Source of the DNA: an uncultured Propionivibrio sp.
GTDB taxonomy: Bacteria > Pseudomonadota > Gammaproteobacteria > Burkholderiales > Rhodocyclaceae
Direction: 5' to 3'
Length of the DNA: 40,035 nt
Assembly: GCA_937923255.1 (NCBI GenBank)
Contig: CALAIL010000009.1
Coordinates: 1-40,035, forward strand
Positions 1-40,035 of this stretch are shown one piece after another. Within the stretch, counting starts at the first letter, position 1. Each line of letters starts with the position of its first letter. The translations under genes and the position numbers were made by a program. The notes beneath the pieces were generated by a model that saw only the letters and a program-made list of their open reading frames with translations, was not told the origin of the DNA and did no database searches.

Positions 1-491
1 CGGTGAAGAAGGTTGCCGCCAAGGTCGCTGCCAAAAAAGCGGTCGCCAAACCGGCTGTGAAGAAAGCGGTCGCAAAGCCCGCAGCAAAATCTGCAGCGAA
101 ACCGGCAGTTAAGGCGGCGGTGAAGAAGGTTGCCGCCAAGGTCGCTGCCAAAAAAGCGGTCGCCAAACCGGCAGTGAAGAAAGCGGTCGCAAAGCCCGCA
201 GCAAAATCAGCAGCAAAGCCTGCAGCGAAGGCAGCGGTGAAGAAGGTTGCCGCCAAGGTCGCCGTCAAAAAAGCGGCTGCCAAACCGGCAGTGAAGAAAG
301 CGGTCGCAAAGCCCGCAGCAAAATCTGCAGCGAAGCCTGCAGCTAAGGCAGCGGTGAAGAAAGCAGCCAGCAAGCCAGTAGCAAAAGCGGTAACAAAGGC
401 TGCGCCGTCTACGGCGGCAACTCCTGGTATTAAGTCGGCTCTGAATCCTTCCGGCGCCTGGCCATTCCCGACAGGTTCGCGTCCTAAATAA
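1..491 (+). CDS. Histone H1-like Lys/Ala/Pro-rich protein (5' end outside window)
   Basis: The frame is open from the first bases (first full codon at 3), so the true start lies upstream and this is the C-terminal part. About 160 residues are visible, almost all Lys, Ala, Val and Pro in KKAVAKPA- and KSAAKPA-type motifs, which would be an extended, highly basic DNA-binding tail. The sequence then changes to a non-repetitive end, LNPSGAWPFPTGSRPK. As I recall, this Trp/Pro-containing tail is typical of betaproteobacterial H1-like (BpH1/AlgP-type) nucleoid proteins. The repetitive part is three exact-length 39-residue units (117 bp) plus a partial fourth. Role inferred: nucleoid compaction or regulation through non-specific DNA binding. 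Unit number probably varies between strains. Confidence 0.85.
   Translation, partial: VKKVAAKVAAKKAVAKPAVKKAVAKPAAKSAAKPAVKAAVKKVAAKVAAKKAVAKPAVKKAVAKPAAKSAAKPAAKAAVKKVAAKVAVKKAAAKPAVKKAVAKPAAKSAAKPAAKAAVKKAASKPVAKAVTKAAPSTAATPGIKSALNPSGAWPFPTGSRPK
3..353 (+). repeat. Three tandem 117-bp repeats inside the H1-like gene
   Basis: Units start at 3, 120 and 237, and a degenerate fourth starts at 354. The spacing is exactly 117 bp each time, so the reading frame is kept. The units differ by scattered, mostly third-position changes (for example aaaccggcagtt versus aagcctgcagcg). This suggests recent amplification with some drift. The array may begin before the window. Confidence 0.95.
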
Positions 492-987
492 ACCTGAATG
501 GAAAAAGAGGGGAGAGCCAAGCGGCTCTCCCTGACGCAAGGCTGCTTGGACTCTTGCCGAAAGCCTCAAATTTCCTGATCATCGCGCATCATCCATCATC
601 TCGTCAGCGTCGGCATTAACCTTCTGACCGGGGATGATGCAGCTTTGATGCTGCTGAAAGCGCGCGCGTGGTTCCACATTGGCTTTTTTAGTAAGCCGTT
701 TTCGTTATTGACCGGAATCGCGTTCGTCCATTGGTTGTTGCCGCCAGTTTGGCTAAAAATATTTCGTGCAATGAGTAATACATTCCGGCTTCAAAAGCCA
801 TTCATTGTGCAAGCAGGCGCTGGTAGATGAACTGAATACGCATGAACGCTTGGAGTCGTTTACCTTCGGCACCGAGCTTATCGACGCCTATCAATGAGTA
901 CTGCGAGCGCGCAGGGCAGGCTGATACAATATTGCCCAACACTGTTTTTCTGATAGACAGTTCTCCATCAATTCTTAGGATTTTGCC
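492..987. other. Intergenic region between H1-like gene and glnS
   Basis: There are 496 bp without a convincing gene; a 61-codon frame at 645-830 has no ribosome binding site or recognisable product. The stretch holds a strong hairpin at 510-531. The 3' part before glnS should hold its promoter. A TACAAT hexamer at 925-930 could be a -10 box, but I see no good -35 at the right spacing. AGGA at 977-980 is the glnS ribosome binding site. Confidence 0.6.
510..531. terminator. Perfect 9-bp hairpin after the H1-like gene
   Basis: GGGAGAGCC (510-518), loop AAGC, GGCTCTCCC (523-531). It lies 18 bp after the H1-like stop and so probably ends that transcript. The T-tract expected of an intrinsic terminator is on the other strand: GAAAAAG at 501-507 reads as CTTTTTC after the hairpin on the minus strand. 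Either it is bidirectional or the plus-strand version works without a U-tail. Confidence 0.6.
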
Positions 988-2868
988 GTGAACCACGCCC
1001 CAGAAAACACTCGCAAAGATGCTTTGAAAGATAGCCCGACGACGCTTACGACCAATTTCATCCGCAACCATATCGATGCGGATCTGGCTGCGGGAAAATA
1101 TGCGATGCGTCGCTGGTCGGGAGCGCCTGGCCTGGCGGCACAGCAGCTGGCAGGCGAGCCCGATCCGGCAAAAATTCGCACGCGCTTTCCCCCTGAGCCG
1201 AACGGCTATCTGCATCTGGGACATGCCAAGTCTATCTGCCTCAATTTCGGCCTGGCGCGTGATTATGGCGGCCGCTGCCACCTGCGCTTCGACGATACCA
1301 ACCCGGAAAAAGAAGAAAAAGAATATGTCGATTCCATCACCGAAGCCGTACGCTGGCTGGGTTTTGCCTGGGATGAGGGCGGTGAGAACAACCTCTATTA
1401 TGCATCCAACTATTTTGACTGGATGTTTGCCTGCGCGGAATATCTGATCGAGTCCGGTCATGCCTACGTCGATAGCCAGAGCGCCGAGGAGATGCGCGCC
1501 CGACGCGGTACGCTGACCGAACCGGGGCAAGATTCGCTTTATCGCAATCGCAGCATTGAGGAAAATCGTGCGTTGTTTCAACGCATGAAAGCGGGTGAAT
1601 TTCCCGACGGCGCCCACGTTCTGCGCGCCAAGATCGATATGGCTTCGCCGAACATCAATCTGCGCGATCCGGCGATTTACCGTATTCGTCACGCCGCGCA
1701 CCACAATACGGGCGACAAGTGGTGTGTGTATCCGATGTACACCTTCGCACACCCGATCGAGGACGCACTGGAAAATATCACGCACTCGATCTGTACGCTG
1801 GAATTCGAGGATCAGCGTCCTTTCTATGACTGGCTACTTGCGCGGCTGGCCGAAGGCGGCTTGCTACAGCGTCCGCTGCCGCAGCAGATTGAGTTCTCCC
1901 GCCTGAATTTGACCTACGTCGTGCTGTCCAAACGCAAGCTGATCCAGCTCGTCGAGGAAAAGCACGTTGCCGGCTGGGACGACCCGCGCATGCCGACTAT
2001 CGTCGGCGCGCGTCGGCGCGGCTATACGCCGGAAGGATTCCGTCTGTTCGCCGAGCGCATCGGCGTATCCAAGGCGGATTCCCTGATCGATTACGCAGTC
2101 TTCGAGGATTGCATGCGCGAAGTGCTCAATGAATCCTCCGAGCGCCGCGTCGCCGTGCTCGACCCGCTAAAGCTGATCATCGACAACTATCCGGCCGGGC
2201 AAAGCGAAGAATGCTTTGCACCCAACCACCCGTTGAAACCGGAGCTGGGCAAGCGCGCGATTCCCTTCTCGCGCGAACTGTGGATTGAGCGCGAGGATTT
2301 CATGGAAACGCCGCCCAAGGGCTACCATCGCCTCTATCCGGGGAATCGCGTACGTCTGCGTTATGGTTACATCGTCGAATGCACGGGCTGCGACAAGGAT
2401 GCCGACGGCAACGTCGTTGCCGTGCATTGCAACTACTTGCCGGACACCAAGTCCGGCACGCCAGGCGCGGATAGCGTCAAAGTCAAGGGGAATCTGCATT
2501 GGGTCTCGGCGGCCGAGGCGTATTCTGCCGAAGTGCGTCTTTACGACCGCCTCTTCGCCGCGCCCGCACCGGGCGCGCGCCGTGAGGGCGATGCCGAGGG
2601 CGTCGAACGTAATTTTCTTGACGATCTCAATCCGGACAGTATGCGCACCGTCATCGCCCGTCTTGAGCCGTCGCTCAAGACGGCGCAAGCCGAGGATCGT
2701 TACCAGTTCGAACGGCACGGCTATTTTGTCGTCGATCGTGTCGATGCCAGACCAGGCGCGCCGGTTTTCAACCGCACGGCGACGCTCCGGCAAAGCATTG
2801 CTCCGAAAGGTGTTGCCCCGTCGAGTGGAGGTGGGTTTGGCAGGCCTAGCGTTATCCAAACTCCGTGA
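988..2868 (+). CDS. glnS: Glutaminyl-tRNA synthetase
   Basis: Charges tRNA-Gln with glutamine in the cytoplasm (class I aminoacyl-tRNA synthetase). The class I signature is present: PPEPNGYLHLGHAK with HLGH at residues 76-79, and the KMSKS equivalent VLSKR at 312-316. The Rossmann core is followed by the two beta-barrel anticodon-binding domains typical of GlnRS. The start is GTG at 988, chosen because AGGA lies 7 bp upstream and the N-terminal SNFIR-like region (TTNFIRNHID) follows. The 626 residues are longer than E. coli GlnRS (about 554). Part of the excess is the last 22 residues (605-626), a Gly/Ser/Pro-rich tail encoded by the first copy of a tandem repeat; the stop codon lies in the second copy. 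A tRNA-Gln gene lies about 8 kb away in this window. Confidence 0.97.
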   Translation: MNHAPENTRKDALKDSPTTLTTNFIRNHIDADLAAGKYAMRRWSGAPGLAAQQLAGEPDPAKIRTRFPPEPNGYLHLGHAKSICLNFGLARDYGGRCHLRFDDTNPEKEEKEYVDSITEAVRWLGFAWDEGGENNLYYASNYFDWMFACAEYLIESGHAYVDSQSAEEMRARRGTLTEPGQDSLYRNRSIEENRALFQRMKAGEFPDGAHVLRAKIDMASPNINLRDPAIYRIRHAAHHNTGDKWCVYPMYTFAHPIEDALENITHSICTLEFEDQRPFYDWLLARLAEGGLLQRPLPQQIEFSRLNLTYVVLSKRKLIQLVEEKHVAGWDDPRMPTIVGARRRGYTPEGFRLFAERIGVSKADSLIDYAVFEDCMREVLNESSERRVAVLDPLKLIIDNYPAGQSEECFAPNHPLKPELGKRAIPFSRELWIEREDFMETPPKGYHRLYPGNRVRLRYGYIVECTGCDKDADGNVVAVHCNYLPDTKSGTPGADSVKVKGNLHWVSAAEAYSAEVRLYDRLFAAPAPGARREGDAEGVERNFLDDLNPDSMRTVIARLEPSLKTAQAEDRYQFERHGYFVVDRVDARPGAPVFNRTATLRQSIAPKGVAPSSGGGFGRPSVIQTP

Positions 2869-2917
2869 GGTATTGCCCTAGTGAGCGGGGACGAAGGTAG
2901 GCCTAGTATTCTTTAAA
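2801..2917 (+). repeat. Two-copy tandem repeat spanning the 3' end of glnS
   Basis: Copy 1 is 2801-2860 and copy 2 is 2861-2917. Both begin CTCCG, continue AGGT(G/A)TTGCCC, and share AGGCCTAG followed by an AT-rich end in AAA; there is a 3-bp length difference. At the position where copy 1 has AAA (codon 607), copy 2 has TGA, which is the glnS stop at 2866-2868. The repeat therefore sets the C-terminus of the synthetase. Confidence 0.85.
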
Positions 2918-3151
2918 TTTAGCGTAATGGTTTATACGGCATTGTGGCGGTGGAAAACCGGCTGTCGTCAACCCATAGCAGCATGCCGTTGAATGCATAC
3001 TGTCGGTTCGACGTGCCTGGCGAATACTCCAGATCGCAGGCTAGGGCTTGATGCGGGGCAAAAGAAAAGCGCATTGGGCGGATTGGGGGGCACCGCCATG
3101 CGGTGATTGGCCGCGCTGATCCCCTGTATTGACATCCTGCACGGTGCTTAA

Positions 3152-4180
3152 TTATTTGACGACGTAGGCTTCCGGCAGCCGTACAGCGGTGAGACCATAG
3201 CAATCGTCCGCATCCTGACCGGCATCCCCGGCGCAGACCGGTAGACTGGTCTCCTGGGCAATGGTAGTGAGAATCTGGTGTGCCAGGTCGACTTCGCCAT
3301 TAAATGTCATCAGGCTGTCATAGTCCGCCACTTGCAGGCGAGCTTCAAGTGCCTGGCGGATAGAAGTTGCCTTATTGCTCAAATGGTCGCGCGCGCTGGC
3401 CGTCTGCTTGCCGCCTAAGCGAATGGCGATGACCGGAATTTCGAGCCGGTAGCCGGTCGCTTCCCCTGGATTTTTCGGGTTCATGAGCGCAACGGAAAGA
3501 TCAGTGACCAGTGCGGGGATTTCGCGACCCGTGGTATTTTTTTTCTCTGCTGTCGCCGCGCCTGGTACGGGAAAAGCATCATCCTGTGGCAGCGGTGGCG
3601 TCGATTGCACGGATTGCGGAGCGGTCTGCATGATACGCAGCCGGCGCCGTACGGTGGGTGAGTCGTGCGGCGAGGCTTCAGCGGTGACGGGCGGGTTGGC
3701 AGGGGGCGTCGGTCTGTGCGGACCGGGGGGGGCTATTCGTCTGACTGTGATGATCAACACCCAGAAGACGGCGACGATCAGAACGCAGGCACACAACAGG
3801 ATGATGAAAGAAATGCGGCTCTTTGGGGAAGTGGCTCGAATATGCGGGCGTTCCCGTGAGTAGCTTTTTTCTTCCTGTCCGTAAGTTGCCGATGATGTCG
3901 CTGTGGCATCGTTATAAACTCCGAATACATTACCGTACAGTTCATTCAGCGATTGGTCATAGGCCGCACGCCGCTCGGCATCGGAAAGCGTCTCATAAGC
4001 CTGCGCCACCAGTACGGCACGTTCCGCCGCCTGTTTGTCGCCGGGGTTTTTGTCCGGGTGGTAGCGCTGCATCAGGCTGCGGTAGGCGGCGCGAATGACT
4101 TCCGGGCTTGCGGTGTGACTAACTTCGAGGATGTCGTAATGGCTGGGCGCATGGCCGGGTGAGAGCGGGGATGCAGGCAT
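3152..4180 (-). CDS. Membrane-anchored J-domain protein
   Basis: The N-terminal J-domain (about residues 13-80) has the intact HPD tripeptide at 41-43 (MQRYHPDKNPGDK), so it should stimulate an Hsp70 such as DnaK. A single hydrophobic segment at about 123-146 (ISFIILLCACVLIVAVFWVL) is followed by a Pro-rich stretch and a C-terminal domain I do not recognise. With the J-domain first and no signal peptide, the J-domain is probably cytoplasmic and the C-terminal part periplasmic. It contains cysteines near the end (VCAGDAGQDADDCYG) that could pair there. The G/F region and zinc finger of classical DnaJ are absent. It is the third gene of a minus-strand operon, 5 bp after the lipoprotein gene. 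Client unknown. Confidence 0.75.
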   Translation of the reverse strand: MPASPLSPGHAPSHYDILEVSHTASPEVIRAAYRSLMQRYHPDKNPGDKQAAERAVLVAQAYETLSDAERRAAYDQSLNELYGNVFGVYNDATATSSATYGQEEKSYSRERPHIRATSPKSRISFIILLCACVLIVAVFWVLIITVRRIAPPGPHRPTPPANPPVTAEASPHDSPTVRRRLRIMQTAPQSVQSTPPLPQDDAFPVPGAATAEKKNTTGREIPALVTDLSVALMNPKNPGEATGYRLEIPVIAIRLGGKQTASARDHLSNKATSIRQALEARLQVADYDSLMTFNGEVDLAHQILTTIAQETSLPVCAGDAGQDADDCYGLTAVRLPEAYVVK

Positions 4181-4185
4181 GGTGC

Positions 4186-4626
4186 TCAGTCAATCTTGAC
4201 GAAGGTGGTTGTACTGCCGTTCCGCTCACGTAGCTTGAACTCTCGCGGAGAGACGGCCAGAATGGTTTTTACCTCATGGCTGATACGGCCATTGTGCAGG
4301 TTGCTCCACAGGATTTTCTTATCGACCAGTTGCCAGACGCCATATTGCTGGATGGAACCGTCAGGGGCCTGGATTTCCCATTCGCCATTGTTGTAAAGCC
4401 GGATGGGTGTCTCAGCGCGCGATGATTTCCATTTACCAACGAACTGCGCGGTTTCGAAGGAATCCTCAAACCATGAACAGGCCGAAAGCTGGAAAAACAA
4501 GAAGGCGGCAAAGAGGAAAACGCGCGTTGTACCCGTGAAAAAAGTGTGCTTTTGTATATCGGAGGGGCGCGCTTGGCTGCGCGGCTTGCTGGATTCGGGC
4601 AGGGTGAGCGTTTCTGGTCTGTCCAT
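4186..4626 (-). CDS. Small predicted lipoprotein between two J-domain genes
   Basis: 146 residues. A hydrophobic stretch VFLFAAFLFFQLSAC ends in a lipobox-like LSAC with Cys50, so lipidation is plausible. The n-region before it (about 35 residues, Pro/Ser/Arg-rich) is unusually long, and no internal Met offers a shorter start; a plain membrane anchor is the alternative. After the anchor comes a compact beta-rich domain (FVGKWKSSRAETPIRLYNNG, WQLVDKKILWSN) resembling a lipocalin-like or DUF-type sheet, with a GKW motif. No family is recognised. It lies 12 bp after the upstream J-like gene and 5 bp before the next J-domain gene, so all three are very likely one transcript and may form one envelope complex. 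Confidence 0.65.
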   Translation of the reverse strand: MDRPETLTLPESSKPRSQARPSDIQKHTFFTGTTRVFLFAAFLFFQLSACSWFEDSFETAQFVGKWKSSRAETPIRLYNNGEWEIQAPDGSIQQYGVWQLVDKKILWSNLHNGRISHEVKTILAVSPREFKLRERNGSTTTFVKID

Positions 4627-4638
4627 CGGGGCGGTTCC

Positions 4639-5550
4639 TCAGTGCGACTGCGGCTGCATCACTGAGCGCCAGTGCTGCTGCATACGCTCGGTGCGTTCGG
4701 CCTCTTCACGCTGTTTGCGCTGCGCTTCTTCCTGCGCGCGTTTTTCCTCGCGCCGCTCGGCCTCTTCCGCGCGCCGCAGGTCAAAAGAAACACGATCGGC
4801 GTAGCGGCGATCCGCTTCCTGCCGCTGCTGCGCTTCGCGCTCTGCGCGCGCCCTCTCGCGTTCTGCCTGAAGCGCTTCCGCTGTACGCTGACGATGTTCA
4901 AGATCACGCCGGCGCGCTTCATCCGCTGAGCCCAGACGCTCGCCATACTTATGGTAATAGTCCTGAATGATCAGTTTTTCTTCTGCATTGGCGGTGGCAG
5001 CGGCCAGTTTTTCGTTGTAGGCGCGCTCAACACGTGATGAATACACAAGGTAAGACTGCAACATGACCGCCAGAATGACGACAGTCATCATGATAGCGAG
5101 CAGCGAGCGAAGCGGTGATGAGCTGTGACTCGACAGAGAAAATGACGAAGCCCGAAAGCTGCCCAGACTGCCTGATGCTTCGTTTGCATCAGCGTGGTAC
5201 GTCATGGCTCTGGAACGTATCGGCGGGGTATCGGCGGCCTGGGCCAGGCGGTCGGGAGCGGGCAGTCGGGCGGAGACCGGGGTAGGTTTTGCGCCTTTAC
5301 GATCGGCGGAAGCCGTGCCGGAACCGCGGCGTGCCATCAGCTTGTCATCGTAACCCATGCGGGATACTGGGTCGCTCAACGTGTCCCGGGCGAGCAGAAT
5401 CAGTGTGCGGCGGAAGTCGTAATCCTCGCGGTTCATGCGGTTTTCGGATGCTTCCAGTACGGCAAGCGCGCGTTGATACCCCGCTTCGATCTCATTTGTT
5501 GATGCGGAGGCGGGGACTCCCAATACCTGATACAGCGTTTCCCTGGTCAT
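4639..5550 (-). CDS. Degenerate J-domain-like membrane protein with coiled coil
   Basis: Residues 4-70 (LYQVLGVPASASTNEIEAGYQRAL ... DTLSDPVSRMGYDDKL in outline) have the shape of a J-domain, but the HPD tripeptide is missing, so it should not activate Hsp70 in the usual way. A transmembrane helix follows at about 148-172 (LLAIMMTVVILAVMLQSYLV). The rest, about 190-300, is almost all Glu, Arg, Ala and Gln (for example RAEREAQQRQEADRR), a long charged helix or coiled coil. It is the first gene of the three-gene operon. One reading is a non-catalytic J-like partner that positions the functional J-protein encoded two genes downstream. Family not recognised beyond the J-like fold. Confidence 0.6.
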   Translation of the reverse strand: MTRETLYQVLGVPASASTNEIEAGYQRALAVLEASENRMNREDYDFRRTLILLARDTLSDPVSRMGYDDKLMARRGSGTASADRKGAKPTPVSARLPAPDRLAQAADTPPIRSRAMTYHADANEASGSLGSFRASSFSLSSHSSSPLRSLLAIMMTVVILAVMLQSYLVYSSRVERAYNEKLAAATANAEEKLIIQDYYHKYGERLGSADEARRRDLEHRQRTAEALQAERERARAEREAQQRQEADRRYADRVSFDLRRAEEAERREEKRAQEEAQRKQREEAERTERMQQHWRSVMQPQSH

Positions 5551-5821
5551 AAACGTGCCATTTATCGAGTTTCCAATGCCATGCTTGTACTTTTATACTG
5601 ACCGAAAGATTATACCGTGCCCTCAATGCCAGCGCGCCAAGGTATTCAACTATATACCGGGGTGGTAGCCGATGCTAGACGGACAGCGAGGCCATTACCC
5701 GTTTCTTGACGCACTGCCCTAGGCAATCCGGGTTTTCGTGCAGGTATAAATGGAGGGTGCGAACTGTCGTATGTGGTGAGACAATAACGTATCGATACTA
5801 TATTTCGGATGTGCCCATATC
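5551..5821. promoter_or_regulatory. Divergent promoter region, J-domain operon and pyrF
   Basis: 271 bp between divergent start codons must carry both promoters. On the minus strand a perfect TATAAT lies at 5609-5614 (read in reverse), about 60 bp before the J-like gene start. No -35 matching the consensus sits at 16-18 bp, so this is a tentative -10 only. For pyrF, TACTAT at 5796-5801 is a possible -10, again without a clear -35. Confidence 0.35.
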
Positions 5822-6634
5822 ATGACTTTCATTGAGATGTTGCAGGCTGCCTGGCAGAAAAATGATTCTTTGCTTTGCGTTGGGCTGGACCCCGATCCCA
5901 TGAAGTTCCCGACGCATCTCCAGGGGCGGCCGGAAGCCATTTTTGAATTTTGCCGCGCTATCGTTGATGCGACGGCCGATCTCGTTTGCGCCTTCAAGCC
6001 GCAGATTGCTTACTTTGCCGCGAACTGTGCCGAAGATCAGCTGCAGGCGCTGATTGCCCATATCCATGATCACCATCCCGGCATTCCAGTGATCGTCGAC
6101 GCCAAGCGCGGTGATATTGGAAGTACGGCGGAACAGTACGCCATTGAAGTTTTCGAGCGTTACCGCGGCGATGCGATCACCGCCAACCCCTATATGGGGC
6201 GTGACTCGGTCGAGCCTTATCTGGCGTATCGTAACAAGGGCGTTTTTCTGCTTTGCCGAACATCTAATCCGGGCGGAAGCGACCTCCAGTTTCTTGATGT
6301 GGGCGGCCAAAAACTTTATGAACATGTGGCCGGGATCGTGGCGCGTGACTGGAATATGAACGGGCAATGCGGTCTCGTTGTGGGGGCGACGTACCCGGGC
6401 GAAATTGCTCGCGTCCGCCGGATTGTCGGCGAGATGCCGTTGCTCGTGCCTGGCATTGGTGCGCAAGGCGGTGATGTGGGGGCAACGCTGAAAGCGGGAC
6501 GTACGGCATGCGGTACGGGGCTTATCGTCAATAATTCGCGGGCCATTCTTTATGCCGGCAAGGGAGAGGATTTTGCGCAGGCTGCCCGCCAAGCGGCGAT
6601 GACTTCACGTGCGCTGATCAACCGTTTTCATTAG
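5822..6634 (+). CDS. pyrF: Orotidine 5'-phosphate decarboxylase
   Basis: Catalyses the last step of UMP synthesis, OMP to UMP plus CO2, in the cytoplasm. The OMPdecase active-site motif is clear: [18 protein letters not shown], with Asp93, Lys95 and Asp98 of the D-x-K-x-x-D array. The substrate Asp occurs early in CVGLDPDP (19-26). The C-terminal phosphate-binding region [10 protein letters not shown] is present. At 270 residues it belongs to the longer PyrF type (subfamily 2, about 270-280 residues) rather than the ~240-residue E. coli type. The ribosome binding site is weak (CGGA, 12 bp upstream), but the ATG at 5822 gives the normal family N-terminus. Stands alone; gene-poor DNA follows. 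Confidence 0.95.
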
Positions 6635-6960
6635 ATCGTTAGAAAAAGGACGGCGGTTAGAAGAAAGGCGTTCTGCAGGCAGGGCAGGCCGGTACGAGCC
6701 GGCAGCGTTTCCCCGCAGTTTCACTTTGCCGCTGCATCAACTGTACAGCGTGTAAAGGCCAAGGAGACATGCCTCAAAATATGGGTGCAGGCGTACAATC
6801 GTGACGATGCTGGCGGATGAAATTTTCTGGGGCTTCCCGTATTTTACGTCTGCCTGCATCGACGGATTCGGCGCTTCGGCGTGTAATTTCGGCCGAACTG
6901 CCCGGATATTCTGGACTTGCCCGCGCACGCAGCGCATAAAACAAAAGACAGGAGCAGGAT
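6635..6960. other. Intergenic region pyrF-garR
   Basis: 326 bp with no gene. A short GC hairpin, GCCGG/CCGGC at 6687-6702 with a 6-base loop and TTTCCCC a few bases later, might end pyrF transcription. AGGAG at 6950-6954 is the garR ribosome binding site. CTGTACAG near 6738 is too short to be a convincing operator. Confidence 0.5.
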
Positions 6961-7842
6961 ATGAACATTGGATTTATCGGAATAGGCATCATGGGACGGC
7001 CGATGGCAAAAAATCTGATCAAGGCCGGCTACGCACTGACGGTTTACGACAAATTCGCCCCGACCGATGACCTGGTCGCGTTAGGCGCCGTTGCCGCCAA
7101 GTCAAATAAAGATGTGGCCGCGCAAAGCGACATCATTATTACCATGTTGCCCAATTCGCCGCATGTCAAAGAAGCCGTAATGGGTGAAAACGGCGTACTC
7201 GAAGGCGCCCGGCCTGGTGCCATCCTCGTCGACATGAGTTCGATCGCTCCTTCTGCCTCACAGGAAATCTGCGCCGCAGCCAAGGCCAAGGGCGTCACTA
7301 TGCTCGATGCCCCCGTTTCTGGCGGCGAACCCAAAGCCATCGACGGTACGCTTGCCATTATGGTTGGCGGAGACAAAAAAACCTTTGAAACGGTCAAACC
7401 GATTCTCGAAAAAATGGGGTCTTCCGTTGTCCTCGTCGGCGATATCGGCGCGGGCAACGTCACCAAACTTGCCAACCAGATCATCGTTGCCCTCAACATT
7501 GCGGCCGTCTCAGAAGCCCTTGTTCTGGCGACCAAGGCCGGCGTCAAGCCGGAAGCGGTCTTCGATGCCATCAAGGGAGGGCTGGCCGGTTCCACGGTCA
7601 TGAATGCCAAGGTGCCGATGATTCTCGACGGCAACTTCAAACCGGGCTTTCGTATTGAACTGCATATCAAGGATCTGCAGAATGCGCTCGATACCGCGCA
7701 CAATCTCAATGTTGCCGTACCGCTGACCGCCAATGTCATGGAAACTTTGCAGGCGCTCAAGGTGGATGATATGGGCGCCAATGATCATAGCGCCATCGTT
7801 CGCTTCTACGAAAAACTGGCCAAAATTGAGGTCAGAAAATAG
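6961..7842 (+). CDS. garR: 2-hydroxy-3-oxopropionate (tartronate semialdehyde) reductase
   Basis: A beta-hydroxyacid dehydrogenase that reduces tartronate semialdehyde to D-glycerate with NAD(P)H, in glyoxylate/glycolate and glucarate catabolism. The N-terminal Rossmann motif is GFIGIGIMGRPMAKNL (4-19). The substrate-binding signature DAPVSGGEP lies at 116-124, and the catalytic Lys is Lys169 in GNVTKLANQ. The 293 residues match E. coli GarR/GlxR (about 294), and the DMSSIAP segment is typical of that subgroup rather than of 3-hydroxyisobutyrate dehydrogenase. AGGAG lies 6 bp before the ATG. No glyoxylate carboligase or hydroxypyruvate isomerase gene is adjacent, so the pathway context is missing; another hydroxyacid of the family remains possible. 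Ends at a strong terminator. Confidence 0.88.
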   Translation: MNIGFIGIGIMGRPMAKNLIKAGYALTVYDKFAPTDDLVALGAVAAKSNKDVAAQSDIIITMLPNSPHVKEAVMGENGVLEGARPGAILVDMSSIAPSASQEICAAAKAKGVTMLDAPVSGGEPKAIDGTLAIMVGGDKKTFETVKPILEKMGSSVVLVGDIGAGNVTKLANQIIVALNIAAVSEALVLATKAGVKPEAVFDAIKGGLAGSTVMNAKVPMILDGNFKPGFRIELHIKDLQNALDTAHNLNVAVPLTANVMETLQALKVDDMGANDHSAIVRFYEKLAKIEVRK

Positions 7843-7911
7843 GCGCTGAATCCTGCTCCTTCGTCGCCGAGCTGTGAAATCCGTCCGGCGATAAAGATGA
7901 AAGATATGCCG

Positions 7912-7942
7912 AACCGCCGTGACGATGATCACGGCGGTTTTT
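7912..7942 (+). terminator. Intrinsic terminator after garR
   Basis: A perfect 11-bp stem AACCGCCGTGA (7912-7922) / TCACGGCGGTT (7929-7939) with a 6-base loop and five Ts (7938-7942). It lies 70 bp after the garR stop, between convergent garR and pth. Confidence 0.92.
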
Positions 7943-8161
7943 GTATGCATTCATCACCCGTCGAGCCAGTTTTCTGCCAGGCGACGCCTGACTGACAATA
8001 TGGCAAGTGCAGAGAGCACAGTGAATGAATAGGCCGATAAGCGTCTGAGGCAGGGGCGCTGAAGGATGAGGGGTGGGTATAAAAGGCCGAATAACAGTGT
8101 TGCCATCAGCACCCCTGAAATGCAGTAAATTCAAGGGCTGCAAGGGGGCGGGGATAACGGC

Positions 8162-8737
8162 TTACTTTTCGGTTTCCCTGACATGCAGTACACGCTGTGC
8201 TGCGGCGTAATCGCCGGCGGCAATCTGTGGCCAGGCGAGCAGGCAGCGGTCGAGTGCGCGGTCGATCAGCGCCTGTTCTTCTTTGCACGGGGCCTTGAGG
8301 ACGTAGTTGATGACTTCACTGCGTTCGCCGGGGTGCCCGATGCCCAGACGCAGGCGCCAGAAATCGGGCGTCGATAGGCAGGCCTGGATGTCCTTGAGGC
8401 CGTTATGGCCGCCGTGACCGCCGCCATGCTTGAGGCGGATATCGCCGGGTTGCAGGTCAAGATCGTCATGCACGATGAGGATTTCGTCTGGAAGAATTTT
8501 ATAAAAGTTGGCGAGCGCAAGGACGGTGCGTCCGGAGGAGTTCATGTACGTGGACGGCTCAAGCAACCATAATTCGCGGTAACGACCGATGCTTCCGTGA
8601 AATTTGCCTTGCGGCGCAAGCGTGATTTTTAGTTCGTCTGCCAGCCGGTCGACAAACCAGAACCCGAGGTTATGGCGGTGATCGGCATAACCGGCACCGG
8701 GATTGCCGAGGCCGACGATCAAACGTGGGGAAGGCAT
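8162..8737 (-). CDS. pth: Peptidyl-tRNA hydrolase
   Basis: Recycles peptidyl-tRNA that drops off ribosomes by cleaving the ester bond. Family signatures: LIVGLGNPG (6-14), the catalytic His in [14 protein letters not shown] (His22), NSSG (66-69), and the catalytic Asp in VHDDLDL near residue 91. The [12 protein letters not shown] motif is also present. I start at the ATG at 8737 ([14 protein letters not shown]), giving 191 residues, close to E. coli Pth (194). A longer frame begins with TTG at 8764, but that adds nine residues not seen in the family. It follows rplY and prs in the usual betaproteobacterial order. The ychF gene often found next in that block is absent here. Confidence 0.95.
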
Positions 8738-8756
8738 GTTGAAATGGGCGTTCGGA

Positions 8757-8794
8757 TAAAACAAACCGCCGCGGGCGGAAAAACCTGCGGCGGC
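8757..8794 (-). terminator. Possible terminator or attenuator between rplY and pth
   Basis: On the minus strand, CCGCCGC (8787-8793) pairs with GCGGCGG (8766-8772) across a 14-base loop. A T-rich run follows (complement of ATAAAACAAA, 8756-8765). It could partly separate pth from the abundant rplY transcript. Confidence 0.45.
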
Positions 8795-8815
8795 CTGGAG
8801 TGGAATTGCCGGCGA

Positions 8816-9454
8816 TCAGGCGGCTGGCGGCGTAGGCGTAGCATCGGAGGATGCTTCAGCCTCTTCTTCCGTCGTTTCGGCCGCTTCAATCTTCTTGGCG
8901 ACGATCGTCACCACAACCGGGTCGTCCTCACCATGCGCAACCGGCTCGACTCCTTTGGGGAACGTCAGCTGCGAAACGCTCAGCGCCTGACCGATGTCCA
9001 GATCTTTCAGGTCGACCTCGATGAAGGCGGGCAGGTCCTTTGGCAAGCAGGATACTTCGATGTCGCTCATAATGTGCGAGACGATGCCGCCGCCGACCTT
9101 GACGCCCGGCGCAATATCGGTATTGACAAAGTGCAGCGGTATTTTCTGGTGAATGGCGCGGCTGGCGTCGACGCGCAGGAAGTCGACGTGTAATACCAGC
9201 GATTTATAGGGGTGCATCTGTACGTCGCGCAGCAGCACGCTTTGCGCAGCGCCATCCAGTTTTAGCGTAATGACTGAAGACTGGAAAGCTTCCTTACGTA
9301 GGGCTAGCGACAGTTCGTTATGGTCAACTTCGATGGAAACCGGTTTGCTTGCTCCGCCATAGACGATGCCGGGCACCTTGCTGGCGCGACGCAGGCGGCG
9401 GCTCGCTCCGGACCCGTGCTGAACGCGCGTTTTCGCATTGATTTCAAATTGCAT
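8816..9454 (-). CDS. rplY: 50S ribosomal protein L25, long CTC/TL5 form
   Basis: Binds 5S rRNA in the large ribosomal subunit. Residues 1-95 are the L25 domain (MQFEINAKTRVQHGSGASRR, VPGIVYGG). A C-terminal beta domain follows (to about 190), then an acidic Glu/Ala/Thr tail. At 212 residues it is the long, CTC-type protein, not the 94-residue E. coli form. The start at 9454 is chosen because AGGAG lies just upstream in CAGGAGCAGTT and the family N-terminus begins there. A longer frame from 9511 reads back into the prs-rplY spacer. The gene is 53 bp after prs and probably cotranscribed. Confidence 0.95.
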   Translation of the reverse strand: MQFEINAKTRVQHGSGASRRLRRASKVPGIVYGGASKPVSIEVDHNELSLALRKEAFQSSVITLKLDGAAQSVLLRDVQMHPYKSLVLHVDFLRVDASRAIHQKIPLHFVNTDIAPGVKVGGGIVSHIMSDIEVSCLPKDLPAFIEVDLKDLDIGQALSVSQLTFPKGVEPVAHGEDDPVVVTIVAKKIEAAETTEEEAEASSDATPTPPAA

Positions 9455-9507
9455 AACTGCTCCTGATAAACAAACCCGGCCCGCGACCAGACCGGGTGGT
9501 TGAAAAA

Positions 9508-10458
9508 TCATTCGATGAAGAGCGAAGAAACCGACTCTTCGTTATTGATCCGGCGGATTGTTTCAGCAAAAACGTCGGCGACCGACAATTGGCGGATGTG
9601 CGACGATTTTTGTGCTTCTTCGTTGAGCGGAATGGTATCGGTGACGATTAATTCGTCGAGATCGGAATCGTTGATGCGGCTGACGGCAGGGCCGGAGAGC
9701 ACCGGATGCGTGCAATAGGCGATGACAGACCGGGCGCCGTTGGCTTTGAGCGCTGTGGCCGCCTTGCATAACGTTCCGGCGGTATCGATGATATCGTCTA
9801 TCAGCACGCAGGTTCGCTCCCCAACATCGCCGATGATATTCATGACTTCGGAAACATTGGCCTTGGGGCGGCGCTTGTCGATAATCGCCAGGTCGCATTC
9901 CAGGCGCTTGGCCAGTGCGCGCGCGCGCATGACACCGCCGACATCCGGCGAAACGACGATCAGATCCTTGATATCGCGCTTCCAGACATCGGCCAACATG
10001 ATCGGCAACGAATAGATGTTGTCGACCGGAATATTGAAAAATCCCTGAATCTGTTCGGCGTGCAGATCCATCGTTAGTACGCGATGGACGCCGGCGGCCG
10101 TCAGCAGGTCGGCGACCAGCTTGGCGGCGATAGGTACGCGTGCAGAACGCACCCGGCGATCCTGGCGCGAGTAGCCAAAATAGGGAATGACGGTCGTGAT
10201 GCGGGCGGCAGATGCCCGGTTGAGCGCATCGACCATGATCAGCAGTTCCATCAGATTTTCGTTGGAAGGCGCACAGGTCGGCTGAATAATGAACACATCG
10301 CGGCCGCGAACGTGTTCCTGAATTTCGACGGAGACTTCGCCGTCGGAAAAACGTCCGACATTTGCCCGACCGAGCGAAACATGGAGTCGGTGAGCCACTT
10401 CGGCTGCCAGCTTCGGGTTAGCGTTCCCGGAGAAGACCATCAGGCTATCGTAGGCCAT
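9508..10458 (-). CDS. prs: Ribose-phosphate pyrophosphokinase (PRPP synthetase)
   Basis: Makes PRPP from ribose 5-phosphate and ATP for nucleotide, His and Trp synthesis. The class I features are clear: [10 protein letters not shown] (ATP-loop region), the catalytic basic loop around [19 protein letters not shown], and the PRPP-binding signature [17 protein letters not shown]. The start at 10458 gives [18 protein letters not shown], the conserved N-terminus in betaproteobacteria, for 316 residues. Upstream Met codons at 10467 and a longer frame to 10485 have no better ribosome binding site. It lies after tRNA-Gln and before rplY, so PRPP supply, tRNA and ribosomal protein expression are physically linked. 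pyrF, which acts in the PRPP-using pyrimidine pathway, is about 3 kb away. Confidence 0.97.
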
Positions 10459-10503
10459 AGCGCGCATCCAGTGACGCCGAAACACGGCGCCGTCAAAGAA
10501 AGA

Positions 10504-10537
10504 CGGGCAGGTTGCTGCCTGCCCGAGATCAGAAAAT
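10504..10537 (-). terminator. Terminator-like hairpin between tRNA-Gln and prs
   Basis: CGGGCAGG (10504-10511) and CCTGCCCG (10518-10525) form a perfect 8-bp stem with a 6-base loop. On the minus strand it is followed by TCTTTCTTT. It lies 27 bp after the tRNA 3' end, so it probably ends the tRNA transcript or gives partial readthrough into prs. Confidence 0.6.
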
Positions 10538-10551
10538 TGAGAAAACCTGAA

Positions 10552-10628
10552 TGGCTGGGGAAGAAGGATTCGAACCTTCGAATGCCGGAATCAAAATCCG
10601 GTGCCTTAACCAACTTGGCGACTCCCCA
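10552..10628 (-). tRNA. tRNA-Gln (anticodon TTG)
   Basis: Read on the minus strand, it has a 7-bp acceptor stem (TGGGGAG with TTCCCCA, one G-U pair) and a D-arm. The anticodon stem CCGGA/TCCGG encloses loop TTTTGAT, giving anticodon TTG. The T-arm is AAGGTTCGAATCCTT. Discriminator G and CCA are encoded (10552-10555). A TTG anticodon reads CAA and CAG, so it is tRNA-Gln. The position before prs matches the conserved ispE-tRNA-Gln-prs order, except that here a dehydrogenase gene separates it from ispE. Confidence 0.97.
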
Positions 10629-10668
10629 GCAAAACCCGCTGAATAAGCGTCTAGCGGATGAGGCGCGG

Positions 10669-10697
10669 ATTATAGCGGGGTTTCGTTAAAAATACTA
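10669..10697 (-). promoter_or_regulatory. Probable tRNA-Gln promoter
   Basis: On the minus strand a perfect TATAAT (10669-10674) lies 17 bp after TAGTAT (10692-10697), a weak -35. The predicted transcription start is about 33 bp before the tRNA. The bases after the -10 (CCGCGCC) are the GC-rich discriminator expected of stringently controlled stable-RNA promoters. Confidence 0.55.
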
Positions 10698-10890
10698 GCC
10701 GGATGAAGGCAACGGCGTCACATTGTTGCGTGCTTGTTAACCATTTCTCTGCGAGCAAGTTACGTAGCAGTTCCGTGAAAATCAAGAAAATATTGAAATA
10801 TTGGCAGCGATTGCGCCGTGTATCGGATACCGACGCACGAATGGACAAGGACAGCTGGAAAAAGACAGCCTGGCCGGTAAAAGATGGGCG

Positions 10891-12066
10891 TTACAAGCGT
10901 GCTGTCAGAATGGCTTTCATCTGCGACCGATCAAGCCCCACTGGATTGTTCTTGTTGTGTGCTTGGTCAAGAATATGAGGAAGATCACCAATGCGCATGC
11001 CATATTGTCCCAGTCGCGGGATCCGCGTGCGCTCGATCCAGTCATTGAGGGTATCGACCAATCGTTGGCAGTCTGTTTGCGGCGAAGCGGGCGATTGGCC
11101 ACTCAGAATGACGCCTGCCTGTGCGTATTTGGCAAGCGCTGTGGCGTGTTTTTCTGGGTCTGCCTGCAACGCCTCGATCGTTCGGCGCGTCGTTTCGCCC
11201 AGCAGTGTGCCGCAGACCTCGCCATGCGGCATCGGGATGGCGCCGCCGATCGGCCCGGCAAAGCCATGTACCAGACCGAGACCCGCGTTGGCCAGTACGA
11301 TGCCTGAGAGCAGCGCAGCGTAGGCCATGTGGGTGCGCGCGTTGAGATCGTCGCCGCGTTCGCAGGCGCGCAGAAAGCCGTCGGTGGCATGGCGCAGGCC
11401 GCTCAGGGCCAGCGCGTCGGTCATAGGCGAGGCCTGCGTCGAAACATAGGCCTCGAGCAACTGGGTCAGCGCATCAAGGCTGCAGGCCGCCGTAACGGCG
11501 GGCGGGCAGCCCATGGCCAATTCGGGGTCGACGAGGGCGAGGTCGGGCATGAAGTTGTCGTGCCGCAGCGAGCGTTTGAAGCCGTGTTCACCGACGATAC
11601 TGAGTACTGCGTTCTTGGTGGCCTCTGCGCCGGTGCCAGCGGAGGTGGGTACAGCGGCGAACGGTATTTTGCGTCCGTCGTGCTGGCGCGTGGCCATGCC
11701 TTCGAGAAAATCGCGTACCGAGCCTTCCTGCGGCAGCATTGCGGCAATGGCTTTGCCCGCGTCAATGGCGCTGCCGCCGCCGATGCCGATGACCCAATCC
11801 GGGCCTTGCGCGCGGAAATCCGCCGCGACCGCATCAACGAAATCCGGTGACGGCTCGCCGCGGAACGAGACGACATCGACGTGGATATTTTCCGCCGCCA
11901 AGCCTTGCAGTAGCCGTGCGCAATGCGGCGAGGCCCGAAACGAGGCCGCCCCCGTCACCAGCAGAACGCGCCCGCCGTTGTGATGCAGCAAGGCCGGGAG
12001 TTGTGCCAGTTTGCCTGGGCCAAAGTGGATCTGCGGGGTGCGGGAAAAGATGAAGTTGGTGTTCAT
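10891..12066 (-). CDS. Iron-type alcohol dehydrogenase family protein (His-to-Gln at a metal ligand)
   Basis: A group III (Fe-ADH) dehydrogenase of 391 residues. The nucleotide-binding motif GIGGGSAIDAGKA lies at 94-106, and TSAGTGAEAT at 141-150. In FucO-type enzymes the metal is held by one Asp and three His. Here the equivalents are Asp198, Gln202 (in LDALTQLLEAYVS, where most members have DALTH), His267 (GLGLVHGFAG) and His281 (MPHGEVCG). The spacing is exactly that of FucO, so the alignment is firm and one ligand is changed. A DALTQ subgroup exists as far as I recall; whether it uses another metal or substrate is not known from this sequence. No partner gene suggests the substrate. It sits between ispE and tRNA-Gln, interrupting an otherwise conserved block. 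Confidence 0.85.
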   Translation of the reverse strand: MNTNFIFSRTPQIHFGPGKLAQLPALLHHNGGRVLLVTGAASFRASPHCARLLQGLAAENIHVDVVSFRGEPSPDFVDAVAADFRAQGPDWVIGIGGGSAIDAGKAIAAMLPQEGSVRDFLEGMATRQHDGRKIPFAAVPTSAGTGAEATKNAVLSIVGEHGFKRSLRHDNFMPDLALVDPELAMGCPPAVTAACSLDALTQLLEAYVSTQASPMTDALALSGLRHATDGFLRACERGDDLNARTHMAYAALLSGIVLANAGLGLVHGFAGPIGGAIPMPHGEVCGTLLGETTRRTIEALQADPEKHATALAKYAQAGVILSGQSPASPQTDCQRLVDTLNDWIERTRIPRLGQYGMRIGDLPHILDQAHNKNNPVGLDRSQMKAILTARL

Positions 12067-12136
12067 GACGGATCTTACGGTCGATGTGTTCTGTTTTTCC
12101 TGCGTTGTCGATTGCCGTTGCGTATGGTTTCCGTGC

Positions 12137-13027
12137 TCAATCGGTGACCAGCGTGCGCAGGGGATGCGTGGTCAGTCCTTCGGCCAGCCAGCCGCGCATA
12201 CCGGTTGGTAAAACATCAATGACGGCCTGCGCGGCCTCATGTGTCGGAAATTCAGCAAATATGCAGGCGCCGGAGCCGGTCATACGCGCTGCTCCAAAGT
12301 GACCAAGCCATGCAAGATATTCAGCCAGCACCGGGAAATGCCGAACGGCAACAGGTTCCAGATCGTTCCGGCCAAAGCCCGGAGACCAGGAAATATTCCT
12401 ACTTGATGGGATGGGCGGCGTGTTGCGCCGAAGTTCCGGAGCGGAAAAAATGTCAGCCGTGGGAATGTTGATCGGTGGTTCCAGTACAACATACCAAGCG
12501 GGCGGCAGGTCGATGCCATGTAGGATTTCGCCGACGCCTTCGGCAAAGGCATTGCGCCCAAACAGAAAAACAGGGACGTCTGCACCGAGCGAGAGCCCCA
12601 GCGCCTGCAAGCACTGGCGCGGCAGGTTCAGACGCCAAAGATGGTTCAATGCCAGTAATACGGTGGCAGCATCCGAACTGCCGCCGCCAAGACCACCGCC
12701 CATTGGCAGGCGTTTCTCGACATAGATGTCGACGCCTTTCCGGCATCCGCTGACATCGCGCAGCAGGCGCGCCGCGCGCAGACACAAATCGGCTTCGGGA
12801 GGAACGCCGGGCAATGGTTTGACAAGACGCAGTTCGCCGTCACGACGCGGAGAGAAGCGCAGGCTGTCGCCGTGATCGATGAAGCGGAAGAGCGTTTGCA
12901 GCGAGTGGTAGCCGTCATCGCGCCGGCCGACAACATGCAGGAAAAGGTTAAGTTTGGCCAACGCCGGATAAACGCTGTCCCAGTGCCAGCCGGCCCGGTG
13001 TGCCGCTGGGTCTGCGGGCAGGCTCAT
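12137..13027 (-). CDS. ispE: 4-diphosphocytidyl-2-C-methyl-D-erythritol kinase
   Basis: A GHMP kinase of the MEP isoprenoid pathway that phosphorylates CDP-methylerythritol at the 2-hydroxyl. The N-terminal PALAKLNLFLHVVGRRDDGYH carries Lys25. The ATP-binding glycine loop is PMGGGLGGGSSDAA (108-121), and the catalytic Asp is Asp150 in LGADVPVFL. The C-terminal GHMP motif is RMTGSGACIFAEF. It has 296 residues (E. coli 283), with a slightly longer N-terminus. The start ATG overlaps the lolB stop codon (ATGA), so the two are translationally coupled. Confidence 0.96.
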   Translation of the reverse strand: MSLPADPAAHRAGWHWDSVYPALAKLNLFLHVVGRRDDGYHSLQTLFRFIDHGDSLRFSPRRDGELRLVKPLPGVPPEADLCLRAARLLRDVSGCRKGVDIYVEKRLPMGGGLGGGSSDAATVLLALNHLWRLNLPRQCLQALGLSLGADVPVFLFGRNAFAEGVGEILHGIDLPPAWYVVLEPPINIPTADIFSAPELRRNTPPIPSSRNISWSPGFGRNDLEPVAVRHFPVLAEYLAWLGHFGAARMTGSGACIFAEFPTHEAAQAVIDVLPTGMRGWLAEGLTTHPLRTLVTD

Positions 13028-13677
13028 GGCGTGCCGGCTTCAGCAGGCAGAGGCTGCCAGGTATCGACGATCAGGCGCAGCTCGAATTCCTCCGGACGCT
13101 GTGCATGAATCCGGCGCGGAAGCGATTGTGGGTTGGTGTCGGCATATTCATAGTCGATCATCCACCCGTCGAGACGCAGGTGCGTCAGACGCCCCGATTC
13201 GTCACGGCGCGTTTCACCTGTACCAGGGTGGGCGGGGCGGGCGCGAATCCAGTCGGCCAAACGCAAGAGCGGCAGGGCGTAACCGAGCACCTCTTGTGTC
13301 AGCGTTTCCGCATCCGGAGCCGTGAAAGTTTTGCCTTCCGCTGTTGATAGGTGCGCGCCCTGCGCATCCTGGACAATTTCTGCAATGCCCTGTCCTAATG
13401 GGGATGAGAGGAGAATTTCACTGGATGCGGGCATCCCAGGCGTATCTGACGTGGCTGGCTCGTATTTCCAATACAAACGACCGGAATGGCGCTGCTCCGC
13501 TTGCATGTGCGCAAACTGCGTGAGTGAGAAGCGCCCGTTCAGGATAAAGCCGTTGAGTTTGTAATCTACTGGCGTAGCGTCTGGGACGGGAGGAAAACGG
13601 GCGCAGCCGGTCAGGAACAGTGCCATAGCCAGCCAGCAGGCCGCCATGATGCGGCATAAGGGCGAAAACAATGTCAT
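13024..13677 (-). CDS. lolB: Outer-membrane lipoprotein LolB
   Basis: Receives lipoproteins from the carrier LolA and inserts them in the outer membrane. The signal peptide ends in a lipobox, LTGC with Cys25. The mature part has the LolB pattern: WKYEP, the hydrophobic loop near ILLSSPLGQGIAEIV, and WIRARP in the C-terminal half. Its 217 residues match the family (about 200-210). It lies between a TPR protein gene (23 bp upstream) and ispE (overlapping stop/start), the usual betaproteobacterial order. Confidence 0.9.
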   Translation of the reverse strand: MTLFSPLCRIMAACWLAMALFLTGCARFPPVPDATPVDYKLNGFILNGRFSLTQFAHMQAEQRHSGRLYWKYEPATSDTPGMPASSEILLSSPLGQGIAEIVQDAQGAHLSTAEGKTFTAPDAETLTQEVLGYALPLLRLADWIRARPAHPGTGETRRDESGRLTHLRLDGWMIDYEYADTNPQSLPRRIHAQRPEEFELRLIVDTWQPLPAEAGTP

Positions 13678-13700
13678 GGCAATCTTTTGTCCGGATGTGC

Positions 13701-15566
13701 TCAGGGCAGGAATTTTTTGATGATGCTGTTCAGCGTTTCGTTATCGGGATGCTGTTTCTGCATGTCCTGCCACAATGTACGCGCTTCGTCCTGGCGCCCC
13801 ATTGCCCACATGACTTCGCCCAAATGGGCGACGATTTCCGGGTCATTGTTTTTGGCGCGCGCTTTTTCGAGGTAATCGAGCGCGCCGGGCAGATCACCTT
13901 GCCGATAGCGCACCCAGCCCATACTGTCGAGAATGTAAAAGTCGTCCGGCGAGAGCTTGTACGCTTTCTCGATCAGCGCGCGCGCCTCATCCAGACGCAG
14001 GTTACGGTCGGCCAGCGAATAGCCGAGCGCGTTGTAGGCCAGCGGGCTGTCGGGTTGCAGGCTGATGAGTTTGCGCAGACGGCGTTCCATCAAGTCGAGA
14101 CCGTCGAGTTTTTCCAGCAGCAGCGCGCTTTCATACAGCAGATCAGGTTGTTCCGGTTGGGCATTGAGCGCTTTTTCGAGCAGCGTAAAAGCGGCGCGGT
14201 ATTGTTTGGCTTCGCGCAATAATCCAGCTTCGGCAATCGTCAGCTGAACGCGCTCCTGCGTCGTTGTACTGGGAGCATCGCGCAACTGTGCACGCGCTTC
14301 GTCGAGACGCCCCTGATTGGCCAGCAGATATGCCCGACGAATCTGCGCCGATATGAAATGCTCGCCGGCAAGGACCTTGGCGTAATTGTCGAGTGCTTCA
14401 TCGACGTGCTTGCCTTCTTCGGCAAGCTGTCCAAGGAAGAAAAAGGCCGTATTCTTGTCCGCTTCTGGAAGCGTCAGCAGGTGCTTGAGATGTTTCTCAG
14501 CCTCTGCCCAGTTTTTTTGTTGCAGGGCGACGAGCGCCGTGGAGAACAGAATCTCCGGATTGTTGGCGTTGTCCTTGAGTATATTTTTGAACTGTCGCAG
14601 CGCCTCGTCGTAGCGTTTGGCGCTGACCATCAGCCGCGCCAACTGAATTTGCGCCTCACGTGCCCGCGGATTTTTATTGACAAAACCTGAAAGAAAGTCG
14701 ATGGCTTTCTGTGTCGATGCGCGGAACAGGATCTGCGTTTGCAGTAGCGCGGCTTTTTCCCAGTCCGGCCGGAGCTCAAGCGCGTGGTGTGCTTCGGTGC
14801 GGGCGCGTTCATTCTGGTCGGCCGAGGCGGCTATGACGGCGATGGCGTAATGCGCCTCAGCCATATTGTCATAGGGGCGGCTGACCGTCTCGGCAATATT
14901 TAGCGCCGTTTGCCGGTCGTTGAGCTGCGCCAGTAGGGGCGGAAGCCCCAGCAGGATATCGGCGCGTTTCGCTTCATCCAGTTCGAGCAGGTGCGACAGG
15001 GTGGGCACCAGCTCGTCTGTCTGCCGGGCGATAGCCATGACGCTCGCCTGAAGCTCGTAGGCTTTTACCGATTGGGGGTCATGTTCCGTCCAGAGGCGCG
15101 CAGCGTCCAGTGCAACGTCAATCTGTCGGCCGTAAAGAGCGATTTCGATCGTGCGTTCAAGCGCTTCGGGATCGTGCGTGCGCAAGGCGAGATCGGCGTA
15201 AGCCGAGCTGGCCAGCGAAGGATTTCCGCGCCGCAAGGCGATTTCCGCCAACAGCACCTGGAATACGGTTTGCCCGATCTGATTGTCGTCGGCGTTGGTG
15301 AGGCTGTCGTCTGCAGAGGGGCGGGAGATGCGTGGCGCGCGGCGCGCATGCTGGCGTGTTCTGCCGGTTTTTTTATCCGCAGACGGGGCGGAGGGAGATG
15401 CTGTTTCTTTGGGTGTGTCAGCGCGCTGCCCCGTTTGCGGGGAAGGTTCCCGTTCGTCCGCTATCTGCGCCAGGAAGCCGTCGGAAAATGACAGAGAGGG
15501 CAGTGCCAGTACGGCGACCAGCACCGCCGGTACAAGAAAACGGTAAATGTTGCTATGTGTTTCCAT
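13701..15566 (-). CDS. Exported tetratricopeptide-repeat protein
   Basis: 621 residues. An N-terminal hydrophobic segment (FLVPAVLVAVLALPSLSFS, about 10-28) looks like a cleavable signal, so the protein is probably periplasmic or on the outer membrane. A low-complexity Ser/Pro/Arg region (about 40-90) is followed by a long helical array of TPR-type repeats from about 110 to 615. Clear repeats include LAYNALGYSLADRNLRLDEA and the last ones near DFYILDSMGWVRYRQGDL. TPRs are protein-protein interaction scaffolds. The gene is 23 bp upstream of lolB, suggesting a role in outer-membrane lipoprotein or envelope assembly; this is inferred from position only. Confidence 0.85.
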   Translation of the reverse strand: METHSNIYRFLVPAVLVAVLALPSLSFSDGFLAQIADEREPSPQTGQRADTPKETASPSAPSADKKTGRTRQHARRAPRISRPSADDSLTNADDNQIGQTVFQVLLAEIALRRGNPSLASSAYADLALRTHDPEALERTIEIALYGRQIDVALDAARLWTEHDPQSVKAYELQASVMAIARQTDELVPTLSHLLELDEAKRADILLGLPPLLAQLNDRQTALNIAETVSRPYDNMAEAHYAIAVIAASADQNERARTEAHHALELRPDWEKAALLQTQILFRASTQKAIDFLSGFVNKNPRAREAQIQLARLMVSAKRYDEALRQFKNILKDNANNPEILFSTALVALQQKNWAEAEKHLKHLLTLPEADKNTAFFFLGQLAEEGKHVDEALDNYAKVLAGEHFISAQIRRAYLLANQGRLDEARAQLRDAPSTTTQERVQLTIAEAGLLREAKQYRAAFTLLEKALNAQPEQPDLLYESALLLEKLDGLDLMERRLRKLISLQPDSPLAYNALGYSLADRNLRLDEARALIEKAYKLSPDDFYILDSMGWVRYRQGDLPGALDYLEKARAKNNDPEIVAHLGEVMWAMGRQDEARTLWQDMQKQHPDNETLNSIIKKFLP

Positions 15567-15595
15567 AGGATGAATATTACCCGCAACAACTTGTT

Positions 15596-15626
15596 TTTAC
15601 AGCTTGTTTTTGCACATTAATGTCAA
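15596..15626 (-). promoter_or_regulatory. Candidate promoter of the TPR-lolB-ispE operon
   Basis: On the minus strand a perfect TTGACA (15621-15626) is followed after 19 bp by TGTAAA (15596-15601). The spacer is longer than ideal. Two TTGTTTTT tracts lie here as near-repeats. Confidence 0.35.
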
Positions 15627-15860
15627 ATTTTCAGCAAAAGTGTATGGCGCAGGATTGCGCGAAGACGGCGCTATACTTTGCCACGATGAGATTGTATCTG
15701 TGATGCTGCATATAAGGATGTATTGACGAGCTGTCGTGCGCGTTGGCGTGGCAATCCAGGGAATGCTGTTTCAAATGGATTGGTATTTTCGGCAGATCGC
15801 CGGCGGGCAGTTTGTACGAGCAGCGTGTGCCGATGTTATTGAGTTTTCTGGGAGGTTTCA

Positions 15861-16739
15861 ATGCCGGAACTGCCTGAGGTCGAGGTTAGCCGCCAAGGGT
15901 TGCTGCCCTATCTGGTTGGGCAACGCATCGAACGCACCATTTTTCGCGTCCCGCGACTGCGTCGCGCATTGACCGAGGATCTGGCTGCGACGCTGGTCGG
16001 ACAGCGCATTGTCGCCATTGCGCGGCGTGGCAAATACCTGCTGTTCGACTGTGAAATTCCGGCGGCTGGCCGGGGTGAGGCACGGGATGGAGATGGAATG
16101 ACCGATGGCGGAAATCAGCATGGCTGGCTGATCGTCCATTTGGGGATGTCGGGGAGTTTGCGCCTTGTACCGCCGGGGACGGCCTGGCAGAAGCATGACC
16201 ATGTCGACCTTGTTTTTGCCGATACCGTCCTGCGTTTCCGTGATCCACGCCGTTTTGGGCTGCTTGCCTGGCATCCGGGCGCAGAGATTCATGCACATCC
16301 CCTGCTTGCCGCCCAAGGGGTCGAGCCACTTTCGCCGCAATTTGACGGCGGCTGGCTTTACGCCGCGACGCGTCGGCGCACCGCGCCTATTAAGCCGCTC
16401 TTGATGGATAGCCATTTGGTTGTCGGCATCGGCAACATCTATGCGGCGGAGAGTCTGTTCTTGGCAGGAATTTCGCCGCTGCGCCGCGCCGGTCGGCTGA
16501 CCCGCGCGCAGTGTGTGCGTCTGGCCGAAGCCGTCCGGATGACGCTATTGCGCGCGATCGCCGCTGGCGGTAGCAGTGTGCGCGATTATGTGCATAGCGA
16601 TGGCGGTGCAGGCAGCTTCCAGATGCAATGCGCAGTCTATGATCGCGCGGGCGCCCCCTGCGTCGTTTGCAGTACGCCGATCCGGTGCGTGCGCCAAAGC
16701 GGGCGCAGCAGCTTTTACTGTCCGCAGTGCCAGAAGTAG
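15861..16739 (+). CDS. mutM: Formamidopyrimidine-DNA glycosylase (Fpg)
   Basis: Removes 8-oxoguanine and formamidopyrimidines from DNA and nicks the abasic site. The N-terminus PELPEVE supplies the catalytic Pro2 and Glu3. Lys58 in RRGKYLLFD is the conserved catalytic lysine. The helix-two-turn-helix lies around VVGIGNIYAAESLFLAGI. The C-terminal zinc finger has Cys267, Cys270, Cys287 and Cys290, with the conserved Arg282 in GRSSFYC. The 292 residues exceed E. coli Fpg (269). Most of the excess is a Gly/Asp-rich insertion at about 66-88, just after the Lys58 strand. GGGAGG 5 bp before the ATG fixes the start. Confidence 0.96.
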   Translation: MPELPEVEVSRQGLLPYLVGQRIERTIFRVPRLRRALTEDLAATLVGQRIVAIARRGKYLLFDCEIPAAGRGEARDGDGMTDGGNQHGWLIVHLGMSGSLRLVPPGTAWQKHDHVDLVFADTVLRFRDPRRFGLLAWHPGAEIHAHPLLAAQGVEPLSPQFDGGWLYAATRRRTAPIKPLLMDSHLVVGIGNIYAAESLFLAGISPLRRAGRLTRAQCVRLAEAVRMTLLRAIAAGGSSVRDYVHSDGGAGSFQMQCAVYDRAGAPCVVCSTPIRCVRQSGRSSFYCPQCQK

Positions 16740-16748
16740 CAAAGAAAC

Positions 16749-16769
16749 GGCGATCGCTGGGCGGTCGCC
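16749..16769 (+). terminator. Hairpin after mutM
   Basis: A 9-bp stem (GGCGATCGC with GCGGTCGCC, one T-G pair) and a 3-base loop, 9 bp after the mutM stop. No T-tract follows, so termination is uncertain. Confidence 0.4.
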
Positions 16770-16993
16770 ACCCCAGTCAAAGTACCGCCTGTGACGGATT
16801 GACGTGAACCGGCGGCGCGTTTTCTGTATTCTTGGGGTGTCGTATATGTGACGTATTTGGGACATATCAATGCGCCAAGCGAATAGGGCATGATGGATTA
16901 AAAAGAATCGTGTTACATTATGGACAAAGAGTGTTTCATATTGTTTCTCGTACATTTTTCTGCTTTTTTCCGCACTTTCGGCCTTTCTGACTC

Positions 16994-18961
16994 ATGACAC
17001 TCACTCAGCAATTTGCCGCCTATACGCATTGGCGCTCGCAGCTTGTCGAGGGAATCGATCGCTACAAGCGCTGGCTGGCGGAAAACGAGCTTTCCGATGC
17101 GCAGACGGGGCAGCGTTTCGCTCGCCTGCTTGAAAAACTGCACGAAGATCGTCTTTACGTCGCCTTCCTCGCGGAGTTTTCGCGTGGCAAATCGGAACTG
17201 ATCAACGCCGTTTTTTTCGCCGAATATGGCCATCGCATGCTGCCTTCGACGGCTGGGCGCACCACGATGTGCCCGACCGAGCTGCTGTTCGATCCCGGGA
17301 AAGTGCCTTGTATCGAGCTGTTGCCCATTGAAACACGCGGCTCGGGACTGGGGGTGGGAGAATACCGGCGGTCGCCGGAAGCCTGGAGAACGGTTCCTCT
17401 TGATATCGAGTCGCCGGAGGCCATGCACGCTGCTTTACGTGCGGTGAGCGAAGTGTTGCATGTGCCACTGAATGTGGCCAAGGCGCTCGGGTTTGCCCAG
17501 AATGCAACGGATGATACGGCGTTGGATATCGCCGCGGACGGCTCAGTGGAAATCCCTCGCTGGCGTCATGCCATCATCAATTTCCCCCATCCGCTCTTGC
17601 AGCAAGGGCTGGTGATTCTCGACACGCCTGGTCTGAATGCGATTGGCGCTGAACCGGGGTTGACGTTATCGATGCTGCCTAACGCGGATGCGACTATTTT
17701 CGTCCTATCAGCCGATACGGGCGTTACGTTGTCTGACCTGACTATTTGGAAAGACTATATCAGTGCATCCAGAGGGGGAAGCAAAGGCCGAATGATCGTG
17801 CTCAACAAGATCGATGGCCTATGGGATGAATTGCGCTCACCCGCTGAAATCAACGCCGAAATCGACCGCCAGGTGAGTACATGCGCGGTGACGCTGGGCG
17901 TGCCGACGGCGCAGATTTTTCCCATCTCGGCGCAAAAAGGGCTGGTCGCCAAAATCAACGGGGACGAAGCCTTGTTGGCCCGCAGCCGCATCAATGCGTT
18001 CGAGAATGCGTTGGTCAATAAGCTGATTCCGGCCAAGCGCGAGATCGTGCGCGAAAATACACAAGCCGAATTTGCCGACATTGATCTGCGTGCGCGTAAC
18101 CTGCTTGAAGCACGGCTCTCTGAGCTACGCGAACAACTCGCAGAATTGACCGAGCTGCGCGGCAAAAATAAGGGGGTTGTCGGATACATGATGAATAAAA
18201 TCCGTGCCCGCAAGGAAGAATTCGAGGCTGCGCTGGAGCGTTATTATGCGGTGCGCAGCGTATTTTCCCAGCTCTCGAACCAGCTGTATGGTCATCTGGG
18301 CGTCGGAGTGGTGCGTCGATTGGCAACGGCCACGCGCAATACGATGAACGAGGCGAACTTTTCGAAAACGCTCTCCAATGCGATGAGGCATTTCTTTCTG
18401 GTAACACGCGGTAATCTAGATCAGGCTGAGCGCGATGTTCAGGAAATCCACACCATGCTCGAAGCGGTTTACCGGAAGTTCGCCGTCGAGCATAGTCTCA
18501 AACTAGATACGCCGATGACCTTTTCGCTGACGCGCTATCAAAGGGAAATCGACCGGCTGGAATCCTGGTGCGACACTCATCTGAATACGGCGTACCAGTT
18601 CGTGACGCATGACAAAACGAGCGTCATGCAGAAATTTTTTGGGGAAATTGCCGTACAGATGCGGCACAATTTTGAACGTGCCAACCGCGATGCCGAGCTA
18701 TGGCTGAGAACTATCATGGCGCCGATGGAAGTCCAGGTGCATGAACGCCAAAAACAGCTCAAGCAGCGCCTCAGCAGCATCAAGCGTATTCATCAGGCGA
18801 CCGAGACGCTAGAAGAACGGATCGACGAACTTCGTCAGACCGAGAGCGATCTGCTCCAACAGCTGCAAAAAACCGAGCGGATCGCGCAGGATGTGTTGCA
18901 GGTATTTGCCCGACAGCCCGCAGCCGTGCCGGTCGCCACCGCGCATGTACGGGCGGCGTAG
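16994..18961 (+). CDS. Dynamin-like GTPase
   Basis: 655 residues. The N-terminal GTPase domain carries a P-loop AEFSRGKS (60-67), where Ala60 replaces the usual first Gly. Switch I Thr residues lie in GRTTMCPTEL (88-97), G3 is DTPG (210-213) and G4 is NKID (271-274). The rest is long helical stalk (about 340-640), ending in a heptad-like region ETLEERIDELRQTESDLLQQ. There is no transmembrane segment, so membrane contact would be peripheral. Bacterial dynamin-like proteins remodel membranes or respond to envelope damage, and many work as pairs. This one is alone between mutM and a convergent ferredoxin gene. The ribosome binding site is weak, and no other in-frame start upstream fits. Confidence 0.85.
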   Translation: MTLTQQFAAYTHWRSQLVEGIDRYKRWLAENELSDAQTGQRFARLLEKLHEDRLYVAFLAEFSRGKSELINAVFFAEYGHRMLPSTAGRTTMCPTELLFDPGKVPCIELLPIETRGSGLGVGEYRRSPEAWRTVPLDIESPEAMHAALRAVSEVLHVPLNVAKALGFAQNATDDTALDIAADGSVEIPRWRHAIINFPHPLLQQGLVILDTPGLNAIGAEPGLTLSMLPNADATIFVLSADTGVTLSDLTIWKDYISASRGGSKGRMIVLNKIDGLWDELRSPAEINAEIDRQVSTCAVTLGVPTAQIFPISAQKGLVAKINGDEALLARSRINAFENALVNKLIPAKREIVRENTQAEFADIDLRARNLLEARLSELREQLAELTELRGKNKGVVGYMMNKIRARKEEFEAALERYYAVRSVFSQLSNQLYGHLGVGVVRRLATATRNTMNEANFSKTLSNAMRHFFLVTRGNLDQAERDVQEIHTMLEAVYRKFAVEHSLKLDTPMTFSLTRYQREIDRLESWCDTHLNTAYQFVTHDKTSVMQKFFGEIAVQMRHNFERANRDAELWLRTIMAPMEVQVHERQKQLKQRLSSIKRIHQATETLEERIDELRQTESDLLQQLQKTERIAQDVLQVFARQPAAVPVATAHVRAA

Positions 18962-19037
18962 TCATTGATTGTGCCGATATTGGACGCGGCCTGGATACGG
19001 CGTGCTCCGTTTTGCGCGGGGTGTCAGTCTCTAGGAC

Positions 19038-19307
<270 letters not shown>

Positions 19308-19320
19308 TTAAAACTAAAAA

Positions 19321-19824
19321 TCAGGTACGCCGTAAGGCAGCTACCTTGCTGGTCAGACGTTCCTTGACCAGCGGATGAACGAATTTGCCCACATCGCCGC
19401 CCAGTGAGGCGATTTCACGTACGAAGGTCGCCGAGATGAAGGTAAATTGCTCGCTGGGGGTCAGGAACATGGTTTCGACCTCAGGATAGAGGTTTCGGTT
19501 CATTCCTGCCATCTGAAATTCGTACTCGAAGTCCGAGACGGCGCGCAGACCGCGCAGAATAATCTTGGCGCCTTTTTGGTGTAAAAAGTCCATCAGCAGG
19601 CCATCGAAGCCGCAGACTTCGATGTTCGGATATGGCGCGAGTACGGCTTGAGCCATTTCCGTACGCTCGTCAAGCGAGAAAAATGGCTGCTTCGTCAGGC
19701 TCGCAGCAATGGCGACGATGACGTGATCGAAAATCGCGGCGGCGCGGCGTGCAATGTCCGCATGTCCGCAAGTGATCGGGTCAAAGGTGCCTGCGTAGAT
19801 TGCTACCCCTTTATCCAGAGCCAT
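19321..19824 (-). CDS. coaD: Phosphopantetheine adenylyltransferase
   Basis: The fourth step of coenzyme A synthesis, 4'-phosphopantetheine plus ATP to dephospho-CoA. Nucleotidyltransferase motif [14 protein letters not shown] (11-24), with TxGH as T18-x-G20-H21. The substrate loop [20 protein letters not shown] is typical, and the C-terminal [11 protein letters not shown] corresponds to the ISSTxxR motif. Its 167 residues are normal. It begins 4 bp after the rsmD stop; the rsmD-coaD pair is widely conserved. Confidence 0.97.
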
Positions 19825-19828
19825 TCGC

Positions 19829-20374
19829 TCAACCCCTCCGCATCAAATGAAAATATACCTGGCCGGCATGCCCTTGGCGCACGGTCTGCCATGCGCCACA
19901 AACGGACAGCGCCTGTTCGGCTTCGATATAGACCGCCCCGTCATCGGCAACCAGGCGCGGCAAAAGTGGTTCGATACGCTCGATCCAGCCTTGCCGGTAT
20001 GGCGGATCGAGGAAAACCACATCAAAACGAGGTGCTCGCGCATCCCGAGAGGAAGCGAATTCTAGCGCATCTGCGCGTAAAACCTGAAGGCGTTGATCGG
20101 CATCGAGCATGCGTGCATTGGCGGCCAGCGCCGATGCGATTCTGGGGGTGCGCTCGACCATGATGACACTGGCCGCACCGCGTGAAGCCGCCTCAAACCC
20201 CAGCGCGCCGCTACCGGCAAACAGGTCGAGGCAGGTACGCCCGTCCAGACTCTGCCCGAGCCAGTTGAAAAGCGTTTCGCGCACACGATCCGGCGTCGGG
20301 CGCAGCCCCTCCGCATCGGGAAAGCATAAGCGCCGTCCCCGCCACCGGCCGCCGATGATGCGCAGGCTGTTCAT
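19829..20374 (-). CDS. rsmD: 16S rRNA (guanine(966)-N2)-methyltransferase
   Basis: Methylates G966 of 16S rRNA using S-adenosylmethionine. The N-terminus [12 protein letters not shown] and [15 protein letters not shown] are hallmark segments. SAM motif I is [19 protein letters not shown] (48-66), and the catalytic motif is DPPY at 123-126. 181 residues, as in the family. The neighbours are coaD (4 bp downstream) and the M16 peptidase pair upstream. Confidence 0.96.
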
Positions 20375-20398
20375 GAACGCATGATGTGCGTTTTATTT

Positions 20399-21727
20399 TT
20401 ACTCGGCCCCCACCAGCACCGTGACCAGGCGCTTGAGATCGACGTGGCGGGCAAAGGCGGCCTTGATATCGGCGGCGGTCACTTTCTCGATGTTTTCCGC
20501 ATAGTGGTCGAGATAATCGAGCGGCAGACCGTAGAAACCAATGATCGCCACGTTGTCGAGGATTTTACGGTTGGTGTCCAGATTCAGCGGAAAGCTGCCA
20601 ATCAAATTTTGTTTGGCAGCCTTAATTTCAGCTTCATTCGGGCCATCGCGCAAAAAGTCGGTGAGTACTTTGCGCGTGAGCGCCAGCGCCTCATTTGCCT
20701 GTGTTTTCTTGGTTTGCAAATTAATGCGGAACGGACCGGAGTGCGTCATCGGAATGAAGTAACTATGGACGTTGTAAGCATAACCGCGCATTTCCCGCAC
20801 CTCTTTCATCAGACGCGATACGAAACCGCCGCCGCCCAGCGTGTAGTTGCCGACCTGCAAGGCAAAAAAGTCCGGGTCGCCGCGTTTGAGCGCTTGCGTG
20901 CCAAGCATCAGGTGCGCCTGTGCTGACGAGGGGTGCGCGATGCGTTCCTCTTTGCCGGATGCGGGTGTCGGCGAGGCGATCGTTGTTGTCTGCTCACTGG
21001 ACGGTAGCGCCTCGGTCAGGTGCTGTGCCAAGGTTTCGGCCTGTGCCCGCGTTACGTCGCCGACGATCGATACGACGGCGCGCCGGGCGGTGAAATGCTG
21101 GCGGTGATACTCAGCCAAATCGTTGCGCTGCACGGCGGCGACGGATTCCGGTGTGGCCGAGACGCCATAAGGATGGTCGGGGTAGAGCGCTGCCCAGAAT
21201 GTCCGGTTGGCAATCGTATCGGGCTGTGTCAGCGATTCCTTGAGCGCGGCGACTGAACGCGCCTGTTCGCGCTCAAAGACGGCTTCCGGGAACTGCGGCG
21301 TGCTCAGCACGGCGCGCAGCACGTTAAGTGCCGGCGTACGCTTGTCTTCGGCCGAGAGTGTGCGCAGGCCGATCGAGGCACGCTCGCGGTCGATGTTGCC
21401 GGAGAGCATTGCGCCCAAATCGGCCAGCCGGTTCGAAATCGCGGTTTCATCCATGCCCTCTGCACCGAGGTCGATGACCGTCTGGGTCAGCGCGGCCGTC
21501 CCGGCTTTTCCCGGCGGATCGTAGGCCGTGCCGGCGGCAAAATCGATCTGGACGTCGAGCATTGGCAGGGCGTGCGTCTCGACGAAGAAGACACGCGCGC
21601 CAGAGGGCGCTGTCCAGTGCTGGATGGTGATGCCTGCCCACGCCAACGGCAGGTTCAGGCAGAGCAGGGCGCAGAGCAACGCTCTGCCGAGGATCTGGGG
21701 GAAGCCGAAAGGTTTGGAATGTTTCAT
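20399..21727 (-). CDS. M16 family peptidase-like protein, inactive subunit
   Basis: 442 residues with a signal peptide (ALLCALLCLNLPLAWA). It has the two-domain M16B fold but no HxxEH zinc motif: the corresponding helix reads LTQTVIDLGAEG. The R/Y substrate-binding pair seen in the second subunits lies in SRLMKEVREMRGYAY. It should therefore pair with the active peptidase encoded 48 bp upstream, like alpha/beta processing peptidases and other M16B pairs. A frame from TTG at 21742 exists; the ATG at 21727 is chosen. Exported, so it probably degrades peptides in the periplasm. Confidence 0.88.
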   Translation of the reverse strand: MKHSKPFGFPQILGRALLCALLCLNLPLAWAGITIQHWTAPSGARVFFVETHALPMLDVQIDFAAGTAYDPPGKAGTAALTQTVIDLGAEGMDETAISNRLADLGAMLSGNIDRERASIGLRTLSAEDKRTPALNVLRAVLSTPQFPEAVFEREQARSVAALKESLTQPDTIANRTFWAALYPDHPYGVSATPESVAAVQRNDLAEYHRQHFTARRAVVSIVGDVTRAQAETLAQHLTEALPSSEQTTTIASPTPASGKEERIAHPSSAQAHLMLGTQALKRGDPDFFALQVGNYTLGGGGFVSRLMKEVREMRGYAYNVHSYFIPMTHSGPFRINLQTKKTQANEALALTRKVLTDFLRDGPNEAEIKAAKQNLIGSFPLNLDTNRKILDNVAIIGFYGLPLDYLDHYAENIEKVTAADIKAAFARHVDLKRLVTVLVGAE

Positions 21728-21775
21728 CGCAATTATCCGCAAGCGTTTTCTTTTCAGGTGACGTTTCAGACCATA

Positions 21776-23179
21776 TTAATGGCGGGTGGGAATCGTGCTC
21801 TTGCGCGGCGTCTTAGGCAGGGGCTGCGGATCAAGTTCCGCGATGGTCAGCCGATCGTCACGAAAATATTTCTTGACGACTTCGCGCACCTGTTCGGCCG
21901 TGACGGCCTGTAGTTTTTCAAGAATGCGGGCCTCTGCCGTATAAGGGATACCAGCGGTTTCCAGCTGACCGATTTCCATAGCTTGTGCGAACATGGAATC
22001 GCGTTTGTAAATTTGGCTGGCGACAAGTTGCGCCCGCGCCCGCGCCAGTTCTTCGGCGGTGACGCCTTCGCTGGCGATGCGCATCAATTCAGCGCGGAAA
22101 CCAGCCTCCAGTTCAGCGCGTGTTTTACCTTCGCTCGGCGAGCCGACCAGATAGAACAGCCCCGGCCCGCGTGAAATGGCGTCGTAGCTTGTGCCGGCGC
22201 TGACCGCGAGCCGCTGCTCGCGTACCAGACTGCGCGTGAAGCGCGCCGCGTCGTGACCGTCGAGCACGGCCGCCAGCATTTGCAGCGCATACGGTTCGGT
22301 GTCCTTCTCGACATCGCGCAATACCGGCGTTTTATAGGCGAGAGCGACGACAGGCAGTTCAGCAGGCGCCTTGACCGTCAGGCGGCGGATGCCATCCTGT
22401 GCCGGTTCGGTCTGCGGCTTGCGTTCGGGCAACGTGTGCGGCCGGATGGGGCCGTAGTGTTTTTCGGCCAGCTGAAAGACCTCGCGGTGGTCAACATCAC
22501 CGACGACGACGACGAAGGCGTTGTTCGGTGCGTACCAGCGTTCGTACCAGGCGCGCGCATCGCGCACGGTCATGTTCTCCAGATCGTTCATCCAGCCAAC
22601 GACCGGTGTGCGGTAGGGATGCGCCTGAAATGCCGTTGCTGTCAGTTGCTCGAAAAGCCGTGCCTGCGGCTGGTCATCGGTACGCAGGCGGCGCTCTTCC
22701 ATGACGACCTTGATTTCCTGTGCATACTCTTTCGGATCGAGCGTGAGATGGTGCATGCGATCGGCTTCCAGACGCATCATCTGCGCCAGTTTCTGTTTGG
22801 GGATCTGCTGGAAGTACGCCGTGTAGTCCTTGCTGGTGAAAGCGTTGTCGCGCCCGCCCGCTGCGGCGACGAGACGGCTGAATTCGCCGGCGCCGACGCT
22901 TGGCGTGCCCTTGAACATCATGTGCTCCAGCAGATGTGCCACGCCCGTCGTGCCGTTATGTTCGTCCATACTGCCGGCGTGATACCAAACCATGTGGACG
23001 GCTGTCGGTGCGCGCCGGTCTTCCTTGACGATGATGCGCAGTCCGTTGGCCAGTTTGTATTCAAATGGATTGGACAGTGCCGTTTGCGGCAGGCCCGCCA
23101 AAGACATGCCAAGCAAGGTCAGCCAAGCCGTTTGGTGTAAGGAGCGATATAAAATGCCACGTAATCCAGACATACCCAT
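21776..23179 (-). CDS. M16 family zinc metallopeptidase, active subunit
   Basis: 467 residues. An N-terminal hydrophobic segment (TAWLTLLGMSLAGLPQTALS) directs export. The inverted zinc motif HLLEH lies at 82-86, and the third ligand Glu is in IKVVMEERR (about 161-162), at the family's HxxEH-x75 distance. NAFTSKDYTAYFQQIP is typical of bacterial pitrilysin-like M16B proteins. The ATG at 23179 has AGAAGG 5 bp upstream; a TTG one codon earlier and an ATG at 23173 are alternatives. It forms an operon with the inactive M16 partner, then rsmD-coaD-yfhL. Divergent from ftsY, sharing a 150-bp promoter region. Confidence 0.9.
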   Translation of the reverse strand: MGMSGLRGILYRSLHQTAWLTLLGMSLAGLPQTALSNPFEYKLANGLRIIVKEDRRAPTAVHMVWYHAGSMDEHNGTTGVAHLLEHMMFKGTPSVGAGEFSRLVAAAGGRDNAFTSKDYTAYFQQIPKQKLAQMMRLEADRMHHLTLDPKEYAQEIKVVMEERRLRTDDQPQARLFEQLTATAFQAHPYRTPVVGWMNDLENMTVRDARAWYERWYAPNNAFVVVVGDVDHREVFQLAEKHYGPIRPHTLPERKPQTEPAQDGIRRLTVKAPAELPVVALAYKTPVLRDVEKDTEPYALQMLAAVLDGHDAARFTRSLVREQRLAVSAGTSYDAISRGPGLFYLVGSPSEGKTRAELEAGFRAELMRIASEGVTAEELARARAQLVASQIYKRDSMFAQAMEIGQLETAGIPYTAEARILEKLQAVTAEQVREVVKKYFRDDRLTIAELDPQPLPKTPRKSTIPTRH

Positions 23180-23329
23180 CAATGCCTTCTGTTAGAATCG
23201 AAAAATCCAAAATGGATGGTGGCATTATCTTACCATTTTGAACCTTGGCATCCCGGTGCAGGCAGATCGTTCCTGAAGCCGACAACGGGGCGCAGACAGA
23301 TTCTTGCAGACTGACAAACGCCGTGCTCT

Positions 23330-24337
23330 ATGTTTAGTTTCTTCAAAAAATCGCCGCCTCCGGCAGAGGAAGCAACGACGCCGGATGCTGCGCAGCAGAC
23401 ACCGGAAGAACCGCAGCCGCCCAAACTTTCCTGGCGCGAACGGCTTAAAGCCGGGCTGGCTCGCACGCGCGCCCAGTTCAGCAGCCAGCTCAAATCCGTG
23501 TTTTCGCGCGGCAAGGTTGACGATGAACTGCTCGAGGAACTTGAAAGCCTGCTGCTAACGAGCGATGTTGGCATGGAGGCGACGGCGCATCTGCTCGCGG
23601 CGCTCAAGGCGCGCGCCAAGCGGGATGCGCTTGATTCTCCGGCAGCCATCCAGCAGGCGCTGGCCGATGCGCTGCTCGAATTGTTGCAGCCGCTGGAGCA
23701 GCCGCTCGATACGTCTTCGCCGCGTCCTTTTGTCATCATGGTCGCCGGCGTCAATGGCGCGGGCAAGACGACGTCGATCGGCAAACTGGCGCGATATTTC
23801 CAGTCGCAAGGGTTATCGGTACTGCTGGCTGCGGGAGATACCTTTCGCGCTGCGGCGCGCGAGCAGTTGCAGACCTGGGGGGAACGCAACGGCATTACGG
23901 TCATTGCGCAGGAATCAGGCGATCCGGCCGCTGTCGTTTTTGATGCGATCTCGGCGGCTAAAGCGCGCGGTATCGATATCGTGCTGGCCGATACGGCCGG
24001 ACGCTTGCCCACGCAATTGCATCTGATGGAAGAAATTGCCAAGGTGCGCCGCGTCATCCAGAAAGCCGACCCGAGCGGGCCGCACGAAACCTTGCTCGTG
24101 CTGGACGCCAATTTTGGCCAGAATGCACTGGCGCAGGTTCAGGCTTTTGACAAGGCCATTGCCGTCACCGGCCTCGTTCTCACCAAGCTCGACGGCACGG
24201 CCAAGGGGGGCGTCGTAGCCGCCATTGCCCGCCAGTGTCCGAAGCCCATCCGTTTCGTCGGTGTGGGTGAGGGCATCGACGATCTGCGTCCTTTCATCGC
24301 GCGTGATTTCGTCGATGCGCTGTTTGCGCAGGAGTAG
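23330..24337 (+). CDS. ftsY: Signal recognition particle receptor FtsY
   Basis: Receptor for SRP-ribosome complexes at the inner membrane; an SRP-type GTPase. A short Pro/Glu-rich A-domain (1-35) with an amphipathic start FSFFKKSPP replaces the long acidic domain of E. coli FtsY. The N domain runs from about 36 to 125. The G domain has GVNGAGKTTSIGKLA (140-154), DTAGRLPTQ, and TKLDGTAKGG (G4). 335 residues. No strong ribosome binding site is visible before the ATG. First gene of ftsY-ftsE-ftsX. Confidence 0.96.
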   Translation: MFSFFKKSPPPAEEATTPDAAQQTPEEPQPPKLSWRERLKAGLARTRAQFSSQLKSVFSRGKVDDELLEELESLLLTSDVGMEATAHLLAALKARAKRDALDSPAAIQQALADALLELLQPLEQPLDTSSPRPFVIMVAGVNGAGKTTSIGKLARYFQSQGLSVLLAAGDTFRAAAREQLQTWGERNGITVIAQESGDPAAVVFDAISAAKARGIDIVLADTAGRLPTQLHLMEEIAKVRRVIQKADPSGPHETLLVLDANFGQNALAQVQAFDKAIAVTGLVLTKLDGTAKGGVVAAIARQCPKPIRFVGVGEGIDDLRPFIARDFVDALFAQE

Positions 24338-24352
24338 GGAGCTGGCGTTGCA

Positions 24353-25126
24353 ATGATTACGGCCAATGTCGTCTGCAAACGCTACCCGGAAGGGATTGAG
24401 GCGTTGCGTGATGTCAGCTTTACGATCGATGCAGGCGAAATGGTCTTCATCACCGGCCACTCCGGCGCCGGCAAGACGACGCTGTTTCGTCTGCTGGCGG
24501 CGATCGAGCGGCCGACATCCGGCAGCATCGTCGTCAATGGTCAGAATATTTCCGCGCTGCGGCGTAGCGCCATTCCTTACTTAAGGCGAAATTTCGGCCT
24601 CGTTTTTCAGGATCAGAAACTGCTGTTTGATCGCAGCGTGCTGAATAATGTCCTGCTACCGCTGGCCATCATCGGCATGACGCCGAAGGAAGCGCTGCGC
24701 CGGGCGAACGCCGCACTCGATAAAGTGGGTTTGCTCGATCGCGCCAATGCCAATCCGGTGGCGCTTTCCGGTGGCGAGCAGCAGCGGCTGGCGATTGCCC
24801 GAGCCGTCGTCAACCGCCCGGCAATCCTGCTGATCGACGAGCCGACGGCCAATCTTGACAGCGCATCGGCAGCTGCGATTCTTGATATTTTCCGCGCTTT
24901 TCATCAGGTCGGAGTGACGCTGATCATCGCCACGCACGATCCTTTGTGGATGGCGCATTTCGGGTCGCGCCGGCTGCATTTGGAGCATGGCCATTTGCAG
25001 GAATATACGGAAGAAAGGCTGGCGGAAGCCGGCGAGTATCCGCATGACCTTCCGCATGATCCGGCGAACGGGTTGAATACAAACAAAGGTGCCGAAGTGA
25101 ACGAAGATCACGGGAAAAAGGCATGA
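24353..25126 (+). CDS. ftsE: Cell-division ATP-binding protein FtsE
   Basis: The ABC-type ATPase of the FtsEX complex, which activates peptidoglycan hydrolases at the septum. Walker A is GHSGAGKTT (35-43). The Q-loop is VFQDQKLLFDRSVLNNV, the signature LSGGEQQRLAIARA, Walker B ILLIDEPTANLD, and the switch His is in IATHDPLW. At 257 residues it is about 35 longer than E. coli FtsE (222). The extra C-terminal tail, after LEHGHLQEY, is charged and probably disordered. Its last codons overlap the ftsX start by 4 bp. Confidence 0.95.
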   Translation: MITANVVCKRYPEGIEALRDVSFTIDAGEMVFITGHSGAGKTTLFRLLAAIERPTSGSIVVNGQNISALRRSAIPYLRRNFGLVFQDQKLLFDRSVLNNVLLPLAIIGMTPKEALRRANAALDKVGLLDRANANPVALSGGEQQRLAIARAVVNRPAILLIDEPTANLDSASAAAILDIFRAFHQVGVTLIIATHDPLWMAHFGSRRLHLEHGHLQEYTEERLAEAGEYPHDLPHDPANGLNTNKGAEVNEDHGKKA

Positions 25127-26022
25127 GACGCTTCTTTGCCCAGCACCTTGCCGCGCTGCGCGATGCCTGGCGACGTTTGGTGAGCACGCCGCTCAACAGC
25201 CTGCTGTCGTTGATCGTCATCGGTGCGGCGCTGACATTGCCGAGCGTTGGCTGGGTGGTGTTGGACAATCTGCGCGGCGTCGGTGATTACAGTGCAGGGA
25301 TTCCGCAGATCAGTCTGTTCATGACGCGCGATGCCGAGCCGGCGGATGTCGCCGAAATCGAAAGCCGTCTGCGCGAGGCTAAGGCAGGCAACTGGCGTTT
25401 TGTCTCGCGCGAAGAAGCGCTCAAGCGCATGGCCTCGAATGAGGGCATGGCCGAGATCGTCGCCAATCTGCCCCGGAATCCGTTGCCGGATGCCTTTATC
25501 GTCGAACCGGACGACCTGCATTTGGAGGCGCAGGAAGCGCTGGTGACACGTTTTTCCGCATGGCCCAAGGTTGCCCATGTACAGATCGATTCCGACTGGG
25601 CGCGCCGTCTCGATGCTTTCCTGCGCCTCGGCAAACTGTCGCTGACGTTGCTGGCGGGGTTGTTTGGCGGTGCGCTGGTCGTTGTGACCTTCAATACCAT
25701 CCGTTTGCAGATTCTGGCCCAGTCCGACGAAATCGAGGTGGCTAAACTGATCGGTGCGACGGATGCCTTCATCCGTCGCCCGTTCTACTATTTCGGCGCG
25801 TTACAGGGTGCGCTCGGCGGGTTGTTCGCTGCGGCGCTTGTCTGGCTGGGCGTTTATTTGTTGACGCCTGTCATTCATGAGATCGTCGCGCTTTACCACG
25901 GACATTTTGTGCTATCCGGCCCTGCGGCGCGCCAGGTCGCCGTATTGGCGGGGGTTGGCGCGGCGCTCGGCTGGGTCGGTGCATGGCTGTCTGCCGCGAT
26001 TCATCTACATAAAATCGGTTGA
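25123..26022 (+). CDS. ftsX: Cell-division protein FtsX
   Basis: Membrane partner of FtsE, 299 residues. A cytoplasmic N-terminus is followed by TM1 (LLSLIVIGAALTLPSVGWVV, 26-45). A periplasmic loop of about 115 residues, which in this family binds a hydrolase activator such as EnvC, contains SLFMTRDAEPADVAEIE. Three further helices lie in the C-terminal half (about 168-190, 222-245 and 265-290). The E(I/V)EVAKLIGATDAFIRRPF segment is the FtsX-permease coupling region. It starts within the ftsE stop region, so the two are translationally coupled. Confidence 0.94.
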   Translation: MRRFFAQHLAALRDAWRRLVSTPLNSLLSLIVIGAALTLPSVGWVVLDNLRGVGDYSAGIPQISLFMTRDAEPADVAEIESRLREAKAGNWRFVSREEALKRMASNEGMAEIVANLPRNPLPDAFIVEPDDLHLEAQEALVTRFSAWPKVAHVQIDSDWARRLDAFLRLGKLSLTLLAGLFGGALVVVTFNTIRLQILAQSDEIEVAKLIGATDAFIRRPFYYFGALQGALGGLFAAALVWLGVYLLTPVIHEIVALYHGHFVLSGPAARQVAVLAGVGAALGWVGAWLSAAIHLHKIG

Positions 26023-26040
26023 TGGGCGGAGTTGGCGGGT

Positions 26041-26961
26041 ATGGAAAAATCACCGACTTCTTCCGCTGTATGCTGGCGCGCTTACCTGAGCAATAACTGG
26101 CCCGCCGCGCTGGGTCTGGCGGTGGCGCTGGCCGTCGTGATTTTTCTGCTGGTGCAGAGCGTACTTCGTATTGCCGGCGGCGAGGCGCCGGCCGGGGTCG
26201 TCAATGCGCTGCTGGGCGGCGTGGCGGCGGCCGCAGCGACGGCATTGGGCGCGTTGCCGGCTATTTTGTTGCGCGGCATTTCGCAAAAACTGGAAGACAG
26301 TCTGCTTGGCATGGCCGCCGGCATGATGCTTGCCGCCAGCGCATTTTCGCTGATTCTGCCTGGGCTTGACGCCGCCGAAACAATGCTCGGGAGCAAGGTG
26401 GGGAGCGCCGGCGTGGTGGTGACCGGGATGGCTCTTGGCGTCATGCTCATGCTCGGGCTGGAGCGCTTTACGCCGCACGCGCACGAGGTGATCGGAGTGT
26501 CCGGCCCGGGTTCGGAGCGTTATGGGCGCGTTTGGCTGTTCGTGTTTGCTATTGTGCTGCACAATCTGCCGGAGGGCATGGCGATTGGCGTGAGTTTTGC
26601 ACGTAACGACCTTTCCGTCGGTTTGCCGACGACGCTGGCTATTTCCTTGCAGGATTTGCCGGAAGGATTGGCGGTTGCTCTTTCGTTGCGCTCGATTGGT
26701 TTTGGCGCCTGGCGCTCAGTGCTTGTAGGCGGCGCCAGCGGCCTTGTCGAACCGCTGGGCGCTCTACTGGGCATCGGCTTGTCAAGCGGCTTTGCGCTGG
26801 CGTATCCGACGGGACTGGGGTTGGCAGCAGGCGCAATGATCTTTGTCGTCTCGCACGAGGTGATTCCCGAAACCCACCGCAACGGCCACCAGACGATGGC
26901 AACGCTGGGGCTGATGGCAGGGTTTGCCCTGATGATGGTGCTCGATACGGTGCTTGGCTAG
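26041..26961 (+). CDS. ZIP family metal transporter (GufA/BbZIP type)
   Basis: Divalent metal (zinc, iron) uptake across the inner membrane; about eight helices, 306 residues. The binuclear metal site matches the Bordetella BbZIP pattern with a constant offset of 3: HNLPEG (His174, Asn175, Glu178), QDLPEG (Gln204, Asp205, Glu208), Glu237 in GLVEPLG, and His272/Glu273 in SHEVIPE. All ligands are intact. A TTG at 26032 would add three residues; I prefer the ATG at 26041, with GGAG 9 bp before it. It follows ftsX by 18 bp and may be cotranscribed, though no functional link to FtsEX is known to me. Converges on the next gene. Confidence 0.92.
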   Translation: MEKSPTSSAVCWRAYLSNNWPAALGLAVALAVVIFLLVQSVLRIAGGEAPAGVVNALLGGVAAAAATALGALPAILLRGISQKLEDSLLGMAAGMMLAASAFSLILPGLDAAETMLGSKVGSAGVVVTGMALGVMLMLGLERFTPHAHEVIGVSGPGSERYGRVWLFVFAIVLHNLPEGMAIGVSFARNDLSVGLPTTLAISLQDLPEGLAVALSLRSIGFGAWRSVLVGGASGLVEPLGALLGIGLSSGFALAYPTGLGLAAGAMIFVVSHEVIPETHRNGHQTMATLGLMAGFALMMVLDTVLG

Positions 26962-27010
26962 TCGTTTTGAATTGATTTTCTGGAAGCAGCCGTTTCTTGT
27001 TGGCGCCTGT

Positions 27011-27883
27011 CTAGTTTGCGGACAACACCGGCGAGTGCCGCCGCCCCAGCCGGTTGAACCAGAACGACGCCATCACGACCAGCATGCCGAGCGAGAGCCG
27101 TTTAAGGTCGGTATCACGGTTCCAGATCAAGACATTGACGATCAGTCCAGCGGGGACATGCAGTTCGTTCATCACCGCCAGTACGCCCGCGTCGACCCGC
27201 GTGCTGCCCTTGGTCCACCCGTACATGCCCAGTGCTGTGGCAAATATGCCCAGCCAGGCCAGTACGCCCCATTGCATGGGCGTTTGCGGCAGACGCGACG
27301 GGTCGCCGAAAAGCCACCAGGAGGGCAATGCGACGAATAAGGCGCCTAGAAAGAAGTGTCCGAAGAAACGGTACATCGGAATATCGGTCGGGTAGCGCAG
27401 CAATAAGCGACGGCAGATAACCTGCCCGGCGGCAAAAGCCAGATTGGCAATCTGTAACAGGATGAAGCCGACGAGATAATCACCGTGCAGTGGTCTAAAG
27501 CGGATGATGATGCCGCCGGTCACGGCGACGACCGCGGCAAGCAAGGCCCAGCGGTTGAAATGGCGCGCCATGGCGTCGTCGAGCAAGGTGACGTAGATGG
27601 GCGTCAGCACGGTGAAAAGCAGCACTTCCTGTACGGACAGCACATTGAAGCTGCGGTACAGGCAAAGGTAGGTAACGCCGAACTGCAAGGCGCCTGCCAG
27701 CCAGAAGCCGCGCACCAGCGTGGAGGGCAGGCCTCGCCAGATGCTCAGAGGGACGAAAATCGCTGCCGCTATCGAGACGCGCGCCAGCACGGCAAAATCA
27801 CTATCGACTTGGGCGGCCAGGTACTGGCCAATCAGGCTAAAAGAAAATGCCCAGAGAATCGTGACAATAACCAGGTAACGCAT
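27011..27883 (-). CDS. yigM: EamA-family transporter, YigM/BioT-like (probable biotin uptake)
   Basis: Ten hydrophobic helices in two EamA halves, 290 residues. Several segments match my memory of E. coli YigM closely: LWAFSFSLIGQYLAAQVDS, LLLFTVLTPIYVTLLDD, and VDAGVLAVMNELHVPAGLIV. YigM has been identified as a biotin transporter, so biotin uptake is the best guess; older annotation calls the group carboxylate/amino acid/amine transporters. No bio genes are adjacent. The start ATG at 27883 is followed directly by the first helix. Converges with the ZIP gene, with only 49 bp between them and no clear terminator. Confidence 0.75.
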   Translation of the reverse strand: MRYLVIVTILWAFSFSLIGQYLAAQVDSDFAVLARVSIAAAIFVPLSIWRGLPSTLVRGFWLAGALQFGVTYLCLYRSFNVLSVQEVLLFTVLTPIYVTLLDDAMARHFNRWALLAAVVAVTGGIIIRFRPLHGDYLVGFILLQIANLAFAAGQVICRRLLLRYPTDIPMYRFFGHFFLGALFVALPSWWLFGDPSRLPQTPMQWGVLAWLGIFATALGMYGWTKGSTRVDAGVLAVMNELHVPAGLIVNVLIWNRDTDLKRLSLGMLVVMASFWFNRLGRRHSPVLSAN

Positions 27884-28352
27884 CGGTAATCACTACGGTG
27901 ATGACATGAGGCCGAAGATGATAGCCGAATATTTGCCGATAAAACGACGTTGCCAGAAGGGCTTTGGTGATGCGGCGGAGCGGCAAGCAGCGCCATGTCG
28001 AATGCTTGCGGGATAAAGTTTGGATTGGTATGGCCGGCAGATGGAAAGCTGAAATATTCCATGCTGCATGAGTGCGCTTCGCCACAAGCTTGTTTTCTGA
28101 TGGCTGTGGACGAGCCGCTTTATGCCTCATTCTTCGGCGCTTTGATTGGTCGGTGGTTCTTGGGGCGAACGACACGCCTTTAAACCCAGGGTCAACTCGA
28201 ATTAGGCATATTGCGTTATGGGAAACGTTACAAGTTCTCGCTTGTTACGCGATCCTGGGCGAGGGAAACGGCTGGCGAAGTGGTGAATGATCACCAAGTC
28301 CGCGACGAATGTTTTCCAAGCCTTTCATTCATCCAGCTTATTGGAGGTACGC
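27884..28352. other. Intergenic region yigM-PsiF gene
   Basis: 469 bp without a supportable gene. It must hold the divergent promoters for both neighbours. ACAAGCTTGT (28084-28093) is a perfect 10-bp palindrome of unknown meaning. GGAGG (28343-28347) is the ribosome binding site of the PsiF gene. Confidence 0.5.
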
Positions 28353-28748
28353 ATGAAAAAAATTATCCCGACCCTGCTTGCCAGTCTTTTTGCCGTCTCT
28401 TTCGCGTATGCACAGACCGCCGCCCCCGCGTCTCCGACGCCCGCAACGGCGACGCCTCCGGCTACTGCACAGACGGCGCCGGCAGCGGCAACGCCTGCCG
28501 CCAGCGCAGAAACACCTGCCGCTGCGTCGCAACAAGCCGCTGCGCCGGCACAGAGCTGCGAACAAAGGGCGATTGATAAAAACGGCAAACCGCTGGCCGG
28601 TGCGGCCAAAACCGCGTTCATGAAAAAATGCGAGCGCGAAACACAGGGAGAAGATCCGTGCGAAGCCAAGGCGATTGGTAAAAACGGTAAGCCGCTGGCC
28701 GGCGCCGCCAAGACCGCATTCATGAAGAAATGCCAGAGTCAGCAGTAA
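28353..28748 (+). CDS. psiF: Secreted PsiF-repeat protein
   Basis: 131 residues. Signal peptide MKKIIPTLLASLFAVSFAYA, then an Ala/Pro/Thr-rich linker (about 21-65), then two PsiF repeats, each 25 residues bounded by cysteines. Repeat 1 is at 28557-28631 and repeat 2 at 28659-28733. They share the core KNGKPLAGAAKTAFMKKC. The family is named for phosphate-starvation-inducible E. coli PsiF; its biochemical role is unknown. The two DNA copies are close, differing mostly at third positions, so the duplication is recent or under strong constraint. The start is set by GGAGG 5 bp before the ATG. The neighbouring phosphate-related genes (HAD phosphatase, Na/Pi carrier) are 7 kb away. Confidence 0.85.
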   Translation: MKKIIPTLLASLFAVSFAYAQTAAPASPTPATATPPATAQTAPAAATPAASAETPAAASQQAAAPAQSCEQRAIDKNGKPLAGAAKTAFMKKCERETQGEDPCEAKAIGKNGKPLAGAAKTAFMKKCQSQQ

Positions 28749-29066
28749 TCCGCCGCGATTTCCTGGTCGTGTGATCGTGTGAATATGCGGCCAGTGTGTT
28801 GTGCAGTATAAAAACCAATGAGCTGTCTGTTTGCAGGCAGCCCATTTGTTTTCAGCGCGGGGCTTGGAGAAAGCGCATGTCTTTTATTGTGCTGCCTCGC
28901 CTTGCTATCCTACCCAGCTGTTTTTGGTTGGCTATGTTTCGCAACATGTTGTGACTCAAGCCGTTTCAGGGCCTTGCTGGTGCCGCTTTCATCGAGGCGT
29001 ATTTCTTGCGGGTACAATCCGTCTGGCTGGATGACATGCCAGATCAATATTGGGTAGGAAGAAATT
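28749..29066. other. Intergenic region PsiF gene-glpR
   Basis: 318 bp. It contains a probable terminator (28818-28850), a 10-bp palindrome CAACATGTTG (28942-28951), and the glpR ribosome binding site AGGAA at 29056-29060. No gene is supportable. Confidence 0.5.
28822..28851 (+). terminator. Probable terminator after the PsiF gene
   Basis: GCTGTCTG (28822-28829), loop TTTG, CAGGCAGC (28834-28841) with one G-T pair. ATG/CAT can extend the stem past one mismatch. The T-rich CCATTTGTTTTC follows. Confidence 0.55.
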
Positions 29067-29873
29067 ATGGAGCCGCAGAAGGTACGGCTGAAACTGAACG
29101 GACGACATAAAAAAATCCTCGAACAGCTTCGGGAAGAAGGGTTTCTGGCGACGGAGCAGATGGCGCGTGATTTTGCCGTGACGACACAAACCATTCGCCG
29201 CGATATCAACATGCTCAGCAACCGGGGGCTGGTGCGCCGTTATCATGGCGGGGCGGGCGCGGTATCGAGTGTCGAGAATGTGGCTTATGCCTCGCGTCAG
29301 GCGCTCAATCATGAGGCGAAAGCGCGCATTGCGCGCGCGGTTGCGCGACAGATTCCAGATAAGGCTTCACTGTTCATCAATATCGGGACAACGACCGAGG
29401 CGGTTGCCCAAGCGCTGGCAGAACGTAAGAATCTGCGCATCATCACCAATAACCTCAATGTGGCCGCCTGTTTGTGCGGAAACAGTGCCTGTGAAGTGAT
29501 TGTTGCCGGCGGTGTGGTACGTAGCGACCACGGCGTTATTGGCGAATCGACGATCGATTTTATTCGCCAGTTCAAGGTTGATTACGGCATCATCGGCATT
29601 TCTGGCATCGATACCGATGGCGCGCTGCTTGACTACGATTACCGCGAAGTGCGGGTAGCACAGGCGATTATCGAAAACTCCCGCCAGGTTTTTCTGGTGG
29701 CCGATCGGTCGAAGTTCAGCATCGCGCCGATGGTTAAGCTGGGTAACCTGGCGGATATCGATGCGCTCTTTACCGATGCCGAGCCGCCTGCATCGATCGT
29801 TGAACTGTTAGCCGCTTCGCAGACCCGCCTCTTCATTGCCGACGACGGCAAGACGGCCCGAAAACCCGCGTAA
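29067..29873 (+). CDS. glpR: DeoR-family repressor GlpR
   Basis: 268 residues. The N-terminal winged helix-turn-helix is at about 27-50 (LATEQMARDFAVTTQTIRRD), followed by GLVRRYHGGA, the DeoR signature. The C-terminal sugar-phosphate sensing domain has NIGTTTEAVAQAL and the GlpR-like run YGIIGISGIDTDGALLDYDY followed by REVRVAQAIIENSRQVFLV. E. coli GlpR has nearly the same segment, so sn-glycerol 3-phosphate is the likely inducer. A GlpR-type operator lies in the glpD promoter downstream. The last codons and stop (29871-29873) sit inside the first copy of a short tandem repeat. No glpK or glpF is adjacent. Confidence 0.9.
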   Translation: MEPQKVRLKLNGRHKKILEQLREEGFLATEQMARDFAVTTQTIRRDINMLSNRGLVRRYHGGAGAVSSVENVAYASRQALNHEAKARIARAVARQIPDKASLFINIGTTTEAVAQALAERKNLRIITNNLNVAACLCGNSACEVIVAGGVVRSDHGVIGESTIDFIRQFKVDYGIIGISGIDTDGALLDYDYREVRVAQAIIENSRQVFLVADRSKFSIAPMVKLGNLADIDALFTDAEPPASIVELLAASQTRLFIADDGKTARKPA

Positions 29874-29938
29874 ACAGGGCGTCTCCGGGTTAGAGCCCTA
29901 AAACCCTTGTAAACAGGGCATCTCAGGGGTGGAGCGCT
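29861..29938 (+). repeat. Tandem ~39-bp repeat over the glpR stop codon
   Basis: Copies at 29861-29899 and 29900-29938. Both begin AAAACCC, then two variable bases, then GTAAACAGGGC, then TCTC; the 3' half is looser. The TAA in the first copy is the glpR stop. Confidence 0.75.
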
Positions 29939-30048
29939 GAAGTCCTTTATCCACGCTGGTCTCCGGGCAGCCTCCTCGGAGATGCCCGAAATACGCGGGC
30001 TTCCGGGCCGTGGGTTTTAGAAACCCGCCGCCTGCATTTCCACATCAC

Positions 30049-30072
30049 GCCATCGCGCCATCGCGCCATCGC
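30049..30072 (+). repeat. Three tandem 8-bp repeats (GCCATCGC)
   Basis: Three perfect contiguous copies of GCCATCGC followed by GCC. A short array like this could change copy number by slippage. It lies in non-coding DNA. Confidence 0.9.
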
Positions 30073-30204
30073 GCCGGCCAGCACACCGCTGGAATCCGCG
30101 TGGATAAAGGGCTTCCGGGCACCCCTTCGGAAATGCCCTATTCACGCGGGCTCTGGCGGTGCTTTGTTGCCGGGCTTCTCCGCTATCAACATGCATTTTC
30201 GCTG

Positions 30205-30226
30205 CGCGGCAAAACCGCGTTTTTTT
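30205..30226 (+). terminator. Intrinsic terminator upstream of glpD
   Basis: CGCGG (30205-30209), loop CAAAA, CCGCG (30215-30219), then seven Ts (30220-30226). The stem is short but all GC, with an ideal tail. It should stop readthrough from glpR and the repeats just before the glpD promoter. Confidence 0.75.
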
Positions 30227-30228
30227 CG

Positions 30229-30272
30229 TTGACAAGTCGTAATGCCAGAATTAATGTTCATAAACGAAAATA
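30229..30272 (+). promoter_or_regulatory. glpD promoter with GlpR-like operator
   Basis: A perfect -35 TTGACA (30229-30234) begins two bases after the terminator. After 17 bp comes TAATGT (30252-30257), a weak -10. Overlapping it at 30253-30272 is AATGTTCATAAACGAAAATA. This matches 17 of 20 positions of the E. coli GlpR operator consensus as I remember it (WATGTTCGWTAWCGAACATW). Repressor bound there would block the -10. A further partial half-site, AATTTTCG, lies near 30326. Confidence 0.65.
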
Positions 30273-30372
30273 ATTGGCTTAATAATTGTTTTTGTATGAA
30301 CAGTTTTTTGGTTTATTGATATCGAATTTTCGTTGTTAACCGGGTCGCACGATGCATGAGGGAGGCTTCCAG

Positions 30373-31986
30373 ATGGAACTGAGAACGGGCAATATCGAAA
30401 AACTCAGCCAGGGCGTCCATGATGTTCTGGTCATTGGCGGCGGCGTCAATGGCGCCGTTGCCGCAGCGGCGCTGTCGGGGAAGGGCGTGAAGGTCGCATT
30501 GATCGATCGGCAGGACTTTGCCAGTTTTACCAGTCAGCAGTCGAGCAACTTGGCCTGGGGCGGTATCAAATATCTGGAAAGCCACGATTTTGCGTTGGTG
30601 CGCGGCTTATGCAAAAGCCGCAATCACTTGCTGGAAAACTACCCTTCGCGGATTCAGGAAATCCGCTTCTTTACAACGATCGAAAAAGGTTTCCGTTTTC
30701 CCCCCTGGTTTATTTGGATGGGCACCTGGGTCTATTGGCTGTTCGGCAATTGTTTTACCCGTCCGCCGCGCCTACTGAGCCGGCGGCTGACCGAACAGGA
30801 AGAGCCAGTGGTCAGCACCGACAATTATTTTGGCGGCTTTGAGTATTCCGATGCCTACCTGCGCGATAACGACGCGCGTTTTGTCTTCCAGTTTGTCCGT
30901 TCGGCGATGGACCGCGGCTGCGTTGCGGCAAATTACGTCGAATCGCTGGGCGCGCGGCGCGAAGACGATGTGTGGGTGGCCAAGGCGCGTGACGTAATTT
31001 CCGGGGAAACGCTGGAAATCCGTGCGCGCGTGCTGATCAACGCCGCAGGTCCTTTCGTGGATGAGCACAATGCGTTGACCGGCGAGCAGACCGAGCACAA
31101 GCACCTGTTCTCAAAGGGCATTCATCTGATTGTTCCGCAGGTCACGACGCACCGAAAAATCCTGACTTTCTTTGCCGATGACGGGCGCTTGTTTTTTGCC
31201 ATCCCGATGGGCAACCGCACCTGCGTGGGAACGACAGATACGCGCGTTGAATCGCCCCATAGCACCGTGACGGAAGAGGATCGCCGTTTCGTGCTCGACA
31301 ACATTAACAAACGTCTGAAACTGGATAAACCGCTGACGTCTGCCGACATCATCGCCGAGCGTTGTGGCGTGCGTCCGCTGGTTGTCAAGCGCAGCAGCGG
31401 CGGCAGCGGTGAGCGCGACTGGCTTTTGCTGTCGCGCAAGCACGAAGTCGACATCAATCGTGAGACGAAGCACATTAGTATTTTTGGCGGAAAGCTGACC
31501 GATTGCGTCAATGTCGGCGACGAAATCAGCGGCATTGTTTCCGGAATGGGCGTGGACGTTCTGCAGCCCGGTTATAAATGGTACGGAGAGCCGCCTGCCT
31601 CGGTACGGGCGGATTTCGAGCGCCAGGCCAAAGACATGAATCTTGACAGACCGGCTTCGCCGCAGGATGCCGAGACGATCAGCGAACGACTATGGAGGCG
31701 TTACGACAAGCGCGCCCTCGAACTGCTCGCCATGATTCGCGAAGATTCGCGTCAGGCCGAGACCATTATCGAAGGCGCGGACTACCTGCGCGGCGAAATT
31801 GCCTTAATGCAGCGCCAGGAAATGATTGTTCGGCTTGAAGACTTTTTACGGCGGCGTTCAATGCTCGCCCTGACCATGCGGCGCGAGGACATCTATCAGG
31901 CAAAAGGCTTGCTAGAAGCCTGTGAAATCCTGTTTGGCAACGAGGCCAGGGCAAAATACGACGAGTATTTTGCAGCGCCGGCGTAA
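30373..31986 (+). CDS. glpD: FAD-dependent glycerol-3-phosphate dehydrogenase
   Basis: Oxidises sn-glycerol 3-phosphate to dihydroxyacetone phosphate at the inner membrane, passing electrons to quinone. The FAD motif VIGGGVNGAVAAAALSGKG starts near residue 20. The next segment, FTSQQSSNLAWGGIKYLES, replaces the SSRSSKLxHGGLRYLE of E. coli GlpD, so this is a divergent subgroup. FAD/substrate motifs TCVGTTDTRVE, ERCGVRPLV and ISIFGGKLTDC follow, then a helical C-terminal cap. 537 residues (E. coli 501). I use the ATG at 30373 because GGGAGG lies 7 bp before it; an ATG at 30352 has no such site. Likely controlled by the glpR product through the operator just upstream. Confidence 0.92.
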   Translation: MELRTGNIEKLSQGVHDVLVIGGGVNGAVAAAALSGKGVKVALIDRQDFASFTSQQSSNLAWGGIKYLESHDFALVRGLCKSRNHLLENYPSRIQEIRFFTTIEKGFRFPPWFIWMGTWVYWLFGNCFTRPPRLLSRRLTEQEEPVVSTDNYFGGFEYSDAYLRDNDARFVFQFVRSAMDRGCVAANYVESLGARREDDVWVAKARDVISGETLEIRARVLINAAGPFVDEHNALTGEQTEHKHLFSKGIHLIVPQVTTHRKILTFFADDGRLFFAIPMGNRTCVGTTDTRVESPHSTVTEEDRRFVLDNINKRLKLDKPLTSADIIAERCGVRPLVVKRSSGGSGERDWLLLSRKHEVDINRETKHISIFGGKLTDCVNVGDEISGIVSGMGVDVLQPGYKWYGEPPASVRADFERQAKDMNLDRPASPQDAETISERLWRRYDKRALELLAMIREDSRQAETIIEGADYLRGEIALMQRQEMIVRLEDFLRRRSMLALTMRREDIYQAKGLLEACEILFGNEARAKYDEYFAAPA

Positions 31987-32241
31987 TCACGAAGACTATA
32001 CTGGGCGAAATAGGGCGTCATGGGCGTAAAAAACCGTTTTTTTCGTATTCCACGGATTTACGCCGAAGCATTTGGCTGGTATTTTCCGGTAGCCGATCTG
32101 CGGATTGTGGGGTCTAGAATCCGCTGCCTGTGTCGGCTGCTGGAATAGAGTTGCCTGAGCCGCGTATCACGGCAGACGTGTTGTTGTACAAGGCAATGGC
32201 GCATGGTGGGAATGGTGGGTATTCTTTTTTCTGGAGAGATT
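31987..32241. promoter_or_regulatory. Spacer and probable promoter region, glpD to TRAP operon
   Basis: 255 bp. GGCGTAAA (32023-32030) and TTTACGCC (32057-32064), with inner CCGT/ACGG, form a hairpin that may end glpD transcription. The 12-mer CGTTTTTTTCGT at 32035-32046 also occurs at 30218-30229 before glpD. GGAGAG (32233-32238) is the ribosome binding site of the TRAP binding-protein gene. Confidence 0.45.
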
Positions 32242-33234
32242 ATGAAACGCAGAATTCTTCTTTTATCGGCATTGGCCTTGCTTGGCGCTTCGACGATGCC
32301 GGCTTTCGCAGCCGAAAAGAAAATTGTGGTCAAGATCGCCGGCATGAAACCTGAGGGCGAACCGGAAACCATCGGCATGAAGCTGTTCGCCAAGTACGTC
32401 ATGGAAGGCACCAAGGGTAAATACGACGTGCGCGTCTTCCCGAACAGCCAGCTTGGCAAGGAAGATGCCTATATCGCCCAGACGCGCAAGGGCATCATCC
32501 AGATGTGTGCGACGGGCACGCAGACTTCATCCTTGTTCCCGGCTATGGCGATGCTGGAAACGCCTATGCTGTACGACAGCCTGGAACACGCGCATAAGGC
32601 GATGAATGGGGAAACCTTCAAGCTGATCAATAAAGGCTTTGCGGAAAAATCCGGCCTGACCATGCTCAATGCGTTCCCGCTCGGTTTCCGCCATTTCTAC
32701 ACCAAGAAACCGATCAGCAGCGTGAATGACCTGAAGGGACTGCGCATGCGCGTACCGAACATTCCGCTTTATCTGGAATTTGCCAAACAGCTTGGCCAGA
32801 GCGGCCAGCCGATGCCGTTTGCTGAAGTGCCAGCGGCGCTCGATCAAGGTACGATCGATGGCGGCGACAGCCCATTTTCCGATATCGTTGCGCTGAAGAT
32901 GTACGAAATTGCGCCGAACATCACGCTGTCCGGCCATATTCTGGTGATCCACTCGCTGTACATCAACAACGATTTCTATAACAAACTGCCGCCGGAAGAC
33001 CGCAAAGTGTTTGACGATGCCGCCAAGCGTTCGGCCGAAGACGTGTGGAAAATGGCCGCCGATGTCGAGAAAAAGGCTGTCGAGGAAATTACCAAGGGCG
33101 GTGGCAAGATCGTAACGCCCAATGCCGAGTTTAAGGCCGCGCTGAAGAAAGCCGGCGAAGGCACCTGGAAACTATTCTACGATACCGTGCCGAACGCCAA
33201 GGAAATTCTGGAAAGTGTGAAGCAGTACCAGTAA
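32242..33234 (+). CDS. dctP: TRAP transporter periplasmic binding protein (DctP family)
   Basis: 330 residues, exported by the signal peptide MKRRILLLSALALLGASTMP-AFA. It has the DctP fold: VFPNSQLGKEDAYIAQTRKG, then the GFRHFYTKKPISSVNDLKGL and RMRVPN region. The Arg of RMRVP is the conserved residue that usually salt-bridges a ligand carboxylate. AEVPAALDQGTIDGGD is the hinge/ligand segment. The ligand cannot be read from sequence; the name dctP is used for the family, not for dicarboxylate. GGAGAG lies 3 bp before the ATG. A hairpin and 222 bp separate it from dctQ, fitting the usual higher expression of binding proteins. The phosphatase and phosphate carrier downstream hint at a phosphorylated ligand. 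Confidence 0.92.
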   Translation: MKRRILLLSALALLGASTMPAFAAEKKIVVKIAGMKPEGEPETIGMKLFAKYVMEGTKGKYDVRVFPNSQLGKEDAYIAQTRKGIIQMCATGTQTSSLFPAMAMLETPMLYDSLEHAHKAMNGETFKLINKGFAEKSGLTMLNAFPLGFRHFYTKKPISSVNDLKGLRMRVPNIPLYLEFAKQLGQSGQPMPFAEVPAALDQGTIDGGDSPFSDIVALKMYEIAPNITLSGHILVIHSLYINNDFYNKLPPEDRKVFDDAAKRSAEDVWKMAADVEKKAVEEITKGGGKIVTPNAEFKAALKKAGEGTWKLFYDTVPNAKEILESVKQYQ

Positions 33235-33250
33235 GTTAGCGTCGATCGTT

Positions 33251-33284
33251 CCGGAAGATGCGCTTGGGGACGGCCATCTTCCGG
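33251..33284 (+). other. Hairpin between TRAP binding-protein and membrane-subunit genes
   Basis: CCGGAAGATG (33251-33260) and CATCTTCCGG (33275-33284) form a perfect 10-bp stem with a 14-base loop, 16 bp after the dctP stop. Only a weak T-run follows (TGTTTTGCC). It probably protects the dctP mRNA 3' end or causes partial termination. Confidence 0.7.
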
Positions 33285-33456
33285 CAATGTTTTGCCAGTC
33301 CTGTTGTTGTTTGAGGGGATGAAAAAGTCGGGCGGTGGTGCCGGATGTGCGCCGCTGTTCCGTAAATGGCGGTTGACGGGCGTTTCGATGCGCTTGCCCG
33401 CACCGCGTCGCTGCTGAAACAGAGGTTGTCAATCGAGAAAAGACAGGAGCGTCACG

Positions 33457-33978
33457 ATGAGCGAGCTTATGCCCGAAAAACCAGAGGAAAAAGACAGCAA
33501 AGCGGAAGTGATCTTCCAGATATTCTGCGCGGTGATTTTCCTGTCCATGATCGGACTGGTCTTTTATAACGCAATCCTCCGCTATGCCTTCAAGTCCAGC
33601 TTTGCGCCCAGCGAGGAATGGGCGCGCATTCTGTTTATGTACATCACCTTCTTCGGCTCTATCGAAGGGTTTTACCGCGGCCGACATATCGCGGTCGATA
33701 TGCTGACCAATCTGCTCAGCGGCGTCACCAAGAAAACCGTCGATATCTTCGCGCAGCTGCTGGCACTGGCGGCGCTATTGCTGCTGCTCATTGGCGGCGT
33801 CTCGCTGGTCCAGCAGACGATCGATACCTCGACAGTGGCTACCGGCCTGAATATGGCCTTTGTCAATGGTACGTTGCCGATTATGGCGTTTGCCGTCATC
33901 CTCATTCGCGGGCGCGAACTTCTGCGCACAATCAAAAAACCTGCGTCCGAATTTGTGCGCGTGAAAAAGGAATTCTGA
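33457..33978 (+). CDS. dctQ: TRAP transporter small membrane subunit (DctQ family)
   Basis: 173 residues with four hydrophobic helices (about 19-41, 56-72, 95-117 and 130-150). The DctQ pattern is visible in NAILRYAFKSSFAPSEEWAR (helix-loop with the conserved EE/W) and in GRHIAVDMLTNLL. It forms the small integral subunit that supports DctM in sodium-driven uptake. AGGAG lies 7 bp before the ATG. The dctM start is one base after its stop. Confidence 0.93.
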   Translation: MSELMPEKPEEKDSKAEVIFQIFCAVIFLSMIGLVFYNAILRYAFKSSFAPSEEWARILFMYITFFGSIEGFYRGRHIAVDMLTNLLSGVTKKTVDIFAQLLALAALLLLLIGGVSLVQQTIDTSTVATGLNMAFVNGTLPIMAFAVILIRGRELLRTIKKPASEFVRVKKEF

Positions 33979-33979
33979 C

Positions 33980-35257
33980 ATGGAACTGCTCGTTTTCCTC
34001 GGCAGCCTGTTTTTCTTCCTGCTGCTCAATATTCCGATTGCGCTGGTCATGGTGCTCGCGGCCATCGTGCTGATGCTGTATTCCGGCGATAACGACTTCA
34101 TGATCATTCCCCAGGCAATGGTCGACGGCGTCAATAACTATCCGCTAATGGCAATTCCCTTCTTTGTTTTTGCCGGCGAGATTATGGCCAAGGGCGGGTT
34201 GTCCAAACGCGTCATTTTGCTGGCGCAGCTGATGATCGGCCGCGTTAAAGGCGGCCTGGGATACGCAACGATCATTGCTTCAATCATCTTTGCCGGCCTG
34301 ATGGGGAGTTCGGTCGGTGAGGCGGCGGCGCTGATGGGGATTCTCTATCCGATGATGAAAGATGCCGGCTACGACCGCGGTCGTGCCGGTGGCGTGATTG
34401 CCTCGGGCGCCATCCTAGGGCCCATCATTCCCCCTTCCGCCAACTTCATCCTGTTGGGCGCGACGATGGAGCTGTCGATCACCAAGCTGTTCATGATCGG
34501 CCTGGTTCCCGGCCTGCTGATTGGCCTGTTTCTGCTGGTCATGTGGTTCTTCATCGTCAGGAAAGACGGCTATTCGGAAACAATTACCTTTACGCGTGCA
34601 GAAGCTATCAGCATCCTGAAGGAAGCGACACCGGCTTTCATGCTGCCGGTACTGCTGCTGGGCGGTATCCGCGGCGGTATTTTTACGCCGACCGAAGGCG
34701 GCGCCTTCGCCGCAGTTTACGCCATCGTCGTGACGATGCTCTATTACCGCGAGCTTCCCCTGCGCGACCTGCTGCGCGTCAGCGCCACGGCAGCACGCAG
34801 TACCGCCGTGGTCATGCTCATCGTCGGCGCGGCCACAGCCGTCGGCTGGTTCATCACCGCGGCGCAGATTCCGGCGCAGATGACGGCTTTCTTCCAGCCG
34901 CTGGTGCCAACGCCAACCCTGCTGTTGCTCGCGATCATGGTCTTCCTGTTCGCCGCCGGCATGGTCATGGATCTGACGCCAAACATCCTGCTGTTCGCGC
35001 CGGTGTTCTATCCGCTTACCACCGCCGCCGGTATCGACCCGTACTTTTTCGGCCTGCTTTTCGTGCTGAACGTCGGCATCGGCGTCATCACGCCGCCGGT
35101 CGGCACGGTACTGTTCGTCGTCTGCGGTTCGGCCGGCATTTCGATGGGCTATCTTGTCCGCAAGATGGCGCCGTTCCTGCTGATGGAAGCCGCTGTGCTA
35201 TTGACCTTGCTGCTCTTCCCGAAAATTTCGCTGATTCCGCTCAAGTGGCTGACGTAA
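33980..35257 (+). CDS. dctM: TRAP transporter large membrane subunit (DctM family)
   Basis: 425 residues and about 11-12 helices; the ion-coupled translocation subunit. Family motifs: IPFFVFAGEIMAKGGLSKR, GLMGSSVGEAAALMGILYP, and GAILGPIIPPSANFILLGA. In the second half come TPTEGGAFAAVYA, MDLTPNILLFAPVFYPL and NVGIGVITPPVGTVLFV. The ribosome binding site AAGGA lies in the end of dctQ. The following phosphatase gene starts one base after the dctM stop, so translation is coupled. Confidence 0.95.
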   Translation: MELLVFLGSLFFFLLLNIPIALVMVLAAIVLMLYSGDNDFMIIPQAMVDGVNNYPLMAIPFFVFAGEIMAKGGLSKRVILLAQLMIGRVKGGLGYATIIASIIFAGLMGSSVGEAAALMGILYPMMKDAGYDRGRAGGVIASGAILGPIIPPSANFILLGATMELSITKLFMIGLVPGLLIGLFLLVMWFFIVRKDGYSETITFTRAEAISILKEATPAFMLPVLLLGGIRGGIFTPTEGGAFAAVYAIVVTMLYYRELPLRDLLRVSATAARSTAVVMLIVGAATAVGWFITAAQIPAQMTAFFQPLVPTPTLLLLAIMVFLFAAGMVMDLTPNILLFAPVFYPLTTAAGIDPYFFGLLFVLNVGIGVITPPVGTVLFVVCGSAGISMGYLVRKMAPFLLMEAAVLLTLLLFPKISLIPLKWLT

Positions 35258-35258
35258 C

Positions 35259-36026
35259 GTGAATATCGAACATAAAAAGTGCTTCGTCTTCGATCTGGAC
35301 GGCACCGTCTACCTCGGAGACGAGCCGATTCACGGCACCGTCGACTTCATCCGGCGCAATATGGCGCACCGGGAGATTTACTTCCTGACCAACAATACCT
35401 CCAAAAACCTGGGAGACTACGTGCGCAAGCTTGCCCGTATCGGCATCGAAACGGGCGTCGAACGCATCCTTTCGCCCCTGCTGCCGCTTGCGGACTATCT
35501 TGAGGCGGAAGGCATCGGACGCCTGTACCCGGTGGGTAACGCGAGCTTCCAGGCCTACCTGAAGCAGCGCCTGCCGGGGATCGAATTCACGGCAGGCGCA
35601 CACTGCCAGGCCGTCGTCCTCGGTTACGATACCGAGCTGACTTACGCAAAATTGGCGGATTCGTGCCTGCTGCTCCAGCGACCGGAAATTCGTTTTCTCT
35701 CCACACACCCCGATCTCGTGTGCCCTTCGCCGCAGGGGCCGTTGCCGGACGCCGGCAGCTTCGTCAAACTTTATGAAGCGGCGACCGGACGTTTGCCGGA
35801 AATCGTTTTTGGCAAACCCAATACATTGATTTTGTCGCCGCTCCTCAAACGCTTTCAGCCCGACGAGATGGTTATGGTGGGTGACCGGTTGTCGACGGAC
35901 AAACGGCTGGCCGAAAATGCGGGTATCGACTTCATCCTCGTCTTGAGCGGCGAAGCCAAGCGCGAAGATCTGCTAACGCAGATACGCCAGCCTAGTCTGG
36001 TGGTGGATCACCTGGGTGGTTTTTGA
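35259..36026 (+). CDS. HAD-IIA phosphatase (NagD/AraL/PGP-like)
   Basis: 255 residues with all four HAD motifs: DLDGT (12-16, nucleophile Asp12 and acid Asp14), LTNNTSKN (43-50), Lys186 in FGKPN, and GDRLSTD (208-214). The C2a cap between motifs II and III places it in subclass IIA. This includes NagD, AraL, pyridoxal phosphatases, and glycerol-3-phosphate/phosphoglycolate phosphatases. Substrates are usually small sugar or polyol phosphates. It starts with GTG at 35259, one base after the dctM stop, so it belongs to the TRAP operon. This is the main reason to suspect that the imported compound is, or becomes, phosphorylated. Glycerol 3-phosphate is one candidate given glpR-glpD upstream; not proven. 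Confidence 0.9.
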   Translation: MNIEHKKCFVFDLDGTVYLGDEPIHGTVDFIRRNMAHREIYFLTNNTSKNLGDYVRKLARIGIETGVERILSPLLPLADYLEAEGIGRLYPVGNASFQAYLKQRLPGIEFTAGAHCQAVVLGYDTELTYAKLADSCLLLQRPEIRFLSTHPDLVCPSPQGPLPDAGSFVKLYEAATGRLPEIVFGKPNTLILSPLLKRFQPDEMVMVGDRLSTDKRLAENAGIDFILVLSGEAKREDLLTQIRQPSLVVDHLGGF

Positions 36027-36062
36027 GTGGTATGTTGGGCAATGTTCTGGGCGGTAAGGTAG

Positions 36063-37748
36063 ATGACTGAATCGGGAACCTACGAACTGACGATGATTCT
36101 GGGAGCGGCCACGCTGATGCTGTGGGGCGTGCGTATGGCCAGAACCGGCGTGATGCGGATGTATGGCGCTGAGATCCGTAAATTCCTGCCCAAGGCGCTG
36201 AAAAACCGCCTGATCGCCCTGCTGGCAGGGGCAGGCTCGGCCACCATCCTGCAAAGTTCGATTGCCGTGGCCATTTTTACCTCATCACTGGCCGCTTCCG
36301 GCGTCATTCCGGTCGCCGATGGCCTGGTGCTGATGCTCGGCGCGGACGCCGGCAGCGCCATTGTCGCCGCCCTGCTGACGCTCAATCTCAAAGCGTTCTG
36401 GCCCGTCCTCATGTTTCTGGGCTACGTACTGCATTCCAGCTATTCCGAAACCAATTCGCCGATCAAGCAGCTCGGGCGCATTCTGCTCGGCATCGCCATG
36501 ATCCTCGTCGCACTGACTTTCATGGGGCAAGTGTCCTCGGCGCTGGCGGAAAGCGAACTGATCCGGACGATCATCATGTCGCTCGGCAACGAACTGTTCA
36601 TCGCACTTCTGCTCTTTGCGATCCTGACCTGGCTAGCGCATTCGTCGATCGCCATTTTGCTGTTCTGGGCATCGCTTGTGCAGGCGGGCATTACCGACAA
36701 TTCCGCGCTGATCATTGCGGCGATTCTGGGCATCAACGTCGGCAATTCCATTCCCCCCATCGTCATGAGCATGAATCAGGCCCCGCCCTCGCGCCGTATC
36801 GTTGTTGGGCACGGACTCATCAAGCTGGCGGGCGTCGTCGGCTGCTTTATCTGCCTTCGTCTGATTCAGGGGGTATATCACATCGTGCCAGGGCAGCCAG
36901 GATTCCGGGTCGTCGTGCTGCATATCCTGTTCAATCTGCTGCTGATCGTCTTCTTTGCCTGGCAGGCCGGGACTATTGCAAGGTTTATGGAGCGCTTTTT
37001 TGTCACTACCGAAAAAACTACTGACGATAACGGCCCCAAATACATTCCGGAAGCCTCGCAGGTCGATACGGTTCCGGTGGCTTTCCCCGTTCTCTCGCTG
37101 ACCCGGGAAATCCTGCGCATTCTCGGCACAATCCAGAACATGCTGGAGAAAATGCTGGAACTGCTGCTTTCCGGGAAATACGAGGACACCGAAGAGATCG
37201 TGCGCATGGAGGAAAAAGTCGACCGGCTGTTCAAGGCCGTGCGCGCTTATGCGGTATTTTTAACCCGTAAAGATCTGAGCAATGCCGAACAGCGCAAGGT
37301 TTCCGCACTGCTGCGCTACACTGCCAGCCTTGAAAATTCAGGCGATGTGATCAGCAAAACGATGGTCGGCATCTTCAAGTCGATCAAGCGTTCCGACTAT
37401 CAGTTTTCCGAGCAGGGAAAATCCGAGCTGGATATGCTTTTCCGCTTCCTGATCGGAACGGCGCAGCTTGCCGGCGAAGTCATCATGGCCTGGCATCCCG
37501 ATACCGCGGAGCTGCTCATTGAGCGTAAACGCGAGATGAAAAACATGTGCCATAACAGTTCCAAGGAACATGTCCAACGGCTCAGCCAGGGGGTATCGAA
37601 TGCGCTGGCTTCCAGCTCTGGCCATCTCGACCTGATCTCCGAACTGCGCTGGATCAGTACGCAGATTTCGAGCATCGGCTACGACATTCTGCCGGACGAA
37701 TCTTCCGACACTGAGGCGGAAGAGCGGCTGATCGGCCATTCAGAATAA
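36063..37748 (+). CDS. Na/Pi-cotransporter family protein with PhoU-like tail
   Basis: 561 residues. The N-terminal half has the two inverted Na/Pi-cotransporter repeats, each with a QSS-type motif: ATILQSSIAVAIF (Gln64-Ser65-Ser66) and TWLAHSSIAILLF (His193-Ser194-Ser195, where the classical repeat has Gln). About eight to nine helices end near 310. From about 345 to 545 is a soluble helical domain resembling PhoU, a regulator of phosphate flux, with paired-helix patterns such as MEEKVDRLFKAVRAYAVFL. Bacterial members (YjbB-like) often export phosphate. It is 36 bp after the phosphatase gene, so probably in the same operon, where it could remove or balance the phosphate released. Confidence 0.88.
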   Translation: MTESGTYELTMILGAATLMLWGVRMARTGVMRMYGAEIRKFLPKALKNRLIALLAGAGSATILQSSIAVAIFTSSLAASGVIPVADGLVLMLGADAGSAIVAALLTLNLKAFWPVLMFLGYVLHSSYSETNSPIKQLGRILLGIAMILVALTFMGQVSSALAESELIRTIIMSLGNELFIALLLFAILTWLAHSSIAILLFWASLVQAGITDNSALIIAAILGINVGNSIPPIVMSMNQAPPSRRIVVGHGLIKLAGVVGCFICLRLIQGVYHIVPGQPGFRVVVLHILFNLLLIVFFAWQAGTIARFMERFFVTTEKTTDDNGPKYIPEASQVDTVPVAFPVLSLTREILRILGTIQNMLEKMLELLLSGKYEDTEEIVRMEEKVDRLFKAVRAYAVFLTRKDLSNAEQRKVSALLRYTASLENSGDVISKTMVGIFKSIKRSDYQFSEQGKSELDMLFRFLIGTAQLAGEVIMAWHPDTAELLIERKREMKNMCHNSSKEHVQRLSQGVSNALASSSGHLDLISELRWISTQISSIGYDILPDESSDTEAEERLIGHSE

Positions 37749-37814
37749 AACAGGCCGAAGCCTCTCTCCGTTACCTATCCACCCATCTGCCCATTCGTCC
37801 TGTTCCCTGTTTCT

Positions 37815-37964
37815 GTTCCTTTCCGGTAGAACGGCGCGCACCGCTAACAGCCCTACAGCCCGCTGAATACGGGCATTTCCCGCCGGTATGCCCGGAAATC
37901 CGCTCAGGACGTGGGTTTGCGGCCAGGCAGGCCGGAAATGCCCTATCGGCGCGGGCTTGCGCGG
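37815..37964 (+). repeat. Dispersed palindromic element, copy 1
   Basis: Begins GTTCCTTTCCGGT. Inside, arms of 24 bp at 37857-37880 and 37934-37957 are imperfect inverse complements: both ends read AGCCCGC and GGGCATTTCC around a 7-bp variable middle. A nested hairpin is CGGGCAT (37870-37876), 11-base loop, ATGCCCG (37888-37894). The size and structure suggest a REP/BIME or MITE-like element. Confidence 0.85.
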
Positions 37965-38054
37965 ATGCTATCCCGCACTCAGCTAATGCGGGCGCCTGCC
38001 GGCGGTATACCGGAAGTTCGCCCGGGAATTTTGTCCATTACCTCCTCTATTCGT

Positions 38055-38207
38055 GTTCCTTTCCGGTTAGGACGGCGCGCACCGCCAAGACCACCCTGAA
38101 GCCCGCTGAATACGGGCATTTGCCGTCGGTATGCCCGGAAAGCCGCTCAGGACGTGGGTTTGCGGCCGGGCAGGCCGGAAACGCCCTATCGACGCGGGCT
38201 TGCGCGG
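38055..38207 (+). repeat. Dispersed palindromic element, copy 2
   Basis: Direct repeat of copy 1, well over 80 percent identical by eye. The same nested hairpin is CGGGCAT (38113-38119), 11-base loop, ATGCCCG (38131-38137). The loop has changed (TTGCCGTCGGT versus TTCCCGCCGGT) while the stem has not. This is what selection for structure would give. Confidence 0.85.
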
Positions 38208-38270
38208 TGACTGCTCGGCGGCATCAGCTTTGGGCTAGGGCGGCGTATGGTCTCTCGCCTGCGCAGGGGC

Positions 38271-38316
38271 AGGTTGGCGCGCGGCGGCCATAGAACGAAA
38301 AAGCCGCGGCCAACCT
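38271..38316. other. Long hairpin downstream of lpdA
   Basis: AGGTTGG (38271-38277) and CCAACCT (38310-38316) continue inward as GC-rich arms with one bulged base, giving about 14 pairs. A second small hairpin, GCCGCGG/CCGCGGC, lies at 38361-38382, just after the lpdA stop. Either may end lpdA transcription, but neither has a clear T-tract on the minus strand. Confidence 0.5.
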
Positions 38317-38394
38317 ACGAATTGCGGCGGTTGGTCGCGACAGTGACAAGAAAGATGGGCGCCGCGGAAGGATGGCCGCGGCGGTTGCGTGACG

Positions 38395-40035
38395 CTATTT
38401 TTTCTTCGCCGGCGGCAGATCCGTACAACTGCCGTGGGCGACTTCGGCCGCCATGCCGAGGGTTTCGCCGAGCGTCGGGTGCGGGTGGATCGTTTGGCCG
38501 ATGTCAATGGCGTCACAGCCCATTTCGATCGCCAAGGCGATTTCGCCGATCATGTCGCCTGCCGAGGGGCCGACGATGCAGCCGCCGACGATGCGGTGAT
38601 TGTCAGCGTCGAACACCAGCTTGGTAAAACCGTAGTCGGCGCCGTTGGCAATGGCGCGCCCGGATGCCGCCCAGGGGAAAACGGCGGTGTCTATCTTGCG
38701 CCCGTCCCGCTTGGCCTGATCCTGCGTGAGGCCGACCCAGGCAACTTCCGGATGGGTGTAGGCCACGCCGGGGATGACGCTGGCGTCGAAGCCCGACGGA
38801 CGGCCGGAAGCGACTTCTGCGGCGACGTGCGCTTCATGCACGGCCTTGTGCGCCAGCATCGGGTTGCCGACGATATCGCCGATGGCAAAAATGTGCGGCA
38901 CGTTGGTGCGCATTTGCGCATCGACCGGAATGAAGCCGCGTTCGTTGACCGTGATGCCGGCTTTTTCCGCGGCAATCTTTTTGCCGTTAGGCGTGCGGCC
39001 TGCCGATTGCAGGATCATGTCGTAGCGCACGGCCTCGGCCGGCACCTGTTCGCCTTCAAACTTAACCCACAGCCCGTCGTCTTTGGCCTCAACGGCGACG
39101 GTTTTGGTCTTCAGCATGATGCGTTCGAAACGATGCGCGTTGCGCTTCTCCCAGACTTTGACGGCGTCGCGATCGGGGCCTTGCATGAGCGCATCGAGCA
39201 TTTCGACGACATCAATTTTGGCGCCGAGCGTTGAGTACACCGTCGCCATTTCCAGGCCGATGATGCCGCCGCCGATGACCAGCATTTTTTTAGGAAGGGC
39301 GCGCAGTTCCAGGGCGCCGGTGGAATCGACAATGCGTGGGTCGTTCGGCAGGAAAGGCAGGTGCACCGGCGTCGAGCCGGCGGCAATGATGCATTTCTGG
39401 AAGCGGATGTGTTTTTTCTCTCCGGTCTGTGTCTGCCCCTCACCGCGGGTCAGCGCCACTTCCAGATGATGTGCATCAAGGAAACTGCCGACGCCGCGCA
39501 CCACGCTGACTTTGCGCGCTTTCGCCATGCCGGCGAGGCCGCCGGTCAGCTTGGCGACGACGCCCGCCTTGTGCGCGCGTAGCCGGTCGATATCGACCTT
39601 GGGCGCGGTAAAGCTGACGCCGCAATCGGCCAGGTGGGCGGTTTCATCAAGCAGGCTGGTGACGTGCAGCAGTGCTTTGGACGGGATACAGCCGACATTG
39701 AGGCAGACGCCGCCCAGCCTGGCATAGCGTTCGACGAGCACGGTTTTCATGCCCAGGTCGGCGCTGCGGAACGCAGCCGAGTATCCGCCCGGGCCGGCGC
39801 CCAGCACGAGCATTTCGCATTCGATATCCACGGCGCCCGTGTAAACATCGGCCGCGACAGGCGCGGGTGCCGGCGTAGGAGAGGCGGTGGGCGTGGATGC
39901 CGTCGCCGCCGGTGCGGCGGCCTGCGGAACAGGCGCTGCGGCAGGGGCCGCTTTCCCCGACGGTGCCGGCGCTGGCGCGTCGGCCGTTGCCGCCCCTTCA
40001 ATACGGGCGATCAGACTGCCCTCGGAAATCTTGTC
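38395..40035 (-). CDS. lpdA: Dihydrolipoamide dehydrogenase with N-terminal lipoyl domain (5' end outside window)
   Basis: E3 of the pyruvate (or 2-oxoglutarate) dehydrogenase complex; reoxidises dihydrolipoamide with NAD. The flavoprotein part (39831 to stop, 478 residues) has the FAD motif GAGPGGYSAAF. The redox disulfide is GGVCLNVGCIPSK, and the NAD-binding motif is VIGGGIIGLEMATVYSTLG. The C-terminal base motif is HPHPTLGE. The frame continues upstream of the GTG at 39831 to the window edge without a stop for 68 codons. It gives DKISEGSLIARIEG, the end of a lipoyl domain, then an Ala/Pro/Thr linker. The true start is thus outside, and the GTG is internal. Such lipoyl-E3 fusions are known in betaproteobacteria and Neisseria. 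aceE/aceF are expected next upstream. Confidence 0.93.
   Translation of the reverse strand, partial: DKISEGSLIARIEGAATADAPAPAPSGKAAPAAAPVPQAAAPAATASTPTASPTPAPAPVAADVYTGAVDIECEMLVLGAGPGGYSAAFRSADLGMKTVLVERYARLGGVCLNVGCIPSKALLHVTSLLDETAHLADCGVSFTAPKVDIDRLRAHKAGVVAKLTGGLAGMAKARKVSVVRGVGSFLDAHHLEVALTRGEGQTQTGEKKHIRFQKCIIAAGSTPVHLPFLPNDPRIVDSTGALELRALPKKMLVIGGGIIGLEMATVYSTLGAKIDVVEMLDALMQGPDRDAVKVWEKRNAHRFERIMLKTKTVAVEAKDDGLWVKFEGEQVPAEAVRYDMILQSAGRTPNGKKIAAEKAGITVNERGFIPVDAQMRTNVPHIFAIGDIVGNPMLAHKAVHEAHVAAEVASGRPSGFDASVIPGVAYTHPEVAWVGLTQDQAKRDGRKIDTAVFPWAASGRAIANGADYGFTKLVFDADNHRIVGGCIVGPSAGDMIGEIALAIEMGCDAIDIGQTIHPHPTLGETLGMAAEVAHGSCTDLPPAKKK

Follow-up and report, generated by a model that had tools for sequence, protein, structure and literature searches.

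Among the described systems closest to the locus reported here, the glp regulon of E. coli combines the G3P:Pi antiporter GlpT with the regulator GlpR and the dehydrogenase GlpD for the use of glycerol-3-phosphate (G3P). In a 40,035-nt window of an uncultured Propionivibrio sp. contig we find a gene run that probably shares with it the substrate, and that shares the regulator family and the oxidation step; however, import is of the TRAP type, so that phosphate requires another exit, a phosphatase is added, and the GlpR and GlpD counterparts score below the NCBI equivalog cut-offs. The binding protein Ddes_1525 resembles the DctP protein of this locus, and its crystal structure 4NHB contains glycerol phosphate (Vetting et al. 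2015, as cited in PMC11668362 and PMC5812351). The passages on it in these two papers report its ligand only and mention no phosphatase or phosphate-carrier module. AraL and NagD are likewise HAD-IIA phosphatases encoded within catabolic operons, where the pathways are those of sugars. The parts of the present operon are individually known, whereas their combination is new: no description of the whole module was found in open-licence papers. We propose that this gene run serves the catabolism of external G3P, a reading whose probability we put at roughly 60%.

The order dctP-dctQ-dctM, HAD-IIA phosphatase and Na/Pi-PhoU protein, downstream of a glpR-like and a glpD-like gene on the same (plus) strand, was established from open reading frames and DNA, and the five-gene arrangement described in the initial annotation is confirmed. 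The dctP gene (32242..33234; PF03480/NF037995) starts at the ATG at 32242, immediately preceded by GGAGAG; the mechanical reading frame opens earlier, at 32203, but the later start was chosen because the 4NHB sequence begins at the same point. It is followed by dctQ for the small membrane subunit (33457..33978; PF04290, 87.2 bits) and dctM for the large one (33980..35257; PF06808; TIGR00786, 404.5 bits), so that all three TRAP components are encoded together. The phosphatase gene (35259..36026) uses a GTG start exactly 1 base past the dctM stop, and the ATG of the Na/Pi-PhoU gene (36063..37748) lies 36 bp past the phosphatase stop. Further upstream, a gene that matches the PsiF repeat weakly ends 318 bp short of glpR. 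Promoter-like and terminator-like sites occur at or below chance in the respective scans (1 against 5.0 expected and 14 against 12.4 expected), and transcript boundaries are therefore left unclaimed. A structured RNA leader was rejected, as the sole above-threshold Rfam match over the whole window is a tRNA, and so was plasmid carriage, since PLSDB gave no match either for protein at E 1e-60 or for near-identical DNA.

The ligand prediction is carried by DctP, which is 66% identical to Ddes_1525 and has 4NHB as its top-ranking structure. The likeness extends to the fold, to both arginines of the phosphate-holding pair, to the domain I lysine within AGMKPEGEPE, and to a serine at the presumed position of the SiaP asparagine, which is absent here. 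The corresponding residues R150, R170, S210 and K36 are kept in 49 of 49 aligned sequences; the equivalence of K36 with the published lysine, and of S210 with the SiaP asparagine position, is inferred from the alignment. The proposal of the initial annotation that the TRAP system takes up a small phosphate ester is thereby borne out as a prediction, and G3P, its lead candidate, is the most likely substrate given the 4NHB match and the linkage to glp genes. On the same grounds phosphoglycolate and phosphoglycerate, its alternatives, have lost most of their weight and were dropped. The majority of known TRAP ligands are carboxylates, according to the literature, but a plain carboxylate transporter that shares the operon with glp genes by chance is scarcely credible in view of the identity and pocket match to 4NHB and of the recurring linkage to G3P dehydrogenase genes of more than one kind. 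A different glycerophospho ligand, for example diglycerol phosphate or a glycerophosphodiester, which would be cut to G3P inside the cell, is also quite improbable. TRAP proteins for such ligands exist, as Desal_0342 (4N6K) binds diglycerol phosphate; however, 4N6K lacks the lysine and DctP is nearest to 4NHB, and neither E. coli GlpQ nor UgpQ has a match above 50 bits at the 77 loci compared, with GDPD genes present in 9 of 24 genomes.

These 77 loci comprise an Alpha/Beta-type set (15 loci, DctP at least 80% identical) and a Desulfovibrio-type set (62 loci); the Fisher tests applied take no account of kinship. In the former set the TRAP genes are followed by the phosphatase gene at 13 of 15 loci; it is absent from one alphaproteobacterial locus, L014, and a further locus (L005) shows neither it nor the Na/Pi gene because the contig stops 104 bp past dctP. 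The arrangement thus recurs in this set more than chance would give. The Na/Pi protein goes essentially only with the Alpha/Beta form, being present at 14 of its 15 loci but at just 1 of the 62 Desulfovibrio-type ones. Co-occurrence with the TRAP system in related genomes had been set as a test for both accessory proteins; the phosphatase passes it, the carrier only in the Alpha/Beta form. The suggested link of the TRAP genes to glp genes holds at 11 of 15 Alpha/Beta-type loci, where the adjoining GlpD-like genes fall into two classes that share 28% identity, and at 20 of 62 Desulfovibrio-type loci, where GlpA is near. None of HAD, GlpA/GlpD and GlpR is found nearby at 36 of the 62 Desulfovibrio-type loci, or at 13 of the 34 that have adequate flanks. 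At the three alphaproteobacterial loci (L011, L014 and L015) neither a GlpD-like nor a GlpA gene is in reach, yet two of the three retain phosphatase and carrier, which indicates that the phosphatase there pairs with the transporter rather than with the dehydrogenase. Homology and linkage together support both the transporter ligand and a predicted pathway shared by transporter, phosphatase and dehydrogenase.

The dehydrogenase gene (30352..31986), whose true start possibly lies downstream of 30352, encodes a FAD protein of a divergent class with 29% identity to E. coli GlpD. Its best match, the GlpD equivalog PRK12266, reaches 253.4 bits against a cut-off of 360, and the protein is therefore named GlpD-like. 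It retains equivalents of Y55, R317, R332 and K354, with R54 replaced by lysine; these five residues belong to the active site of E. coli GlpD. The regulator (29067..29873) belongs to the DeoR family by Pfam (PF08220, PF00455) and scores 303 bits with the GlpR equivalog PRK10906, cut-off 331. Two GlpR-operator-like sites from a pattern scan, with no strand assigned (30254-30271 and 30287-30302), lie 5' of the glpD-like gene and differ by 2 and 3 mismatches from the E. coli consensus. Matches to this pattern in the window are near chance (27 against 19.2 expected; 6 of 100 shuffles reach 27), but the two sites are given weight because the second aligns in position with a perfect palindrome in P. 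dicarboxylicus and in the related genome G127. The absence of glpK and glpF noted earlier stands for the window, in which the E. coli proteins have no match above 50 bits, but not for the relatives, as GlpK exceeds its cut-off elsewhere in 17 of 23 TRAP genomes; an unregulated G3P phosphatase would be futile there.

According to the proposed scheme, DctP would capture periplasmic G3P and hand it over to DctQM for import, presumably coupled to sodium. The GlpD-like enzyme would oxidise the bulk of it to DHAP, which feeds glycolysis, and the GlpR-like regulator, presumably sensing G3P, would control the glpD-like gene and perhaps the entire run. The HAD-IIA enzyme would dephosphorylate G3P (or DHAP) that accumulates, for example when electron acceptors are scarce, yielding glycerol (or dihydroxyacetone) and Pi.

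Assignment of the phosphatase to HAD-IIA is based on TIGR01460 (120.1 bits, cut-off 100.15), PF13344 and PF13242. The residues D12, D14, K186, D209 and D214 of catalytic motifs I-IV do not vary in any of the 41 aligned sequences, and at position 44, in motif II, the alignment rows listed have Thr or Ser. The closest fold is that of TM1742, but G3P phosphatases rank amid many HAD-IIA structures, so that a substrate could not be assigned by fold; with the G3P phosphatases Rv1692 and mammalian PGP the identity is 25-27%, a level at which specificity is not transferable. Of 46 phosphatase orthologues sampled from Desulfovibrionaceae, 31 have GlpA, and 10 have DctP, no more than 5 kb away. Being mostly beside a G3P dehydrogenase, the predicted phosphatase is more likely a side or overflow valve, with oxidation to DHAP as the main route; the earlier suggestion that it cleaves the imported ester is weakened as to a main step. 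Relief of phosphometabolite build-up, similar to this overflow role, has been proposed for AraL, although here the partner pathway is G3P oxidation and the nearest fold TM1742. HAD-IIA enzymes are frequently promiscuous, and the phosphatase might be a general housecleaning enzyme acting mainly on other phosphometabolites, beside a G3P module of transporter and dehydrogenase. We regard this as somewhat unlikely, since the linkage to G3P dehydrogenase and G3P transporter is maintained across 53-78% identity and in each of the 19 genomes searched a single HAD relative reaches E 1e-8.

The TRAP importer, unlike the GlpT antiporter, offers no exit for the phosphate accompanying every imported three-carbon unit, and the Na/Pi-PhoU protein would thus let surplus Pi out. 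GlpT is not found above the TIGR00712 cut-off in any of 24 relatives' genomes, which suggests that this protein may provide the exit that GlpT gives by antiport. Its domain order (PF02690, then the PhoU domain PF01895) is identical to that of E. coli YjbB, although the sequence is divergent (26% identity over 544 columns) and the gene sits inside a G3P operon. Disposal of Pi by the carrier, as first suggested, is plausible for the Alpha/Beta form only: PF02690 has no match in any of 11 Desulfovibrio genomes, all with this TRAP system and this phosphatase, so such an exit is not essential. The operon could instead serve phosphorus scavenging, with G3P as phosphate source, Pi freed by the phosphatase, glycerol discarded and the carrier also importing Pi. 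Family II includes importers such as NptA, relatives named in sources are called phosphate:Na+ symporter or Na/Pi cotransporter, and the PsiF-repeat gene upstream would fit; we nevertheless consider scavenging improbable in view of the GlpR-like regulator, the linkage to G3P oxidation genes and the resemblance to YjbB, which exports Pi on overexpression (PMC11850910). Pho-regulon control was also rejected: the PhoB-box pattern occurs 6 times in the window against 3.3 expected, but never near the operon start, and the closest match, at 38337, lies beyond the operon end.

The catabolic reading leads from the crystal-structure ligand of one binding protein to a complete testable pathway, and suggests how bacteria lacking GlpT could live on G3P despite the phosphate entering with each molecule. 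For a group of HAD-IIA phosphatases it also yields a specific substrate prediction, and for a Na/Pi-PhoU carrier a role; in both families function is mostly a matter of guesswork. A possible but tentative extension is a split replacement of GlpT, with sodium-coupled TRAP import, phosphate release by the Na/Pi-PhoU protein and an operon-encoded, G3P-specific HAD-IIA valve representing a new bacterial G3P-phosphatase family. Such a family would accompany G3P uptake and oxidation genes in Alpha- and Betaproteobacteria and Desulfovibrionaceae. The phosphatase gene lies directly behind GlpD in one genome without this DctP, and near a phosphonate-type ABC transporter instead in some Desulfovibrionaceae.

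The five genes that had been proposed to form one operon in the window, and their spacings, are confirmed. The HAD-IIA phosphatase gene (35259-36026) starts 1 base past the dctM stop, the Na/Pi-PhoU carrier gene (36063-37748) follows 36 bp past the HAD stop, and profile matches give clear family assignments for both, as well as for the TRAP genes dctP (32242-33234), dctQ (33457-33978) and dctM (33980-35257). Upstream on the same (+) strand are GlpR-like (29067-29873) and GlpD-like (30352-31986) genes, which are named by family only because their scores (303 and 253 bits) are below the NCBI equivalog cut-offs (331 and 360, respectively). In P. dicarboxylicus and the related genome G127, DctP is 91-94% identical to that of the window. 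Entry P0121 of the protein collection matches the Na/Pi protein at 100% identity, and P0128, named uncultured Propionivibrio, at 74%. From these identities, the source is probably a Propionivibrio-like betaproteobacterium. A gene at 28287-28748, ending 318 bp before glpR, matches the PsiF repeat weakly (24.5 bits against a cut-off of 21).

The scan of species genomes for DctP yielded 77 loci. The module holds together closely in the Alpha/Beta form but only loosely in Desulfovibrio. The former comprises 15 loci with DctP at least 80% identical, from Propionivibrio, bins labelled Accumulibacter, three alphaproteobacteria and others. Downstream, dctQM is found in 14 of them, the HAD gene in 13 and the Na/Pi gene in 14; a GlpD-like gene lies upstream in 11, and GlpR is nearby in six. 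All three alphaproteobacterial loci include GlpR, but neither a GlpD-like gene nor GlpA is within reach. The HAD gene and carrier are retained in two; in the third (L014), a YjbB-like carrier is accompanied by an unknown protein of 1011 residues. In one Alpha/Beta locus (L001:13578-15791), a SulP-family transporter with STAS and cyclic-nucleotide-binding domains, absent from the window, is immediately 3' of the Na/Pi gene; its top NCBIfam match is BicA, below cut-off, and ORFs with similar starts come next in L006 and L009.

The remaining 62 loci are almost all from Desulfovibrionaceae, many on short contigs. Of these, 55 have dctQM downstream, 19 have HAD within 8 kb and 20 have GlpA, with one or both of HAD and GlpA present in 22; GlpR occurs in four, and GlpK and the Na/Pi protein in one each. 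HAD, GlpA/GlpD and GlpR are all absent nearby in 36, two of which (L055, L070) show GlpC at the contig end. When only the 34 loci whose contigs extend 2.5 kb or more upstream and 5.5 kb or more downstream are counted, 17 carry HAD or a G3P dehydrogenase and 13 carry none of the set. In one Desulfovibrio bin, dctM and the HAD gene are separated by a gene (L019:9442-10941) for a glycerol kinase that shares 72% identity with E. coli GlpK. In four further loci from D. piger's family (L091, L092, L096, L097), a HAD-IIA orthologue (70-71%) lies near an ABC transporter, of phosphonate type in L091.

The GlpD-like proteins fall into two classes only 28% identical to each other, one in the window, P. 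dicarboxylicus and G127, the other in the remaining 10 loci having such a gene; G3P dehydrogenase is the top family for both, below cut-off, and Desulfovibrio has GlpABC instead. That different G3P dehydrogenases have been swapped next to one and the same transporter gives good indirect support for G3P as its cargo. The leading substrate guess of the initial annotation is well supported. E. coli GlpQ and UgpQ as queries found no match at the loci; GDPD-family diesterases occur in nine of 24 relatives' genomes.

GlpK scores above cut-off in 17 of 23 TRAP genomes (the L012 genome being outside the sample), so a free-running G3P phosphatase would create a futile cycle, which speaks for an overflow role of the putative G3P phosphatase. 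GlpT, which swaps G3P against Pi, is above cut-off in none of the 24 genomes, with weaker relatives in 15. No TRAP importer is known to move Pi outwards, and therefore one phosphate would be brought in per three-carbon unit. The Na/Pi-PhoU carrier may take over the phosphate half of the GlpT exchange. It is 26% identical to YjbB across 544 columns, and overexpressed YjbB can export Pi, according to a passage in PMC11850910 citing Motomura 2011. PF02690 is found in 12 of 23 genomes, with the locus copy among the matches in all 12 and the sole such gene in 11 (genome G009 has a second). Its absence from all 11 Desulfovibrio genomes counts against a Pi-exit role, although such absences may be gaps since genome completeness is not given. 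The individual parts are already known; the assembled module, a phosphatase with G3P uptake and oxidation genes plus the carrier, was not found in the open-licence literature searched.

Two GlpR-operator-like sites, with 2 and 3 mismatches to the E. coli consensus, occur at 30254-30302. Such matches are near chance in the window (27 vs 19.2 expected, a number reached by 6 of 100 shuffles); in P. dicarboxylicus and G127, the sequence at the second site forms the palindrome ATGTTYG-N4-CRAACAT without a mismatch. In the 1.3 Mb covered by the loci, two or fewer mismatches were seen at 25 positions. Three mononucleotide shuffles gave 9, 6 and 8, as counted after a prefilter that was a little strict. 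Of the 25, 11 are within 350 bp upstream of a match to glpD, glpR, dctP or, once, glpC. Past the operon, two 114-bp direct repeats (37851-37964 and 38094-38207) are 93% identical and 243 bp apart.

A protein of ~1010 residues is encoded next to TRAP genes of this kind in one alphaproteobacterium (L014:11168-14200), where it occupies the place of the HAD phosphatase, and in three Desulfovibrionaceae loci (L018:12134-15169; L099:8154-11207; L016, partial). No Pfam match was obtained for the three full-length copies and no NCBIfam match for the two scanned. It has at least 2130 relatives, and all names given among the 120 matches listed are hypothetical or uncharacterized. By eye, it shows an HxH motif like that of PHP phosphoesterases and hydrophobic stretches in the C-terminal half.
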